Shown piece after piece: positions 1 to 64,000 of a stretch of 64,000 nucleotides of DNA. Positions within the stretch are counted from its first letter, which is position 1, and each line of letters starts with the position of its first letter. A program made the position numbers and the translations under genes. Under the pieces are notes generated by a model that was given only the letters and a program-made list of their open reading frames with translations, was not told the origin of the DNA and did no database searches. The DNA comes from Aggregicoccus sp. 17bor-14 (GTDB taxonomy: Bacteria > Myxococcota > Myxococcia > Myxococcales > Myxococcaceae), in the NCBI RefSeq assembly GCF_009659535.1, contig NZ_VJZZ01000014.1, forward strand, positions 1 through 64,000, written 5' to 3'.

Positions 1-24
1 CTGCCCTCCGGAGCCGCAGACCCC

Positions 25-46
25 CTGGAATGAAGCTTCCTTCCAG
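25..46. repeat. AAGCTT-centred palindromic repeat, copy A
   Basis: A 22-nt near-perfect inverted repeat of the form CTGGAATGAAG/CTTCCTTCCAG. It belongs to a family with further copies at 393-414, 17434-17646 and 32893-33004, all between genes. It is followed by a T-run (51-55) and could form a hairpin. Confidence 0.75.
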
Positions 47-121
47 ACCTTTTTCGTAGCCCAGGGGCCTGACGTTCCCCTCGCGCGCGCTTCTGCCCGC
101 CGGCCGCGGCCCGGTGCCCAG

Positions 122-248
122 GCACGCCGCGCCCCTGCCTCCCGAGCTGCGCCCGCACGCCGCGCCCCTGCCTCCCGAGCTGCGCCCGCACGCCGCGCCT
201 CGGCCACGCGCTGCGCCCGCACGCCGCGCCTCGGCCACGAGCTGCGCA
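122..248. repeat. Short tandem repeat, about 4 units of 30-33 nt
   Basis: Four head-to-tail units each begin GCACGCCGCGCC: 122-154 and 155-187 (33 nt, identical) and 188-218 and 219-248 (31 and 30 nt, with TCGGCCACG replacing CCTGCCTCCCG). The unit length is not constant in frame, so coding is unlikely. Confidence 0.75.
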
Positions 249-392
249 CGCGCTCGGGTGGAGCACCCGCGACACGCGAGAAGCTCAGTGCCCCGGCCCC
301 GACCTGGTCGCCCCCGCGTGTGTGCCGGCATCTCGCGCTTGCAAGCCCCCACGCCAGCACCCGGGCCCAGCCCTCCCGGAGCCGCGAAGCTC

Positions 393-414
393 CTGGAAGG
401 AAGCTTCCTTCCAG
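393..414. repeat. AAGCTT-centred palindromic repeat, copy B
   Basis: A perfect 22-nt palindrome (CTGGAAGGAAG plus its complement). The surrounding 75 nt or so resemble the surroundings of the copy at 25-46, so the two form an imperfect direct repeat about 370 nt apart. Confidence 0.8.
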
Positions 415-579
415 GCCCTTTTCGCAGCGGAGCGGCCGACGTCGCCACGCCGGGTACGCTGAGCTCGGCCGCGTCAGCTCCGACACCCACTCGCGACGCC
501 GCGGGTCAGGCCGCGCACAGCGACACCTGCGCCGCCGGGACGGGCTGCGGCAGCTTCGTGAGCGCGCGGAGAGCGGGAG

Positions 580-987
580 TCAGGCGGGGTGGGAGGCCCA
601 CTGCAGGTCCCGGATGAAGGCGGAGGAGGCGAGGATGTCCCCCACGGCGGCCACCGCTTCGGGCGAGACGCCCCGCTGTCGTCCCCCGAAGAGCGTGGCC
701 AGGAACCCGACCTCCCGCTCGAACCAGCCGGCCCAGCACGCCGCCTCGAGCTCATCCCCCGGAACGAGGCCGAGCAGGAAGCAGTGCGGGATGCCGCCGA
801 CGCGGTAGCGCAGGAACCCGCCGAAGTCCTCCTGGCCGGGCTCGGGGTCGGCGTCCACGCCGCACGCGCGCAGCTCCTGGATGAGCCAGGCGGCCACGTC
901 GTCGCCGAAGCACTCCGGGTTGATGAAGTGCTCGCGCGGCTCCGACGTGTTGAAGCGGTCCGAGCGGAAGGTCACCTGGAATTCCAT
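580..987 (-). CDS. Hypothetical protein, 135 aa
   Basis: A soluble, acidic 135-residue protein starting MEFQVTFRSD and ending in a WASHPA tail. It has balanced amino-acid use, unlike the shadow frames on the other strand. No signal peptide, membrane segment or catalytic motif was recognised, and the family is unknown. It lies 18 nt downstream of the antiporter gene on the same strand, so the two may be co-transcribed. The function is not inferred. Confidence 0.7.
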   Translation of the reverse strand: MEFQVTFRSDRFNTSEPREHFINPECFGDDVAAWLIQELRACGVDADPEPGQEDFGGFLRYRVGGIPHCFLLGLVPGDELEAACWAGWFEREVGFLATLFGGRQRGVSPEAVAAVGDILASSAFIRDLQWASHPA

Positions 988-1005
988 CGTGTCCGCGGCG
1001 CGCGC

Positions 1006-2481
1006 CTAGCCCTCCTCGAGGCCGCCGAAGAGCAGCTTCACCAGCCCCTCGTCCTCGTGGCGATAGAACACGTACACGTGGTCTCCGGGCAGCAGCTGCG
1101 TGTCGCCGCGCGGTGCGACGAGCTCGCGCCCGCGCACGATGAGCATCAGGTTGCTGCCGGGCGGAAAGGGCACGTCCATCACGGCGTTGTGGGCGACGGC
1201 GGAGGCGGGGCCGATGAAGAACGAGGCCATGTCCCCGTTGAGCTGCTGCATGCTGGAGATCTCCAGCACCGCCTGGGGCGCGGGCGGGGTGTTGGACTCG
1301 AGCCGCAGCCAGCGGGTGACGTGGCGCACGGTGCCGCCGGGCACGAGCGCGTTCACCACCACGACGAAGAACACCACGTTGAACACGTACGCCGCGTCCG
1401 GCACGCCCACGAGCACGGGGAAGGTGGCGAGGATGATGGGGACGGCGCCGCGCAGCCCCACCCAGCCCACGTAGGCCGCCTCGCGCAAGGGATAGCGGAA
1501 GGGGGCGAGGCAGAGTGCGACCACGAGCGGCCGGGCGACGAAGGCGAGCAGCAGCCCGAGCCCCAGCCCCTCCCAGCCCACGGTGATGAGGCGCGAGGGC
1601 AGCACCAGCAGCCCGAGCACGAGGAACATCACCACCTGGCTGAACCAGGCGAGCGCGTCGTGCACGCGCAGCAGGCCGGTGCGGTGGGGCAGGAGCCCGT
1701 TGCCCACGACCACGGCGGCCACGTACACGGCGAGGAAGCCGCTGCCGTGCAGCAGGGTGGCGAGCCCGAAGGCGAGGAAGGCGAGCCCCAGGGTGACCAC
1801 GGGGTAGAGGCCCACGGCGGTGAGGCGCACCCGGTTGAGCAGCAGGCGCCACGCGTAGCCCAGCGCGACGCCGCAGGCGCCGCCCACGGCGAGCTGCAGC
1901 GGCACCTCCAGCAGCAGGCTCCAGCCGGGGCGGTGCCCGGTGGCGATGGCCTCGGTCATCGCGAGCGTGAGGATGACGGCCATCGGGTCGTTGAGCCCGC
2001 TCTCCAGCTCGAGCGTGACGCCCACGCGCCGCTGCAGGTGGATGCCGCTGCCGCGCAGCACGCTGAAGACGGCGGCCGCGTCCGTGCTGGAGACCACCGC
2101 GCCCACCAGCAGCGCGTGGGGCCAGCCCATGCCGAAGAAGAAGTGGGCGCCGAGCGCGACGACGCCCGCGGTGCCGGCGACCCCCAGCGTGGCGAGCACG
2201 ACGGCGGGCCCCAGCCCCTCGCGCACCGCGCCCCAGGGGGTGTTGAGGCCGCCGTCGAAGAGGATGAGCACCAGCGCCACCGTGCCCAGGCGGAAGGCGA
2301 ACCCGTAGTCCTCGAAGGGGATGTGGCCCAGGCCCTCGGAGCCCGCGAGGATGCCCAGCGCGAGGAAGAGCAGCGCCACGGGCACGCCGAAGCGGCCGGA
2401 GGCGCGGCTGAACAGGGCGCTCACGCTCATCAGCAGCCCGAGGCTGACGAGCACGAGGGCGGTGGCGTGGGGCTCGTGCAT
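1006..2481 (-). CDS. nhaP2: Potassium/proton antiporter, CvrA/NhaP2 type
   Basis: A 491-residue CPA1-type cation/proton antiporter. The first 400 residues are a chain of hydrophobic helices with the family signatures FDGGLNT, STDAAAVFS and ESGLNDPMA, which contain the acidic residues of the ion path. After a linker, a C-terminal TrkA-C-like domain (about 410-491, with RGRELVAPRGDT and LLPGDHVYVF) probably senses a ligand or nucleotide. This is the architecture of NhaP2/CvrA, which exports K+ or Na+ from the cytoplasm in exchange for protons. A TAG-containing word 14 nt upstream of the ATG may be the -10 element. The choice of exchanged ion is inferred from the family. Confidence 0.88.
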   Translation of the reverse strand: MHEPHATALVLVSLGLLMSVSALFSRASGRFGVPVALLFLALGILAGSEGLGHIPFEDYGFAFRLGTVALVLILFDGGLNTPWGAVREGLGPAVVLATLGVAGTAGVVALGAHFFFGMGWPHALLVGAVVSSTDAAAVFSVLRGSGIHLQRRVGVTLELESGLNDPMAVILTLAMTEAIATGHRPGWSLLLEVPLQLAVGGACGVALGYAWRLLLNRVRLTAVGLYPVVTLGLAFLAFGLATLLHGSGFLAVYVAAVVVGNGLLPHRTGLLRVHDALAWFSQVVMFLVLGLLVLPSRLITVGWEGLGLGLLLAFVARPLVVALCLAPFRYPLREAAYVGWVGLRGAVPIILATFPVLVGVPDAAYVFNVVFFVVVVNALVPGGTVRHVTRWLRLESNTPPAPQAVLEISSMQQLNGDMASFFIGPASAVAHNAVMDVPFPPGSNLMLIVRGRELVAPRGDTQLLPGDHVYVFYRHEDEGLVKLLFGGLEEG

Positions 2482-2714
2482 GGCCCCCCGCCTCTAGCAG
2501 AGGGGCGGGCGGCGGGCGCGCGCGGCCCGGCGCCCGGGGCGAGACGTTTGGCCGGGGGGCGCGCGGGCGGCGTGCAGCCTGGCCGCAGTGCGGCCGGGAA
2601 CGTTCCCCAGGCCGCACTTGGCCCGCTCCCGCGCCCGCAGGCCCCTTCCGCTTCGGCCCCGGGCCCCCTAACCCAGAGGGCCGGTATGAGGACTCGTCCA
2701 GAGAGCGGTGGGCC

Positions 2715-3512
2715 GTGAGCGCGGGCGGGCAGAGCCTGCCCCTGCGGCTGGTGCGCGGGGCGGGGCGGCGGGGCGAGGGGGTGCTGCGGCACGCCGGGGG
2801 CATCGGGCTGCTCGCGCTGGGCACCCTCAACGCCACGCTGCGCGGGCGGGTGCGCTTCGCGGACGTGGTGGCGCAGGTGTACAGCATGGGGGTGCAGAGC
2901 GTGCCCCTGGTGCTCATCACCGGAATGCTCGCGGGGGTGGTGACGAGCCAGCAGGGCGGCTACCAGTTCACCGGCGCGGTGCCCCTGTACGTGCTGGGCA
3001 GCATCGTCACCAGCAGCGTCATCCTGGAGCTGGGCCCGGTGATGACGGCGTTCGTGCTCATCGGGCGGGTGGGGGCGCGGATCACCGCGGAGCTGGGCAC
3101 CATGCAGGTCTCCGAGCAGATCGACGCGCTGCAGGCGCTGGGGCGCGACCCGGTGAGCGTGCTCGCGGCGCCGCGGGTGCTCGCCGGGGTGCTCACGGTG
3201 CCGCTGCTGGTGGGGCTCGCGGACGCGGCGGGGCTCTTCGCCGGCATGCTCGCCGCGAAGGTGGCGGTGGGGCTGGGGCCCCAGTCCTTCCTCTACGGCG
3301 CGCGCCTCTTCTGGCACAGCTACGACCTGCTCTACTCGCTCGGGAAGGGGCTCACCTTCGGGGTGGTGCTGCCGCTCATCAGCGTGCACATGGGCATGCG
3401 CACGCGCGGCGGCGCGGAGGGCGTGGGCCGCGCCACCACCGCGAGCGTGGTGTTCATGATCATCACTGTGCTGGTGCTGGACGCGCTCTTTCCCCCTCTC
3501 TTCCTCAACTAG
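2715..3512 (+). CDS. mlaE: MlaE-family lipid ABC transporter permease
   Basis: A 265-residue integral membrane permease of the MlaE/YrbE family. It carries the family's central region (TGMLAGVVTSQQG, then ELGPVMTAFVLIGRVGARITAELGTM) and five or so hydrophobic helices. It works with the ATPase and the MCE protein encoded just downstream to move phospholipid between the inner and outer membranes. The start is a GTG, giving a 265-residue length usual for the family. A 10-codon open frame starting at ATG 2686 ends on the TGA that overlaps this GTG, so the start may be translationally coupled. Confidence 0.88.
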   Translation: MSAGGQSLPLRLVRGAGRRGEGVLRHAGGIGLLALGTLNATLRGRVRFADVVAQVYSMGVQSVPLVLITGMLAGVVTSQQGGYQFTGAVPLYVLGSIVTSSVILELGPVMTAFVLIGRVGARITAELGTMQVSEQIDALQALGRDPVSVLAAPRVLAGVLTVPLLVGLADAAGLFAGMLAAKVAVGLGPQSFLYGARLFWHSYDLLYSLGKGLTFGVVLPLISVHMGMRTRGGAEGVGRATTASVVFMIITVLVLDALFPPLFLN

Positions 3513-3520
3513 CGCCCGCG

Positions 3521-4288
3521 ATGATCGAGTACCTGGACGTGCACAAGACCTTCGACGTGCCGGTGCTCGCCGGGCTCACGCTCAGCGTGGCGAAGGGCGA
3601 GCGGCTGTCCATCGTGGGGCCCAGCGGCACGGGCAAGAGCGTGCTGCTCAAGACCACGCTGGGGCTCATCGCACCGGACCGGGGGGACGTGCGCATCGGG
3701 GGGCAGTCGGTGCTCGCGGCGAAGCCCGCGGAGCTGCGGCGGCTGCGGCGCAAGGTGGGCTACGTGTTCCAGAACGCGGCGCTCTTCGACTCGCTCACGG
3801 TGTACGAGAACGTGGCGCAGGGGCTGCCGGACGACGAGCAGCAGCAGCTGGGCGAGAGCGCGGTGGTGGACCGGGTGGTGGCGGCGCTGCGCGAGGTGAA
3901 CCTGGAGCCCGAGCGCGTCTTCCTCAAGCTGCCCAGCCAGCTGTCGGGCGGGATGCGCAAGCGGGTGGGGCTCGCGCGCGCGCTCATCGCGGAGCCGGAG
4001 GTGATGCTGTACGACGAGCCGGTGACGGGGCTGGACCCGGTGAACAGCGCCGCGGTGGAGCGGCTCATCGTGCAGATCGCCGAGCACACGGGCGCCACCA
4101 GCGTGGTGGTGACGCACGACATCGCGGGGGCGCTGGAGATCAGCCACCGCATCGCGCTGCTGGACCGCGGCCGCCTGCGCTTCGTGGGCACCCCGGACGA
4201 GTTCCGAAGGAGCGAGGACCCGCTGGTGCGCGCCTTCGCCTACCGCGAGGCGGCCGCCGAGGCCGCCGTGCGCATGATGGAGGACTGA
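3521..4288 (+). CDS. mlaF: MlaF-family ABC transporter ATP-binding protein
   Basis: A 255-residue ABC ATPase. Walker A is GPSGTGKS (about residues 36-43), followed by the Q-loop (GYVFQNAALFDSLTVYENV), the ABC signature LSGGMRKRV, Walker B (VMLYDEPVTGLDP) and the switch His in VVVTHD. The GMRKRV signature and the DSLTV segment are typical of MlaF/Ttg2A. The start is an ATG 8 nt after mlaE. It energises the MlaE permease in phospholipid transport. Confidence 0.9.
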   Translation: MIEYLDVHKTFDVPVLAGLTLSVAKGERLSIVGPSGTGKSVLLKTTLGLIAPDRGDVRIGGQSVLAAKPAELRRLRRKVGYVFQNAALFDSLTVYENVAQGLPDDEQQQLGESAVVDRVVAALREVNLEPERVFLKLPSQLSGGMRKRVGLARALIAEPEVMLYDEPVTGLDPVNSAAVERLIVQIAEHTGATSVVVTHDIAGALEISHRIALLDRGRLRFVGTPDEFRRSEDPLVRAFAYREAAAEAAVRMMED

Positions 4289-4289
4289 G

Positions 4290-5216
4290 ATGGACCCCGC
4301 GCCCCTGCCCCCCCCGCGCCGCGCCCACCGCCAGGAGGTGCTCGCCGGCGCGCTCGTGCTCGCCGGCGTGCTGGCCATCCTGGTGGCGCTGTTCACGCTG
4401 ACGGACGCCTCGCTCTTCCGCGGCCGCTACGTCCTCACCAGCCGGGTGCCGGACGCGGGCGGCATCCGCAAGGGGGACCCCGTGCAGATGCGGGGCGTGA
4501 ACATCGGCCGGGTGACGGGCTTCCGCATCGAGCAGGACGGGGTGGTGGTGCGCCTGGAGCTGGAGGGCGAGTACCGGGTGCCGGCCGACAGCCGCATGGA
4601 GCTCAAGAGCGGCGGGCTGCTCGGGGGCACGGTGGCGGAGGTGGTGCCGGGCAAGAGCGCGCAGGTGCTCGCGGACGGGGCGAGCCTGCCGGGCAAGAGC
4701 GGCACGGGCGCGCTGGACGGGGTGGAGCAGCTGACGAACCGCGCGGAGGCGGCGCTCTCGCAGGTGCAGGCCATGGTGTCCCCGGAGACGGCGCAGCACG
4801 TGGCCACGAGCTCCGCGGAGCTGGAGCGGCTGCTCAAGGAGCTGTCCGGGGCGGCGGTGGAGCAGCGCCAGGAGCTCGCCCAGCTCACCCGCAGCCTGCG
4901 CCGCTCGGCGAGCGGGGTGGAGGCGGCCGTGGCGGGCCCCGAGCTCGCCCGGGCGGTGAAGCGCCTGGACGCGCTGAGCGCGCGCATGGACCAGGTGAGC
5001 GCCTCGCTGCAGCGCAGCAGCGGCTCGCTCGAGGTGGTGATGGGGCGCATCGAGCGCGGCGAGGGCACCCTGGGGCGGCTGAGCAAGGACGACACGCTCT
5101 ACCTCAGCCTCAACGCGGCGGCGACCAACGTGGCCAAGGCGGGGCGCGAGGTGGGCGCGCTGAGCGAGGACCTGCGCCTGCACCCCGAGCGCTACGTGAA
5201 GCTGAGCCTCTTCTGA
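4290..5216 (+). CDS. mlaD: MlaD-family MCE lipid-transfer protein
   Basis: A 308-residue protein with one N-terminal transmembrane helix (about 17-35, LAGALVLAGVLAILVALF) followed by an MCE domain (about 45-125, including VPDAGGIRKGDPVQMRGVNIGRV and GGLLGGTVAEV). The C-terminal half is Ala/Leu/Arg-rich and probably coiled-coil, longer than in E. coli MlaD and more like the long MCE proteins of other phyla. It starts 1 nt after the mlaF stop. It should form the periplasmic lipid-binding ring or tube on MlaE. No mlaB or mlaC gene follows here. Confidence 0.86.
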   Translation: MDPAPLPPPRRAHRQEVLAGALVLAGVLAILVALFTLTDASLFRGRYVLTSRVPDAGGIRKGDPVQMRGVNIGRVTGFRIEQDGVVVRLELEGEYRVPADSRMELKSGGLLGGTVAEVVPGKSAQVLADGASLPGKSGTGALDGVEQLTNRAEAALSQVQAMVSPETAQHVATSSAELERLLKELSGAAVEQRQELAQLTRSLRRSASGVEAAVAGPELARAVKRLDALSARMDQVSASLQRSSGSLEVVMGRIERGEGTLGRLSKDDTLYLSLNAAATNVAKAGREVGALSEDLRLHPERYVKLSLF

Positions 5217-5217
5217 G

Positions 5218-5796
5218 CTAGCGGGGCGCCTCGGCCGGTGGGGGCTCGGGAGGCCCCGGCTGCTGCTGCTCCTTCACCTCGGTGATGGGCGGCGCGGACG
5301 CCACGGGCTGCACGGTGGTGGCCAGGTTCACCGCGGCGCCACCGCCGCTGCCCGCGGGGGCCTGCGCGATGGTGAAGCGGGCGCGCACCTCCTCGCCCTC
5401 GTGCACCTGCGCGCGCAGGCGGGCCGCGGGGCTGCCGGGGCGGTGGGTGGGGCGGGCGCGGCCGATGACCCGGGTGGAGGGCTGCAGCCGCAGCGGGACG
5501 AGCGCGCGGCCGGCCCGCACGTAGAGGGTGTCTCCCTCGATGGCGTGCACCGTGCCCACGAGGCTGCGCTCCTGCGCGGGCGGCTCCCGCAGCGCCTCCA
5601 CGAGGGCGTGCGTCTGCGCGCGGATGGCCGCGAGGGCCGCGGGGTCCGGCGCAGGCGTGCGCTCGAGCTGCGCGGCGACGGGGTTGGGGCCGCGCGGGGC
5701 CGCCGGCGCGTCCGAGGCCTGCGCCGGCGCGAGCGCCGACAGCAGCCCCGCCAGCGCCACCGCGCCGAGCCGCTGCACCTGTGGGCATGCCCTCAT
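5218..5796 (-). CDS. Secreted hypothetical protein
   Basis: A 192-residue protein with a signal peptide (LGAVALAGLLSALAPAQAS) when started at the ATG at 5796. That start gives an n-region, hydrophobic core and AQA-S cleavage site; the longer frame upstream lacks these. The mature part has a small beta-rich core (residues about 75-155, with LVGTVHAIEGDTLYVRAGRALVPLRL), then a Pro/Gln/Glu-rich tail. The core resembles short OB-like or DUF5666-like repeats, but the family is not certain. It converges with mlaD, the two stops being only one base apart. Confidence 0.7.
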   Translation of the reverse strand: MRACPQVQRLGAVALAGLLSALAPAQASDAPAAPRGPNPVAAQLERTPAPDPAALAAIRAQTHALVEALREPPAQERSLVGTVHAIEGDTLYVRAGRALVPLRLQPSTRVIGRARPTHRPGSPAARLRAQVHEGEEVRARFTIAQAPAGSGGGAAVNLATTVQPVASAPPITEVKEQQQPGPPEPPPAEAPR

Positions 5797-5907
5797 GACC
5801 CGCCTTCTCCACCCACACCCATAATGCGTACCCTCAGGCGCGGAACCCCCGGACGCACCGTCCGGGTGAGGAACGGCCGTCCCCCAGGAGCGCAGGCAGG
5901 GGCCTGC

Positions 5908-5927
5908 CCCCTCTTCCGGGAGAGGGA
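5908..5927. repeat. GGGAGAGGG-type inverted repeat
   Basis: CCCTCTTCC/GGGAGAGGG forms a short near-perfect inverted repeat between divergent genes. The same kind of element recurs at 47341-47361, 47866-47901, 48760-48789 and 50126-50161. Confidence 0.5.
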
Positions 5928-5996
5928 GGGCCATCGCAGCGCCGCCAGCCCCTGCAGCGGCCGGGGGGCGCGCGCCCCTACACTGGGGCTGTCCCG

Positions 5997-6902
5997 ATGG
6001 CCGCTCTCCCTGCCCTCCTGTTCGCGGCCGCTGCGCTCGCAGCGCCCCTCGCCGCCGCGGCGCCGCCTGCTGCTCCCGGCGCGCACGCCGCGGCCTTCGG
6101 GCGTCCGTCTGCCGACGCGCCGCTGCGAGGCGCTGCAGCGGCCGCGGCGGGTGCCCCGGCCCCCGCCGAACGTGCCCTCCGCGCAGCGCCGCAGCCCACC
6201 GCGCCGGAGGCCTCCCCCGCTACGGCCGAGCCGCCGCTGCGGGCTGCGCCGACGGTCGGCCCGGCGCCGGAGCTCCCCCTCCCCGCACTCCCGCGTCCGC
6301 CCGCCAGCGCCGCGGCGGCGCTGCCCCCGCGCGCCCCGCCGGCCGACGCGCCGCTGCGGGCCGCCGCGCCCTCCGCCTCCTGGCGGGTGCCGGTGCTGCA
6401 CACCGCGGGGCTGATGGTGGGGATGCGGGTGGGGCTGAGCCTCGCGTGGCCGCGCGCCTACGATCCGAGCCGCCTGCGCGAGGGGCTGCACAGCCTGGGC
6501 GAGGCGTACACGCACCTGCCGGAGTACCACCGGGGGCGGCCGCCGCTCGAGTCGGACGGGGACCCCTGGCTGCTCAACGGCGTGGGCCACGGCCTCTTCG
6601 GCGCGGAGGTGTACGGGCGCGCGCGGCAGTGTGGGCACTCGGCGGGGGCGTCGCTCGCGGCGGCGGCGCTCGCCTCCACGGCGTGGGAGTACGGGCTGGA
6701 GGCGCTGCACCAGCGCCCCAGCGCCCAGGACCTGGTGTGGACGCCGCTCGCGGGCGCGCTGCTGGGCGAGGGGCGCTTCCGGCTCGTGCGCGCGGTGCGC
6801 GGCAGCGGCGGCTCGGGACTCAGCGCGCCGCGCCGGGTGCTGCTGTGGGTGCTGGACCCCCTCGGCGAGGCGGAGCGCGGGCTGCTGGGCACGGAGTGCT
6901 AG
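5997..6902 (+). CDS. DUF3943-like secreted or membrane protein
   Basis: A 301-residue protein. An N-terminal signal-like stretch (LLFAAAALAAPLAAAAP) is followed by about 100 residues of Ala/Pro-rich low complexity (about 22-125). The conserved domain occupies about 130-270 and has WLLNGVGHGLFGAEVYGRAR, ASTAWEYGLEAL and QDLVWTPLAGALLGEG, which resemble the DUF3943 family of outer-envelope proteins. The function of that family is unknown. A CTACACT word 18 nt before the ATG may be the -10 element. Confidence 0.72.
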   Translation: MAALPALLFAAAALAAPLAAAAPPAAPGAHAAAFGRPSADAPLRGAAAAAAGAPAPAERALRAAPQPTAPEASPATAEPPLRAAPTVGPAPELPLPALPRPPASAAAALPPRAPPADAPLRAAAPSASWRVPVLHTAGLMVGMRVGLSLAWPRAYDPSRLREGLHSLGEAYTHLPEYHRGRPPLESDGDPWLLNGVGHGLFGAEVYGRARQCGHSAGASLAAAALASTAWEYGLEALHQRPSAQDLVWTPLAGALLGEGRFRLVRAVRGSGGSGLSAPRRVLLWVLDPLGEAERGLLGTEC

Positions 6903-6991
6903 GGCGGCCAACCCCCTGAATCCGCTATCCTTCCGCTCTCCTCTCCGGGCGCGCTGAAACTTCCCGCGCGCTCGCGTCACCCCGAGCTGCC

Positions 6992-7681
6992 GTGGCCCTG
7001 CCCTCCGTCCTCCGCCTCCTGCCTTCGCGCGAGCCCCTCGAGGCCCGGGGTGCGGCGCGCGCGCAGCCGGAGGCCGCCGTGGCGGCGGCGGCGGCCGCCG
7101 CGGCGGAGCGCGCGGGCGAGGCGCTGCTGGTGCGCCGGGCGCGCGCGCGGGACGCCGCCGCCTTCCGCACCCTCTACGAGCGGCACGCGCCCGGGGTGTG
7201 GCGCTTCGCGCGCGAGCTGCTGCGCGACGAGAGCGCGGCGGACGAGGCGACGCAGGAGACCTTCGTGCGGGCGCACGCGCGGCTGGAGACGCTGCGCGAC
7301 GAGGAGCGGCTCGCCTCGTGGCTCTTGGGCATCGCGCGGCTGGTGAGCCTGGAGGCGCGGCGCGCGCGCGGGGCGGCGGCGCTCTTCGACCTGCCGGCGG
7401 ACGACGAGGAGGGGCAGGCGGTGATCGAGGCGGTGCTGCCCACGCCCACCCCCGAGGCGCTGCTGCTGGACCGCGAGCTGGAGGGGCTGCTGGGCGAGGC
7501 GCTCGCGGGGCTCTCCGAGGGGCGGCGCGCGGCGCTGCTGCTGCGGCTCGAGCACGGGCTCGCCTACGAGGAGATTGCGCAGGTGATGGGCTGGAACCTG
7601 CCCAAGGTGAAGAACGAGATCCACCGCGCCCGGCTGCAGCTGCGCGAGCGGCTCGCGGGGCACGTCGGAGGTGAGCGATGA
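6992..7681 (+). CDS. ECF-type RNA polymerase sigma factor
   Basis: A 229-residue sigma-70 family protein. After an Ala-rich 40-residue leader, region 2 runs about 45-120 (AFRTLYERHAPGVWRFARELL, AADEATQETFVRAHARL), followed by a 45-residue acidic linker and region 4 (about 170-225, LSEGRRAALLLRLEHGLAYEEIAQVMGW...VKNEIHRAR) with its helix-turn-helix. It directs transcription of a stress or envelope regulon that is not visible here. The stop overlaps the start of the next gene (ATGA), an anti-sigma factor. The GTG start is uncertain because of the low-complexity leader. Confidence 0.88.
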   Translation: MALPSVLRLLPSREPLEARGAARAQPEAAVAAAAAAAAERAGEALLVRRARARDAAAFRTLYERHAPGVWRFARELLRDESAADEATQETFVRAHARLETLRDEERLASWLLGIARLVSLEARRARGAAALFDLPADDEEGQAVIEAVLPTPTPEALLLDRELEGLLGEALAGLSEGRRAALLLRLEHGLAYEEIAQVMGWNLPKVKNEIHRARLQLRERLAGHVGGER

Positions 7682-8169
7682 AGGCGACCTGCTACCCCAC
7701 GCGCCTGGACCGGCTGCTCGCCGGAGAGCTGAGCGGCGCGCAGGCGCTCGAGCTGCGCGCGCACCTGCGCGAGTGCGGCGCGTGCGCGCACGAGCTCGCG
7801 TGGCAGCGGCAGGAGCGGGGGCTGCTCGCCCAGCGCGCCCGCGGCGCGCGGGCGGCCGCCGCGGCGCGGCCGGGGCTTCGCTGGGAGGCGCTGGAGCAGC
7901 GGCTGCGGCAGGTGCCGGCGCGGGCGCGGGCGCGCTGGGAGCGCCGGGGCACCATGGCCGCGGGCGCGCTCGCGGCGATGCTGGTGGCGGCCTTCAGCCT
8001 CGTGCTCGGCGCGGAGCCGCTGCCCGAGAGCAGCTGGGGCGGCGAGCTGGTGTCGCGCGCGCCGGGGCCGGAGGCGGCGTGCATCGAGCCCGGCCCGGAT
8101 GCCGTCGCGCGGCACGAGGCGCGCTTCGAGGCCTGCCTCCTCGCCTCGCCGCTGGTCTCCCTGCGCTAG
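7678..8169 (+). CDS. Anti-sigma factor with zinc-finger domain
   Basis: A 163-residue protein with an N-terminal zf-HC2-like anti-sigma domain (about 1-45) carrying the HLRECGAC zinc signature. One transmembrane helix follows (about 97-118, MAAGALAAMLVAAFSLVLGA), then a short extracytoplasmic tail. It overlaps the sigma gene by 4 nt, the usual arrangement for a membrane-bound regulator that holds the sigma factor until a signal releases it. The nearby secreted protease on the opposite strand could be linked to it, but nothing proves this. Confidence 0.85.
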   Translation: MKATCYPTRLDRLLAGELSGAQALELRAHLRECGACAHELAWQRQERGLLAQRARGARAAAAARPGLRWEALEQRLRQVPARARARWERRGTMAAGALAAMLVAAFSLVLGAEPLPESSWGGELVSRAPGPEAACIEPGPDAVARHEARFEACLLASPLVSLR

Positions 8170-8174
8170 GGCGC

Positions 8175-10037
<1,863 letters not shown>

Positions 10038-10184
10038 GTCCCGCCCCCCGCCGCCCGCTGCTGCGCACCGCCCCATCGGGCAGGAAGCGCACGGCGGGGC
10101 GCGGCCGCCAGCAGGCCCTGCACCGGAGGCGCGCCGGCGCGTGCGCCGGTGCACAGCGGCCGGTCCCGGAGGCGGGGCGGGGCG

Positions 10185-11894
<1,710 letters not shown>

Positions 11895-12278
11895 GGCTCC
11901 ATCCTAAGGAACCCCCCGCCCGCAGACACCCCAAATGGATGCAGCGCGTCAGGCTGGTGGACAGTGCGGGGGACAGGAGGGCACCGCCCGCCGTGCCGCC
12001 CCCCCGGCGGGCGCCCGGGAGCGCTGCGCGCGGGCGCCGCGCCCGGAGTCCCCTTCCGCGCGGAGGCCGGAGGGGCCACCTTGGGGAGATCCCGTGCCCC
12101 GGGCGGCGTGTGCGCGCGCCCCCTCGTCTCGTGCCGGGGTCCGACCCGAGCGCTCCTGCGCACCGCCTCACGGCGCGCGCGCGGCAGGGCGTCGGGGTGC
12201 CTGCTGCGTGACGCGGGCGGGCGCGTGGCTACCTCCGGGCTGGACCCACCGGAAGGAGCACTTCCAAGGAGCACTTCC
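11895..12278. other. Intergenic region between divergent genes
   Basis: 384 nt separate glpD (-) from the gene at 12279 (+). No supported coding frame is present; open frames are short and arginine/proline-rich. It should carry both promoters: CTAAGG near glpD, and GCTACCTCC at about 12229-12237 before the rightward gene. Confidence 0.45.
12253..12278 (+). promoter_or_regulatory. Duplicated ribosome binding site
   Basis: A perfect 13-nt tandem duplication of AAGGAGCACTTCC sits directly before the ATG at 12279. Each copy contains AAGGAG; the second is correctly spaced (about 8 nt) for initiation. Confidence 0.6.
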
Positions 12279-12812
12279 ATGAGACGCCTCATCCTCACCG
12301 CCGCCCTCTGCCTCGCCACGCCGCTCGCACTCGCAGGCGAGGGCACGAAGCCGCACGCCTCGGCGAAGGCCGCGGAGAGCTGCGGCCAGCACATGGCCGA
12401 CGAAGCGAAGTACCCCGAGCAGCTGAGCAGGACCCTCACCCAGGTCGCGGACATGTACGAGGCGCACGCGAAGTGGGTGGGCACCGGAGACGCGGCGTCG
12501 AAGGCCGAGCACGACAAGCTGGTGCAGCTCGCCCAGGAGCACCGCGACCTCGCGCAGTCCTCGCGCAAGATGGCCGACTCGATGAAGGCCTCGAGCGACC
12601 TGGCCGCCGCGCCGCACAAGGGCCCGCCGCCTGCCGAGCTCACCCGGGCAATGCAGAACATGCTCGCGGAGATGCACACCTTCGCCCAGATGCTGGACCG
12701 CGGCGTGCGCGAGGGCCAGCACGACCTGCAGGCGATGAAGGGCCCGAAGGCGGGCGGCAGCGCGCAGCAGGGCACGGGCGGCTCGGGCGCGCCGGCGAAG
12801 GACATGCACTAG
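12279..12812 (+). CDS. Secreted hypothetical helical protein
   Basis: A 177-residue protein with a signal peptide (LILTAALCLATPLALAGEG). The mature part is hydrophilic and helical, with repeated Ala/Lys/Asp/His segments (MYEAHAKWVG, HRDLAQSSRKMADSMKA, MLAEMHTFAQMLDRGVREGQHD), and ends in a Gly/Ser/Lys tail. The spaced His and Met residues recall small periplasmic metal-binding helical proteins, but no family was recognised. The duplicated ribosome binding site fixes the start. Confidence 0.75.
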   Translation: MRRLILTAALCLATPLALAGEGTKPHASAKAAESCGQHMADEAKYPEQLSRTLTQVADMYEAHAKWVGTGDAASKAEHDKLVQLAQEHRDLAQSSRKMADSMKASSDLAAAPHKGPPPAELTRAMQNMLAEMHTFAQMLDRGVREGQHDLQAMKGPKAGGSAQQGTGGSGAPAKDMH

Positions 12813-12898
12813 CGGCCCGCGCACAACGCAGGGATGGCGCGTGCGGGGCGGCTGCGTTAGTCCTGCCGCTACCCCCCGACTGCCCGGAGCCCTCCCGC

Positions 12899-13495
12899 GT
12901 GTCCCTGCCTGTGCGCCCCGTCCTCGCCTCCGCCGCCCTGCTGCTCGCCGCCGCAGGCCTCGCCCACGCGGCCGCTCCGGCCCCCTCCCCGTCCCCCAAG
13001 CCCGGCAAAGCCCAGGAGCGCAGCGTGTACGACTTCAAGGTCGAGACCATCGATGGAAAGCAGCAGGACCTGAGCGCCTACAAGGGCCAGGCGCTGCTCG
13101 TGGTGAACACCGCGAGCGAGTGCGGCTACACGCCCCAGTACAAGGGGCTGGAGGAGCTGTACCGCGCGTACAAGGCGCGCGGCTTCACGGTGCTCGCCTT
13201 CCCGGCGAACAACTTCGGCGGCCAGGAGCCCGGCAGCAACGCGGAGATCAAGCGCTTCTGCGAGCTGAAGTACCGCACCACCTTCCCGCTCTTCGGCAAG
13301 GTGAGCGTGAAGGGGCAGGACATCCACCCGCTCTTCCAGCACCTCACCCAGCAGCCGGGCCTGGAGGGGGACATCCGCTGGAACTTCAGCAAGTTCCTCA
13401 TCGACCCGAGCGGCAAGCTGGTGGCGCGCTTCGACTCGAAGGTGGAGCCGATGTCGCCCGAGCTGCGGCAGAAGCTCGAGGCCACCCTGCCCTAG
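12899..13495 (+). CDS. Glutathione peroxidase, Cys type
   Basis: A 198-residue thioredoxin-fold peroxidase with an N-terminal signal peptide, so probably periplasmic. The catalytic Cys-75 lies in TASECGYTPQY, the conserved Gln-109 in FPANNFGGQEPG, and the Trp/Asn pair in RWNFSKFLID. It reduces hydrogen peroxide or lipid hydroperoxides using a thiol donor. The active site uses a TGC Cys codon, not selenocysteine. The GTG start is chosen because it places the signal peptide at the N-terminus. It is the first gene of a probable three-gene operon. Confidence 0.9.
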   Translation: MSLPVRPVLASAALLLAAAGLAHAAAPAPSPSPKPGKAQERSVYDFKVETIDGKQQDLSAYKGQALLVVNTASECGYTPQYKGLEELYRAYKARGFTVLAFPANNFGGQEPGSNAEIKRFCELKYRTTFPLFGKVSVKGQDIHPLFQHLTQQPGLEGDIRWNFSKFLIDPSGKLVARFDSKVEPMSPELRQKLEATLP

Positions 13496-13512
13496 GGAGA
13501 GCGCGCGCGCCC

Positions 13513-13857
13513 ATGGCCTCCGTCCAGCTGAGCGTCTACCGCACCATCGGCGAGGCCCACCTCGCCGCGGGGCTCCTGAGCGAGGCGGGCCTGCACGTGG
13601 AGGTGCGCCACGACGCGGTGGCCCACCTCGCCGGGCAGCTGCCCAGCCACGAGACGTGGGTGGAGCTGTGGGTGCCCGCGGCGCAGCTGGAGGAGGCGCG
13701 CGCGCTGCTCGCCCAGGTGGCCGAGCGCGCCGAGGCGGCGCACCTGCACGTGCCCTGCCCCGCCTGCCGCGAGGACAACCCGGGCAGCTTCGAGGTGTGC
13801 TGGGCCTGCGGCGCGCACCTGCCCGAGCAGCGCCGGCCCCGGCTGCGCGCAGTGTGA
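13513..13857 (+). CDS. DUF2007 domain protein with zinc ribbon
   Basis: A 114-residue protein. The N-terminal part (about 3-70, SVYRTIGEAHLAAGLLSEAGLHVEVRH) matches DUF2007, small putative signal-transducing proteins. The C-terminal part carries a CPAC...CWAC zinc-ribbon pattern (about 80-105). It starts 17 nt after the peroxidase gene, and its stop overlaps the next start, so co-expression is likely. Its molecular role is unknown. Confidence 0.78.
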   Translation: MASVQLSVYRTIGEAHLAAGLLSEAGLHVEVRHDAVAHLAGQLPSHETWVELWVPAAQLEEARALLAQVAERAEAAHLHVPCPACREDNPGSFEVCWACGAHLPEQRRPRLRAV

Positions 13858-14897
13858 GCCCGAGCGTGGCCGCCCCGCCTCCTGCCCCGCAGCAGCCGTC
13901 ACCGGAGAGCCCTCCAGCGCCTCCCCGGCGCCCGCCGCGCCGGGGCCTGCTGGGGCGCTGGGACCGGCTGGAGCACAGCCTCCAGGTGCTGGTGCTGGTG
14001 TGCCTCGGGGCCTTCGCCATCCACCTGGTGCCCCTGTTCCTGCCGCGCAACACGGCGGAGCAGGAGCTGGAGATTGCGCGCGTGACGCGCGACCCGGCCG
14101 AGCGGGTGCGGCTGCTCAAGCCCCTGCGCACCAAGAAGAGCGCGAGCGCGGAGCAGCTGCGCGAGGCGGCGGAGCTGGTGCTGCCGGGCTCGAGCGGCGA
14201 GGCGCGCGCGCTGGTGGACGAGGCGGCGCGCCGCGAGCCGGACGCGCTGGAGACGCAGCTCTTGCTCGCGCGCGTGTGCGACGCGGACCACGCGGAGCGC
14301 TGCATGCAGGGGGCGCTCGCGCGCGCGGAGCAGCTCGCGCCGGGAGACCCGCGCCCCTACCTGCTGCGCGCGAACCGCGCCGAGCACGACGGGCAGCTGG
14401 AGGTGGCGGTGGACGCGCTCGCCGAGGCCTCGGCGCGCGCGCCCGGGGATGCGCGGGTGCGGCTGCGCTACGGGCGGCTGCTGAGCGACGTGGGCCGGGT
14501 GAAGGAGGCGGAGCGGGTGCTCGCGGGGCTCGAGGGCCAGCTGCCCGCCCCGCAGCTGCTGGTGGAGCTGGGGCAGGTGCGCGCGCGCCAGGGCCGCCAC
14601 GAGGACGCGCGCGCCCTCTTCCAGCGCGCGCTGGGCGAGGACCCGAAGCTCGCGGCGGCGCACTACCAGCTGGGGCGCTCGCTCTACGCGCTGGGGGACG
14701 TGTACCGCGCGGAGCAGGAGCTGCGCGAGGCGGACCGGCTGGACCTGGGGGACTCGCGCGCGCTGGTGGCGCTGTGCGCGATGCAGCTGGAGCGCGGCGC
14801 GCGCGACGAGGCGCGCATCACCCGCATGGACCTGGACCGGCGCTTTCCCGAGGAGCAGGAGCGCATCCGCGAGAGCTGCGCCCCCAACGGGCCCTGA
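13854..14897 (+). CDS. TPR-repeat membrane protein
   Basis: A 347-residue protein. A Pro-rich N-terminus leads to one transmembrane helix (about 45-65, LQVLVLVCLGAFAIHLVPLF), followed by tetratricopeptide-like repeats (about 150-330). The clearest are VRLRYGRLLSDVGRVKEAERVL, LLVELGQVRARQGRHEDARALFQRAL and AAAHYQLGRSLYALGDVYRAEQELREAD. It probably scaffolds protein contacts at the membrane. The GTG start overlaps the preceding stop (GTGA), suggesting coupled translation. Confidence 0.82.
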   Translation: MSPSVAAPPPAPQQPSPESPPAPPRRPPRRGLLGRWDRLEHSLQVLVLVCLGAFAIHLVPLFLPRNTAEQELEIARVTRDPAERVRLLKPLRTKKSASAEQLREAAELVLPGSSGEARALVDEAARREPDALETQLLLARVCDADHAERCMQGALARAEQLAPGDPRPYLLRANRAEHDGQLEVAVDALAEASARAPGDARVRLRYGRLLSDVGRVKEAERVLAGLEGQLPAPQLLVELGQVRARQGRHEDARALFQRALGEDPKLAAAHYQLGRSLYALGDVYRAEQELREADRLDLGDSRALVALCAMQLERGARDEARITRMDLDRRFPEEQERIRESCAPNGP

Positions 14898-14899
14898 GG

Positions 14900-15202
14900 C
14901 TACTCCTCCTCCCCGCGCACCTGGCGCAAGAGCCGCGCCGCCACCTTCACCTCCGCGTCCACCGAGCCGTCGGCGAACTCGGTGCGCACCACCGCCTTGA
15001 GGAAGGGGTAGGCCTCGTCGGCGCGCTCGGCGTCCACGAGGAAGGTGCCCAGGGCGAGGCGCGCGCGGGTGAGGGCGCGCAGATCCTCCTCGGCGACGGC
15101 GGCGTCGATCGCGTCCGAGAGCGCGCTCTCGGCGAGCTCGGGGCGGCCCCGCGCGGAGAGCTCCGCGGCGCGCGCGAGGTGCTGGGCGGACGTGAGGGCC
15201 AT
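14900..15202 (-). CDS. Small TPR-like hypothetical protein
   Basis: A 100-residue soluble protein beginning MALTSAQHLARAAELSARG. Its helical pairs (RPELAESALSDAIDAA, RARLALGTFLVDAERADEAYPFLKAVV) look like two TPR-type hairpins. Its stop is 2 nt from that of the TPR protein on the other strand, and it is divergent from the SlyX-like gene. No enzymatic motif was seen. Confidence 0.7.
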   Translation of the reverse strand: MALTSAQHLARAAELSARGRPELAESALSDAIDAAVAEEDLRALTRARLALGTFLVDAERADEAYPFLKAVVRTEFADGSVDAEVKVAARLLRQVRGEEE

Positions 15203-15249
15203 GGGGCACTTCTCCTGGGCGGGGGGCCGCGCTAAGCGTGCGGCCCATC

Positions 15250-15483
15250 ATGGCGCCCGCTCCCCCCGACACGCACGCCCCCGCCGACGACGCCCGCCTC
15301 ACCGAGCTGGAGATCCGCTTCACCCAGCAGCAAGAGCTGCTGCAGGAGCTCAGCGAGGTGCTCTACGCCCAGCAGCGCGAGCTGGACGCGCTGCGGCTGG
15401 AGGTGGGTGCCCTGAAGAAGAAGCTCGAGGGCGACCCGGGCCTGGTGGACGCGCGCCAGCAGGAGCGCCCGCCGCACTACTAG
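15250..15483 (+). CDS. slyX: SlyX family protein
   Basis: A 77-residue coiled-coil protein. LTELEIRFTQQQELLQELSEVLYAQQRELDALRLEVGALKKKL is the family's heptad-rich core, and the C-terminus ends RPPHY as in E. coli SlyX. The function of SlyX is not established. The ATG at 15250 is chosen because a CTAAG word lies 14 nt upstream; an in-frame GTG at 15238 is the alternative. It converges with the next gene, stop against stop. Confidence 0.82.
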   Translation: MAPAPPDTHAPADDARLTELEIRFTQQQELLQELSEVLYAQQRELDALRLEVGALKKKLEGDPGLVDARQQERPPHY

Positions 15484-15975
15484 CTAGATGCGGTAGGCGA
15501 GCCGCAGGCCGAGCACCGGCGCGGGGTCCAGGTAGCCCGCCTCGATGCCGAAGGAGAGCGCGCCGCTCTGCAGGCCGAAGCCGAAGGCGGCGTGGCCGCG
15601 CACGTGCTCGTCGCTGTCGAAGAAGATGTGCGGGCCGCCCATCGCCTCCACGTAGGCGCGCGAGAAGTTGAGGCGCAGCACGAGGTCCAGCGGCACCGCC
15701 ACGTCGTCCGGCCCCGTGGCGAGCGCGACGCCGAAGCGCCCGCCCACCGAGAGGGGCCCGGCGAGCCGGGTGTCCACGCCTACCAGGAGCGAGAAGAGGC
15801 CGCCGTGGTCCTCGAACCAGGCGTCCGCGCCCAGGCCGAGGCGGACGTTCGTGCCGCCGCCCCCGCCCCCGCTGCTGCTGCTGTGGCGCCCGCGCGCCTC
15901 GGCGGCGTGGGGGGCGAGCAGCAGGGTGAGGGCCAGGGCGAGCGGCGCGGCGAGGCGCGAGGGGGTGAGCGTCAT
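15484..15975 (-). CDS. Outer-membrane beta-barrel-like protein
   Basis: A 163-residue secreted protein. Starting at ATG 15975 gives a signal peptide (LAAPLALALTLLLAPHAAEA). A Ser/Gly run follows, then alternating hydrophobic beta strands (VRLGLGADAWFED, FSLLVGVDTRLAGPLSVGGRFGVAL, AAFGFGLQSGALSFGIEAGYL) ending in an aromatic/hydrophobic last strand (LGLRLAYRI), typical of small outer-membrane barrels. No precise family was recognised. Confidence 0.7.
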   Translation of the reverse strand: MTLTPSRLAAPLALALTLLLAPHAAEARGRHSSSSGGGGGGTNVRLGLGADAWFEDHGGLFSLLVGVDTRLAGPLSVGGRFGVALATGPDDVAVPLDLVLRLNFSRAYVEAMGGPHIFFDSDEHVRGHAAFGFGLQSGALSFGIEAGYLDPAPVLGLRLAYRI

Positions 15976-16191
15976 GCGGTGCAGGCCTCCAGAGGGGCAA
16001 AGGGTGTCTCGTCCGGAAGTGACCACGCTCGCATGTACGTGTGCCAGCACACCGAGCGGCATTCGTGCCTGCACGCCCCCAGTGGAGCTGCAGGAGTTTC
16101 GCCTCGCCGCACGGCCGCGCGCGCAGGCGGCAAAGCTGCACCGTCACTGCAGCGTGCGGGGCCGGGGCCCTCCGCGCTAAGAGAGCGCGCC

Positions 16192-17181
16192 ATGAAGGCC
16201 GTTCGCTATCACGCCGTGGGAGGCCCCGAGGTGCTGCGGGCCGGGGACGTGCCGCAGGTGGAGCCGGGCGCGGGCGAGGTGCGCGTGCGGGTGCACGTGG
16301 CGGGGGTGAACTTCGCGGACACGGAGCGGCGGCGCGGGCTGTACGACGCGGCGGTGCCCCTGCCCCGCATCCTGGGCAGCGAGGCGGCCGGGGTGGTGGA
16401 CGCGGTGGGCCCGGGCGTGGACGCGGGCTGGGTGGGCGCGCACGTGGTGGCGTGGACGCAGCGGTGCTACGCGGAGTGGACGCTCGCGCCGCTGGGGCGG
16501 GTGTGGCGCGTGCCCGAGGGCGTGTCCTTCGCGCAGGCGGCGGCGCTGCCGGTGCAGGGGCTCACCGCATGGCACCTGCTGCACACGGTGGGGCGGGTGC
16601 AGGCGGGCGAGGCGGTGCTGGTGCACGCGGCGGCGGGCGGCGTGGGCACGCTGCTGGTGCAGCTGGCGCGGGCGGCCGGCGCGCGGGTGCTCGCGGTGGT
16701 GGGCAGCGCGCAGAAGGCCGCGCTCGCCGAGCGCCTCGGCGCGAGCGCGGTCGCGCGCTCGGACACACCGGACGCCGAGTTGGGTGAGTGGGCGCGCGCC
16801 CAGACGCAGGGGCGCGGCGTGGAGCTCGCGCTGGACGCGGTGGGGCAGGCCACGTGGGGGGAGAGCCTGCACGCGCTCGCGCCCTTCGGCCGCGCCGTCT
16901 ACTACGGCAGCGCGAGTGGCGTGCCCCCGCCGGTGGACCTGGATGCGCAGCTCTTCGAGCGCTCGCTCAGCGTGAGCGCGTACTGGCTCGCGACGCCCCA
17001 CCCCGAGGGCGCGCACGCGCGCGCGATGGAGGACCTGCTCGCGCAGGTGGCCGCGGGCGCGCTGAGGCCGGTGCTCGGCCTGACGCTGCCGCTGGACGAG
17101 GCCGCCGAGGCGCACCGCCAGCTCGAGGGGCGCGCGACGGTGGGCAAGGTGCTGCTCCAGGTTCGCAGCGGGGAGTACTGA
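16192..17181 (+). CDS. Zinc-independent quinone oxidoreductase (MDR family)
   Basis: A 329-residue medium-chain dehydrogenase/reductase of the NADPH:quinone reductase (Qor) group. The GroES-like N-terminal domain has GVNFADTERRRGLY and ILGSEAAGVVDAVG. The cofactor domain (about 130-290) carries the nucleotide-binding motif VHAAAGGVGTLLVQLARAAGARVLAVVGSAQK, and the C-terminus has ATVGKVLL. No catalytic-zinc ligands are seen. It should reduce quinones or enones with NADPH. The ATG follows a CTAAG word by 12 nt. Confidence 0.88.
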   Translation: MKAVRYHAVGGPEVLRAGDVPQVEPGAGEVRVRVHVAGVNFADTERRRGLYDAAVPLPRILGSEAAGVVDAVGPGVDAGWVGAHVVAWTQRCYAEWTLAPLGRVWRVPEGVSFAQAAALPVQGLTAWHLLHTVGRVQAGEAVLVHAAAGGVGTLLVQLARAAGARVLAVVGSAQKAALAERLGASAVARSDTPDAELGEWARAQTQGRGVELALDAVGQATWGESLHALAPFGRAVYYGSASGVPPPVDLDAQLFERSLSVSAYWLATPHPEGAHARAMEDLLAQVAAGALRPVLGLTLPLDEAAEAHRQLEGRATVGKVLLQVRSGEY

Positions 17182-17433
17182 TTCCGCGCGGGAGAGGTGG
17201 CTCGGTGACGAGCCACGCGGGTGCCGCTGTCGGCTCGTGAGGACGCGGAGGTGGCCGGACAGCGATCTTCCTCGCCGAGTGCGCGAGGGCGCCGGCCTGC
17301 GCGGCGCTCCGGGGTGACTCAGACGCAGCGCTCGTCCGAGGGGCCCGAGTGCCCGTCCGACGCGCGCTGTTCCTGCATCGAAGCGGCGCGGTCAGCGCCA
17401 GGACGCGAAGCCAGGAGCCCAGCCGGACCCGGG

Positions 17434-17451
17434 GGAATGAAGCTTCATTCC
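17434..17451. repeat. AAGCTT-centred palindromic repeat, copy C
   Basis: An 18-nt perfect palindrome GGAATGAAG/CTTCATTCC, followed by AG as in the other copies. Confidence 0.8.
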
Positions 17452-17502
17452 AGGCGCCAGGGTGTGGAAGAGGCTCCCCCCACTCGGCGACCCAGGCCGG
17501 GG

Positions 17503-17522
17503 TGGAATGACGGTTCCTTCCA
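17503..17522. repeat. AAGCTT-type repeat, diverged copy D
   Basis: TGGAATGACGGTTCCTTCCA keeps both arms, but the AAGCTT centre is changed to ACGGTT. It is 69 nt after copy C. Confidence 0.65.
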
Positions 17523-17563
17523 GCCCCACGCGCGGCCCAGGGGCGGCGGACGCACCAAGCTGC

Positions 17564-17585
17564 CTGGAATGAAGCTTCATTCCAG
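17564..17585. repeat. AAGCTT-centred palindromic repeat, copy E
   Basis: A perfect 22-nt palindrome, CTGGAATGAAG plus its complement, the best example of the family in the window. Confidence 0.85.
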
Positions 17586-17626
17586 CTCCGAAAGCGGCCG
17601 TGGGGCGGCGCGGGCCAGTGGATGGG

Positions 17627-17646
17627 TGGAATGAAGCTTCATTCCA
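17627..17646. repeat. AAGCTT-centred palindromic repeat, copy F
   Basis: TGGAATGAAGCTTCATTCCA, a perfect 20-nt palindrome 63 nt after copy E. A half-site (GGAGCTTCATTCTGG) follows at about 17776-17790. Confidence 0.85.
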
Positions 17647-18068
17647 GGGTCCGACCGGGGGCTTCCCGGGGTTGCACCTCTGTCCGCGGCGCTCGCAGGC
17701 ATTCGGCGAGCGCGCGGCTTTGGTACGCGGCTGGCTTCCGAGCTCACGCCTCAGGGTCGAGCGGCCGACCCGAACGGAGCTTCATTCTGGCGCCGATTCC
17801 GCGGGAGCGCCGTACGCCCCGGACCACGGTGCTCGGAGCGAGAAGGAAGTCCCGAGGTCTGCCCACAGCAGCGCGCACGACTGCGCCGATACCCCTCTCC
17901 TCTCGCGCTTCCCCGGAGCGTCTCGCAGGCCGGCGCCCTCGCGCGCTCGGCGAACGCGCCAGGAGCCCGTCCCGTCCGGACCTTCCATCGAGCCGGGTAC
18001 GCGCTCGGCGAAGGCCCCCGCGCGCCACGTCGACCGAACGTGCCGACGTGCAGTGGAGGGGCCGTCTC

Positions 18069-18860
18069 CTACGCCACGATCACGGTGACGCCGTTCGCAT
18101 CGCTCGTGGTGGGGTAGGCGCGCAGCGAGGTGGTGGCGGGGCCGGAGCGGGGCACCACGGCGCCGTCGGGCTGGAACTCCGAGCCGTGGCGCGGGCAGAT
18201 GAGCAGCCCATCCGCGGCGCTCCACGCAACGGTGGCGCCCTGGTGCGGGCAGATGCCGTCGGTGGCCTGGAAGCGGCCGTCGCCGAGCGCAAAGACGAAG
18301 AGCCGGTGGCCGAGCCCCTCGGGCACGCCGTAGTAGAGGCCGCCCGCGGTGGCGAGCTGCGGGAACTGCGCGAAGGGGAAGGTGATGCGGCCGTCCACCA
18401 CCGGGGGCGTGGTGGCGTCGCCCGCGGCGAAGCGGATGCTGAGCACGCCGGTGGCCGGGTCGTAGCTGCTCGCGTAGGTGTCCAGCGGCGCCACGGCGGG
18501 CGGATTCGTGGGCACGCCGTCGTTGCCGAAGCGCGCGCCGTGACAGGGGCAGGCGATCTCCCCCGCGTCCACGCCCAGCGGACAGCCCTGGTGCGTGCAC
18601 TGCGCGCCGAGCACGACGTACTGGTCCCCCTGCGGGTGCACCACGAGGTACTCCGAGCCGTCGTCGAGCTGCAGGGTGATGCCGCCCCCCTCGCGCGCGA
18701 GGTCCGGGTAGCTCGAGACCTGCAGCTCCACGCGCTTGTTGGCCGAGGTCGCCTTGACCAGGGGCGCGGGGCGGATGTCCGGCGCACAGGCGGGCAGCAC
18801 GGCGGCGGCGCCCGCGGCTCCGGCGAGCCCCGCGAGGAAGCGGCGGCGCGAGCAGCTCAC
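18069..18860 (-). CDS. Tandem Rieske [2Fe-2S] lipoprotein
   Basis: A 263-residue protein with a twin-arginine signal (SRRRFLAG) that ends in a lipobox (VLPAC), so it should be exported folded and anchored by lipid. It has two Rieske domains. Domain 1 (about 45-145) has Cys-88/His-90 and Cys-104/His-107 plus extra cysteines 93 and 106 that could form the disulfide of high-potential Rieske proteins. Domain 2 (about 155-263) has Cys-204/His-206 and Cys-222/His-225 but lacks the disulfide cysteines. The two centres probably differ in potential. The GTG start overlaps the stop of the upstream YceI gene. Confidence 0.88.
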   Translation of the reverse strand: MSCSRRRFLAGLAGAAGAAAVLPACAPDIRPAPLVKATSANKRVELQVSSYPDLAREGGGITLQLDDGSEYLVVHPQGDQYVVLGAQCTHQGCPLGVDAGEIACPCHGARFGNDGVPTNPPAVAPLDTYASSYDPATGVLSIRFAAGDATTPPVVDGRITFPFAQFPQLATAGGLYYGVPEGLGHRLFVFALGDGRFQATDGICPHQGATVAWSAADGLLICPRHGSEFQPDGAVVPRSGPATTSLRAYPTTSDANGVTVIVA

Positions 18861-19429
18861 GCACCCTCCTGCGCGAGCTTCACCGCGAGGTCGAGCACCA
18901 GCGCGTCCTGCACCTTCACCATCAGGAGCGAGGGGCGCTCGATCTGGAAGGCCTCGAGGCTGATCTCGAAGCGCCCGGTGGCGTCCGCCTTCGCGGGGCT
19001 CTGGAAAGTGACCTGCAGCGGCACCTCCACGGGCCGGGTGACGCCGTGGAAGGTGAGGCGGCCCTTCACGGTGACGGGCAGCGTGGCGGGCAGCTTCGCC
19101 GGCACGCGCACGGCGCCCGCCACGCCCTTGAAGTCGATGAGCGGGAAGCGGCTCGCGTCGGTGGCCTCCTTCATGTGCGCGTCCCGGTTCGCGTTGCCCG
19201 AGTCGAAGTCCTCGACGCGCGCGCGCACCGCGACCTGCAGGGTGCCGTCCGGCAGCAGGCGCGCCTTGCCCTCGAGGCGCTTCGCGGTGCCCTTCACCTC
19301 GTGCAGCTTGTGGATGAGCGTGTACGTGAGCGCGCTGCCGTCCTGCACGCCGTAGGTGCGCGGCGCGCCGCCCTCGGCGAGCGCGGCGACGGACAGGAGC
19401 AGGGCGCAGAGGGCGGAGAGTGAGCGCAT
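18857..19429 (-). CDS. YceI family periplasmic protein
   Basis: A 190-residue protein with a signal peptide (LCALLLSVAALAEG). The mature part is a YceI-like lipocalin-fold barrel: FDSGNANRDAHMKEATDASRFPLIDFKG and GRLTFHGVTRPVEVPLQVTF are characteristic. Known relatives bind isoprenoids or other long lipids in the periplasm, and some have b-type haem partners. It overlaps the Rieske gene (GTGA) and lies 12 nt after the membrane-protein gene, forming a three-gene operon. Confidence 0.85.
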   Translation of the reverse strand: MRSLSALCALLLSVAALAEGGAPRTYGVQDGSALTYTLIHKLHEVKGTAKRLEGKARLLPDGTLQVAVRARVEDFDSGNANRDAHMKEATDASRFPLIDFKGVAGAVRVPAKLPATLPVTVKGRLTFHGVTRPVEVPLQVTFQSPAKADATGRFEISLEAFQIERPSLLMVKVQDALVLDLAVKLAQEGA

Positions 19430-19441
19430 GTTCGGAGCGAC

Positions 19442-20215
19442 CTAGAGGAAGAGGGTGAACACGCCCGCGGTGGTGAACCCGAGCGTGGCGTAGCCGACCA
19501 CCTGGTGCGCGGTGGCGAAGCGCACCTGGGAGACCTGCCCCTGCTGGGCGGAGCTCGCGGTGATGAGGCCGAGCACCACCTGGGTGACCATGCCGGCGGC
19601 CGCGAGCGACATGAACACCTTGTGCATGAGCACCGTGTCGAAGCGCAGCGGCTTCGGGTAGGGCTCGGGGGCGAGGATGCCCATCAGCGCCACGGTGCCG
19701 AAGAGGGCGGTGGTGCCCACGGCGAGCCCGCGGTGCAGGGTCTTCCAGGTGCCGTCGTCGCCGCCGCCGCGGTAGATGTCGTTGAAGTTGAGCTGGCCCA
19801 CCAGCGTGGTGGCCACGAGCCCGCCGGCCATGCCCAGCCCCAGCCCCTGGTGCAGCGAGAGCATGGTGCGCCGGCGCGACACGGCGCGCTCGAGCTCGAG
19901 GTCCGGCGCGGCCGCCTTCGCCTCGGGCTCGAGCAGCTCGAAGTCCAGCGAGGGGTCCGCCGGGGCCTGCTGCGCGGGCGAGGCCTCGGGCGGGGCGCGC
20001 GGCGCATCACTCGGCGGGGGAGCGGCGGGGGTCTCCGGCTGCGCGGGCGCCTCCGGCGGCGCGGCGGCGGCGGGCTTCTTCTGCGCGCGCTTCTTCTTCG
20101 AAGAGCCCTGCGAAGAGGACTGCGCGTGCTTCGGGGGGGTGCTCGTGCCCAGCGCCTGCGCGGGCAGGGCGGCGGCGAGCAGCAGCGCGGAGGCCGCGAC
20201 GACAGCGAGCTTCAT
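19442..20215 (-). CDS. Membrane protein with paired conserved histidines, possibly b-type haem
   Basis: A 257-residue protein. It has a signal peptide, a long Lys/Ala/Pro-rich linker (about 22-90), then four hydrophobic helices (about 115-257). A His opens or lies near each helix (LHQGLGLGM, LHRGLAVGT, MHKVFMSLA, AHQVVGYAT), the layout of four-helix cytochromes b such as b561. Haem binding is inferred from that pattern only. It is the first gene of the operon with YceI and the tandem Rieske protein, so the three may form one electron-transfer chain. Confidence 0.68.
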   Translation of the reverse strand: MKLAVVAASALLLAAALPAQALGTSTPPKHAQSSSQGSSKKKRAQKKPAAAAPPEAPAQPETPAAPPPSDAPRAPPEASPAQQAPADPSLDFELLEPEAKAAAPDLELERAVSRRRTMLSLHQGLGLGMAGGLVATTLVGQLNFNDIYRGGGDDGTWKTLHRGLAVGTTALFGTVALMGILAPEPYPKPLRFDTVLMHKVFMSLAAAGMVTQVVLGLITASSAQQGQVSQVRFATAHQVVGYATLGFTTAGVFTLFL

Positions 20216-20382
20216 CTCTCCCTCGGGGCTGCAGCGCGGCCAGAGAGCCGGAGGGCGGCTCCACGCGCGCAGCGACGAGGCCGGAGTCTAGCCACAAACA
20301 CTGCGGGCCCGCGCGCACGTCCGTCCCGCGTGCACGCTGCGCAGGCGGGGCGGACGCGGCAGCACCGATGTGGGCGTGCGCG

Positions 20383-20808
20383 CTACGCGGGCGCGCTCGC
20401 GGGGGCCTCGCTGCGCGGGGCGTTGTTCTGCGCGAGCTCCTGGCCCAGCGCGTGCGGATCGAAGTAGGCGAAGAAGCGGCTGACCCGGTCGCCGTCCCAC
20501 TCGAGGATGCTCACGCCCTCGTAGGCCACGGCCGCGCCGTTGTGCGCCGTGCCCTGCGTCTCCCACTCGAGTGCCGTGCGGTCGCCCGAGTCGATGACGT
20601 TGCGGAAGGTGGAGCGCACCTGCTTCAGCGTCGCCTTGTACTCCGTCCAGAAGGCGCGCGCGCCCTCGCGCCCGCTGAAGACGCGGGGGCTGGCGAGGTT
20701 GCTCACCTGCGCGTCGTCGGCGAAGAGCGCGAGGAGGCCGTCCACGTCGCCCTTCTCCTCCAGCCTCCCCAGTGCATCCATGAACCGCTGAGCTCGCTCC
20801 ATCGACAT
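20383..20808 (-). CDS. SnoaL-like / NTF2-fold protein
   Basis: A 141-residue soluble protein with the NTF2-like fold pattern: an N-terminal helix (AQRFMDALGRLEEKGDVDGLLALFADDAQ), then strands ending VSILEWDGDRVSRFFAYFDPHALG. This matches SnoaL-like domain proteins, a fold used for small-molecule enzymes and binders. Start ATG 20808 has a good GGAAGGGA ribosome binding site; a second ATG two codons on is possible. Confidence 0.78.
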   Translation of the reverse strand: MSMERAQRFMDALGRLEEKGDVDGLLALFADDAQVSNLASPRVFSGREGARAFWTEYKATLKQVRSTFRNVIDSGDRTALEWETQGTAHNGAAVAYEGVSILEWDGDRVSRFFAYFDPHALGQELAQNNAPRSEAPASAPA

Positions 20809-21001
20809 GTGTGCGTCCCTTCCTTCGGCCGCCGCCACGCCCGCGTCGGCGCGCGGGGGTAGGGGCCCTCGTGGGTGTGCGGATCAAGGTGCGCACGGGG
20901 CCTGTCCGCGGGCGCACACCTTGGACACGCTCGCCCGCATGGCTCCAGGCCCAGCACCCGCGGCGGCCACCGGGCGCACAGCCGCCCGGACGCCCCTCCG
21001 C

Positions 21002-21649
21002 TCACCCCTCCTGCGCGGCGTCGGCGCGGCGCTGCGCCCGCGCCCGCGCGTAGTGCTCGCGCAGCGGGCGCTTGCGCGCGATGCGCCCGAGCGGCGGGGC
21101 GGGCGGCTCCACGGTGATGCTGCACTCGTTCACCCACGCGTAGAGCGCGGCGGTGCGCCGCAGCAGCGCGTCGTCCTCGTGCTGCAGCGCCTCCATGCCG
21201 GCGTGCAGCGCGTACTGGCGGCGCACCAGCGCGAGCGCGGGGGCGAAGGAGGGGTGCGAGAACCGGCGCTCGAGCTCGGCGAGCACCTGCGCGTCCGTGC
21301 GCGCCAGCAGCGCGGGCAGCTCCGCCTCGTCGAGGCCGCACAGCCCCAGCCCTGCCTCGAAGGCGTGCAGGTTGAAGGCGAGCAGGTGGCCGCTCGCGCA
21401 GTACGCGCAGCCGTTCCACAGGCTCGCGCCCGCCGCGAGCAGGTGCGCATCCCGCTCGCCCCAGCGCGCCACCATCTGCTCCCACACCCGCGCGCTCTCG
21501 CGCACCCACTGCAGGAAGCCGCGCGGCCCGAAGCTGCGCAGCGCCTCCTCCAGGAAGTCCACCTCGTAGCCCTCCGTCAGCCGCGCGAGCTTGCGCATCG
21601 CGAGCAGCAGCGCGCGGCCCACCGGCCCCACCCGCCCGCCCGCGCTCAC
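21002..21649 (-). CDS. AhpD-like (carboxymuconolactone decarboxylase fold) protein
   Basis: A 215-residue helical protein with the motif NGCAYCASGHLLAFNLHAF (about 96-114), the CxxC...H pattern of AhpD-like alkylhydroperoxidases. In AhpD the CxxC pair is the redox centre and a nearby His assists. The rest has no membrane segment. It begins with a GTG overlapping the previous stop (GTGA), so the two proteins are probably made together. The substrate is unknown. Confidence 0.75.
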   Translation of the reverse strand: MSAGGRVGPVGRALLLAMRKLARLTEGYEVDFLEEALRSFGPRGFLQWVRESARVWEQMVARWGERDAHLLAAGASLWNGCAYCASGHLLAFNLHAFEAGLGLCGLDEAELPALLARTDAQVLAELERRFSHPSFAPALALVRRQYALHAGMEALQHEDDALLRRTAALYAWVNECSITVEPPAPPLGRIARKRPLREHYARARAQRRADAAQEG

Positions 21650-22065
21650 CGCCCCGCCCCCAGCGCCGCGCGCGCCGCGCCCACGCGCGTGCCCTGCGCG
21701 GCGAGCCACGCGCGCGCCTGCCGCTCGCTCGGCACCGCGAGGCCCTGCGGGTCCCCGCCCGCGTGCATCGCCCGCAGCGCGAGCCCGCGCCCCCAGGGCC
21801 GCCCGTCCACGTACGCCGTGCGCCAGCCGCCCTGCGCGAGCCGCCGGTGCAGCGCCTCCCAGCGCGCGAGCGCCTCGGGGCCCGCGGCCGTGACCGCCTC
21901 CGTCCGCAGCAGGAGCCGGCGCGGCCCACCGGCCGCCTCCGCCCGCGGCAACAGCGCCTCCAGCGCCTGCAGCCCCTCGGGCTCCAGCACCCCGTGCAGC
22001 GCCCCCTCCACCGTGCTCTGGGGCGGCGCGCTCAGCGTGAAGCCCCGCCCTTGCGTCACCGTCAC
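21646..22065 (-). CDS. Hypothetical protein, translationally coupled to AhpD-like gene
   Basis: A 139-residue protein beginning (GTG) VTVTQGRGFTLSAPP, with GGAG 7 nt upstream. Segments EGLQALEALLPRAEAAGGPRRLLLRTEAV and GWRTAYVDGRPWG alternate helix and strand, which suggests a small alpha/beta fold, possibly STAS-like, but no family is clear. Its stop overlaps the AhpD-like start. It is divergent from the acetyltransferase gene. Confidence 0.62.
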   Translation of the reverse strand: MTVTQGRGFTLSAPPQSTVEGALHGVLEPEGLQALEALLPRAEAAGGPRRLLLRTEAVTAAGPEALARWEALHRRLAQGGWRTAYVDGRPWGRGLALRAMHAGGDPQGLAVPSERQARAWLAAQGTRVGAARAALGAGR

Positions 22066-22171
22066 CGCGCGTCTCCAGCCAGGGGAAAAAAGTGCAGCAC
22101 CCCTCCCTACCACGGGTGGGGGCGGGCGGCGCCTTGTCGCCCGGAGGCCTTCGTGGTTTGCAGCGCCTGCG

Positions 22172-22714
22172 ATGCCTGGCCGCTTCCCATCGTCCCGCCC
22201 ATCGACCCTCAGGGCCCGCGCCGCGCGCGCCGCGGACGCGGAGGCGATCGCGCGCATCTACAGCGAGGGCATCGCCGAGCGGCGCAGCACCTTCGAGACC
22301 CGCCCGCGCACGGCCGCGGACGTGCAGGCCTGGCTCGGCGGGCGCCACCCGGTGGTGGTGGTGGAGCGCGCCGAGACCGAGGCAGACGCGCAGGTCGTCG
22401 CCTTCGCCTCGAGCGCGCCCTACAGCCCGCGCGCCTGCTACGCGGGGGTGGCGGACTTCAGCGTGTACGTGGACTCGCAGGCGCGGGGGCAGGGCGCGGG
22501 GCGGCTCGCGGTGGAGGCGCTGGTGGCCGCCGCCACTGCCGCCGGCTTCCACAAGCTCACCAGCCGCGTCTTCGCCACCAACGCGGTGAGCCGGCGCATG
22601 CTCGCGGGCCTGGGCTTTCGCGAGGTGGGGGTGCACCTGAAGCACGCCCCGCTCGACGGGGTCTGGCACGACGTGGTCACGGTGGAGCGGCTGCTGCCGG
22701 AGAACCTGCGCTAG
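22172..22714 (+). CDS. GNAT N-acetyltransferase, ArsN1/phosphinothricin-type
   Basis: A 180-residue GNAT enzyme. The pattern RAADAEAIARIYSEGIAERRSTFET, FSVYVDSQARGQGAGRLAVEAL (acetyl-CoA loop QARGQGAG) and LGFREVGVHLKHAPLDGVWHDVVTVERLLP is that of the phosphinothricin/arsinothricin N-acetyltransferase group (Pat/ArsN1). Relatives acetylate and inactivate the herbicide-like antibiotics phosphinothricin or arsinothricin. No ars genes are adjacent, so the natural substrate is inferred. Confidence 0.78.
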   Translation: MPGRFPSSRPSTLRARAARAADAEAIARIYSEGIAERRSTFETRPRTAADVQAWLGGRHPVVVVERAETEADAQVVAFASSAPYSPRACYAGVADFSVYVDSQARGQGAGRLAVEALVAAATAAGFHKLTSRVFATNAVSRRMLAGLGFREVGVHLKHAPLDGVWHDVVTVERLLPENLR

Positions 22715-22813
22715 CGGGCAGGGAGGCGGCTTTCCCCCGCCCCAAGCCGGGCTGATGGTGGCGCCCCGCGCGCGCCTTGCCCCCCGCGCCCCCTTCCGTT
22801 AGCAGTGGCGTCC

Positions 22814-23467
22814 ATGTCCACCCCCGCCCCCGCCTCTCCCGCCCTGCCCCGGCGCGCCTCGAGCCCGCTGCTCTGGGGCGTGCTCGGCGCGCTGCTCGCC
22901 GGCGTGCTGCTCGCGGGCGCCTGGGTGGCGCTGCGCCCGGCGCCCGAGCCGCTGCCGGACCTGGGCGCGCTGCCCGCCTTCACCTTCACCCGCCAGGACG
23001 GGCGCCCCTTCGGGCTGCAGCAGCTGCAGGGCCACCCCTTCGTGGCGAACTTCATCTTCACCCGCTGCCCCACGGTGTGTCCGCTCTTCAGCAAGAAGAT
23101 GGCGGCGCTGCAGGGGCGCACGAAGGACGTGGGCGCGAGGCTCGCGCTCGTCTCCTTCTCGGTGGACCCGAAGTACGACACCCCCGAGCGCCTCTCCGCC
23201 TACGCGCACAAGTACGGCGCGGACGAGGCGCGCTGGAGCTTCCTCACCGGCGACTACGAGCAGCTCAAGGGCACCATCGTCGGCGGCTTCAAGATCTCCA
23301 TGGGCCGCGAGAACCTGGACGACGCGGACGTGATGGGCATCTTCCACGGCACCCACTTCGTGCTGGTGGACGGCCGGGGCCACGTGCGCGGCTACTACGA
23401 CAGCAACGACGCCGAGGCCACCGAGCGCCTGGTACAGGACGCCGAGCGCCTCGCGCGCGAGGGCTGA
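22814..23467 (+). CDS. SCO1/SenC family copper protein
   Basis: A 217-residue membrane-anchored thioredoxin-fold protein. One N-terminal helix (about 20-42) anchors it, with the copper-binding FTRCPTVCPLF (Cys pair about 76-80) and the distal His in HGTHFVLVD. SCO proteins deliver copper to cytochrome c oxidase CuA or act as periplasmic redox proteins. No oxidase genes are nearby. ATG 22814 is preferred; an in-frame GTG at 22805 would add three residues. A TTAGCAG word lies just upstream. Confidence 0.9.
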   Translation: MSTPAPASPALPRRASSPLLWGVLGALLAGVLLAGAWVALRPAPEPLPDLGALPAFTFTRQDGRPFGLQQLQGHPFVANFIFTRCPTVCPLFSKKMAALQGRTKDVGARLALVSFSVDPKYDTPERLSAYAHKYGADEARWSFLTGDYEQLKGTIVGGFKISMGRENLDDADVMGIFHGTHFVLVDGRGHVRGYYDSNDAEATERLVQDAERLAREG

Positions 23468-23626
23468 GGGCGCCTCGGGGCCTGCGCTTCGGGGTCTGCA
23501 CTTCGGGGTCTACAAAGACCCGCGCTGCGCACGCGCCGTGCCAACGCAGACCCTGTAGGCCTTGCCGACCGGCCACCCTGTCCCAACCTTCAGCCTGTCA
23601 TCAGCCGGGCTGCGGGGAGTGCGCGA

Positions 23627-24211
23627 ATGGGCGGGCAGGAACTCGAGGCGGGGGCGGAGCGCGGCGCGGCAGCGGCGAGCGGGCGGGGCGCGCGTCGCCT
23701 CGGCGTCTGGACGCGCTTCTTCCTCTACGGGCTCCTCGGCTGGTGCGTGGAGTGCTTCTTCACCTCGGTGATCGACCTGGCGTCGGGTGCCGGGGACCTG
23801 CGCCTCAAGGGCTACAGCTACCTGTGGATGCACCCCATCTGGGGCGCCGGCATCCTCGCGAGCGAGCGGCTGTGCCCGGCGCTGCGGCGCGCGGGCCTCG
23901 GGCGCTTCGCGCGGGTGCTCGTGTACATGGTGCTGTGCTTCGCGGTGGAGTACGCGAGCGGCGCGGCGCTGGTGGCGCTCATCGGCCGCTGCCCCTGGGA
24001 CTACTCCGGGAGCATCTGGAGCGTGAACGGGCTCATCCGCCTGGACTACGCGCCCTTCTGGGCGCTGTGCGGCTACCTCGGTGAGCCCCTGTGCAGCCTC
24101 ATGCGCCGCGTGCGCCTGAGCGCGCCGGTGCGCCCCCTGCGTCCGGGGCGCGCGATCCGCTCGCCCCGCCGCCGTCTCGCGCCGCCCGTGAAGCTCTCCC
24201 CCGCGCCCTGA
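23627..24211 (+). CDS. Membrane protein, ABC-transporter type IV-like (PF06541 type)
   Basis: A 194-residue protein with four or so hydrophobic segments. The motifs RFFLYGLLGWCVECFFTS, GYSYLWMHPIWGAG and CPWDYSGS match the small CmpB-like putative ABC-transporter family PF06541, whose function is poorly known. A positively charged C-terminal tail of about 35 residues follows. There is no ATPase gene beside it, so transport is not demonstrated. Confidence 0.72.
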   Translation: MGGQELEAGAERGAAAASGRGARRLGVWTRFFLYGLLGWCVECFFTSVIDLASGAGDLRLKGYSYLWMHPIWGAGILASERLCPALRRAGLGRFARVLVYMVLCFAVEYASGAALVALIGRCPWDYSGSIWSVNGLIRLDYAPFWALCGYLGEPLCSLMRRVRLSAPVRPLRPGRAIRSPRRRLAPPVKLSPAP

Positions 24212-24325
24212 GCTGCGGCGCGCGCGGCGGCTTCCCGCCCCCGCGCTCATGACTACCTTTGGCGCACCTCCCCTCCACCCCATTCCGGAGCGAGGGGGAC
24301 CGAGCGCAACGAGGAGCACCCGACG

Positions 24326-24955
24326 ATGGCGAAGCGTGGATTGATGGACAAGGTGAAGCAGGCGGTGGTGAAGGCAGGCACGCCGGTGGCGCGCACGCTC
24401 GCCAAGGGCACCGTGGCCGCGGTGAACACCGTGGACGCCCTGAGCGAGAAGCTTCCCGGCAACAAGAAGAAGGCCGTCACCCGCGCGACCTCCGCCGTGA
24501 AGAGCGCCGCCGAGAGCACGATGCGCGCGACGAAGTCCGCCGGCGCCGAGGCCCCGGCGGCGAAGGCGGCTGCGCCCAAGGCCCCGAAGGCGGCCGCGAG
24601 CGCGTCTCCCAACGCCACCGAAGGCGCCGCGCCCCCGCCCAGCGAGGCGCGCCGCGTGACGGCGAAGCGCTCGGCCGGCCCGCGCACCGTCTCCACCGCG
24701 AGCGAGGCCACCGCCGCGCGCGAGATGGGCACCGCGCCGCCGCCCTCCGAGGCCGCCCGCGTGACGCCCGCCGCGCGCACCGTCTCGCGCAAGAGCGAGG
24801 ACACCAGCGCCGCCGCCGCCCTGCCCGCGCGCGACGCCGGCCGCAAGACCATGCCCGCCGCCGCCGCGAAGCGCGCGACGAAGAGCGCGAAGCCCGCCGC
24901 GAAGAAGACCGGCTTCAAGGCCAAGCGCGGCCAGAAGCACAACCACCACCGATAG
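24326..24955 (+). CDS. Lysine/alanine-rich histone-like protein
   Basis: A 209-residue very basic protein. The first 60 residues form amphipathic helices (MDKVKQAVVKAGTPVARTLAKG); the rest is low complexity, Ala/Lys/Pro/Ser, with repeated APPPSEARRV segments and a KKTGFKAKRGQKHNHHR end. The composition resembles histone H1-like tails, which suggests nucleic-acid binding, but there is no recognised domain. GAGGAG lies about 10 nt before the ATG. A TACCTT word at 24253-24258 could be its -10 element. The long antisense frames here are shadows. Confidence 0.72.
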   Translation: MAKRGLMDKVKQAVVKAGTPVARTLAKGTVAAVNTVDALSEKLPGNKKKAVTRATSAVKSAAESTMRATKSAGAEAPAAKAAAPKAPKAAASASPNATEGAAPPPSEARRVTAKRSAGPRTVSTASEATAAREMGTAPPPSEAARVTPAARTVSRKSEDTSAAAALPARDAGRKTMPAAAAKRATKSAKPAAKKTGFKAKRGQKHNHHR

Positions 24956-24961
24956 CCGGCG

Positions 24962-24990
24962 CGCGCGCCCTCGGCGCTCGGGGGCGCGCG
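24962..24990 (+). terminator. Candidate hairpin terminator
   Basis: CGCGCGCCC and GGGCGCGCG are perfect 9-nt arms around an 11-nt loop, just after the histone-like gene's stop. There is no T-run, so termination is only inferred. Confidence 0.35.
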
Positions 24991-25162
24991 AAGTCGACCC
25001 ACACCACCGCCCGCCCGCGACGGCGCCCGCTGCACGCGAGCGCACGGCGCCGTCCTTCGAGACGCCCGGCGAGGGGCGCGCGAAGCCGCGCCTCCAGACC
25101 GCCCGCGATTGCGTGAGGCCGCGGCCCCTCCTCCTCACGAAGGTGGAGGGAGGGCTCGGCCG

Positions 25163-25771
25163 CTACTTGCGCGCCGGCGTCCCCGCCGAGCGCGCCGCGC
25201 CGCCCGCGCTGCGCACCGCGGCCTTCGCGGACGCCGCCGGGTGCGCGAGCACCTTGCGCCCCGCGGCCTTGCCCGTGCGCGAGGCGGCCTGCGGCGCAGG
25301 CGCCGAGGCCTTGAGCTTCGCGGCGCGCGCCGCCCGCTCGGCGGCGGCCTGGGCGCGGCGCTTCTTGAGCGCATCGCGCAGGCCCTCGGTGTTCATGTCC
25401 ACCAGCGCCTGGTGCAGGCGGTAGTGCAGGTCCTCGCGCAGCGTGCCGCGGGTGCGCGCCTGGTCCGGGGAGCCCGCGAGCCCCACCACCACCTTGGGCC
25501 GCTCCTCCTGCAGCTGCAGGCAGCGCAGCAGCTGCGCCTGGGCGACGGGCGCGAGCTTGCCCACGTCCGGGATGAACACCACGCCGCGCGGCGCCTTGAG
25601 CGCCTGGGCGAGCTCGGCCGCGGTGCGCGCCTCCACCAGGGGGCCCTCCGCCGCGAAGTGCTCCGCCGCTTCCTGCGCCCACGCCCGCCGCTCGTCCTCG
25701 GTGCCGCCCGAGAGCAAGAGCGAGGCGCGGTTGGTGACGAGCTCCTCCTCGCGATAACCCCGTCCTGTCAC
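25163..25771 (-). CDS. Degenerate sigma-54 activator-like (AAA+) protein
   Basis: A 202-residue protein. Residues about 15-130 follow the order of a sigma-54 enhancer-binding AAA+ domain: a PRGVVFIPDVGKLAPVAQAQLLRCLQ segment matches the Walker B/sensor region and GTLREDLHYRLH matches the arginine-finger block FREDLYYRL. There is no Walker A P-loop and no GAFTGA loop. The C-terminal 70 residues are Ala/Lys/Arg-rich. It should not hydrolyse ATP or open sigma-54 promoters itself; it may be a regulatory partner. It converges with the histone-like gene. Confidence 0.68.
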   Translation of the reverse strand: MTGRGYREEELVTNRASLLLSGGTEDERRAWAQEAAEHFAAEGPLVEARTAAELAQALKAPRGVVFIPDVGKLAPVAQAQLLRCLQLQEERPKVVVGLAGSPDQARTRGTLREDLHYRLHQALVDMNTEGLRDALKKRRAQAAAERAARAAKLKASAPAPQAASRTGKAAGRKVLAHPAASAKAAVRSAGGAARSAGTPARK

Positions 25772-25887
25772 AACCAGACCTTTCTGTGTGTCCAGCGGAA
25801 AAGAGTGCGCCCAACTCTATCCGCCCACACGCCCCCCGTCGAATCGGCAGGGGCCCCGGAGGCCGATTTTTCGCCCATTTGCCGCTT

Positions 25888-26280
25888 TCAGGGCGCCGGG
25901 TGGCCGTCCGTGCTGGTGTGGTCCTCGTCCTCCCCCACCCCGCCGTGGCGACCGTCCGCCCCCAGGGTGGAGAGGATGACGCGCTCGCCGTTGCTCAGGT
26001 ACTCGTAGGGCCGGCCCCAGGGGTCCAGCGGGGGCTCGGGGAGGTACTTCGGGGCGAGGAAGGACAGGTCCCCCTCCTCCGGCAGCGCGTGCCCGTCCCG
26101 CCGGTACGCGTCCAGCGCCGCCTGGATGCGCGCGAAGTCCGCGTGCACCTGCGCCTGGCTCGGCGAGTGCCGGCTGAGGCGGGCGAAGCAGGTCACCCCC
26201 ACGACCACCAGCAGCCCGAGCACGAGGCCGAGCACGAGGACGGGAGGGACGCGGCGGGAGGGGGAGGCCGGGGGAGCCAT
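25888..26280 (-). CDS. GspG-like protein without prepilin motif
   Basis: A 130-residue protein with a single N-terminal transmembrane helix (about 12-32, PPVLVLGLVLGLLVVVGVTCF). The rest resembles the globular part of type II secretion major pseudopilins: a helix (FARIQAALDAYRRDGHALP) and the PPLDPWGRPYEYL...STLGADGRHGGVGEDED end that binds calcium in GspG. The N-terminus lacks the GFTLIE prepilin-peptidase motif. It may be an anchored relative that cannot be processed. It lies 17 nt after the stop of the cyclase-receiver gene. Confidence 0.72.
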   Translation of the reverse strand: MAPPASPSRRVPPVLVLGLVLGLLVVVGVTCFARLSRHSPSQAQVHADFARIQAALDAYRRDGHALPEEGDLSFLAPKYLPEPPLDPWGRPYEYLSNGERVILSTLGADGRHGGVGEDEDHTSTDGHPAP

Positions 26281-26297
26281 GGCCCCCTCACCCTAGC

Positions 26298-27803
26298 CTA
26301 CAGCGCGCGGAAGGGCTGCACCGGCTGGCTGCGGCCGCGCAGCTGCACCGGGGCGAGCGGGGTGAAGCGCGCGCTGCCCTCGCCCAGCTCGCAGGTGCGC
26401 GCCCCCACCAGCACCTCGCCCGGGCTGGCGAGTGCACACAGCCGCGAGGCCACGTTCACCGCGTCGCCCACGCAGGTGTACTCGGTGCGCAGCGCGCTGC
26501 CCACCGTGCCCACCACCACCTGCCCCGTGTTGATGCCCACCCCCAGCTGCAGCGCGGGCAGCTCGTCGATGAAGGTCTCGAAGATGGCGGCGGGGGGCTG
26601 GGCGTTGAGCTGCTCCACCGCGGCCACCATCATGCGGGCGGCCTGCAGCGCGCGCACCACGTCGTCCTCGCGGGCCACCGGCGCGCCGAACACGGCCATC
26701 AGCCCGTCACCCAGGAACTTGTCCAGCGTGCCGCCGCAGGTGAGCACCGCGTCGCTCAGCGCGCCCAGCACGTGGTTGAGCACCGCCACCGTGCGCTCGG
26801 GGGTGAGGCGCTCGGCCAGGTGGGTGAAGTTGCGCAGGTCCGCGAAGAGCACCGTCACCTCGCGCCGCTCGCCGGTGAGCACCACCTCCTCGGGGCGCTT
26901 GAGGATCTCCTCCACCACCGCGTCCGAGGTGTAGCGCGCGAAGAGCTTGCGCATGCGCTCGGTCTCGCCGGTGCGCCGCACCACGCTCTCGATGCGCGCG
27001 CTGAGCTCCTCGAGGCTCGCCCCCTTGTGGATGTAGTCGTCCGCCCCGGCGCGCAAGCCCTGCACGCGGCGGCTCTCCATGTCGTTCGCGGTGAGGATGA
27101 TGACCGGCACGCCCGCCGCGGAGCCCTCCTTGAGCCGCAGGCACAGCGCCACGCCGTCCAGCCCCGGCATCTCCAGGTCGCTGAGCACCAGCGCCGGCTG
27201 CACGCGCTGCACCTGCTCCAGCGCCTCGAAGGGGTCCTGGAAGCAGACCACCTCGTAGCCGAGGCCCACCAGCCCCTCCTGCACCAGCGCGCAGGCGATG
27301 GCGCTGTCGTCCACCACCATCACCCGCCGGCGCGCGGCCGTGCTCGCAGCCCCGCCCTCCGCCCGCGCCGCCTCGGGCGGGCGCGCGCCCACCACCCGCG
27401 CCTGCAGCGCGAGCGCCTCGTACACCTGCTTGTAGGTGCAGTGGCCCAGCTCCACCAGGACCTCCCCCAGCCGGCGCCCGTCGCGCCGCTGGCGCACCAG
27501 CGCCTCGTCGCGCTGCGCGGCCGTGACGTGCTTGAGCCCCACCAGCAGCTCGCCCAGCGGCGGGCGCCGGGGCGCGGTGGGCAGGTTCAGCCCCAGCGCC
27601 TCGCTCAGCCCCTGCTGCAGCCCCTCGCGCGTCACGTGGCCCAGGCGCACCAGCGCCTCGCCCACGCGCTCGCCCGTCACCGCCTGCAGCTCCAGCGCCT
27701 CGTGCACCTGCGCGGGCGTGGCGAGCCCGAGGCGCTGCAGCAGCTCGCCGAAGAGGGGGCTCGCGGAGGGACTGGAGGAGGAGGCGGGCGGAGAGGAGGA
27801 CAC
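26298..27803 (-). CDS. MshEN-receiver-adenylate cyclase signalling protein
   Basis: A 501-residue three-part signalling protein. Residues about 15-140 hold two MshEN-like repeats ([41 protein letters not shown]), a fold that binds cyclic di-GMP in other proteins. A receiver domain follows (about 157-275, [27 protein letters not shown] with the phosphorylated Asp). The C-terminal class III adenylate cyclase domain (about 305-495) has [25 protein letters not shown] and [10 protein letters not shown]. It probably makes cAMP under phosphorylation and nucleotide control. The start is uncertain: GTG 27803 is taken; a TTG at 27842 is in frame. Confidence 0.88.
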
Positions 27804-27873
27804 GTGCAGGCCGCAGCGTACCGCAAGCCGCGCGCGGGCCAATGGGGGCCCCCGGGGCCCTGGAGGTAGGCGC

Positions 27874-28995
27874 CTAGAGCACCCGCATGAAGGCGAAGGC
27901 GATCTCCAGCACGATGAGCAGCACGATCGCCAGCTCCAGCGTGAGCGCGCGGTCGGTGTCCACCTCGCCCTTGAGCAGCCCGTAGGTCTGGCTCAGCAGC
28001 TGCTGCTTGCCCGTCACCGAGGCCTGCCACGAGGGGATGCGCAGCCGGCGCACCGCGGCCTCGTAGACCTTGGCCAGGTAGAAGTCGCCCACGATCTTCA
28101 GGCTGTTCTCCACCCGCTCCACGAACTCCGAGAGGTCGATGAGCGTGGCCAGCGTCTCGCGCGCGAGCCGCCGGTAGGGCGAGCGCAAGAGGCCCCCGCT
28201 GCGCTTCTTCTGCACCTCGTCGTGGATGCGCGCGATGTGCGCGTCCAGCAGGTCGTCGTAGTAGCGGAACTCGAGCAGCTGCGCGTTGGCGATCTCCAGC
28301 AGGTCCGGGATGTCGCGGCTGCCCGAGGGCTCGTAGACGAAGGCGCTGTTCCAGTCCACGACCACCAGGTCGTCCACCGTGTAGCTGAAGCGCGCCTGGG
28401 TCACCGCCGCGCTCTCGCGCTCGCTCAGCGGCCGCCCCGCCACCTCCCCGAGCAGCAGCCGCGCGAGGTCCACCTGCCCCACCACCTGCTCGGCGCTGGG
28501 CGCGCCCGCGACCCCCGGCAGGGAGAGGCTCTCCGCGAAGACGACCGTGTAGCTCTCGTTCTGGTCCCACAGGTGCGGGCCCTGCAGCGCCGGCGCGAGC
28601 GTCTTGCGCACGGTGTCGATGAGCTCCGCGGCGAGCGCCTCCAGCGCCTCGCTGTCGTAGAGCTCGTCCGCGAGCGCCGTGAGCGCCTCGAAGTCCGTGC
28701 CCGGCGCGATGGGCACCGCGAGGATGATGCTCGCCGCGCCGTGGTCGAAGAGCCGCGCCGTCACGTCCACGGTGAGCGGCCCCGCGCGCACCGCGAGCAC
28801 CCGCCGCCCCAGCTCGTAGGCGAGCGGCGGGTTGGGCAGCTCCAGGTACTGCCCGTTCTCACGCCCCAGCTTCAGCCGGCGCGCCCCCTCGGTGAGCACC
28901 TTGCGCGCGCGCTCCAGGTCGATCTCCTCCGCGATGTCGTAGATGCGGTAGCAGAGGACCTGCCCCTTCTCGAAGACGAGCGTGCCGTTGCGCAT
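27874..28995 (-). CDS. RMD1/YagE (DUF155) family protein
   Basis: A 373-residue protein. A mostly helical body with [38 protein letters not shown] (about 215-250) ends in a C-terminal transmembrane helix (about 352-371, [16 protein letters not shown]). This is the layout of the RMD1/YagE DUF155 family, whose bacterial role is unknown and whose eukaryotic relatives are mitochondrial membrane proteins. The ATG has a CTAAGG-type word (on the coding strand) about 15 nt upstream. It lies divergent from the methyltransferase gene. Confidence 0.78.
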
Positions 28996-29069
28996 GACGG
29001 GGGCAACCTTAGGCGTGAGCCCGCAGGGGCGGGGTGAGGGATTGCGCCCACCATGCGATAGTGCACCGC

Positions 29070-29687
29070 ATGAGCCACGGGGACGACCGGCAGTACGCGC
29101 CCGCCACCGAGCGCAACCGCGAGCCGCTGCTCGCCGTGCTGCGCGAGCTGCTCCCTTTGCCCGCGCGCGTGCTCGAGGTGGCGAGCGGCACCGGCCAGCA
29201 CGCCGTCTTCTTCGCGCGCGCCCTGCCCCACCTCACCTGGCAGCCCACGGACGCAGACCCCGAGGCGCTGCCCAGCATCGAGGCGTGGCGGCGCGCGGAG
29301 GGGCTGCTCAACGTGCTGCCGGCCGCGGCGCTCGACGTGCGCGGCCTCCCCTGGCCCGAGGCGCTCGCAGGCCCCTGGGATGCGCTGGTGTGCATCAACA
29401 TGGTGCACATCTCGCCGTGGGAGGCCACGCAGGCGCTGCTGGCCGGCGCGGCGCGCGCGCTGCGCCCCGGCGGACGGCTCGCGCTCTACGGGCCCTACCT
29501 CGTGGAGGGCCGCCCCACCGCGCCCACCAACCTCGCCTTCGACGCCTCCTTGCGCGCGCGCAACCCCGCCTGGGGCGTGCGCGCGCTGGAGGCAGTGCTC
29601 GCGGAGGGCGCGCGCCACGGGCTCGTGCGCGAGCGCGTGGTGGACATGCCGAGCAACAACCTCACCGTGGTGCTCGAGCGCCGCTAG
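29070..29687 (+). CDS. DUF938 SAM-dependent methyltransferase-like protein
   Basis: A 205-residue protein of the DUF938 group. It has [15 protein letters not shown], the SAM-binding motif [20 protein letters not shown], and [11 protein letters not shown] with GYxxL-like [11 protein letters not shown]. These support a class I methyltransferase fold with unknown substrate. ATG 29070 is used because TAGTGC sits 10 nt upstream; a longer frame would start at 29034. Confidence 0.85.
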
Positions 29688-29696
29688 CGCGCCGCC

Positions 29697-30260
29697 TCAC
29701 GCCTCCCACAGGAGCCGCAGCTCCAGGGCGAGCGGCTCATAGGGCTCGGCGTGCACCGCCGCCTCGCCGTGGTGCGTGGCGAGCAGCGTGTAGTGCGCGC
29801 CGTCCAGGCGCAGCAGCTCGAGCGTGCGCAGCGCCGGGTCCACGAGCCACACGTGGCCCACGTCCTCACGCGCATACGCAGGCAGCTTCACCGCCCGGTC
29901 GTGCGCCGCGGTCGAGGGCGAGAGCACCTCGCAGAGCCAGTCGGGCGCAACGCTCATCGCCGCCACGTCGAGCGAGGCCGGGAGGCGCTCGCGCCGCCAG
30001 GCCGCGAGGTCCGGCACGAGCACCTCCCCGCCGAGGCGCAGCTCCGGCTCGCACAGCACCAGCCAGCCCCCCGGCCCGCTGCGCCCCCGGCTGAACGCGC
30101 CATCCAGCAACCCGGCGAGTCGGGTCGCCACCAGCGCGTGCGGGATGGCCGGTCGCGGGCTCGCCACCAGCTCGCCGCCGACGATCTCCCCGACCCAGCC
30201 GGTGGGGAGATCCTCCAGGTCGGCGTAGGTGGCAGGCGGGCGGGCAGGCTTCGCGCACAT
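29697..30260 (-). CDS. Uma2 family (DUF820) PD-(D/E)XK nuclease-like protein
   Basis: A 187-residue Uma2-type protein. The domain runs YADLEDLPTGWVGEIVGGELV, LVPDLAAWRRERLP (the PD with later E/K in EVLSPSTAAHDRAVK) and YAREDVGHVWLVDP. The family has a nuclease-like fold; its role in the cell is unknown, and it is often expanded in myxobacteria and cyanobacteria. ATG 30260 is chosen; 30272 is four codons longer and equally in frame. It converges with the methyltransferase gene. Confidence 0.82.
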   Translation of the reverse strand: MCAKPARPPATYADLEDLPTGWVGEIVGGELVASPRPAIPHALVATRLAGLLDGAFSRGRSGPGGWLVLCEPELRLGGEVLVPDLAAWRRERLPASLDVAAMSVAPDWLCEVLSPSTAAHDRAVKLPAYAREDVGHVWLVDPALRTLELLRLDGAHYTLLATHHGEAAVHAEPYEPLALELRLLWEA

Positions 30261-30532
30261 GCCCCGGAGCATGCGCCCCGCCCCCGACACCCACAAGGTG
30301 CGCTCCCAGACCTGGGGCAGGCTGCCCCGCGGACGGGATGCCCCACCCCCGCGGTCCCGCCGGAGCCTGGCAAAACACAGCGTTTCCGGGCGCTTGGCGG
30401 AGCGCCAGGGGGCGCCCGGGCCTCCGTGCCACGCCCGTCTCATGGCACGCGTGCTGCTCCTGCATGAGGGCATCGGCCTCCGCTTGCGGCGGCCTCTTCG
30501 ACCGTTACGTTCGTCTGACCGAAAGGAGTCCC

Positions 30533-32056
30533 ATGCCCCCCCGCTCCCGCTGGACCCGCGCGGTCCAGCTCGCCCGCGTCCCCGCCCTGCTCGGCGCCCT
30601 CGCCGCCTGCGGCCAGCCCGCGCGCCAGGACCCCAAGCCCGCGCCGGCCCCCGCGGCCGCTGCTCCCACCGCTGCCGCCCCCGCCCCGGCGGCCCCCGCC
30701 GCGCGCACCGAGCCGCTCGCCGCAGGCCGCCCCGACTCGCTCGCGGACCTCGTCGCGCAGGTGAAGGGCGCGGTCGCCTTCGTCGAGGTGCGCACCGGCC
30801 CCAGCCACGCCCCGCGCGGCGCGCGCCTGCCCTTCGGTGGAGGCTTCGGGGGAGATGACGGGCAGGGCCCCGGCTGGAACCCCTTCGCCCCGCAGCAGCA
30901 GCAGCCGCAGCGCCAGGGGCTGGGCTCCGGCTTCCTCATCAGCGCGGACGGCCTGCTGCTCACCAACAACCACGTGGTGCAGGACGCGCAGACCATCCGC
31001 GTGAAGCTCGAGGGCGGCCAGCAGTACGACGGCAAGCTGCTCGGACGCGACCCGCTCACCGACGTGGCGCTGGTGCAGCTGCAGGGCGTGAAGGAGCAGC
31101 TGCCCTTCGTGAAGCTCGGCGACTCGGACGCGCTGCGCGTAGGCGACTGGGTGGTGGCCATCGGCAACCCCTTCGGCCTCTCCTCCAGCGTGAGCGCGGG
31201 CATCCTCTCCGCCCGCGCGCGCGACATCCACGCCGGCCCCTACGACGACTTCCTGCAGACGGACGCCGCCATCAACCCGGGCAACAGCGGCGGGCCGCTC
31301 TTCAACCTGAAGGGCGAGGTCATCGGCATCAACACCGCCATCATCGGCGGCGGCACCGGCATCGGCTTCGCGGTGCCCAGCAACCTGGTGAGCGCGCTGG
31401 TGCCGCGGCTGCAGAAGGACGGCGCCATCACGCGCGGTTGGCTGGGGCTCGCCGCGCAGGACCTCAGCCCCGAGCTGGGACGCGCCCTGGGCACCGACGC
31501 CACCGCGGGCGCGCTCGTGGCCAGCGTGAACCCGGGGGGCCCCGCCGCCCGCGCCGGCCTGAAGGCAGACGACGTCATCGTCGCGCTGGACGGCAAGCCG
31601 CTCGCCTCCGCGGGCGCCCTCACCCGCAGCGTGGGCCTGCAGAGCCCCGGCCACGAGGTGACGCTCGGCGTGTGGCGCGACGGCAAGCGGCGCGAGGAGA
31701 AGGTGAAGCTCGGCACCCGGCCCGACCTCGAGGGCACCGGCGTGCAGCCGCGCGCCCAGCTGGACAGCGGCCCCGATGACGGCGAGGGCAACGGCAGCAG
31801 CCGCCGCATCGGGCTCGCCCTGCGCCCCACGCCCGACGGCAGCCCCGGCGCGGTCATCGCCGGCGTGGAGCCGGGCTCCCCCGCCGACCGCGCAGGGCTC
31901 CAGCCCGGCATGGTGGTGGTGGAGGCCGAGCGCCAGGCGGTGGAGGACCCGCAGGGGCTCATCTCCAAGCTGCGCGGCGCGAAGAGTGGCAGCGCCCTGC
32001 TGCTGCGCGTGGAGCAGGACGGCCAGCGCGGCCTGCGCGCGCTCGCCGTGCCCTGA
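30533..32056 (+). CDS. degP: HtrA/DegP-type serine protease, lipoprotein
   Basis: A 507-residue HtrA protease. The signal ends in a lipobox (ALAAC), followed by Ala/Pro-rich linker. The trypsin-like triad is His-147 (TNNHVV), Asp-177 (DPLTDVALVQ) and Ser-252 (NPGNSGGPL). Two PDZ domains follow (about 295-390 and about 420-507). It degrades or refolds misfolded envelope proteins. A strong AAAGGAG is 5-6 nt before the ATG. The linker contains a glutamine run before the protease domain. No regulator is encoded beside it. Confidence 0.92.
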   Translation: MPPRSRWTRAVQLARVPALLGALAACGQPARQDPKPAPAPAAAAPTAAAPAPAAPAARTEPLAAGRPDSLADLVAQVKGAVAFVEVRTGPSHAPRGARLPFGGGFGGDDGQGPGWNPFAPQQQQPQRQGLGSGFLISADGLLLTNNHVVQDAQTIRVKLEGGQQYDGKLLGRDPLTDVALVQLQGVKEQLPFVKLGDSDALRVGDWVVAIGNPFGLSSSVSAGILSARARDIHAGPYDDFLQTDAAINPGNSGGPLFNLKGEVIGINTAIIGGGTGIGFAVPSNLVSALVPRLQKDGAITRGWLGLAAQDLSPELGRALGTDATAGALVASVNPGGPAARAGLKADDVIVALDGKPLASAGALTRSVGLQSPGHEVTLGVWRDGKRREEKVKLGTRPDLEGTGVQPRAQLDSGPDDGEGNGSSRRIGLALRPTPDGSPGAVIAGVEPGSPADRAGLQPGMVVVEAERQAVEDPQGLISKLRGAKSGSALLLRVEQDGQRGLRALAVP

Positions 32057-32284
32057 GCCGCCGGGGTGCGCCGCAGCCCCGCCCCGCGCCCCTGCAGTCG
32101 CGGAAGGTGCCCCCCGGTTCGCCGGGCCGCTGCAGTGGGAACGTGCCGCCCACAGCTCGCCGGGCCCCGGCGCCGCCCCGCGGTGCCCGGGCGAGGACCC
32201 ATCGTCCGGCGCCGAGCCGGTGCGGCGCGCGAGCCCGATGCGGCGCTTGAGCCCGGAGGCCGGAGCCGCTCAGATGCGGCCCGC

Positions 32285-32842
32285 ATGCCCCACGTCGTCC
32301 TCGAGCCTCTCCCGGAGCTGTCCACCCCGCGCCTGCGCCTGCGCGCCCCGGTGCTCGAGGACGCGCACGCGCTGCTCGCCATCTACGGCGACCCCGAGGC
32401 GATGCGCTACGCCGGCCAGGACCCGAGCCAGGGCGTGGCGCAGCTGCGCGAGAAGCTCACGCGCGACCTGGACACCCAGCGCCGCGGCGAGTCCGCCCGC
32501 TGGTCCGTCACCCTGCCCGGACAGCTGCACGCCGTGGGCTACCTCGGGTTCTTCCAGTGGAGCCAGCGCGAGCGCCGCGCGGAGCTGGGCTACATGCTCG
32601 CCAAGCCCTACTGGGGCCAGGGCCTGATGAAGGAGGCGCTCCCCCACGTCGTGCGCTTCGGCTTCGGGGTGATGCGCCTGCACCGCATGGAGGCGCGCGT
32701 GGACCCGCGCAACACCGCCTCGATGCGCCTGCTGCAGGGGCTCGGCTTCCGCCAGGAGGGGCTGCTGCGCGACTCCGCCCTGTCCGAGGGCGCCTACTGC
32801 GACACCGCCGTGCTCGGGCTGCTCGAGAGCGAGTGGCGCTGA
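32285..32842 (+). CDS. GNAT N-acetyltransferase, RimJ/RimL type
   Basis: A 185-residue acetyltransferase with the RimJ-type pattern: LSTPRLRLRAPVLEDAHALLAIYGDPEAMRYAG, GYMLAKPYWGQGLMKEALPHVVRFGF (acetyl-CoA motif) and DPRNTASMRLLQGLGFRQEGLLR. It should transfer an acetyl group to an amine on a protein or small molecule. The substrate is not known. Confidence 0.86.
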   Translation: MPHVVLEPLPELSTPRLRLRAPVLEDAHALLAIYGDPEAMRYAGQDPSQGVAQLREKLTRDLDTQRRGESARWSVTLPGQLHAVGYLGFFQWSQRERRAELGYMLAKPYWGQGLMKEALPHVVRFGFGVMRLHRMEARVDPRNTASMRLLQGLGFRQEGLLRDSALSEGAYCDTAVLGLLESEWR

Positions 32843-33154
32843 CCGGGCGCAGGTAGGCCGGGTGGCCGGGGCCGGCGCTCGCGGCGGGCCTACTGCCGGA
32901 AAGAGCTGTCGTTCCGCAGGCTTGGAGCCGCACGGGGCCTGGAATGACGCTTCCTTCCGCGGGCTCTGGGGGTCGCACGGGGCCTGGAATGACGCTTCCT
33001 TCCGCGGCCGATGTGCCCCGCGGGGCCCGCGTGTCCCGGAGCCATGGAGCCTCCGTCCGGCCCCTGTTCGTGGAACACGGGGAGGACCGGGGGTACGGAG
33101 TTGGCGGGGTTGTGGGGCATGGCTACCTGCTCTGGGTACCTTCCCGGGAGCCCT
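32843..33154. other. Intergenic region with palindromic repeats
   Basis: 312 nt between the GNAT gene and the cytochrome. It carries three copies of the AAGCTT-family repeat at about 32893-33004; two lie in a 45-nt tandem unit. Nothing coding is supported; the frame GAWNDASFRG is the translated repeat. The cytochrome's promoter must lie here. Confidence 0.55.
32893..33004. repeat. AAGCTT-family repeats, 45-nt tandem pair plus diverged copy
   Basis: At 32939-32959 and 32984-33004 the word CTGGAATGACGCTTCCTTCCG occurs twice, with the shared flank CGCACGGGGC before each, a 45-nt period. A third, diverged copy CTGCCGGAAAGAGCTGTCG with GTTCCGCAG lies at 32893-32919. The centres are changed from AAGCTT to ACGCTT. 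Confidence 0.72.
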
Positions 33155-34438
33155 ATGCCCGCCGTCAGCTTCAAGTCGGTGTTCATCGCCGTGGTGCTGG
33201 GTACGGCGATCGTGGTCGCGGCGCTGCTGATCAACGCGAAGCGCCCCCCGGTGGAGACGGCGCAGCCCAGCGCGGAGCTGGTGCGCGCCACCGGCAAGTG
33301 CGCCGAGTGCCACCGCCGGGAGACCTCCGCGGTGGTGCACCAGTTCGAGCGCAGCCAGCACGCGGTGAAGGGCATCAACTGCCTGGACTGCCACAAGCCC
33401 GCCGAGGGCCAGGAGGCGATGGAGCACCGCGGCTTCACGCTCGCCAAGCACCTCACCGCGAAGAACTGCGCGCAGTGCCACACGACCGAGTACGAACAGT
33501 TCGCGCGCAGCCGGCACGCGGGCCCCTCGTGGGCGGCGGTGCGCGGCACGGAGGGCTTCAGCCCGGAGCAGATCGCACTGGGGGAGAAGTTCCATCCGGG
33601 GTGGATCAAGCGCCCCACGCACCCGGTGGGCGTGGCCGAGGGCGAGTCCGCGATGGCGGGCGGCTGTGACGCCTGCCACGCCATCGGCAAGCCCAACGCG
33701 GACGGCTCCTTCGGCAGCTGCACGCAGTGCCACGCGCGCCACTCCACCTCGGTGGCGCTCGCGCGCGAGCCGCGCACCTGCGGCCAGTGCCACATGGGCC
33801 CGGACCACTCGCAGATCGAGATCTTCGAGGAGTCCAAGCACGGCGTGCTCTTCACCGCGCAGCGCGAGAGCTTCAACCTGAAGGCGGACCCCAAGCACCT
33901 GACCACCGCGGACATGCCCGCGCCCACCTGCTCCACCTGCCACATGAGCGGCCTGGAGGGGCTCAAGGTGACGCACAACCCGGGCGAACGCCTCGGCTGG
34001 TTCCTCTTCGCCCCCATCTCCACGCGCCGCCCCGCCGGAGACGCGGGCGAGCAGGGCATGAAGGAGGTGTGCCTCAAGTGCCACGCGCACACCCAGGTGG
34101 AGAGCTTCTACACGAACGCCGAGGCGGTGCTGCAGTCCACCAACGAGAAGGTGAAGGGCGCGCTCGACCTCACGGCGGCGCTGCGCAAGGAGGGCCTCAT
34201 CGACGCGAAGCCCTTCGACCAGCCCATCAAGTTCGTGGAGTTCGACCTCTGGCACTACTTCGGCCGCACCGCGAAGCACGCGGCCTTCATGGGCGGCGCG
34301 GACTTCGTGCAGTGGCACGGCAACTACGAGCTGCTCAAGCTGCGAAACGAGCTGGACACGATGGCGAAGGAGCTGCGCGAGGGCCACGGCGGCGCGCCGG
34401 TGCCCAAGGCCACGAAGGGCACCGAGGCGAAGCCGTGA
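33155..34438 (+). CDS. Octaheme c-type cytochrome, hydroxylamine oxidoreductase-like
   Basis: A 427-residue protein with an N-terminal transmembrane helix (about 8-27) and eight CxxCH haem-binding sites: CAECH, CLDCH, CAQCH, CDACH, CTQCH, CGQCH, CSTCH and CLKCH. Their order and the C-terminal block WHYFGRTAKHAAFMGG...FVQWHGNYELLKLRNEL are those of the hydroxylamine oxidoreductase (HAO) family. It should act in the periplasm on hydroxylamine or nitrite. ATG 33155 is preferred for its GGGAG ribosome binding site; ATG 33119 is the alternative. It overlaps the next gene (GTGA). Confidence 0.9.
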   Translation: MPAVSFKSVFIAVVLGTAIVVAALLINAKRPPVETAQPSAELVRATGKCAECHRRETSAVVHQFERSQHAVKGINCLDCHKPAEGQEAMEHRGFTLAKHLTAKNCAQCHTTEYEQFARSRHAGPSWAAVRGTEGFSPEQIALGEKFHPGWIKRPTHPVGVAEGESAMAGGCDACHAIGKPNADGSFGSCTQCHARHSTSVALAREPRTCGQCHMGPDHSQIEIFEESKHGVLFTAQRESFNLKADPKHLTTADMPAPTCSTCHMSGLEGLKVTHNPGERLGWFLFAPISTRRPAGDAGEQGMKEVCLKCHAHTQVESFYTNAEAVLQSTNEKVKGALDLTAALRKEGLIDAKPFDQPIKFVEFDLWHYFGRTAKHAAFMGGADFVQWHGNYELLKLRNELDTMAKELREGHGGAPVPKATKGTEAKP

Positions 34439-35298
34439 CGGCGGGCGGGCTGCGCGGGCGGCTCGCCGCGCTCACGCCCTTCTGGGCCGCGCGCGCCTTT
34501 GCCGTGTTCAACCTCGCCTTCCTCGCGGCGGACATCCTGCTCGCCCACGCGGCCAACGCCTTCGCCCACCCCGCCGAGTGGGTGCCGGTGGCCTTCTCGC
34601 TCGTCTCGCCGCTGCTGCTGCTGCCCGGGCTCCTCTCCGCGCGGATGCACGCGCGCACGCGCTGGCTGGACGTGGCGGTGGCGGTGGGCAGCATGGCGGT
34701 GGGGGTGGCCGGGATGCTGCTGCACCTGGAGAGCGCCTTCTTCGCGCGCCAGTCACTGCGCGAGCTCGTCTACACCGCGCCCTTCGTCGCGCCGCTCTCG
34801 TACGTGGGGCTGGGGCTGCTCATCCTGCTCAACCGCATGGAGGCGCCGGAGGGCCCTGCGTGGGCGCCCTGGGTGCTGCTGCTCGCGCTGGGCGGGAGCG
34901 CGGGCAACCTGGGCCTGAGCCTGCTCGACCACGCGCAGAACGGCTTCTTCTCCGCGGCCGAGTGGGTGCCGGTGGTGGCGGCCGCCTTCAGCACCAGCTT
35001 CCTCCTGGTGGCGCTCCTGCGCCCCACGCCCGGCTTCCTGCGCCTCACGCTCGGGCTGCTCGCGCTCGTGGCGGCGGTGGGGCTGGTGGGGCTCGCGCTG
35101 CACCTGCACGCGGACCTCGGCCACCCGGGCTCCGGCCTGCGCGACAAGCTCGTCTACGGCGCGCCCGTCTTCGCCCCCATGCTCTTCGCGGACATCTCGC
35201 TGCTCGCGGCCATCGGCGTGTGGGGGCTCTTGCGCGCGCCGGCCTCGCGGCCGCTCGAGCGCGGCGGGGCACAGGGCGCGGAGCCGGTGGCGCCCTGA
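34435..35298 (+). CDS. Multi-pass membrane protein, partner of octaheme cytochrome
   Basis: A 287-residue protein with about seven hydrophobic helices and many helix-capping His (LLAHAANAFAHPAEW, LLHLESAFF, LGLSLLDHAQNGFF, LHLHADLGH). Its GTG overlaps the cytochrome's stop, so it is probably its quinone-linked anchor or electron partner. No characterised family was recognised. Two similar halves (AEWVPVAFSLVSPLLLLPG and AEWVPVVAAAFSTSFLLV) suggest an internal duplication. Confidence 0.75.
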   Translation: MTAGGLRGRLAALTPFWAARAFAVFNLAFLAADILLAHAANAFAHPAEWVPVAFSLVSPLLLLPGLLSARMHARTRWLDVAVAVGSMAVGVAGMLLHLESAFFARQSLRELVYTAPFVAPLSYVGLGLLILLNRMEAPEGPAWAPWVLLLALGGSAGNLGLSLLDHAQNGFFSAAEWVPVVAAAFSTSFLLVALLRPTPGFLRLTLGLLALVAAVGLVGLALHLHADLGHPGSGLRDKLVYGAPVFAPMLFADISLLAAIGVWGLLRAPASRPLERGGAQGAEPVAP

Positions 35299-35415
35299 GG
35301 GGCGCGCGCCGCGCTCCTGCAACCCGGTTGCATCCGCGCGGCGGCCCGGACGGGAGGCCGTGGCGTGGCGACCTCCACAGCGCGGGCACCCTGCAGCTTC
35401 AGCGGCCCGCGGGCC

Positions 35416-35583
35416 TCAGTGCCCGGACGGCGCGCTCACCGGCGGCGCGGGCACGGTGCCCTGGTCCGGCAGGTTGCCGATGTGGCCCGGGGTGGGCACG
35501 GGGCGGTCTCCGGCCTCGCGCTTGGGGCCCTGCTCGTCGTCCGGCGTGAGGTTCGCGTCCTTCTTCGGATCGTGCTCGGCCAT
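35416..35583 (-). CDS. Small hydrophilic hypothetical protein, 55 aa
   Basis: A 55-residue Pro/Asp/Lys-rich protein starting MAEHDPKKDANLTPDDE and ending PVSAPSGH. GGAGGAG lies 8-10 nt upstream of the ATG, and a TAGCTT-type word lies farther upstream. There is no membrane segment; it looks intrinsically disordered. Support comes from the ribosome binding site and non-shadow composition only. Confidence 0.6.
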   Translation of the reverse strand: MAEHDPKKDANLTPDDEQGPKREAGDRPVPTPGHIGNLPDQGTVPAPPVSAPSGH

Positions 35584-35666
35584 GGCGGTGTGCTCCTCCC
35601 TGAGAGGGAAAAGCTAGGGACGAAGCACGCCGGAGGAAGGCGGGGACAGGTGGGCCGCCGGGCGGC

Positions 35667-36542
35667 CTAGCGGCGCGGCGGCGGGGCGAGCGTGGTGCGC
35701 ACGTCCCACAGCTCCGGGAAGAAGCGCAGGTCCAGCGCCTTGCGCAGGAAGCCCACGCCCGAGGAGCCGCCGGTGCCCTGCTTGAAGCCGATGATGCGCT
35801 GCACGGTCATCATGTGGCGGTAGCGCCAGAGCTGGAAGCGCTCCTCCACGTCCACCAGCTTCTCGCACATCTCGTACGCGTCCCAGTGCTCGTCGCTGCC
35901 GGAGGAGATGCCCTCGTAGATGCGGCGCACCACCTCCATCACGCCCGCGCTCGCCTCGTAGGGCTGGCTCCAGTCGCGCTCCACGCGGTCCCGGGGCACG
36001 TCGTGCCCCGCGCGCGCGAGGTAGCGCAGGAACTCGTCGTACACGCTGGGGCGCTGCAGGTAGTCCTTGAGCTGCTGGTACACCGCGGGGGTGTGCGCGA
36101 AGGGCGCGAGCGCCTGGGCGTTCTTGTTGCCCAGCAGGAACTCCAGCGTCCGGTACTGGTGGCTCTGGAAGCCGGAGGCGGGGCCCAGCGTGTCGCGGAA
36201 CTCGAGGTACTCGTTGGGGGTGAGCGTCTCCAGCACGCTCCACTGCTCGAAGAGCATGCGCTGGATCTGCCCCACCCGCGCGAAGATCTTGAACGAGGGC
36301 TCCAGCCGGTCCGCCTGGATGAAGCGCACGGCGGCGTCCAGCTCGTGCACGAGCAGCTTCATCCACAGCTCGCTCGTCTGGTGCTGGATGATGAAGAGCA
36401 GCTCGTCGTGGTGCGCGGGGCTGCTGCGCGGCGCCTGGCTGTCCAGCAGCCGGTCCAGCTGCAGGTAGCTGCCGTAGGTCGTGCGCCCCGCGAGGTCGGT
36501 GACGATGCCGGGCTCGAGGTCGCGCTTGTTCGGAGTGCTCAT
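35667..36542 (-). CDS. kynA: Tryptophan 2,3-dioxygenase
   Basis: A 291-residue cytoplasmic haem dioxygenase. Conserved family segments include [55 protein letters not shown] and, near the C-terminus, [26 protein letters not shown], whose His is the haem ligand. It opens the indole ring of tryptophan to N-formylkynurenine, the first step of the kynurenine pathway. No kynureninase gene is nearby. A CCTAATC word lies about 12 nt before the ATG. Confidence 0.95.
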
Positions 36543-36673
36543 GGCTGGGTCGGATTAGGACCACGCCCCGCCGGCCCGCGCAATGTGCGCCGCGGACGGG
36601 CAGGAGCTCTCCCTCCTGCCCCCTGAGGCGCCCGTCGGCGTGGGCCGGGCGCCGCGCTGCGGCGGCGCGGCCG

Positions 36674-37255
36674 CTACGACTGCGCGCTGCCGCCCTGGCG
36701 CTCCTTGAGCGCCTTGGACGCGGCGCGCCCGCGCGGCAGCACCAGGTCCGGCACGCTGTGGGGCGGCGCGTACTCGGCCCACGCGGCCGGCTTGCGGTCC
36801 GTCTTCACCAGCATGCGCAGCTTCTGGTAGTGCGCCGCGCAGTAGCCCTTGGTGCGCGCGGGGTTCTGGCAGTCGATGATGGCGCACGCGCGCGCGCCCT
36901 CGGCCGCACCGGCCGCCGCCGCCGCACCCGGCTTGCGCCCACGCCGTGCGCCGCCCGCGCCGCCGCCCGCCGCGAGCACGTTCTTGCCGCTGCCGCGAGG
37001 ACGGCCCGGCCCCCGGCGCGCGAGCGCCGCGCCGCCCTGCCCCGCGCGCCCGCCGCGCGCGCCACCCGCGCCCGGCACCGCGCCGAAGAGCGGGCCCATC
37101 GCCTCGGCGAAGGGCATCAGGCGCTCGGCCACGTCGCGCAGGGCATCGAGGTCCGCGCTGCCCTCCTCCAGGCGCGACACCACGTCGCGCAGGGGCTTGA
37201 GCTGCACCTCGATCTCGTTGCGAATCATTTCACGAAAGGCTTTGTCCACGGACAT
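36674..37255 (-). CDS. Protein with AT-hook-like and Cys/His zinc motifs
   Basis: A 193-residue basic protein. An N-terminal helical part (about 1-55) is followed by an Ala/Gly/Arg-rich stretch with an AT-hook-like core RGPGRPRGSGK (about 80-90). A Cys-rich motif (IIDCQNPARTKGYCAAHYQKLRML, about 120-145) has the C-x8-C-x2-H spacing of a small zinc site. It probably binds DNA or chromatin. The start codon lies inside an ACATGTCTGGC word that recurs at 37354-37385. Confidence 0.72.
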   Translation of the reverse strand: MSVDKAFREMIRNEIEVQLKPLRDVVSRLEEGSADLDALRDVAERLMPFAEAMGPLFGAVPGAGGARGGRAGQGGAALARRGPGRPRGSGKNVLAAGGGAGGARRGRKPGAAAAAGAAEGARACAIIDCQNPARTKGYCAAHYQKLRMLVKTDRKPAAWAEYAPPHSVPDLVLPRGRAASKALKERQGGSAQS

Positions 37256-37353
37256 GTCTGGCGAACCCCGGGGCGACGTGTGTTTTGGCGTTGCTCTGGG
37301 GGAAAGCCCTTAGCCGCTCCGGGCGGGCGCTGTCGACTGCCCAATGGAATGAC

Positions 37354-37387
37354 AAGCCAGACATGTGACAGCACATGTCTGGCTTTT
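37354..37387. promoter_or_regulatory. Perfect inverted repeat, possible operator or terminator
   Basis: Two 14-nt arms, AAGCCAGACATGTG (37354-37367) and its complement (37372-37385), enclose a 4-nt loop and are followed by TTTT on the + strand. The half-word ACATGTCTGGC recurs at 37252-37262, over the start of the AT-hook gene. It may terminate the hemerythrin transcript or serve as an operator for the AT-hook protein; the sequence alone does not decide. Confidence 0.55.
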
Positions 37388-37433
37388 CCGCTCTCACCGG
37401 GGTCTTTTCAGGGATTCTGTCGCGAGCGACGGC

Positions 37434-37928
37434 TCACGCGTCCCAGCGCAGCGGCTCGAGGATGGGCATGGCGCCCACCGGCGCGGGCATGCCATGCATG
37501 TCGCGCAGCAGCTCCACGTGGGTGCGCTCCAGGGAGCGCTGCAGCTCCTCCTGCTCGTGCGGCTCGAGCGCGGCCTGCAGGCGGGGGAAGTCCTGCGCCT
37601 CCTCCTCCTGCACGTGCGCCATCACCACGTCCTTGAGCGCGAGCAGGCGCGCGAGCCACTCGAAGCTGCTCGGGCGCAGGTCCTCCATCTCCGCCATCAG
37701 CTCGCGCAGGGTGAGGTGGTCCTCCACGCCCTGGCGCGCGCGGGCGCGGCCCTGCACGCGCCCGATGAGCGGGTAGAGGTGGCGCTCCTCGAGTCGGGAG
37801 TGCAGTCGCAGCGCCTCCACCAGCTCCGCGGTGAGGGGCTGCACGTCGTCGGGGTCGGCTGACTCCACGGCCTCGAAGCGCTCCTCGAGGTCACGGTGCA
37901 TCTCCGCCAGGTAGTCGAAGGGTCCCAT
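37434..37928 (-). CDS. Hemerythrin HHE-domain protein
   Basis: A 164-residue four-helix hemerythrin-like protein. The iron ligands fall in LAEMHRDLEERF, LRLHSRLEERHLYPLI, VEDHLTLRELMAEM and VMAHVQEEEAQDFPRL, that is, His/Glu pairs in successive helices. Related proteins bind oxygen, sense redox or store iron. It is transcribed toward the inverted repeat at 37354. Its start is at ATG 37928, 304 nt from the next rightward gene. Confidence 0.85.
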   Translation of the reverse strand: MGPFDYLAEMHRDLEERFEAVESADPDDVQPLTAELVEALRLHSRLEERHLYPLIGRVQGRARARQGVEDHLTLRELMAEMEDLRPSSFEWLARLLALKDVVMAHVQEEEAQDFPRLQAALEPHEQEELQRSLERTHVELLRDMHGMPAPVGAMPILEPLRWDA

Positions 37929-38232
37929 GTCACAGAGAGGTTCCGCACGGCCCCCGGTGTCGACAAGGAGTCAATACGGCCCCGGGAACCTCTCCGTGTG
38001 GCCGGTGGCTCGACAGCGGGGCGGCAGGGCGCTCCGTCTGCGGGGCGCTCGAGGCGGGCGCGCTCCGGGGTGCGCAGGCGGGTGCCGCAGCGCGGGGCGC
38101 TCCCGGGGCACCTGCCGCTTCTACGCGGCCGCGCGCAGGGCGGATGTCCGGTCCCCTGCAGCCTGTACGCAGGGCAGGCAGGCGTGTTCGAGGTCGCTGT
38201 GCCGGGGGGTCCTGCGCGCCCATCTTGAGGCG
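37929..38232. other. Intergenic region between divergent genes
   Basis: 304 nt between hemerythrin (-) and the acyltransferase (+). No coding frame, repeat or clear promoter was seen. Confidence 0.4.
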
Positions 38233-38979
38233 ATGGCGCTGTTCTCCGAGCCGCTGCTTCCCGAGTTACCCGCGCCGGTGAGGGGCGGGGTGCGCCAGGC
38301 GGTGTTCCGCGCGGCAGAGGCCGGCGCGCGGGCGAGCGCGCGCTACCACCGCGCGCGGCTCTTGGGCGGCGAGCACCTGCCGCGCGAGGGGGCGGCGCTG
38401 CTGGTGGGAAACCACGGGCTGTGGGGCTACGAGACGCCCGCCTTCTTCAGCCTCGTGCAGCGCGCGAGCGGGCGCTACCCGGTGGGGCTCGCCGAGCACG
38501 GCTTCTTCCGCATCCCGCTGGTGCGCACGGTGCTGCCGTGGCTGGGCGGGGTGCCGGGCACGCGCGAGAGCGCGCTCGCGCAACTCTCCGAGGGGCGGCT
38601 CGTGGTGTGCTACCCGGGCGGCGCGCGCGAGACCTTCAAGCCGCCGCACCGCCACTACATGCTGCGCTGGGAGCGCAGCCTCGGCTTCGCGCGGCTCGCT
38701 GCCGAGGCGCAGGTGCCGGTGCTGCCCTTCGCGGGCTACGGCGTGGACGACACCTTCCTCTACCCGGGCGACGGGCAGCTGGGGGTGCAGCTCGCGCCCG
38801 AGGAGAAGTACCGCATGCCGCTGGTGATGCCCCTGCCCCTGCCGGTGCGCCTCTCCTTCGCCCTGGGCGCGCCCCTGGAGCCCCCGCCGCGCGGCGCGCC
38901 CGAGGCGCAGCTCGCGGCCTTCCGCGACCGGGTGGCGGCCCGCGTGCGCTGGCTCCTCGCCGAGGCCTGCCATGGCTAG
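38233..38979 (+). CDS. PlsC/DGAT-like lysophospholipid acyltransferase
   Basis: A 248-residue membrane-associated acyltransferase. The pattern VGNHGLWGYETPAFFS replaces the classic NHxxxxD block, with GVPGTRESALAQLSEGRLVVCYPGGARETFK next (glycerolipid-binding region) and FPFAGYGVDD later. This is closest to the acyltransferase half of plant phytyl-ester synthases and bacterial relatives. It probably transfers a fatty-acyl group to an alcohol. It overlaps the hydrolase gene by 8 nt. Confidence 0.8.
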   Translation: MALFSEPLLPELPAPVRGGVRQAVFRAAEAGARASARYHRARLLGGEHLPREGAALLVGNHGLWGYETPAFFSLVQRASGRYPVGLAEHGFFRIPLVRTVLPWLGGVPGTRESALAQLSEGRLVVCYPGGARETFKPPHRHYMLRWERSLGFARLAAEAQVPVLPFAGYGVDDTFLYPGDGQLGVQLAPEEKYRMPLVMPLPLPVRLSFALGAPLEPPPRGAPEAQLAAFRDRVAARVRWLLAEACHG

Positions 38980-39961
38980 CCCGCGCGCGCTCGAGCGCGC
39001 CCCCGCCCCGCCGCCTCCACAGCGCCGCGCGCCGCTGCAGCAGCGCGGGGGCTCGGCGCCCCTGGTGCCGGCGCTCGAGGACGTGCAGCTGGGCTACGCG
39101 CTGCCGCTCGAGGAGCGGCCGGTGCTGGGCAGCACGGTGCGCCTCTTCACCTTCCCGGGCGAGAGCACGGACGTGGCGCGCACGGTGGTGTGCCTGCCGG
39201 GGCTGGGCGCCAGCGGCCGCTCCTTCGCGCTGCAGCGGCCGCTCGCGCGCAGCCTGCGGCTGCTGCTGTGGACGCCGCCCTTGCACACGCCCCTCACCCA
39301 CACTCCGCTCGAGTGGAACCTGCGGGTGCTCGAGAGCCCCGAAGCGCAGCTGCCCGCGCGCTTCGCGCTCGTGGGCTCCTCCTTCGGCAGCCTCGTGGCG
39401 CTCTCCTTCGCGCTGCGCCACCCGGAGCGGGTGAGCGCGCTGGTGCTGGTGAGCCCGGTCGCGACCGTGCGGCGCATCCGGCGCGTCGCGCTCAGCCTCA
39501 GCACCCTGGTGCGCGCGCCCATGCCGCTCACCTACCTGTTCGCCCCGCTCGTGGCGCGCGCGCTGGGCGGGCTGCACCTGCCGGCCGAGGGGCGCGCGGA
39601 GATCGTGCGCGAGGCGCGGCGCATCAGCGGCGCCGAGATGCTGCGCCGGCTCAAGGACGTGCTCGCCGCGGACCTGGTGCCGCAGCTCTCCGGGCTGCGC
39701 GTGCCCACCCTGGTGGTGCACGGCGCGCGCGACCACCTGGTGCCGCTGGAGGCCGCGCAGTCCGTGCAGGCGGCCATCCCGGGCGCGCGCATGGCGCTGC
39801 TGCCGCACGCGAGCCACCTGCCGTACATGAGCCACCCGCAGGAGTTCAACGCGGCGGTGGGGGACTTCCTCGCCGAGCACCTGCCGCGCGCGGCGCTGCC
39901 CTCGGACGCGCGCGAGGCCGCGGCCGCTGAAGCGCCTGGAGACCCGACCCCCGCCCGCTGA
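38972..39961 (+). CDS. Alpha/beta hydrolase
   Basis: A 329-residue alpha/beta-hydrolase. A Pro/Arg-rich N-terminus leads to the core: oxyanion/nucleophile elbow ALVGSSFGSLVALSFAL (Ser about residue 134), acid TLVVHGARDHLVPLE and catalytic His in HASHLPYMSHP. Overlapping the acyltransferase gene, it forms with it the two halves of a phytyl-ester-synthase-like pair, so a lipid or wax-ester role is inferred. The exact substrate is unknown. Confidence 0.84.
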   Translation: MASPRALERAPAPPPPQRRAPLQQRGGSAPLVPALEDVQLGYALPLEERPVLGSTVRLFTFPGESTDVARTVVCLPGLGASGRSFALQRPLARSLRLLLWTPPLHTPLTHTPLEWNLRVLESPEAQLPARFALVGSSFGSLVALSFALRHPERVSALVLVSPVATVRRIRRVALSLSTLVRAPMPLTYLFAPLVARALGGLHLPAEGRAEIVREARRISGAEMLRRLKDVLAADLVPQLSGLRVPTLVVHGARDHLVPLEAAQSVQAAIPGARMALLPHASHLPYMSHPQEFNAAVGDFLAEHLPRAALPSDAREAAAAEAPGDPTPAR

Positions 39962-39980
39962 GCGCGCAGGGTGCGCGCGC

Positions 39981-41438
39981 TCAGGCGAGGAGGCGGGGCG
40001 TGCCGTCGGCCGGCGCGTCCGCGTCCGCCGGGGGCTCTGGCGCCGCAGCGGCAGCCCGCGGCAGCAGCAGCGTGAAGCGCGCGCCGCCCTCGGCGCGGTT
40101 CTCCGCGTGCAGGCTGCCCCCGTAGCGCTCCACGTACTCGCGGCTGAGGGCGAGCCCCAGCCCGGTGCCGCGCCCGGGCGCCTTCGTGGTGAAGAAGGGC
40201 TCGAAGAGCCGCTCCAGCGCCGCCGGGGGCAGGCCGGGGCCGTTGTCCTCCACGCACAGCTCCACGCCTCCGGTGGGCAGCACCCGCGCGCTCACCCACA
40301 CGCGCGCCGGCGCGCGCGCGCCCTCCAGCGCGTCCGCCGCGTTCATCAGCAGATTGACCAGCACCTGCGAGAGGCGGCCCGGGGCGATGGCCGCGGGCGG
40401 CAGCGGCGCGGCGAGCGCACAGTCCACCTGGGCCACGCGGCGCAGGCGCACCGAGGCGATGCGCAGCGCTTCCTCCACCACGCGCGCCACGTCGCAGCCG
40501 GCCGGCTCTTCCTCCCCCTCGCGCGCGAAGGTGCGCAGGTCGCTCACGATGAGCCGGATGCGCTCGAGCCCCACGCCCATCTCCGCGAGCACCTCCCGCT
40601 GCTCGTCCGCCGGCAGCGCGAGGCCCTTCGGCCCCAGGTCGCGCTGCAGGCAGTGCAGGTTCGCCGTCACGAAGGCGAGCGGATTGTTCACCTCGTGCGC
40701 CACCCCGGCCGCGAGCCGCCCCACCACCGCGAGCCGCTCGGACTCCGCGCGCCGGCGCTCGCTCGTGGCCAGCTCCTGCAGCGCCGCGAGCCGCGCGCGG
40801 TTCGACGAGAGCTCCGCGTCGCGCGCGCGCCGGAAGAAGAAGGAGCCCGCCACCCCCACCACGCTCGAGGAGGCCAGCAGCAGCGCGAGCACCAGCACCT
40901 CGCGCGCCGAGCGCCCCTCGTGCAGCAGCAGCAGCGCCCCCACGCCCACGCTCGCCGCCGCGTTCGCCAGCACCGCGCGCACGTGCTGGTGCACGAAGAC
41001 GGCCGCCGTGGGCGGCATGGCCACGAGCCAGTAGAGGATGGGGTTGTCCGGCACGCCCGTCACCCAGACCACCGCCCCGATGAAGATGGGCGCGCTCGCC
41101 GCGAGCCCCGCGTGCACGGCGCGCTCGTGGCGCTCGCGCGTGCGCTGCAGCAGCGCGCGCGCCGCGAGGAACTGCGCCGCCCAGAGCAGGCGCAGCCCCA
41201 GCGCGGCCCAGACCATCCGCTGCGCGATGAGCACGTCCAGCGCCAGCGCGCCCAGCGCCACCGCGGCGCACAGGACGAAGCCCCGCCCGCGCTGGCGTCG
41301 TTGCTCGGCGAGCACGGCGTCGTCGACCGAGCCGTCGGCAACCGAGCCGTCGGCGACCGAGCCGTCGGCGACCGGGCGGCCCTCGCGCACGCTGGCACCG
41401 GGCGACGCGGATCTCGAGCTGGACTGCGACACGCACAC
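39981..41438 (-). CDS. Membrane sensor histidine kinase
   Basis: A 485-residue kinase. About six N-terminal membrane helices (about 50-200) form an unclassified sensor. The HisKA domain has the phospho-His in AAGVAHEVNNPLAFV (about 240-255), followed by an N-box (LVNLLMNAADALEG), G1 (DNGPGLP) and G2 (GRGTGLGLAL). The N-terminus has a repeated VADGS pentapeptide encoded by a 15-nt repeat. No response-regulator gene is adjacent. GTG 41438 is favoured; GTG 41495 is the alternative, but a CCTAGAC word between them suggests transcription starts after 41495. Confidence 0.88.
   Translation of the reverse strand: MCVSQSSSRSASPGASVREGRPVADGSVADGSVADGSVDDAVLAEQRRQRGRGFVLCAAVALGALALDVLIAQRMVWAALGLRLLWAAQFLAARALLQRTRERHERAVHAGLAASAPIFIGAVVWVTGVPDNPILYWLVAMPPTAAVFVHQHVRAVLANAAASVGVGALLLLHEGRSAREVLVLALLLASSSVVGVAGSFFFRRARDAELSSNRARLAALQELATSERRRAESERLAVVGRLAAGVAHEVNNPLAFVTANLHCLQRDLGPKGLALPADEQREVLAEMGVGLERIRLIVSDLRTFAREGEEEPAGCDVARVVEEALRIASVRLRRVAQVDCALAAPLPPAAIAPGRLSQVLVNLLMNAADALEGARAPARVWVSARVLPTGGVELCVEDNGPGLPPAALERLFEPFFTTKAPGRGTGLGLALSREYVERYGGSLHAENRAEGGARFTLLLPRAAAAAPEPPADADAPADGTPRLLA
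41326..41370. repeat. 15-nt tandem repeat inside kinase N-terminus
   Basis: Three head-to-tail 15-nt units (ACCGAGCCGTCGGCA/G) start at 41326, 41341 and 41356, encoding VADGS in frame. Unit number could vary without breaking the frame. Confidence 0.75.
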
Positions 41439-41519
41439 CCCCCGGCGGGCTCCACTGCGGCGCCGGAGTCTAGGCGGGATGCAGGGCGCTGGCACCCCGC
41501 AAGCCGGGCACGCGCACGC

Positions 41520-42047
41520 TCAGGGGGCGGGCGGCCGCTCGACGACGAAGAGGTCGTGGTCCAGCCCCGCGTGCTCCACGCGCCGCAGCGGGCGCATCCC
41601 GAGCCGGGCGGCCACGCGGGCGGAGGGGAGGTTGTCCGGGTGCACCAGCGCGATGACGCGCGGGGCGCGCAGCACCTCGAAGGCGAGCCGCACGCAGGCG
41701 GCGGCGGCCTCGGTGGCGTAGCCGCGGCCCCAGTGCTCGGGCGCGAAGTGGTAGCCCACCTCCACCTCGGGCTGGCCCTCGGGCCGCTGCATCACCAGCC
41801 CGCAGTCGCCGAGGAAGGCGCCGTCCGCGCGCCGCTCCACCGCCCACAGCCCACAGCCATCCACCGCGTAGCGCTGGTGGTTGCGGGCAATCCACACGCG
41901 CGACTCGTCGCGGGTGCGCGGGCGCGGGAAGTAGCGCATCGCCACGGGGTCTCCCAGCAGCTGCGCGAGCGGGTCGAGGTCGTCCTCGCACAGGGCCCGC
42001 AGCACGAGCCGCTCGGTGACGAGGGGGAGGTGGGGCATCAGGTCCAT
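41520..42047 (-). CDS. GNAT N-acetyltransferase, RimJ/RimL type
   Basis: A 175-residue acetyltransferase. Its core is LVTERLVLRALCEDDLDPLAQLLGDPVAMRYFP, EVGYHFAPEHWGRGYATEAAAACVRLAFEVL (acetyl-CoA binding) and HPDNLPSARVAARLGMRPL. It is independent of the other GNAT genes in the window. The ATG at 42047 is chosen; ATG 42038 is a second option. The substrate is unknown. Confidence 0.84.
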   Translation of the reverse strand: MDLMPHLPLVTERLVLRALCEDDLDPLAQLLGDPVAMRYFPRPRTRDESRVWIARNHQRYAVDGCGLWAVERRADGAFLGDCGLVMQRPEGQPEVEVGYHFAPEHWGRGYATEAAAACVRLAFEVLRAPRVIALVHPDNLPSARVAARLGMRPLRRVEHAGLDHDLFVVERPPAP

Positions 42048-42476
42048 CGCGCCCGGCAGTGTACGCAGCGCGCGCGGGCCCGGGTGGGTTTCTGGCGACC
42101 CGGCTACGGGAGACCCCCTTGACGCAGGGCGGCCGAGCGGGCACCTTGCCCCGCGTCTGCGCACCCCGCGCGCGGCGGGAGGTGGACCATGGGGCTTGTA
42201 CGAAACGGTGTCTCGGGTCTCTCCGCCGCTGCCTGCGCCTGACGTCCGCCTCCGCGCCCGTCCCAGCCGCGTGCCTTCGTGCTCCGCCCCTCCGGGTGCG
42301 GCGCGCGGCGGCCTCGCGCGCCGGGGGCCCTGAGGCGCACCCCACGCGCCGGCGCGCGCGGAGCCTGCTGCACCCCCGCTGAAGAAGGCCGCGCTTCCAT
42401 CCGGAGGCCCGGGGCCGCTCGCGCCTGACGCGCGAGGGCTGCCGGGCGGGCGCGGCTCCAGGGAATCCGTCTCCAC
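42048..42476. other. Intergenic region before rbfA-like/rtcB pair
   Basis: About 430 nt without a supported gene between divergent transcription units. A TTGACG word at 42119-42124, 17 nt before CACCTT, is a weak sigma-70-like promoter candidate for the rightward unit. The large antisense and sense frames are shadows. Confidence 0.35.
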
Positions 42477-42989
42477 ATGAGTCACTCCAAGCAGTCCCGC
42501 CGCGCCCGCCCGGGCCGCGGCAGCCGCCGTGCGTCGTTCTCTTCTCCCGGTTCCGAGTCCATCCCTTCAGTCCCCTCACTCCATGTCCACCACCTGCGCG
42601 TGCAGCAGGCGCTGCGAGAGCACCTCGCGGCCCTGCTGCGCGACGGGCTGCACGACCCCCACCTCGAGGGCCTCTGGCTCGTCGCCCTCGAGCTCTCCGA
42701 AGACGGCCGCCACGCACGCGCGAGCGTGGCGCTCGAGCCCCGAGGCGCGAGCGAAGCGGCACTGACACCCGAGGCATCGCAGGCCACGGACGCGGTGCGC
42801 GCCGCGCGCGTGCTGCCCGCGCTCGCGCGCGCCGGGGGCTTCCTGCGTGCCGCGCTCGCGCAGTCGCTCGACCTCAAGCGCCTGCCCGCGCTGCGCTTCA
42901 CGCTGGTGGGGGTGCTGCCGTCCACCGCCGCGGAGGGAGATGCGAGCGCCTCCCCGGAAGCGCCGGCCCCGGAAGGAGGTGACGCATGA
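42477..42989 (+). CDS. RbfA-like ribosome-binding protein
   Basis: A 170-residue protein. After a basic, disordered N-terminus (about 1-35), an RbfA-type KH-like domain follows: VQQALREHLAALLRDGLHDPHLEGLWLVALELSEDGRHARASVAL and FLRAALAQSLDLKRLPALRFTLVG match the family's order. RbfA binds 16S rRNA during 30S maturation. A C-terminal Ala/Pro/Glu tail ends the protein. Its stop overlaps the rtcB start (ATGA), so an RNA-repair or ribosome-related role is likely. It may be a second, diverged RbfA. Confidence 0.68.
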   Translation: MSHSKQSRRARPGRGSRRASFSSPGSESIPSVPSLHVHHLRVQQALREHLAALLRDGLHDPHLEGLWLVALELSEDGRHARASVALEPRGASEAALTPEASQATDAVRAARVLPALARAGGFLRAALAQSLDLKRLPALRFTLVGVLPSTAAEGDASASPEAPAPEGGDA

Positions 42990-44152
42990 AGGGGCCCCTG
43001 CGCTTCTTCGACACGGGAAGCGGCCAGCGCGTGCCGGTGCTCGCCTGGGCGCGCGAGGTGCCGCCCGAGGCCCTGCGCCAGCTGGTGCAGCTGGCCTCGG
43101 AGCCCTACGTCGTCGGCCACGTGGCGGCGATGCCGGACGTGCACGTGGCCTCCGGCGTGGCAGTGGGCACGGTGTTCGCCACCCGGGACACCGTCGTCCC
43201 GGGCGCGCTCGGCGGAGACCTGGGCTGCGGCGTCAGCGTGGCGCCGCTGCGGCTGCAGGGCGAGCGGCTCGAGCGCGGCGAGCTGGAGGCCGTGCTGCGC
43301 GCACTCGCGCGGGCCCTGCCGGTGGGCGATGCCGGGCACCGCGGACGGGGCCTCGCGCTGCCGGAGCCACTCGACCCCGGGCGCCTCTCCACCCGCGCGC
43401 TCGCCCGGGCCTGCGAGCGGCTCGCGCCGCGCCACCTGGGCACGCTGGGCGGCGGCAACCACTTCCTCGAGCTGGACCGCTCGGCGGATGGGCGGCACTG
43501 GCTGCAGGTGCACACCGGCTCGCGCGGCGTGGGCGGCGCCATCGCGCACCACCACCAGCGCGCCGCCGAGGCCCACGGCGTGGGCCGGCTGCGCGGGCTC
43601 TCCGTCGCGCAGGAGGCGGGGCGCGCCTGCGTCTCCGACAGCGCGTGGGCGCTCGCCTTCGCGCGGGCGAACCGCGACGCGCTGCTCGCGCGCGCCGCCG
43701 AGGTCCTCGACGCCGAGCTGGGCGCGCAGCTCGTGCTGGAGGCGCGCGTGGACGTGCACCACAACTTCGTGTCCGAAGAGGTGCACGGCGGCGAGCGCCT
43801 CTGGGTGCACCGCAAGGGCGCGCTCGCGCTCGCGGCGGGACAGGCCGGGGTCATCCCCGGCTCCATGGGCAGCGCGAGCTACCTCGTCGAGGGGCGCGGC
43901 CACCCGGACGCCTTCGGCTCCTGCTCGCACGGCGCGGGCCGGGTGCTCACGCGGCGCGAGGCCCGCGCGCGCATCCGCCCCGCCGCGCTCGCGCACGCGC
44001 TGCGCCGCGTGGTGCACGACGCCTCGCGCCTGCCCGCGCTGGTGGAGGAGGCGCCCGCGGCCTACCGAGACATCCGCGAGGTGCTCGAGGACGAGGAGGC
44101 GCTGGTGACGCCGCGGCTGCGGCTCGAGCCGCTCGCCGTGCTCAAGGGCTAG
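42986..44152 (+). CDS. rtcB: RtcB family RNA ligase
   Basis: A 388-residue RtcB. It has the metal-binding GGDLGCGV (Asp-78, Cys-81), GGGNHF (His-159), the VHHNF region (His-258/259), the RKGA and GSMGSASY GTP-binding segments, and the guanylylated His-315 in CSHGAGR. It joins RNA 2',3'-cyclic-phosphate or 3'-phosphate ends to 5'-OH ends through a GMP-linked intermediate. The length is on the short side for the family (E. coli about 400). No rtcA or rtcR is beside it; an RbfA-like gene precedes it by a 4-nt overlap. Confidence 0.92.
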   Translation: MKGPLRFFDTGSGQRVPVLAWAREVPPEALRQLVQLASEPYVVGHVAAMPDVHVASGVAVGTVFATRDTVVPGALGGDLGCGVSVAPLRLQGERLERGELEAVLRALARALPVGDAGHRGRGLALPEPLDPGRLSTRALARACERLAPRHLGTLGGGNHFLELDRSADGRHWLQVHTGSRGVGGAIAHHHQRAAEAHGVGRLRGLSVAQEAGRACVSDSAWALAFARANRDALLARAAEVLDAELGAQLVLEARVDVHHNFVSEEVHGGERLWVHRKGALALAAGQAGVIPGSMGSASYLVEGRGHPDAFGSCSHGAGRVLTRREARARIRPAALAHALRRVVHDASRLPALVEEAPAAYRDIREVLEDEEALVTPRLRLEPLAVLKG

Positions 44153-44303
44153 GGCGCGGGGCCCCGGGTTTTCACCGTCCCGGGAACTTCACGCTCCGGG
44201 GCTTCGTCCGAAGCGGGGCGGGTGCGGCGCACGCTTGCACCCACCTGCCCCGCTGTCCTCTGCTGAACGGCCTCACGCGCTTCCCCACTCTGGAGACCCC
44301 TGC

Positions 44304-44729
44304 ATGCCCCGTCCGTTCCGCACCGCCCTGCTGCGCTCGCTCCTGCCGGCCCTCGCCCTCGGCCTCGCTGCCTGCGGCGGCGGCGACAGCGGCTCCTCGG
44401 ATCCGGGCGACGAGCACGTCCACGCGGGCAGCGCCACCGGTGCCACCTGCGACAGCTCGCTGACGTACGCGAACTTCGGGCAGGGCTTCATGACGGCGTA
44501 CTGCACGTCCTGCCATGACGCGCATCTGCAGGGTCCTGCGCGCAGCGACGCGCCTGCGGACCACAATTACGACACGCTCGCCGGCGTGCAGAAGTGGAAG
44601 AGCGAGATCGAGCTGTTCGCCGCCGCCGGCCCCCAGGCCACCAACACCCAGATGCCCCCGAGCCGCCCCACGCCCGACCTGGCCGCCCGCCAGAAGCTGG
44701 GAGCGTGGCTGGCCTGCGGCGCGCCGTAG
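44304..44729 (+). CDS. Cytochrome c-like lipoprotein
   Basis: A 141-residue periplasmic lipoprotein. The signal ends in a lipobox (GLAAC), followed by a Gly/Asp-rich linker. A single haem-binding CTSCH (Cys-67 to His-71) and a Met in TQMPP (Met-117), suitable as the second haem ligand, mark a small class I-like cytochrome c. It may carry electrons among periplasmic enzymes. It stands alone. Confidence 0.82.
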   Translation: MPRPFRTALLRSLLPALALGLAACGGGDSGSSDPGDEHVHAGSATGATCDSSLTYANFGQGFMTAYCTSCHDAHLQGPARSDAPADHNYDTLAGVQKWKSEIELFAAAGPQATNTQMPPSRPTPDLAARQKLGAWLACGAP

Positions 44730-44920
44730 CGCCGTCACGCGCTTCATTCCCGCCCCCGCGGCGCGCACCGGCTGTCGGCCGCTGAGCGCTGCAAGGGGGC
44801 GGAGCGCAGCACCCCGGGGCCGTGGAACGCCCCTCCCCAACCCCCTCCCGGTGCACCCCAGTACGAGGCGCCCGGGTTGCGGGGTTCCCGCCGCCCCCCG
44901 GCCTCCTTAGCTTGGAGCCA

Positions 44921-46273
44921 ATGCGCGGGATGGCCCAGCCACAGCGGAGCCCGGAGGCCGTCGCCGGGTGGAAGGCGCGTGCGCGCGAGGAGCTCGCCCG
45001 CGCGCGCGCCCGCACGCTGCGCATGCTGCAGCCGCTGCCCGAGGCGGAGCTGGTGCGGCAGCACTCGCCCCTCATGTCGCCGCTCGTCTGGGACGTGGCG
45101 CACGTGGCCAACTACGAGGAGCAGTGGCTGCTGCGCGCGCTGGGCGCCCCGGCGCTCACCGACCGCGCCTTCGACGCGGTCTACGACGCCTTCCGCCACC
45201 CGCGCGCCAGCCGCCCCACCCTGCCGCTGCTCTCGCCCGAGGCCGCGTTCGCCTACGCGGCCCGGGTGCGCGCGCGCGTGCTCGAATATCTGGAAGTGCT
45301 GCCGGAGGAGAGTCCCGAGCCGCTGCTCGCCGGCGGCTTCGCCTTCGGGATGGTGGCGCAGCACGAGCAGCAGCACGCGGAGACGCTCGCCGCCACGCTG
45401 CAGCTGATGACGCACTTCGAGTACCGCCCGGCCGCGCGGCCCCGGCCGCAGCCCGCCGCCGTGCCGCTCTTCGAGGTGTACGTCCCCGGTGGCCCCGCGC
45501 CGCGCGGCAGCGACGCGGCGTGGGCCTACGACAACGAGCGCCCCGCGCACGTGGCGCCGCTCGCCCCCTTCTTCATCGACGCGCACCCGGTGACGAACGG
45601 GGACTTCCTCGTCTTCGTGGAGAGCGGCGGCTACGCGGACGCGCGCTGGTGGACGCCCGAGGGCTTCGCCCACGTGCAGCGCGAGGGGCTCGCCCATCCG
45701 CAGTTCTGGCTCCCGCAGGGCAACCACGTCTGGCTGCGGCGGCGCTTCGGGTGGGTGGAGCCGCTGCCCAAGGACGAGCCGGTGCAGCACGTGTCCTGGT
45801 ACGAGGCGGACGCGTACGCGCGCTTCTGCGGCAAGCGCCTGCCCACCGAGGCCGAGTGGGAGCGCGCCTGCGCGGGGCCGGCGGGCACGGAGCCTGCGCG
45901 GACCTGGCCCTGGGGCGAGGCGCCCGCCACGCCCGAGCGCGCGAACCTGGCGAGCGGGGACGCGGAGACGTGGGCGCCCGCGCCGGTGGGCAGCTACCCC
46001 GCGGGCGCGAGCCCCGAGGAGATCCACGGCCTGGTGGGCGACGTATGGGAGTGGACCGCGTCCGACTTCGCGCCGTACCCCGGCTTCCGCGCGTTTCCGT
46101 ACCGGGAGTACTCGGAGGTGTTCTTCGGCCCCGCGCACAAGGTGCTGCGCGGAGGCGCGTGGGCGAGCGCGCCGGTGGCGGTGCGCGCGAGCTTCCGCAA
46201 CTGGGACCTGCCGGTGCGCCGGCAGATCTTCGCAGGGTTTCGCTGTGCACGGGACGGGGAGGACGGTCGATGA
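44921..46273 (+). CDS. egtB: Ergothioneine sulfoxide synthase EgtB
   Basis: A 450-residue EgtB. The N-terminal DinB-like domain carries the iron-binding His in DVAHVANYEEQW and the pair in MVAQHEQQHAETL. The C-terminal FGE-sulfatase domain has FFIDAHPVTNGDFLVFV, VQHVSWYEADAYARFCGKRLPTEAEWE and GGAWASAPVAVRASFRNW. It couples trimethyl-histidine with a thiol (cysteine or gamma-glutamyl-cysteine) and oxygen to a sulfoxide. The egtD gene overlaps by ATGA. No egtA, egtC or egtE is adjacent. A TTAGCTT word lies 12 nt before the ATG. Confidence 0.92.
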   Translation: MRGMAQPQRSPEAVAGWKARAREELARARARTLRMLQPLPEAELVRQHSPLMSPLVWDVAHVANYEEQWLLRALGAPALTDRAFDAVYDAFRHPRASRPTLPLLSPEAAFAYAARVRARVLEYLEVLPEESPEPLLAGGFAFGMVAQHEQQHAETLAATLQLMTHFEYRPAARPRPQPAAVPLFEVYVPGGPAPRGSDAAWAYDNERPAHVAPLAPFFIDAHPVTNGDFLVFVESGGYADARWWTPEGFAHVQREGLAHPQFWLPQGNHVWLRRRFGWVEPLPKDEPVQHVSWYEADAYARFCGKRLPTEAEWERACAGPAGTEPARTWPWGEAPATPERANLASGDAETWAPAPVGSYPAGASPEEIHGLVGDVWEWTASDFAPYPGFRAFPYREYSEVFFGPAHKVLRGGAWASAPVAVRASFRNWDLPVRRQIFAGFRCARDGEDGR

Positions 46274-47298
46274 GAGAGCAGGTGGAGGAATTGCTGGCGC
46301 ACCCCGCGCTGGCGCGCAACAGGCTCCCGGTGGCCGTGGACGTGTACGTGGGCGCGCAGGACGCGGCGCGCGCGCTGGAGCGCGAGGTGACCGAGGCCTT
46401 CCGCGCCCCGCCGCACGCGCGCGAGCTGAGCCCGAAGTGGCTCTACGACGCGCGCGGCAGCGAGCTCTTCGACGAGATCACCCGCCTGCCGGAGTACTAC
46501 CCCACGCGCCGCGAGCGGGAGATCCTGCAGGCGCGCGCAGGGGAGATCGCCCAGGCGAGCGGCGCGGACACGCTCATCGAGCTGGGCAGCGGCACGAGCG
46601 AGAAGACGCGCCTGCTGCTGGACGCCTTCGAGGCGCGCGGGGGCTTCGAGCGCTTCGTGCCCTTCGACGTGAGCGAGTCCTTCCTGCGCGACGCGGCGGC
46701 GGCCGTGGCGCGCGAGTACCCGGGGCTGCGGGTGCACGCGGTGGTGGGGGACTTCGAGCGCCACCTGCCGCTGCTGCCGCGCGGAGGGCGAAGGCTGGTG
46801 GCCTTCCTCGGGGGGACCATCGGCAACTTCAAGCCGGCGGCGCGCGCGCGCTTCTTCAACGAGCTCTCGGCGACGCTCGCGCCCGGGGACGGGCTGCTGC
46901 TGGGCACGGACCTGATCAAGGACCGCTACCGGCTGCACGCGGCGTACAACGACAGCGCGGGCGTGACGGCGGAGTTCAACCTGAACCTGCTCGCGGTGCT
47001 CAACCGGGAGCTGGGCGCGAACTTCGACCTGGAGGCCTTCGAGCACCTGGCGCGCTTCGACGAGCGCGAGCGGTGGATCGAGATGCTGCTCATCTCGCGG
47101 CGCGCGCAGACGGTGAACCTGCCGCGGCTGGGGATGCAGGTGGCCTTCGAGCAGGGCGAGCGCTTCCGCACCGAGGTGAGCTGCAAGTTCGACCGCGACG
47201 ACGTGGAGGGCGAGCTCACCCAGGCGGGCCTGCGCCTCGAGCACTGGTGGACGGACGCGGCCGGAGACTTCGCCCTGTCCCTGTGCGTGAAGCCGTAG
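46270..47298 (+). CDS. egtD: L-histidine N-alpha-methyltransferase EgtD
   Basis: A 342-residue methyltransferase. The EgtD core LIELGSGTSEKTRLLLDAFEA (SAM site), FLGGTIGNF and the histidine-binding YNDSAGVTAEFNLNLLAVLNRELGANFD/FRTEVSCKF blocks are present. It converts histidine to hercynine, the EgtB substrate, using three SAM molecules. The overlap with egtB suggests a two-gene ergothioneine operon; any sulfoxide lyase is elsewhere or is replaced by another enzyme. Confidence 0.94.
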   Translation: MREQVEELLAHPALARNRLPVAVDVYVGAQDAARALEREVTEAFRAPPHARELSPKWLYDARGSELFDEITRLPEYYPTRREREILQARAGEIAQASGADTLIELGSGTSEKTRLLLDAFEARGGFERFVPFDVSESFLRDAAAAVAREYPGLRVHAVVGDFERHLPLLPRGGRRLVAFLGGTIGNFKPAARARFFNELSATLAPGDGLLLGTDLIKDRYRLHAAYNDSAGVTAEFNLNLLAVLNRELGANFDLEAFEHLARFDERERWIEMLLISRRAQTVNLPRLGMQVAFEQGERFRTEVSCKFDRDDVEGELTQAGLRLEHWWTDAAGDFALSLCVKP

Positions 47299-47340
47299 CG
47301 CCGCGCTCACGCAGGCCGTGAGGAAGCGGGCGAAGGTGTC

Positions 47341-47361
47341 CCCTCTCCCCCTGGGAGAGGG
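47341..47361. repeat. GGGAGAGGG-type inverted repeat
   Basis: CCCTCTCCC plus CTG plus GGGAGAGGG: a perfect 9-nt-arm hairpin between egtD and the next gene, followed by GGGTGAGGG. Confidence 0.65.
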
Positions 47362-47394
47362 AATGGGTGAGGGACGAGGGCATCTCTCCCGCGC

Positions 47395-47826
47395 CTACTC
47401 TCGACGGCGAGACACCCGTTCCACATGGAGCACGTCGCGCGCTGCGCGCGGGCTGCGCTCGCAGAGCATCCACGCGACGAGCATCAGCCCACCCGCGAGG
47501 GTGGGTGCGACGAGCCAGCCCGTGTCCTCACCGCCGGGCACGTCGCTCTCGAGGAAGAGGCGCAGCAGACCGACCGAGAGCAACATGCCGAACAGCTGCA
47601 GACCGATCAGAGCTCCCGCAGGAACGAGCGAGGAGCTGCCGTCCCGACCGCGACGAGTGCCGGCACGCAGGCCGGTGCCACCTAACAGCACGTCGCGTGG
47701 GTTGCGCGCGCTGTGGCGGAGCCAGAGCAGCAGGGGGAGTCCCACCGGAATCAGCAGGAACGCCCACCACCCGAGGAGCAGCTCGAGCAGCGACGGCGAA
47801 ACATCGTCGACGAGCGTGAACTGCAT
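47395..47826 (-). CDS. Membrane protein of unknown function
   Basis: A 143-residue protein with three hydrophobic segments (about 15-35 LLGWWAFLLIPVGLPLLLW, about 70-90, and about 105-125), with charged loops between. No family recognised. ATG 47826 has a strong AGGAGGAAGCG ribosome binding site; a longer upstream start is unlikely. Repeat elements lie on both sides. Confidence 0.72.
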   Translation of the reverse strand: MQFTLVDDVSPSLLELLLGWWAFLLIPVGLPLLLWLRHSARNPRDVLLGGTGLRAGTRRGRDGSSSLVPAGALIGLQLFGMLLSVGLLRLFLESDVPGGEDTGWLVAPTLAGGLMLVAWMLCERSPRAARDVLHVERVSRRRE

Positions 47827-47865
47827 CGCTTCCTCCTGTGTCGCGCGCCGTGCCTGCAGCGCCAT

Positions 47866-47901
47866 CCCTCACCCCGTCCCCTCTCCAGGGGGAGAGGGGA
47901 C
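47866..47901. repeat. GGGAGAGGG-type inverted repeat
   Basis: CCCTCACCCC, then CCCTCTCC with a complementary GGAGAGGGG arm, forms a short hairpin. The words CCCTCACCCCG and GGGGACAGCT are shared with the copy at 50126-50161. Confidence 0.65.
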
Positions 47902-47943
47902 AGCTGCGCCCGGTTCCGCGTGGAACCGGGTGCCCTGCCCTCC

Positions 47944-48681
47944 TCAAACGCGCAGGAGATAGAAGACGTATCCGTAGCTCTCACCGCACTGCCGGTAGAG
48001 CGCCACCTCCTGGCGCGTCTCGGCGATGAGCCCGGTGAGCTCGGCATCTCCGTGCACCTGGCGCTCGAGGCGCTCCATCCGCGCCTCGAGCGGCCGGTAG
48101 TAGGCCTCCCACGCCTCGGGCGGCAGCACGAAGGTGTCCTGCACGCGCAAGCCGAACGCCTGCGCCACCGCGCAGTTGAAGTCCACCGTGCCCATGTTCG
48201 GGTACGCGCGGCGCCAGAAGGCCCGGGCCTCCGCAGGCGGCGCGTGCGTGAGCCAGGTGAGCTCGCTCAAGGCGAGCGCGCCGCCGGGCGCGACGAGCGG
48301 CCGCCAGCGCCGCAGCCCCTGCGCCCAGGTGAGGTGGTTGATGGCCCCCTCGCTCCAGAGCAGGTCCACGCTCTCCGGCTCGTCGTCGAGGGCGCCGAAG
48401 TCCGCCTCCCGCGTGCGCACGAGCTCCGCGAGCCCCTCGGCCTCCGCGCGCGTGCGCAGCTGCTGCAGGTAGGGCGCGTGCAGGTCCATGCCGGTGACGG
48501 GCACCTGCAGCGCGCGGGCGAGCGCGAGCGTGGAAGCGCCCGGCCCGCAGCCGAGGTCCAGGACCCGCGGCGACGCGGGCAGCGGCCCGAGCCGACGCAG
48601 CGCCTCGAACGTGCACGCGTCGCTGCCGGGCGCCTCGCGCGCGAGGCCGCTGTGCAGCAGGAAGAGTGCGTCCAGGCTCAT
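47944..48681 (-). CDS. SAM-dependent methyltransferase
   Basis: A 245-residue class I methyltransferase. SAM-binding motif I is RVLDLGCGPGASTLALARAL (about 39-58), followed by the acidic VTGMDLHAPYL motif II. LLWSEGAINHLTW and GGALALSELTWLTHAPP are later family segments. The substrate is unknown. ATG 48681 is used; a longer frame begins in the next intergenic stretch. It does not form a visible operon. Confidence 0.85.
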   Translation of the reverse strand: MSLDALFLLHSGLAREAPGSDACTFEALRRLGPLPASPRVLDLGCGPGASTLALARALQVPVTGMDLHAPYLQQLRTRAEAEGLAELVRTREADFGALDDEPESVDLLWSEGAINHLTWAQGLRRWRPLVAPGGALALSELTWLTHAPPAEARAFWRRAYPNMGTVDFNCAVAQAFGLRVQDTFVLPPEAWEAYYRPLEARMERLERQVHGDAELTGLIAETRQEVALYRQCGESYGYVFYLLRV

Positions 48682-48759
48682 GCGCCGAGAGTGCCCGCGT
48701 TGGGCGGGCACCGCCATCAGCGATTTCACCGCAGGGACACGCGGTGAGGGCCCGCGTCG

Positions 48760-48789
48760 CTCACCCGTCCCTTTCTCGGCGGGAGAGGG
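48760..48789. repeat. GGGAGAGGG-type inverted repeat
   Basis: CTCACCCGTCCCTTTCTCGG then CGGGAGAGGG; a diverged copy of the 47866 and 50126 elements, between two minus-strand genes. Confidence 0.5.
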
Positions 48790-48794
48790 CGGAC

Positions 48795-49235
48795 TCAGCC
48801 GAGGCGGTGGTGCTCGATCTTCATGCACCGGTCCTGCACCACCTGGATGCCCGCCTTCGCGAGCCGCTCGGCCGCCGCGTCGTTGCGGATGCCGAGCTGG
48901 AACCAGACGGCCTTCGGCTTCTTCGCGAGCAGGTCCTCCACGTGCGCATCGATGTCTGCCGGCTTGCGGAACACCTCCACGATGTCGACCGGCCCCGGCA
49001 CGTCCTGCACCCGCGCGTACGCCTTCTGCCCGAGCACCGTTCCGCCCGCGTCCTTCACCGGGACGGGGACGATCTCGTAGCCGTGCTCCTTCAGATATGC
49101 CGGCACCGCGTGGCCGGGCTTGTCCGCCTCCGCGTCCGGCTTGATGCCCAGCACCGCGATGCGCTTGGCGCCCTTGAGCAGTGCGTGGATGCGCGCGTCG
49201 TCGACGAGCAGGTTCGCCTTCCAGTCCGGGGTCAT
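48795..49235 (-). CDS. CoA-binding domain protein (YccU-like)
   Basis: A 146-residue protein of the small CoA-binding family. KRIAVLGIKPDAEADKPGHAVPAYLKEHGYEIVPVPVK and PVDIVEVFRKPADI match the Rossmann-like CoA_binding domain. The family is thought to bind acyl-CoA or a related nucleotide; no enzyme activity is established. A large repeat-bearing gap lies before it. Confidence 0.85.
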   Translation of the reverse strand: MTPDWKANLLVDDARIHALLKGAKRIAVLGIKPDAEADKPGHAVPAYLKEHGYEIVPVPVKDAGGTVLGQKAYARVQDVPGPVDIVEVFRKPADIDAHVEDLLAKKPKAVWFQLGIRNDAAAERLAKAGIQVVQDRCMKIEHHRLG

Positions 49236-49509
49236 GCCTTCTCCGCTTGAGGGGGTGACGTGGGGTTAATCACGCGGGAGGCGCCGCGCGAGCGTCATCG
49301 CGGTGAGCGTCTGCAGGGCATGTCCCGGGCAAGGGCTGGTCCGTCTCGCCAGGGAGGGGCAGCTCTCCTTTCGACAAAGCCGGAACACCTGAAACTCAAG
49401 AACCCAGATCCGTCGACGGCCCTCCTCTGCTTTTTTCGGGGTCCGCGCGCGGCCAAGTCGGCAGAGGGGGCGAGCTCAGCGAGCGTCGCTCGTGCGGTGA
49501 CGCATGTAA

Positions 49510-49770
49510 CGTCCGCGCGCACAAACGCTTCCGGGCGGCGTGAGCCATCGCAGCGTCCGTGCGCGCAGTCTCGGCCGCGCGGCACGACTCATCGGAACGT
49601 CCGTGCGCGCAGCATCGCCCGGGCGGCGCGAATCATCGGAACGTTCATGCGTGCAGTCTCGTGGGTGCGACGCGAGCCTTCGGAAAGTCCGCGCATGCAG
49701 CGCCGTGTGCGACGCGGGCCTTCGGAACGTTCGCGCGAGCAGTTTTGCGTGTGCGGCGCGAGCCCTCGAA
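49510..49770. repeat. Degenerate 44-nt tandem repeat array
   Basis: The word CGTCC (or AGTCC, CGTTC) recurs at 49510, 49554, 49598, 49642, 49686 and 49728, with a further degenerate start near 49770. Periods are 44, 44, 44, 44, 42 and about 42 nt. Shared words include GTGCGCGCAG and ATCGGAACGT. It is tandem without spacers, so it is not a CRISPR array. 44 is not a multiple of three, so it is not coding. Confidence 0.8.
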
Positions 49771-50088
49771 CCCGACCGCAGCGCCGCACTGCCTGGGCGT
49801 GAGAAGCGCCGGAGGTCCCGCGGGTGAGAGCGAGCGTTTCCGCGGCACGATCGGGGCTCCGCCGGAGCGTGTTTACGACAACCCCTCGGAGCGCGCTCTG
49901 GGTCCCGGTCTCGGCGACCCGCCGAGGGGAGCGGTGTTTCGCGCGTCAGCTGCGGCGAAGTTCGCGTTCGGGCGACACCGGGCGCAGCGCGGCGAAGTCC
50001 GGCTCCGAGCGCTGGGCCTGGCACCTCCTCGCTGCGGCACGAGCGCTGCTCGGCTCACCCGGGAGTGAGAGCCTGCGGGCGGCGCGGC

Positions 50089-50102
50089 GTTGCACGTGGA
50101 AC
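50089..50102. other. parS-like site with one mismatch
   Basis: GTTGCACGTGGAAC differs from the parS word GTTCCACGTGGAAC at one base. It lies between genes, about 2.2 kb from parB. Whether ParB binds it is not known. Confidence 0.45.
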
Positions 50103-50125
50103 GGGCACGCAGCGGCGGCCCTCTT

Positions 50126-50161
50126 CCCTCACCCCGACCCTCTCCCAGAGGGAGAGGGGAC
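50126..50161. repeat. GGGAGAGGG-type inverted repeat
   Basis: CCCTCACCCCG, then CCCTCTCCC-AGA-GGGAGAGGG, a perfect hairpin with a 3-nt loop, followed by GGACAGCT. Same family as 47866-47901. Confidence 0.7.
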
Positions 50162-50219
50162 AGCTTCGCCCACTCGACTCACCCGGTGCAGCCGTGAGGA
50201 GCAGAGCGGGCGCGAGCGC

Positions 50220-50816
50220 CTACTTTCCGCCCTGCCGCTCGATGTCGCGGCAGGCCTCGGTGGCGAGCCGCACCTCGTCCCCGGTGACGTTGGGGAGCGT
50301 GGAGCAGAGGAAGAGGTCATCCCCGGCGCGCTTCGCACCCACGAGCGCCGGCCACTGCGGGCCCACGCCGCCGTCCGGGAGCTTCGGGGCCACGGTCACC
50401 CGCACGAGCGTGCGGCGCGCATCCCCCTCCTCCTGGTCGAGCGAGGCGGCGAAGCCCCACTTCCAGTCCGCCGTGGGCTGGGCGAACTGCTGCGGCACGC
50501 TCGCCGCGAGCGTCTCCGTGTCGGGCAGCTGCGCGCCGGCGCCCGGGCGGATGTCCACCCGCAGCACCGCGCGCCCTGCGGGGCCGGCCTGGAAGCTGCC
50601 GTCCGCGCCCAGCTGCGCCGTCCACCCCGGAGGCAGGGGCACCTTCACCCCGGCGCGCGGAGCCGGGCTCCCGCGCGGGGCCACGCCCGCGTCCGGCGGC
50701 TCCTGGGCCACGGAGGCCGCATCGCCTCCGCGCCCGGAGCACCCCAGCGCGAGCACTGCCGCGGCCGCGGCGCCGAGCCGCGTGGCCTCCCGCCTCGGCC
50801 GCAGCACCCGGGCCAC
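50220..50816 (-). CDS. Lipoprotein of unknown function beside bactofilin
   Basis: A 198-residue lipoprotein: the signal ends in a lipobox (VLALGC). The mature part has a Gly/Pro-rich linker and a domain with PLPPGWTAQLGADGSFQAG and ADWKWGFAASLDQEEGDARRTLVRVTV. It starts with a GTG directly after the bactofilin stop, so it belongs to the parA-parB-bacM transcription unit. It may act at the envelope with the cytoskeleton. No known family was recognised. Confidence 0.75.
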   Translation of the reverse strand: MARVLRPRREATRLGAAAAAVLALGCSGRGGDAASVAQEPPDAGVAPRGSPAPRAGVKVPLPPGWTAQLGADGSFQAGPAGRAVLRVDIRPGAGAQLPDTETLAASVPQQFAQPTADWKWGFAASLDQEEGDARRTLVRVTVAPKLPDGGVGPQWPALVGAKRAGDDLFLCSTLPNVTGDEVRLATEACRDIERQGGK

Positions 50817-51278
50817 CTACTTCTTCGCCGCGTCGGGATGAGCGCCGGGGCCGGGGACCGGCGCGCCGGGCTTGCCCAGGTTCTCCATCTTGCAGCTGCC
50901 CTCGAAGATGACGCCGCGGTCCATCGCGAGCGCCGGGGTCTCGAGGTTGCCCTTGATGCGGCCGGGCTGATGCACCTCGATGATGGAGGTGGCGCGCACG
51001 TTGCCCTCCACCAGGCCGTTGATGATCACGGTGCCGGCCTGGATCTCCGCGTTGACGCGGGCCCCATCGCCGATGACGAGCGTGTCCTTGGTCACGATCT
51101 GACCGTTGAACTTGCCGTCGATGCGCACCTGTCCCTCGAAGGTGAGCTTCCCCTCGAACTCGCTGCCCTTCCCCAGAAGGGTGTGAACCTCACCTGCTCG
51201 CGTCGACACGGAGTCCTCCTCCCGCTTGGTGACAAAAGAGCTACCGGTTGAACCTTCCCGCTTCCCGAGGAGCGCCAC
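50817..51278 (-). CDS. bacM: Bactofilin (BacM-like)
   Basis: A 153-residue bactofilin. The core (about 38-125) is the repetitive beta-helical domain: GSEFEGKLTFEGQVRIDGKFNGQIVTKDTLVIGDGARVNAEIQAGTVIINGLVEGNVRA. A short disordered N-terminus and a Pro/Ala/Lys tail flank it. Bactofilins polymerise without nucleotides into filaments. A bactofilin directly after parAB is the arrangement of BacM (MXAN_7475) in Myxococcus xanthus, which is needed for cell shape. Confidence 0.92.
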   Translation of the reverse strand: MALLGKREGSTGSSFVTKREEDSVSTRAGEVHTLLGKGSEFEGKLTFEGQVRIDGKFNGQIVTKDTLVIGDGARVNAEIQAGTVIINGLVEGNVRATSIIEVHQPGRIKGNLETPALAMDRGVIFEGSCKMENLGKPGAPVPGPGAHPDAAKK

Positions 51279-51281
51279 GCG

Positions 51282-52202
51282 CTACTCCTTCCTGAAGTGC
51301 TTCAAGAGCCGGTCGAGGTCATCGTACGAGAAGAAGTCGACCTCCAGGGTGCCTTTTCCGCCGCCGCGTTCGACGAGCCGCACCTTGGTGCCCAGCGTGC
51401 GCTGCAGCTCCTCCACCAGCGCGCGCGTCTGCGCGCTCTGCTTCTGCGCCTTCGCGGGGCCCGCCTTGCCCTTCGGGCCCTTCGCGTCCTGCACCAGCTT
51501 CTCGGTCTCGCGCACGCTGAGCTTGCGCGCGGCGACCTGGGCGGCGAGGTCCATCATCTCGGGGATGCGCGGTACGCCGAGCAGCGCGCGCGCGTGGCCC
51601 ATGTTGAGGCTGCCGTCGGCGACCATCGCCTTCACCTCGTCCGGCAGCCCGAGCAGGCGCAGGGCGTTGGCCACGCTGGAGCGGTCCTTGCCCACGCGCG
51701 CGCTCACCTGCTCCTGGGTGAGGCCGAACTCGTCGGTGAGGCGCTTGTAGCCCTCGGCCTCCTCGATGGGGTTGAGGTCCGCGCGCTGCAGGTTCTCCAC
51801 CAGCGCGAGCTCGAAGGCCTGGCCCTCCGTCACCTCGCGCACCAGCGCCGGGATCTCCTGCAGCCCCGCGGCCTGGCTCGCGCGCCAGCGGCGCTCGCCG
51901 GCGATGAGCCGGTAGCCGTCCCCGTCCTTGCGCACGAGCACCGGCTGCAGCAGGCCCTGCGCGCGGATGGAGGCGGTGAGCTCGGCGAGCTTCTCCTCGT
52001 CGAAGTGGCGGCGCGGCTGGGCCGAGTCGCGCTTGATGCTCTCGATGGGGATCTTCAGCACCCCGCCCGCGCGCGGGGCCGCGGCCGCCGCTGCTGCTGC
52101 GGCATCCGCGGCCTGGGCGGCCGGGGGCGGCGCTGCCTGGGGGATGAGCGCGGAGAGCCCGCGTCCCAGCGCCCGCTTCTGCTTGTCACTGCCGTTGAGC
52201 AC
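51282..52202 (-). CDS. parB: Chromosome partitioning protein ParB
   Basis: A 306-residue ParB. The ALGRGLSALIP N-terminus (ParA-interacting) is followed by an Ala-rich linker and the CTPase/ParB core (about 50-180; box motif GERRWRASQAAGL). The helix-turn-helix (RVGKDRSSVANALRLLGLP, about 168-186) reads parS, and a C-terminal dimer domain ends FSYDDLDRLLKHFRKE. It loads at parS sites and spreads to segregate the chromosome. It is the second gene after parA. Confidence 0.96.
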   Translation of the reverse strand: MLNGSDKQKRALGRGLSALIPQAAPPPAAQAADAAAAAAAAAPRAGGVLKIPIESIKRDSAQPRRHFDEEKLAELTASIRAQGLLQPVLVRKDGDGYRLIAGERRWRASQAAGLQEIPALVREVTEGQAFELALVENLQRADLNPIEEAEGYKRLTDEFGLTQEQVSARVGKDRSSVANALRLLGLPDEVKAMVADGSLNMGHARALLGVPRIPEMMDLAAQVAARKLSVRETEKLVQDAKGPKGKAGPAKAQKQSAQTRALVEELQRTLGTKVRLVERGGGKGTLEVDFFSYDDLDRLLKHFRKE

Positions 52203-52312
52203 GTTCGTGTCCCTTCACCTTGCTGCCGTCTCGGTCCCTGCCGCCCCGCGGGTGCCGGGCGCGCACACGCCCTGCCCGAACCGCCGCGGCGCGCGCCGCG
52301 TTCCCGCGCGCC

Positions 52313-53104
52313 CTACGCCACCTGCGCCGGCCCGCCGCCTGCCCCCTCGCGGTGGAGGATCTCGCGGCTGAGGGCGAGGTAGCTCTCGCAGCCCTTGCTC
52401 TTGATGTCGTAGAGGATGATCGGCTTGCCGAAGGACGGGCACTCGCTGAGGCGCACGTTGCGCGGCACCACCGCGTCGAAGACCTGGCTCTTGAAGTAGC
52501 CGCGCACCTCGTCCACCACCTGGTGCGCGATGTTCGCCCGGGCGTCGAACATGGTGAGCAGGATGCCCTCCATCTTCAGCTCCGGGTTGAGCCCCTGGCG
52601 CACCAGCTCCACGGTGTGGGTGAGCTGGCTCAGGCCCTCGAGCGCGTAGTACTCGCACTGCAGCGGGATGAGCACGCTGTCGGCCGCGGTGAGCGCGTTG
52701 AGGGTGAGCAGGCCGAGGCTCGGCGGGCAGTCGATGATGATGTAGTCGTAGTCCGCGGCGAGCGGGCGCAGCGCCTCGCGCAGCCGGTACTCGCGCCGCT
52801 CCACCCCCACCAGCTCCACCTCCGCGCCGGTGAGGTCGGGGGTCGCGGGGACGACCTGGAGGAAGCGCAGCTCGGTCGCGTGCAGCAGCTCGCGCATCGG
52901 GGTGCCGCCCAGCAGCGCGTCGTACACGGTGCCGTTGAGCGCCTCGCGCTTGAGGCCCAGCCCGCTGCCCGCGTTGCCCTGCGGATCCATGTCCACCAGC
53001 AGCGTCTTGCGCTCGGCGGACGCGAGGCTGGCGGCGAGGTTGATGGCGGTGGTCGTCTTGCCCACGCCACCCTTCTGGTTCGAGATGCAGATGATTCGGC
53101 CCAC
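52313..53104 (-). CDS. parA: Chromosome partitioning ATPase ParA
   Basis: A 263-residue ParA/Soj. The deviant Walker A is [18 protein letters not shown] (about 4-21). [33 protein letters not shown] and [19 protein letters not shown] are the other family blocks. A GGAGGAAGGG ribosome binding site precedes the GTG start at 53104; the frame upstream is not protein. It forms ATP-driven gradients that move ParB-parS complexes. Four parS sites lie just upstream. Confidence 0.96.
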
Positions 53105-53240
53105 GGTTGCCCTTCCTCCAGACCCTCGCCGCGCTGGCGGGGGCCCGCTTGGGGGTGGGTGGTAGCACGCTCCCCGCCCCTCGGCCACTTCGCCTCCCCT
53201 CATAGTTCAGGGGCCTGACGGGCGGGCAGGCAGGCGCGGC

Positions 53241-53254
53241 GTTCCACGTGGAAC
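53241..53254. other. parS site 1
   Basis: A perfect GTTCCACGTGGAAC, the palindromic ParB-binding parS core, followed by A as in the 16-mer TGTTCCACGTGGAACA. Confidence 0.92.
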
Positions 53255-53478
53255 AGGGAGTCGGGCGCACGCGGATGGGCAGCGCGTTCGGAAACGTCAC
53301 GGGCGTCTTTCACGGGCGCCCTCCGAGCGGTTGGCGGCGAGCCCCGCGTGGGCGGCAGAGGCATCGCGATCACCGGTCCCCCGCTCTCACCGCACGCCGG
53401 ACCGTCTCTGCCGCGGCTCTCTCCGGAGACCCCGGCTGCCTGCCTGCCCAGCCGCAACCGCCGGGCATGGGCGTGGGC

Positions 53479-53492
53479 GTTCCACGTGGAAC
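53479..53492. other. parS site 2
   Basis: A perfect GTTCCACGTGGAAC followed by ACC. Confidence 0.92.
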
Positions 53493-53740
53493 ACCTCCTG
53501 CCTCCAGACCCACGTTATGCTGGAAGCCCGAGCCCGATCCGAGCGGCCGAGGCCCGCACTGCCGCCCCACCCGCTGCTGCCCATCTGGCCGCCCGAGCGC
53601 ATGTCGGGCGGCCCGGCCGGCGAGCCGCTCGCTGCGACCGAGGCGGGCGCCCCACGCACGGCGCCGCCTCCCCTGCTGGCATTCCGGCAACCGCCCGCTG
53701 CCCCCTCCGCCATGCGGGCGGGACACCTCCTCCTCGGGAT

Positions 53741-53754
53741 GTTCCACGTGGAAC
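53741..53754. other. parS site 3
   Basis: A perfect parS core within TGTTCCACGTGGAACA, the full 16-nt consensus. Confidence 0.95.
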
Positions 53755-53853
53755 ACGACACGCGCCGCGCTGTCCATCAGCGCCCCGCCACCCCCGCCCC
53801 GATCGCCCGTGCGATCGGGCAGGCCGCTTCGGGTCGGCCCCGTCCCCATGAAC

Positions 53854-53867
53854 GTTCCACGTGGAAC
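53854..53867. other. parS site 4
   Basis: A perfect parS core, 113 nt after site 3. All four sites lie within 630 nt. Confidence 0.92.
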
Positions 53868-54050
53868 ACGGCAGCCGCCCCACCGGGCCTCTGGCGGTCC
53901 CGCGCCTCCCCACCCGGCATTCCGAACGTCCACCATCCACCCTCCCCCTGCGGCCCCCGGACACGGGCACGCGCCCGGGGCGACGACATAAACACTCGTC
54001 ACCCGGGCAGGCCTTCACCCCGCCGCCCCTTCCCACAGCGAGACCTCTCC

Positions 54051-54380
54051 ATGCTCTCCTCCCCTTCGCTCGACGATGCGGGCGTGCGCGCACTCCACCT
54101 CGTCCACCACCAGCTCCAGGGCGACTGGGCGGCGCTGCGCGCCCAGCTCGAGCCGGCCGCCCCGCTCCAGGTGGACCGGCTCGCCGACGCCTGGGCAGAC
54201 GCGCTCGGCCGACTCGGCGAGCTCGTCGCGGTGGAGGAGCCAGCGCTGCACCTCGGGGAGGACCCCACCACGGTGGTGGTGGACGTGCCCCTGTGCTGCG
54301 CCCGGGGGGAGCTGCACGAGCGGGTGACCTTCGATCTCGAGGGCCGCGTCGCCTCGATCGACCTGCTCGCTCCGCGCTGA
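54051..54380 (+). CDS. Small protein, possibly DUF3887-like
   Basis: A 109-residue soluble protein. Its helix-turn-strand order (LHLVHHQLQGDWAALRAQLEPAAPLQVDRLADAWADALGRLGELV, then TTVVVDVPLCCARGELHERVTFDLEGRVASIDLL) resembles DUF3887 domain proteins. There is no signal peptide or membrane segment. It is the first rightward gene after the parS region. Confidence 0.65.
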   Translation: MLSSPSLDDAGVRALHLVHHQLQGDWAALRAQLEPAAPLQVDRLADAWADALGRLGELVAVEEPALHLGEDPTTVVVDVPLCCARGELHERVTFDLEGRVASIDLLAPR

Positions 54381-54476
54381 GCCGTCAAAAGCACCCTTCG
54401 CTCCGCGGCGAAACATCGCCCCCGCCCGGGCGCCGAGGATGGCTCCTGCCATCCCCTCTCGCCCCCGGAGCCGACC

Positions 54477-55880
54477 GTGACCGCCGCGCCGCCGCCCCCT
54501 GCCGACCCGCTCGAAGCCGCCACCCACCCCGACCCGCGCGCCTACTACGCAGCGCTCGCGGCGCAGCCCGCGCTCACCTGGGACCCGCGCCGCGAGGCGT
54601 GGATCGCGGCGGGCGCCGGAGCGGTGTGCGCCGCCCTGCACCATCCGGGACTGCGGGTGCGCCCCCCGCACGAACCCGTACCCCCTCCCCTCCTCGAGCA
54701 CCCCGGGCTCGCGGCGCTCTACGCCCGGCTCATCCGGATGACGGACGGGCCCGCGCGCGAGCCGGTGCGCCGCGCGGTGGCCGAGGCACTCGGCGCGCTC
54801 GAGCCCGCGACGGCGCACGCGCTCGCCCGCCATCGCGCCGCCGCCCTGGTGCCCGCCGCACCCCGGGAGGGCGCGGCGCTCACGGCCTTCACCTTCGCGC
54901 TCCCGCTCGGGTGCGTGGGGGTGCTGCTGGGCCTCGGCGAGGCGGAGCTCGAGGACGCGGTGCCGGAGGCACAGCTCCTCGTCGCCGCGCTCTCGCCCCT
55001 GGCCACCTCCGGGGAGCGCGCCTCCGGAGAGCGCGCGGCGCACGCGCTCGAGACCCGGCTGCGCACTGCCGGAGGAGGCCCCCTGCTGCAGGCGCTCCGG
55101 CGCGCGCCCGGCGTGTCCGAGGAGGTCGCGCTCGCCAATGCCGTGGGACTCCTGGTCCAGACCTGCGAGGCCACGGCGGGGCTCATCGGCCAGGGCCTCC
55201 TCGCGCTGGGCACGGACGCTTCGGCAGCGCTTCCGGAGGCGCACCCCGACGGCGCTCTCCCTGTCCCCCACCCCGCCATGGCGAAGCGCACCGAGCTCCC
55301 CCCGGCACCGCCCGACCGGCGCCGGAACACGGAGGCCCGCGGCGATGGAGCACAAGACCACGCACCGGTCCAGGCCGGCTCGGCGCGGGTCGACGCCGCA
55401 CTCACGCATGCGCTCCTTCAGGACCCCCGGGTGCAGAACGCGCGACGCTCCGCAGCCGAGGGCCTCCCCCGCTCGGTGCTCGGGGTCGATCAGGCGCGGG
55501 TCGATGCCGCGCTCACCCACGCACTGCTCGAGACGCCCCCGGTGCAGAACACGCGGCGTTACGCGGCCGAGGACCTCACCCTGCTCGGCACCCCGGTGCG
55601 CGCAGGCCAGCTGGTGCTGGTGCTGCTCGCGGCGGCGAACCAGGACCCCGCCGCACCGGCGCATCCTCGCCCGGACGTCCCGGGCCACGCCTTCGGCCTC
55701 GGCGCGCACGCCTGCCCGGGCGCGACGCTCGCGCTCACGCTCGCGCGGGCCGCGCTGCTGCACCTGCTGGAGGTGGGGCTCGAGCTCGGGGGACTCGCCT
55801 CCGCGGCCTCCCTCCGCCCCTCGCTCAACGGGCGCATCCCGCGCTTCACGGGCCGGCTCGGCGCGGAGGTGCAGCGGTGA
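54477..55880 (+). CDS. Degenerate cytochrome P450 with internal duplication
   Basis: A 467-residue P450-like protein. The haem-ligand loop FGLGAHACPGATLAL (Cys-413) is intact. An insert of about 100 residues (about 255-350) carries duplicated K-helix-like units: ARVDAALTHALL...DPRVQNARRSAAEGL (303-330) and ARVDAALTHALL...TPPVQNTRRYAAEDL (340-367), with a remnant APVQ at 296-299. The conserved ExxR of the K-helix reads HxxL in both copies (His-348, Leu-351). It may bind haem but lack normal monooxygenase activity. It starts at a GTG; the monooxygenase gene overlaps its end. Confidence 0.82.
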   Translation: MTAAPPPPADPLEAATHPDPRAYYAALAAQPALTWDPRREAWIAAGAGAVCAALHHPGLRVRPPHEPVPPPLLEHPGLAALYARLIRMTDGPAREPVRRAVAEALGALEPATAHALARHRAAALVPAAPREGAALTAFTFALPLGCVGVLLGLGEAELEDAVPEAQLLVAALSPLATSGERASGERAAHALETRLRTAGGGPLLQALRRAPGVSEEVALANAVGLLVQTCEATAGLIGQGLLALGTDASAALPEAHPDGALPVPHPAMAKRTELPPAPPDRRRNTEARGDGAQDHAPVQAGSARVDAALTHALLQDPRVQNARRSAAEGLPRSVLGVDQARVDAALTHALLETPPVQNTRRYAAEDLTLLGTPVRAGQLVLVLLAAANQDPAAPAHPRPDVPGHAFGLGAHACPGATLALTLARAALLHLLEVGLELGGLASAASLRPSLNGRIPRFTGRLGAEVQR

Positions 55881-56221
55881 TCGCGGTCATCTTCGAGGTG
55901 TGGCCCGCCGAGGGCCGGCGCGACGAGTACCTGGCAATCGCCGCCGCGCTGCGCGCCCGGCTCGAGCACATCGACGGCTTCCTCTCCATCGAGCGCTTCG
56001 AGAGCCTCACCACCCCGGGCAAGCTGCTCTCGCTCTCCTTCTGGCGCGACGAGGCGGCGGTCGCGCAGTGGCGAGCCCAGGACGCGCACCGCGCCGCGCA
56101 GGCCCGGGGGCGCAGCGAGGTCTTCACCGACTACCGGCTGCGGGTGGCCGCGGTGCTGCGCGACTACGGGATGGACGCGCGCGAAGAGGCGCCGCGCGAC
56201 AGCCGCGAGCGCCACGGCTGA
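55877..56221 (+). CDS. Antibiotic biosynthesis monooxygenase (ABM) family protein
   Basis: A 114-residue dimeric ferredoxin-like-fold protein. VIAVIFEVWPAEGRRDEYLAIAAALRARLEHIDGFLSIERFES and LLSLSFWRDEAAVAQWRA match the ABM domain. Members may be cofactor-free monooxygenases or haem-related proteins. The GTG overlaps the preceding P450 stop (GTGA), so the two are probably made together. Its substrate is unknown. Confidence 0.8.
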   Translation: MIAVIFEVWPAEGRRDEYLAIAAALRARLEHIDGFLSIERFESLTTPGKLLSLSFWRDEAAVAQWRAQDAHRAAQARGRSEVFTDYRLRVAAVLRDYGMDAREEAPRDSRERHG

Positions 56222-56245
56222 GGGGCCTGCCTCATCGACGGGAGC

Positions 56246-56292
56246 GCACGCGGGGCGCGCACGCGGGGCGCGCACGCGGGGAGCGCACGCGG
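56246..56292. repeat. 11-nt short tandem repeat
   Basis: The word GCGCACGCGGG occurs about four times in direct series between the ABM gene and the next membrane protein. Copies are near-identical. Confidence 0.6.
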
Positions 56293-56473
56293 CACCCTCG
56301 AACTCCATCGGGCTCGACACGGGTCCCCGCCTCCACCGGGGGGCCCGTCGCCCACGGGAGGCGCGCCCCTCCGCCACGGCCGCGCGCGCATCGCCCGCGA
56401 GCCGCGCGCAGGCGCCCCCGTCGCTCCCACCCCCCCTGCCGGCTCCCGCGCGCGTCCTGCTATCGTCGCGCAC

Positions 56474-57382
56474 ATGCCTCGCGCCTCCCGCGGCCACGCC
56501 CTGCTCGGCCTCCTCTTCCTCGTGGGACTCGGGGTGAGCCTCTTCGCGGCGCTGCTCGAGCTGCGCACGCAGGGTGGGCCGGGCCCGCTGTGGCTGCCCG
56601 GCGGACTCGCCCTCTGCGGCGCGAGCGGGTGGGCCCTGGGACAGCGCAACCTCGCGGGCCTGCTGCAGCTGCTGCTCTTCTGCGCCCTCACCCCCGCGCT
56701 CGTCCTCACCGCCTTCGCGCTCGCCACTCCCGGAGAGAACCCGACCGCGGCGAACCTCGCGCTGCTCCTGCTGCTGCTCGCGGCGGGGCCCGCCTACGGC
56801 CTGTGGCGCGAGCTGCGGCGTCCGGAGCGCCTGCCCAACGTGCTGCTCGAGCTCGCCCCGCCGGGGCACATCGTCGAGCGCGACGGCCTGCAGCTCTGCG
56901 CCCAGGTGGCGCAGCTGAGCAGCGGGGCCTTCGAGCTGCGCGTCGCCGTGCAGAGCTGCGTGGACCGCGAGCGCCACCTCGCGCTGCGGCTGCGCGGGCC
57001 CGCCGCCGACCGGCTCAGCTACCCCACTCGCGTGGAGGCCCGCCTCGGCCCCGCGGAAGTCGGGCTGCTGCGCGTCACCCTCCACCCGCGCGCACAGCTC
57101 ACCGCCGGCGAGCGGCTGCACCTGCGCCCGGACATCTCCGGTCCGCCCGCGCAGCGCCTGCGCCACTGGCGCCCGCGCGGCTACGCCGAGGGCACCCCCA
57201 CGCTGCTCAAGGTGCTGCTCGCCGGCAGTGGCCAGCTGAGCTGGCGCGGCGGCTGGCGCGTCCCGCTCCCGGTGCGCTTCGGCTCCCCCACCGTGGAGGG
57301 GCCGCCGCCTGCACCGACGTGGGAGTTGCTGTGGTCGCCCGGCGGCGCGCACACCGCGCCGCAGCCTGCGCGCGCGGCGTAG
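56474..57382 (+). CDS. Membrane protein of unknown function
   Basis: A 302-residue protein with about four hydrophobic segments in the first 115 residues (ALLGLLFLVGLGVSLFAALL; LAGLLQLLLFCALTPALVLTAFAL; LALLLLLLAAGPAYGLW). A beta-rich extracytoplasmic or cytoplasmic domain of about 180 residues follows (RDGLQLCAQVAQLSSGAFELRVAV). No family was recognised. It converges with rsmG, 124 nt apart. Confidence 0.72.
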   Translation: MPRASRGHALLGLLFLVGLGVSLFAALLELRTQGGPGPLWLPGGLALCGASGWALGQRNLAGLLQLLLFCALTPALVLTAFALATPGENPTAANLALLLLLLAAGPAYGLWRELRRPERLPNVLLELAPPGHIVERDGLQLCAQVAQLSSGAFELRVAVQSCVDRERHLALRLRGPAADRLSYPTRVEARLGPAEVGLLRVTLHPRAQLTAGERLHLRPDISGPPAQRLRHWRPRGYAEGTPTLLKVLLAGSGQLSWRGGWRVPLPVRFGSPTVEGPPPAPTWELLWSPGGAHTAPQPARAA

Positions 57383-57506
57383 GCGCGCGGCTCGCGCCCC
57401 GTGTTCCATGTGGAGCGTGGGGGCATGGGCACGCTCCCGCTCCGGCACTTCCTCGCACGGACGCGGCCTCGCCCGGCTCCCTCACCCCGAGGGAAGACAC
57501 GGGGCG

Positions 57507-58163
57507 CTACGGCGCCTTCGCGAACACCGCCACCTGGCGCTCGGCACCCGAGAACGGCAGCCGGTAGGCGCGGGCCGAGCGCACCTGCAGCCCGCGCGCG
57601 CTGCCCTCCGCCGCGAGCTCCGCGTCCGTCGCGGCCTTGCCGAGCATCGCCACCACGCGTCCGCCGGGAGCCACGTAGGCCGGCGCGAGGTCCAACCAGT
57701 CCGGCAGGTCCCGGAACGCGCGCGCGATGAGCACCTCCGCGCGCGGCAGCCCCTCCGCCTCCGGCTTGCCCTCGGCGCGCGCGTGCACCCCGCGCACCTC
57801 GGTGAGGCGCAGCGCGCCGGCCGCCGCCTTGATGAACGCCACCTTCTTGCCCACCGCGTCCACCAGCGTCACCGCGAGCGGGGGGAGCGCGAGCTTCAGG
57901 GGCAGCCCCGGGAAGCCCGCGCCCGCGCCCAGGTCCATGAGGCTCGCCGCGCCGGAGACCTCGGGCAGCACCGCGAGCGAGTCGAGGAAGTGCTTCTCCA
58001 GCACCTCCTCCGGCGCGGTGATCGCCGTGAGGTTCACCTTCGCGTTCCACTTGAGCAACTCGCCCATGAGCTGGAAGAGCGCCGCGTCCAGCCCCGCCGG
58101 CAGGCTCAAGCCCAGCGCCTGCGCACCCTCCGCCAGGCGATCTCCGAACCGCATCTTATCCAC
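57507..58163 (-). CDS. rsmG: 16S rRNA (guanine-527-N7) methyltransferase RsmG
   Basis: A 218-residue RsmG/GidB. An N-terminal helical region (FQLMGELLKWNAKVNLTAI) is followed by a SAM-binding DLGAGAGFPGLPLKLALP and the VTLVDAVGKKVAFI block. The ending TGAERQVAVF-like block (SGAERQVAVFAK) fits the family. It methylates G527 of 16S rRNA. It follows mnmG on the same strand. A TTATCCACA DnaA-box word overlaps its start. Confidence 0.94.
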   Translation of the reverse strand: MDKMRFGDRLAEGAQALGLSLPAGLDAALFQLMGELLKWNAKVNLTAITAPEEVLEKHFLDSLAVLPEVSGAASLMDLGAGAGFPGLPLKLALPPLAVTLVDAVGKKVAFIKAAAGALRLTEVRGVHARAEGKPEAEGLPRAEVLIARAFRDLPDWLDLAPAYVAPGGRVVAMLGKAATDAELAAEGSARGLQVRSARAYRLPFSGAERQVAVFAKAP

Positions 58164-58306
58164 AGCGCCTCCTCCGACCCGGGAACCCTAAACCCCCGGA
58201 AACACTCATACCCTGGTCCGGGCCCCAGTTGCCCACACGTTGTCCACAGCCCCTGTGGGATCAGGGCCCGACCCCAGCGATTTCCCACACCTGCACTGTC
58301 CCCACA
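58156..58306. other. Cluster of DnaA-box-like words, possible origin element
   Basis: Five words in the same orientation carry the CCACA end: TTATCCACA (58156-58164), TTGCCCACA (58229-58237), TTGTCCACA (58240-58248), TTTCCCACA (58281-58289) and GTCCCCACA (58298-58306). They fall in the gap between mnmG and rsmG, close to the parS sites. Only the first matches the DnaA-box consensus exactly. An origin role is inferred, not shown. Confidence 0.5.
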
Positions 58307-58330
58307 CCGCCACTGCGCTACAGGCGTGGC

Positions 58331-60169
58331 TCACCCCGCGCCCGGGCCGACACGCCGCAGCGCCCCCACCAGCAGGCTGAGGGCCGCGGGGGTGAGGCCG
58401 GGGATGCGCCGCGCGTGGCCCAGCGTCTCGGGCCGGTAGCTGCGCAGCTTGTCCGCCGCCTCGCGGCTCAAGCCGGGCACGCCTTCGAAGGCGAAGCCCG
58501 GGGGGATGCGCCACGCGTCCCACGCCTCGCGCTCGCGCGCCGCCGCGCGCTCGGCCTGGGCGATGTAGCCCGCGTACTTCACCTCCACCTCCACCTCCTC
58601 CTGCACGTGGCCGGGCAGCTCCGCCCTCCCCTGCCCCTCCTGCGCGAGCTGCGCGTACGTGACCTCCGGGCGCTTGAGCCGCGCGGCCGCGCCGGTGCGC
58701 GCGAGCCGCGCCACCTCCTCGGACACGGCGCGGGCGCGCGCCTCCACCCGCTCCAGCGCCTCGCGCGGCAGCAGCCCCACCCGGTGCCCGTGGTGCGCGA
58801 GGCGCAGGTCCGCGTTGCCCTCGCGCAGCCGCAGCCGGTGCTCCGAGCGCCCCGTGAGCATGCGGAAGGGCTCGTCCACGCCGCGCGTGACGAGCTCGTC
58901 CACCAGCACCGCGCCGTGCGCCTCGTCCCGGCCGAGCAGGAGCGGTGGCTCGCCGCGGACCTGGAGGCCCGCGTTGATGCCCGCGTACAGCCCCTGGAAC
59001 GCCGCCTCCTCGTAGCCCGAGGTGCCGTTGAGCTGCCCCGCGAAGAAGAGCCCCGCCACCGCGCGCGTCTCCAGCGTGGCGCGCAGCTGCGTGGGCGGCG
59101 CGTAGTCGTACTCGACCGCGTAGCCGTAGCGCACCACCTCCACCCGCTCGAGCCCGGGGATGGTGCGCAGGATGGCGAGCTGCACGTCCGCGGGCAGGCT
59201 CGTGGACAGCCCCGCCGGGTACACCAGCGGGCTCTCGGGCCCCTCCGGCTCGAGGAACACCTGGTGGCGCTCGCGCGCGGCGAAGCGCACCACCTTGTCC
59301 TCGAGGCTCGGGCAGTAGCGCGGGCCGCGGCCCACGATCTCCCCGGCGTAGAGCGGCGAGCGGTGCAGGTTCTCGCGCAGCAGCGCGTGCGTGGCCTGCG
59401 TGGTGTACGTCACGCCGCAGACGACGCGCGGCTGCTGCGGGAAGCACTCCCCTGCCCCGGCCTCCTGCGCCCAGCGCGTGCGCCAGGAGAGGGGGCGCGG
59501 AGGGAAGTCCCCGGGCTGCCGCTCCACCCGCTCCCAGTCGATACTCGCTCGCGCGAGCCGCGCCGGGGTGCCCGTCTTGAAGCGGCCCAACGTGAAGCCG
59601 AGCGCGCGCAGCGAGTCGCTCAGCCCCCGCGCCGCCTCGTCCCCCAGCCGCCCGCCCACCTCCTTGCGCTCGCCCACGTGCATCAGCGCCTGCAGGAAGG
59701 TGCCGGTGGTGAGCAGCACGGCCCTCGCCTGCAGCTGCTCGCCGCCCGCGAGCTCCACCCCCGCGATGCGCCCGCCCTCCACCCGCAGCGCCGCCACCTC
59801 CCCCTCGCGCACCGTGAGCCCCGGCTGGCCGAAGAGGGCGCGCTGCACGATGGAGGCATACGCGTCGCGGTCGCAGAGCACGCGCGTGGCCTGCACCGCG
59901 GGGCCCTTGGAGGCGTTGAGCGTCTTGAAGTGCGTGCCGGCGAGGTCCGCCGCGCGCCCCATCTCCCCGCCCAGCGCGTCCAGCTCGCGCACCAGGTGGC
60001 CCTTCGCCGAGCCGCCCACCGCCGGGTTGCAGCTCATCACCGCCGCGCGCTCGCGCTTGAGGGTGAGCGCGAGCGTGGAGAGCCCCATGCGCGCACACGC
60101 CAGCGCCGCCTCGCTGCCGGCGTGGCCCAGGCCCACCACGATGATGTCGTAGCGCTGCGACGCAGACAT
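58331..60169 (-). CDS. mnmG: tRNA uridine-34 5-carboxymethylaminomethyl modification enzyme MnmG
   Basis: A 612-residue MnmG/GidA. The FAD motif IIVVGLGHAGSEAALACARMG opens the protein (the normal GxGxAG reads GLGHAG). SCNPAVGGSAKGHLVRE, GTFLQALMHVGE, CPSLEDKVVRFA and the C-terminal GVPGLSREAADKLRSYRPETLGHARRIPGLTPAAL are characteristic. With MnmE it makes cmnm5U in tRNA anticodon position 34. The start is ATG 60169; an N-terminal extension on the same frame is not protein. rsmG follows 167 nt later. Confidence 0.95.
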   Translation of the reverse strand: MSASQRYDIIVVGLGHAGSEAALACARMGLSTLALTLKRERAAVMSCNPAVGGSAKGHLVRELDALGGEMGRAADLAGTHFKTLNASKGPAVQATRVLCDRDAYASIVQRALFGQPGLTVREGEVAALRVEGGRIAGVELAGGEQLQARAVLLTTGTFLQALMHVGERKEVGGRLGDEAARGLSDSLRALGFTLGRFKTGTPARLARASIDWERVERQPGDFPPRPLSWRTRWAQEAGAGECFPQQPRVVCGVTYTTQATHALLRENLHRSPLYAGEIVGRGPRYCPSLEDKVVRFAARERHQVFLEPEGPESPLVYPAGLSTSLPADVQLAILRTIPGLERVEVVRYGYAVEYDYAPPTQLRATLETRAVAGLFFAGQLNGTSGYEEAAFQGLYAGINAGLQVRGEPPLLLGRDEAHGAVLVDELVTRGVDEPFRMLTGRSEHRLRLREGNADLRLAHHGHRVGLLPREALERVEARARAVSEEVARLARTGAAARLKRPEVTYAQLAQEGQGRAELPGHVQEEVEVEVKYAGYIAQAERAAAREREAWDAWRIPPGFAFEGVPGLSREAADKLRSYRPETLGHARRIPGLTPAALSLLVGALRRVGPGAG

Positions 60170-60275
60170 GGGAGGAGTCCTTCCGGGCGCTCCTATGTCG
60201 CGCGCGGGCCTCGAGTGCAAGCCCGGCAGAGGGCCCTGCCCCCTGTTGCAACCGGGTTGCGAATGCCGCCCTGCC

Positions 60276-60584
60276 CTAGTCTGCGAGCGCGACGAGCGGC
60301 TGGCCGAGGTGCGCCGCCCGCTCGAGCGCCGCGCGCACCACGTGCAGCGCCGCCACCACGTCCGCGTCCGCCGCGGCGCTCGCCACCCGGTCCAGCTCCC
60401 GCGCGAGCCCCGGCAGCTCCGCATGCGAGAGCTCCGCGTCCGCGTTGAAGTCCGCGAAGCGCATCAGCAGCGGCAGCCCCAGCGCCCTCGCCTGGCCGAT
60501 CAGCGCCGCGTGCTGGCGCACCCCCAGCGACGAGATGGCGCCGCGGCGGCGATCGTCCTCCAGCACGGTGAAATCCAGCGGCAT
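60276..60584 (-). CDS. Hypothetical protein beside mnmG
   Basis: A 102-residue soluble protein starting MPLDFTVLEDDRRRGAISS. LGVRQHAALIGQARALGLPLLMRFADFNADAELSHAELPGLARELDRV looks helical; FNADAELSHAEL has a faint calcium-loop (DxD) look. No family is recognised. It is upstream of mnmG on the same strand, 106 nt away. Confidence 0.66.
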   Translation of the reverse strand: MPLDFTVLEDDRRRGAISSLGVRQHAALIGQARALGLPLLMRFADFNADAELSHAELPGLARELDRVASAAADADVVAALHVVRAALERAAHLGQPLVALAD

Positions 60585-60765
60585 CGACCCTCGCACGGGA
60601 AAGCCCGGGGGGCGGAGGCTCGCGCATGTGCCCGGCCTCGCGCAAGGCGCAGACCCGGCCGCGGCGGCCGAGACGCCTGCGGCGCGGGGTGCACACATCG
60701 CCCACCGGACGCCCGCCGAACCGCGGCCCTGCCCTTCGCCTGCGCGGGGCCTACCTTGCCAGCCC

Positions 60766-61800
60766 ATGCGCCCGGCACGCCTTCCTTCCCACCCTCTTGC
60801 TCCGCAGCTGCGAGCGCTGCTGCTCGCCGCCTGCGCCGCCTGCGCCGCCGCGCACGGCGCGCCGGCCTCGGCGAGCGCCGCGGCGGCTGCGGCCTCGCCC
60901 CCACCGGAGCGCGCCGCCGTCCCGGCATCGGGCGACCCCGCCGCCCAGGCCCCTGCTCCTCCTGCGGCGCCTGCCCCCACCCCGGCGGCCTGCGGCGTCT
61001 GCGAGGACTACGCGCCTCCCCAGCGCAGCGGGCACAAGGTGCCGCACGCGCTGCGCGAGCTCTCCGGCCTCGCCGCGAGCCCCCGCCACCCGGGCGCGCT
61101 CTACGCCCTCAACGACTCGGGGGACGCCGCGCGCTTCTTCGCGCTCGACGTGAGCGGCGCGCAGCTCGCCCAGTTCGTCCTCCCGGACGCGCACGTGCGG
61201 GATGTCGAGGACCTCGCGCTCGGCCCCTGCCCCGAGGGGACCTGCCTCTACCTCGCGGACATCGGGGACAACGCGCGCGCTCGCACCGGCTACGCGCTCT
61301 ACCGCGTCCCCGAGCCCCCCTCGCTCCCCCCGAGCGGCAGCCCGCCCGTCGCGCTCCCCTTCGTCCGCGTTCCCTTCACCTACCCGGACGGCCGCGCGCG
61401 CAACGCGGAGGCGCTGCTGGTACACCGCGACGCCCTGTATGTCGTCACGAAGCGCCGCGGCGCGGAGGCCACGGAGGTCTTCGCCGTGCCCGCGGCCGGC
61501 GGCTCGGCGCGCTTCGTCGCCCGGCTCGACCTCCCGCCCCCGGGCGAGCGCCCCATCACCGGCGGCGCCGTCCACCCCTGCGCGCCGCGCGTGTTGCTGC
61601 GCACCACCGCCCACCTCTACGAGCTGCGCGCCCCACCCGGCGCCCCCTTCGAGGCCGTGTTCCACGCGAAACCGCGCGAGCTCTCCGCCCCCGACGAGCC
61701 GCAGGGCGAGGCCGTGACCTACGCCGCGGACGGGCGCGGCTTCCTCACCGGAGGCGAGGGGAAGAAGCAGCGGCTGCACGCGGCGCGCTGCGCGCGGTGA
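60766..61800 (+). CDS. Secreted beta-propeller-like protein
   Basis: A 344-residue exported protein. The N-terminus has a lipoprotein-like signal (LLLAACAAC) and an Ala/Pro-rich linker to about residue 75. The mature domain repeats blade-like strands: LSGLAASPRHPGALYALNDSGDAARFFALD, VEDLALGPCPEGTCLYLADIGDNA and ITGGAVHPCAPRVLLRTTAHLYELR. The order is like secreted esterase or SdiA-regulated propellers. The exact function is unknown. A CTACCTT word sits 10 nt before the ATG. Confidence 0.72.
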   Translation: MRPARLPSHPLAPQLRALLLAACAACAAAHGAPASASAAAAAASPPPERAAVPASGDPAAQAPAPPAAPAPTPAACGVCEDYAPPQRSGHKVPHALRELSGLAASPRHPGALYALNDSGDAARFFALDVSGAQLAQFVLPDAHVRDVEDLALGPCPEGTCLYLADIGDNARARTGYALYRVPEPPSLPPSGSPPVALPFVRVPFTYPDGRARNAEALLVHRDALYVVTKRRGAEATEVFAVPAAGGSARFVARLDLPPPGERPITGGAVHPCAPRVLLRTTAHLYELRAPPGAPFEAVFHAKPRELSAPDEPQGEAVTYAADGRGFLTGGEGKKQRLHAARCAR

Positions 61801-61815
61801 GGCGTCGAAGATCCC

Positions 61816-62544
61816 TCACTCCGCATCCGGGTGCGCGGCCTCCTGCGCGAGCTCCGGGCTGCGGCGGCGCAGGGCGCGCGCGACGAGCGCACTGAGGAGC
61901 GCCCAGGCGAGCCCCGCCGCCCAGCCCGCGAGCACGTCCGTGGGGTAGTGCACCCCGAGGTACACCCGGCTCAGGCCGATCAGCACCGTGAGCAGCAGCG
62001 CGATGCAGATGACGTACACCTTCAGCCGCCGCTTCGGCACCAGCGCGGACACCTGCAGCGCGAGCGTGAGGTACACCACCGCCGAGAGCATCGAGTGGCC
62101 GCTGGGGAAGCTCGCGGTGAGCGTCTGCGTCAGGTGCGGCACCACGTCCGGGCGCGGGCGCGCGAAGCCCTCCTTCAGCAGCAGGCTCAGCGCGAGGCCC
62201 CCCAGCGTGGTGCCCAGCACCAGCCAGAGCGAGCGGCCCTTGCCCGAGAGCGCGAGGAAGCCCGCCACCGTGAGCGTGATGAACGCGAGCACCGGCACTC
62301 CACCCAGCGCCGTCGCGTCGCGCGCCGTCTCCGGCAGCCACAGGGGGCCCAGCGGGCGCGCCGGGTCCGCGGGGTCTCGCAGCGCGCGCACCACCTCGCG
62401 GTCCAGGTGCTGCGTCTCGCCCTCGTGCACCTCGTCGGCGATCTGCAGGAAGACCCAGAGCGCAGCGACCAGCAGCAGCAGGGTGAAGAAGAGCGGGCTG
62501 CCCACGGGGGCGCGGCGCAGGAGCGAGAGGGGAGAGGGGCGCAC
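61816..62544 (-). CDS. PAP2 superfamily phosphatase
   Basis: A 242-residue membrane phosphatase with six helices. The three active-site motifs are KEGFARPRP (about 127-135), PSGHS (about 149-153, with the catalytic His) and SRVYLGVHYPTDV (about 194-206, nucleophile His). The family removes phosphate from phosphatidate, undecaprenyl pyrophosphate or related lipid phosphates. The substrate is not determined. A CCTAGC word lies 10-15 nt upstream of the start. Confidence 0.9.
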   Translation of the reverse strand: MRPSPLSLLRRAPVGSPLFFTLLLLVAALWVFLQIADEVHEGETQHLDREVVRALRDPADPARPLGPLWLPETARDATALGGVPVLAFITLTVAGFLALSGKGRSLWLVLGTTLGGLALSLLLKEGFARPRPDVVPHLTQTLTASFPSGHSMLSAVVYLTLALQVSALVPKRRLKVYVICIALLLTVLIGLSRVYLGVHYPTDVLAGWAAGLAWALLSALVARALRRRSPELAQEAAHPDAE

Positions 62545-62634
62545 GGGACGAAGCTAGGTCCTCGGCGGCGCGCAGGGAGGCGCCGCGCGCGCGAATGTCC
62601 GGCCCCCGGCAGGCTGCCCGCTTATGAGGGGGAC

Positions 62635-63411
62635 GTGAGGCACAGCTCCCGCACGCTGCCGGGCCCCGAGGGCGCGCTCGCGCTGAGCGAGGCGGGGGAG
62701 GGCGGTGTGCCCGCGCTCCTCGTGCACGGCGGCGGCGCGGACCGCGGCCACTGGGAGCCGCTGCAGCAGCTGCTGCCCACCCGCAGCCTCGCGCTCGACC
62801 TGCGCGGCATGGGCGAGAGCGCCCCACCCGCCGACGGCCGCTACGGCGTGGAGCCCGCCGCGGAGGACGTGGCCCGCGTGGCCGAGGCCCTGCTGCCCCA
62901 GCCCTTCTGCCTCGTGGGGCACAGCTTCGGCGCCGCGGTGGCGCTCGCGTACGCGGCGCGCCACCCCGCGCGCCTCGCGGGCCTGGTGCTGGTGGACCCG
63001 GCGTCCGACCCACGCCACCTGTCCGCGCCGCAGCGGCAGGCGCTGCACGAGGGGCTCTCACCCGGGCGCTTCCGCGCCTTCACCGAGACCTGGTTCGAGG
63101 GGCTCCTCGTCCACGCGCGCGCCACCACGCGCGCGCGGGTGCTCGGCTCGCTGCGCGCCACCGCGCCCGCCGTCTTCGCGGCCTGCCTCGAGAGCAGCCT
63201 GCACTTCGACCCGTGCGCCGCGCTCGCGCGCTACGGCGGCCCGCGCCTCGCGCTCGTGAGCGAGGCGCTCGCGGGCCCGGACTCCCTGCACCTCCAGGCC
63301 GCATCGCGCCTTCCGCACGTGACGCTCGCGCAGGTGAGCCACTGGCCGATGCTGGATGCGCCCGGGCAGGTGGCCGCGCAGCTCGGGCGCTTCCTCCAGC
63401 CGCTCGGCTGA
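62635..63411 (+). CDS. Alpha/beta hydrolase
   Basis: A 258-residue alpha/beta-hydrolase. VHGGGADRGHWEPL (oxyanion), LDLRGMGESAPP and the nucleophile GHSFGAAVALAYAARHPARLAGLVLVDPAS are present, with the C-terminal His in VSHWPMLDAP. No signal peptide is seen. The GTG 62635 follows AGGGGG and is the first start that keeps the whole fold. The substrate is unknown. Confidence 0.86.
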   Translation: MRHSSRTLPGPEGALALSEAGEGGVPALLVHGGGADRGHWEPLQQLLPTRSLALDLRGMGESAPPADGRYGVEPAAEDVARVAEALLPQPFCLVGHSFGAAVALAYAARHPARLAGLVLVDPASDPRHLSAPQRQALHEGLSPGRFRAFTETWFEGLLVHARATTRARVLGSLRATAPAVFAACLESSLHFDPCAALARYGGPRLALVSEALAGPDSLHLQAASRLPHVTLAQVSHWPMLDAPGQVAAQLGRFLQPLG

Positions 63412-63428
63412 AGCGCCCGGAGGCGCGC

Positions 63429-63809
63429 TCACGGCGCCGGGTGGTAGCCCGCCTCGCCCCAGGGCCGCAGCCGCTCGAGCCACAGCGCCTCGAGCACCTT
63501 CAGCTCCTCGCGCAGGGCGGCCGGGTCCAGGCGCGTGCCGTCCTTCGGCTCGGGCAGCAGGTCCAGCGTCTCGAAGGCAAAGGCCTCCGGGCCCAGCTGC
63601 TCCCAGTCCGCCTGCAGCGCCGGGGCGACCCGGTGCAGGCGCTGCTGCAGCTCGAAGCGCAGCCGGTTGAGCATGCCGGGCACGTTGGGGCTCGCGCCCA
63701 GCAGCACCTTGCCGCTGCGCAGGTTGCGCACCGCCCAAACACCCGCGGGCGGCGCGGCCTCGCGGTACTGGCGCTTGAGCTCGGCACGGCTCGCCCTGGA
63801 CTCAGCCAT
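63429..63809 (-). CDS. GIY-YIG nuclease-like protein
   Basis: A 126-residue protein. GVWAVRNLRSGKVLLGASPNVPGMLNRLRFELQQRLHR is a GIY-YIG-like domain start, with Glu later in AFAFETLDLLPE (possible metal ligand). The canonical GIY is GVW and the YIG is LLG, so catalytic ability is uncertain. It overlaps the next gene by 8 nt on the same strand, so the two are probably co-translated. Confidence 0.74.
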   Translation of the reverse strand: MAESRASRAELKRQYREAAPPAGVWAVRNLRSGKVLLGASPNVPGMLNRLRFELQQRLHRVAPALQADWEQLGPEAFAFETLDLLPEPKDGTRLDPAALREELKVLEALWLERLRPWGEAGYHPAP

Positions 63810-63996
63810 GGGCCACCTCCCCGTAGCCGAGCTGCCGCAGGCGCTGCTCGAGCCGGGCGCGCGCAGCGGGGTCCTTCGGCCGCGCCCAGTCGTGCCCGAT
63901 GCGCTCCCAGTCCGGGTCCGAGGGGTCCAGCCCCAGCGCGCGCACGAAGCCCGGCTCGCACACGACGAACTGGCGCGGGCCGTAGGGGAAGAGCAT
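63802..63996 (-). CDS. Small hypothetical protein at window edge
   Basis: A 64-residue protein starting MLFPYGPRQFVVCEPGF, with RIGHDWARPKDPAARARLEQRLRQLGYGEVAHG at the end. The start is an ATG 4 nt from the window edge, so a longer form beyond it cannot be excluded. It overlaps the GIY-YIG-like gene by 8 nt. No family was recognised. Confidence 0.6.
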   Translation of the reverse strand: MLFPYGPRQFVVCEPGFVRALGLDPSDPDWERIGHDWARPKDPAARARLEQRLRQLGYGEVAHG

Positions 63997-64000
63997 CCCG

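Follow-up and report, generated by a model that had tools for sequence, protein, structure and literature searches.

What do a Rieske lipoprotein, a lipid-binding barrel and a small membrane protein do together in one compact operon? The question is raised by a locus at positions 18069-20215 of the DNA analyzed here, a window of 64,000 nucleotides from Aggregicoccus sp. 17bor-14, whose genome assembly comprises 6.9 Mb in 38 contigs and whose relatives are the Myxococcaceae.

A three-gene operon on the minus strand

The initial annotation had described a three-gene Rieske/YceI/membrane-protein locus in this interval, and we found its coordinates and content to be correct, with all three genes on the minus strand. 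In the order of transcription, gene 1 encodes a membrane protein of 257 amino acids, here called MEMB (19442..20215, read from 20215 to 19442), gene 2 a YceI-family lipocalin of 190 amino acids with a signal peptide (18857..19429, read from 19429 to 18857), and gene 3 a tandem Rieske lipoprotein of 263 amino acids with a Tat-type signal and a lipobox (18069..18860, read from 18860 to 18069). The MEMB and YceI genes are separated by 12 bp, and the YceI stop codon and the GTG start codon of the Rieske gene overlap by 4 bp. The operon is flanked on its 5' side by a gene for a SnoaL-like protein (20383-20838, PF12680) and on its 3' side by a convergent reading frame ending near 17181. The rest of the window appears to hold no further gene belonging to the operon. 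A search of the operon returned no sigma-70 promoter or terminator scoring above chance.

Elsewhere in the window, a SCO1/SenC copper chaperone is encoded at 22805-23464 on the plus strand (PF02630). A glutathione-peroxidase-like reading frame, recognized by eye, lies at 12473-13495 on the plus strand (ASECGYTPQYKGLEELY...), about 4.6 kb from the operon; it is noteworthy because a role involving lipid peroxides is proposed for the operon below. A perfect palindrome of 20 bp, TGGAATGAAGCTTCATTCCA, is found with its near copies at window positions 26, 394, 17433, 17503, 17565, 17627, 32940 and 32985, where none is expected by chance. When up to 2 mismatches were allowed, there were 22 sites genome-wide, 11 of them on the operon's 168-kb contig, which represents 2.4% of the genome. 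The sites are often paired, about 46-62 bp apart, and a reversed control gave 0 sites.

The genes recur together in two phyla

We searched for MEMB in 117 whole genomes of the order and found it in 73. For the Myxococcota loci each species was represented by a single genome, and a few genomes contributed two or three copies. The gene neighborhoods were then counted with HMMs run on six-frame translations, and a YceI gene was accepted when it lay on the same strand within 3 kb. By these HMMs, which were derived from the same loci so that the counts lean to inclusion (Pfam confirmed representative members), YceI lay beside MEMB in 59 of 70 Myxococcota loci. The redox carrier in these 70 loci was a Rieske lipoprotein in 43 and a c-type cytochrome lipoprotein in 16; no locus had both, and 11 had neither. 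Five of the 11 loci without a Rieske or recognized c-type carrier were also without YceI. Most of the c-type cytochrome lipoproteins contain two CxxCH motifs, and those of loci L064 and L065 contain one.

The gene order varied among lineages. Myxococcaceae, Archangium and Anaeromyxobacter have MEMB-YceI-Rieske, some uncultured lineages have YceI-MEMB-Rieske or MEMB-Rieske, and others have MEMB-YceI-cytochrome c. Relatives of MEMB were also present in 32 of 395 sampled Bacteroidota genomes (about 8%). In the Bacteroidota loci, YceI was located directly downstream in 35 of 36, and a single-Rieske lipoprotein accompanied MEMB in 30 of 36, usually upstream; besides these two, no neighbor gene was broadly conserved in the Bacteroidota loci.

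Since the combination recurs across Myxococcota and Bacteroidota, the association of Rieske, YceI and MEMB is more than chance. The initial annotation had made its reading depend on co-location of the genes in relatives, and such co-location was found in both phyla. The recurrence in varied gene orders and in two phyla is the strongest evidence that the genes form a functional unit.

In four Anaeromyxobacter-type loci (L048, L081, L082 and L112), MEMB and YceI are separated by an anti-sigma-like gene (zf-HC2-like, DUF4384) of the opposite strand. An ECF sigma factor gene adjoins it in L048, L081 and L112, and such a pair is found near MEMB in L046. These genes at the Anaeromyxobacter module are consistent with stress control. 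One Myxococcus-type locus (L088, BNCN01000018.1) comes from a record titled Comamonas sp. KCTC 72670, which may be mislabelled or contaminated.

The YceI partner is a probable subtype tied to MEMB

The YceI protein passed the cut-off of PF04264 (70.7 bits against 23.7; E 2e-19), in agreement with the earlier assignment to the lipid-binding barrel family, and a signal peptide was seen in its sequence. It contains an HxxH signature formed by H40 and H43 (19301..19312, minus strand). Both histidines were present in 89 of 89 module YceI proteins covering these columns, and a near-invariant RPxL is common to the HxxH-bearing proteins (n = 89 covering the columns). The histidine pair is absent from all six other YceI proteins encoded in the source genome.

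A match to a profile of the module-type YceI with E below 1e-24 was present in 71 of the 73 MEMB-positive genomes and in 2 of the 44 MEMB-negative genomes (71/2/2/42, n = 117). The Fisher test for this co-occurrence gave 7e-27, a p-value that overstates independence, as the genomes are related. The only MEMB-positive genomes without a module YceI were G109, in which MEMB has an internal stop, and G008, which encodes a divergent MEMB without H122. Sequence comparison suggested that the module YceI is a subtype with its own HxxH pair, tied to the MEMB family. For other YceI proteins, an isoprenoid or quinone in the barrel is known, and a Neisseria YceI protein was co-purified with ubiquinone-8 (PMC9113575).

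The third protein is a probable, exchangeable one-electron carrier

The Rieske protein contains two stretches matching PF00355 (E 5e-24; 84.4 bits against a cut-off of 20.3). Its Tat motif scored below the cut-off of the Pfam model and above that of NCBIfam TIGR01409 (19.0 versus 16.7 bits), and the lipobox LPAC was read from the sequence at residues 22-25 (18786..18797, minus strand). Center 1 (18540..18599, minus strand) has the ligands C88, H90, C104 and H107 together with C93 and C106 of the disulphide type, and reads C88-T-H90-x-x-C93 ... C104-P-C106-H107. Center 2 (18186..18251, minus strand) has the ligands C204, H206, C222 and H225 and reads C204-P-H206 ... C222-P-R-H225 (CPHQGA...CPRH), the extra disulphide cysteines being lost here. 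All eight cluster ligands were invariant across 22 homologues. The AlphaFold model of the protein had a pLDDT of 90, and Foldseek matched it to Rieske domains with E 7e-6, the matches including b6f and Chlorobaculum Rieske domains and dioxygenase ferredoxins. In a more distant tandem Rieske homologue (L157:5489-6280), center 1 is intact and center 2 is without cluster ligands.

The extra cysteines in the first center and their absence from the second, as initially annotated, are real in this genome. The accompanying idea that two clusters of different potential belong to the design of the system did not hold among relatives: wherever two centers could be read in another Myxococcaceae or Anaeromyxobacter locus, the disulphide cysteines were present in both. 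Because the relatives keep the extra cysteine pair in both centers, the asymmetry of the window protein is a lineage-specific change. In arsenite oxidase Rieske proteins, moreover, the gain or loss of the disulphide does not predict the potential: its introduction decreased Em by 35 mV, and its removal in another case left the potential unchanged (PMC3758308). The disulphide is therefore no safe guide to the potential of a Rieske center. We rejected a designed pair of high- and low-potential Rieske centers as a general rule, on the basis of both the relatives and the arsenite oxidase proteins. The small subunit of arsenite oxidase (AioB) and other exported Rieske proteins resemble the lipoprotein in being Rieske-fold proteins exported by the Tat route, some with the disulphide and some lacking it, but here there are two Rieske domains per lipoprotein and no molybdenum subunit nearby.

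Rieske and c-type lipoproteins interchange between loci and never occur together, a pattern to be expected where any carrier of single electrons can do the work. The exchange implies that the third component of the module is a one-electron carrier, and little else.

MEMB has one conserved histidine on each of four helices

MEMB begins with a predicted Sec signal peptide (residues 1-22; 20150..20215, minus strand), read from the sequence and similar to the N termini of homologues. Next come a linker of 80 residues rich in Pro, Ala and Lys, the DFELL motif and a four-helix bundle. The four-helix core (residues 105-257; 19445..19903, minus strand) is the conserved part of the family. In the predicted model (pLDDT 88), the helices comprise residues 106-148, 158-181, 194-221 and 228-254.

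The histidines that the initial annotation had noticed on the helices of a four-helix membrane protein are H122, H161, H198 and H237, one per helix. All are putative haem ligands encoded on the minus strand. H122 on helix 1 (19850..19852), which would pair with H198, was conserved in 69 of 70 Myxococcota sequences, the exception being the divergent copy L077, and in 36 of 36 Bacteroidota sequences. H198 on helix 3 (19622..19624) was present in 70 of 70 and 36 of 36, respectively. H161 on helix 2 (19733..19735), which would pair with H237, was found in 70 of 70 Myxococcota and 28 of 36 Bacteroidota sequences, with Lys in its place in 7, and H237 on helix 4 (19505..19507) was found in 70 of 70 Myxococcota sequences and was invariant in 26 Bacteroidota proteins. 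Conservation of the MEMB histidines, on which the initial annotation had also made its reading depend, was therefore observed in 69 or 70 of the 70 Myxococcota sequences. As Lys takes the place of H161 in 7 of the 36 Bacteroidota proteins, the putative periplasmic pair H122/H198 is, in these alignments, more strictly conserved than H161/H237. In Bacteroidota MEMB (e.g., L124 and L187-L219), a second invariant histidine is located 7 residues past the helix-3 histidine, at a position that is an invariant Ala in Myxococcota; the Lys in place of the helix-2 histidine is found in one Bacteroidota subgroup.

Because there is one histidine per helix with a spacing of 39, 37 and 39 residues, histidines 1 and 3 are predicted to lie towards one face of the bundle and histidines 2 and 4 towards the other. 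This pattern fits two bis-His haems. The signal peptides suggest that the linker and the start of helix 1 are outside, which would make H122/H198 the ligands of a periplasmic-side haem and H161/H237 those of a cytoplasmic-side haem. The charge distribution gives no clear support to this sidedness, as the highest positive charge is in the flank before helix 1 and counts against the outside placement.

MEMB is likely a dihaem b-type cytochrome outside PF01292

No Pfam, NCBIfam or PHROGs family matched MEMB over its cut-off. Against PF01292, the prokaryotic cytochrome b561 family, MEMB scored 12.1-13.9 bits (cut-off, 30.1), and hhalign with 19 PF01292 proteins gave a probability of 6-11%. Homology to prokaryotic b561 was thus not supported by the profile comparison. 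The PF01292 proteins of the same order (alignment A6) have invariant H10, H51, H171 and H185 on helices 1, 2, 4 and 4, a pattern not found in MEMB with its single histidine per helix. No protein of the source genome matched PF01292 at E <= 0.001. A complementary distribution of PF01292 and the MEMB family was not seen among the 117 genomes, as PF01292 occurred in 90 of them and many had both.

The weak Pfam matches of 38 Myxococcota MEMB members were mostly to haem-b families, with PF03188 in 17 of 38 and PF01292 in 12 of 38. The window MEMB was not among the PF03188 matches, and five Bacteroidota members scored over the cut-off of this model (23.5-29.3 versus 23). The Bacteroidota and Myxococcota MEMB profiles matched each other in hhalign with 99.9% probability (E 4e-36, 145 columns), and because of this profile-profile match we take the two groups to be one family. 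Since the Bacteroidota relatives include PF03188 members over the cut-off, MEMB is likely a dihaem b-type cytochrome, and the suggestion of haem b in the initial annotation gains indirect support. Whole-protein matches to MEMB elsewhere in the genome fell mostly in the Pro/Ala-rich linker and were disregarded. Weak matches to NCBIfam NF047765 (LIC_13387 family) were found for 7 of 34 MEMB proteins (alignment A3; best E 8e-7), and because of these the family may extend to Leptospira.

Structural comparison of the MEMB model (VIA-align) found a de novo two-haem protein (Z 12.4), cytochrome b6 (Z 11.8), plant cytochrome b561 (4o6y, Z 10.2) and human Dcytb (5zle, Z 10.0). As the helical-bundle background reaches a Z of up to 13, these matches are weak evidence and supportive only. 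Foldseek found no match of the model in the PDB at E <= 0.001, which is not proof of a new fold.

Two known cytochrome types resemble MEMB in part. The eukaryotic-type cytochrome b561 (CYB561, PF03188; 4o6y and 5zle) has a four-helix core with one histidine per helix, and some MEMB family members exceed its Pfam cut-off. The window MEMB, in contrast, is below the PF03188 cut-off, is bacterial, begins with a signal peptide followed by a long linker, and is encoded in an operon with YceI and a carrier lipoprotein. The cytochrome bc1 and b6f complexes likewise combine a dihaem b membrane protein, as predicted here, with a Rieske protein or a c-type cytochrome. Cytochrome b of these complexes has two histidines on each of two helices, whereas MEMB has four helices with one histidine each; the module also has no subunit IV, its lipoproteins have soluble domains and are not anchored subunits, and YceI is added.

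A proposed envelope redox module and its alternatives

Since Rieske and c-type lipoproteins interchange in the module, we propose an exchange of electrons between the quinol pool, MEMB, the carrier and a quinone or lipid bound by YceI. As to haem occupancy and pairing, MEMB would contain two b-type haems, one held by H122 and H198 near the periplasmic face and the other by H161 and H237 near the cytoplasmic face, and would connect the menaquinol pool with the periplasm by electron transfer. Quinone binding would fall to YceI, the barrel of which may hold an isoprenoid quinone or a lipid. The direction of electrons would be from MEMB to the YceI-bound quinone or a further acceptor through the Rieske lipoprotein (a c-type lipoprotein in other lineages), which would act as a membrane-tethered one-electron carrier. 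By analogy with BcnA-LcoA, discussed below, the most likely purpose would be to maintain a quinone or lipid of the periplasm in its reduced state, by which the lipids of the envelope would be protected against oxidation. The whole proposal, an envelope redox module of a dihaem b MEMB, YceI and a carrier protecting envelope lipids, is tentative, with slightly less than an even chance of being right. Its computed basis comprises the association of the genes, the relationship of the families, the conserved ligands and the export signals.

Electrons could also run in reverse. Periplasmic superoxide, reduced lipid or quinone would then be oxidized and the electrons passed through the haems to the quinone pool, as in E. 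coli CybB, a cytochrome b561 which, according to a reference cited in PMC9113575, is a superoxide:ubiquinone oxidoreductase. A high-potential Rieske or c-type carrier could donate or accept electrons, but a superoxide oxidase could work without YceI and without a lipoprotein carrier, and the MEMB family has no demonstrable relation to PF01292; we consider reverse flow unlikely. The best Pfam similarity, which is to eukaryotic-type b561 and ferric reductase-like models, would agree with a trans-membrane reductase for external ferric iron or hydroperoxide, resembling CYB561 or Dcytb, with YceI as a substrate-binding accessory. However, the strict tie to one YceI subtype points to a hydrophobic ligand and not to a metal, and the Bacteroidota loci have no conserved neighboring metal-uptake gene, so that such a reductase seems improbable.

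It is very unlikely, in our view, that the Rieske or c-type lipoprotein feeds an oxygenation or other modification of a YceI-carried lipid, with the real enzyme encoded elsewhere. Rieske domains commonly serve oxygenases, and the models match both b6f Rieske proteins and the ferredoxins of dioxygenases, yet no oxygenase is conserved next to the module, a c-type cytochrome takes the place of the Rieske protein in some loci, and in most Myxococcota both Rieske centers contain the disulphide cysteines, a typical feature of Rieske proteins in respiration. The loss of H161 in some Bacteroidota could indicate that MEMB is haem-free and acts towards YceI and the lipoprotein as a structural scaffold or a quinone-binding anchor. 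Against this highly improbable reading stand the conserved histidines on all four helices, the PF03188 scores over cut-off in the family and the swapped redox carriers.

In favor of the envelope redox module we counted the conserved histidines, the four-helix model, the PF03188 relatives, the carrier swap, the YceI co-occurrence, the ECF genes and the BcnA-LcoA precedent. Against it we counted the weak fold matches, the failure with PF01292, the charge before helix 1, the change of H161 to Lys and the 11 of 70 carrier-less loci.

Relation to BcnA-LcoA and significance

In Burkholderia cenocepacia, the YceI protein BcnA and the cytochrome b561 LcoA form a pair that shields envelope lipids from peroxyl radicals; orthologous gene pairs occur in E. 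coli and many Proteobacteria, and lipid peroxidation is raised in the mutants (PMC9113575). The authors of that study suggested that the cytochrome re-reduces a YceI-bound quinone (PMC9113575). The two systems are alike in placing a small membrane protein of haem type, as predicted for MEMB, beside a secreted YceI lipocalin, as a conserved pair in many Gram-negative bacteria. LcoA, however, is described as a cytochrome b561, whereas MEMB, although b561-like, is unrecognized by PF01292 and has a different histidine pattern; a third redox lipoprotein is added here, and the module YceI has the HxxH pair. The trio looks like a parallel version of BcnA-LcoA with a different cytochrome family and an interchangeable redox lipoprotein.

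A search of open-access full text, with subscription literature outside its scope, found no paper combining YceI, cytochrome b561 and Rieske and no paper on such an operon in myxobacteria. The initial statement that no system of this composition had been described stands for the trio in the open-access literature, but cytochrome b561-YceI pairs were known (PMC9113575). What is already known is the pairing of a b561-like protein with YceI; what is new is an unnamed cytochrome family, the link of this family with one YceI subtype, and a redox lipoprotein that can be exchanged. It is possible, if on balance doubtful, that these represent a new envelope module, in which the unnamed dihaem b family and the HxxH YceI have exchanged the carrier repeatedly (tandem Rieske, single Rieske, or mono- or dihaem c lipoprotein) and quinol electrons reach YceI-carried lipids or quinones, a "small bc-like" chain serving membrane-lipid repair and not respiration.

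Little is known of how Gram-negative bacteria maintain reduced envelope lipids and quinones, and the sole described cytochrome-YceI system, reported in 2022, has an unsolved electron route. The module described here adds a second lineage, in which the cytochrome is of another family and a one-electron carrier can be seen, and it may point to the missing partner, a Rieske protein or a cytochrome c. The trio also offers a compact set of proteins for in vitro tests and a lead to the function of an unnamed membrane protein family found in many Myxococcaceae and in about 8% of the Bacteroidota genomes sampled.
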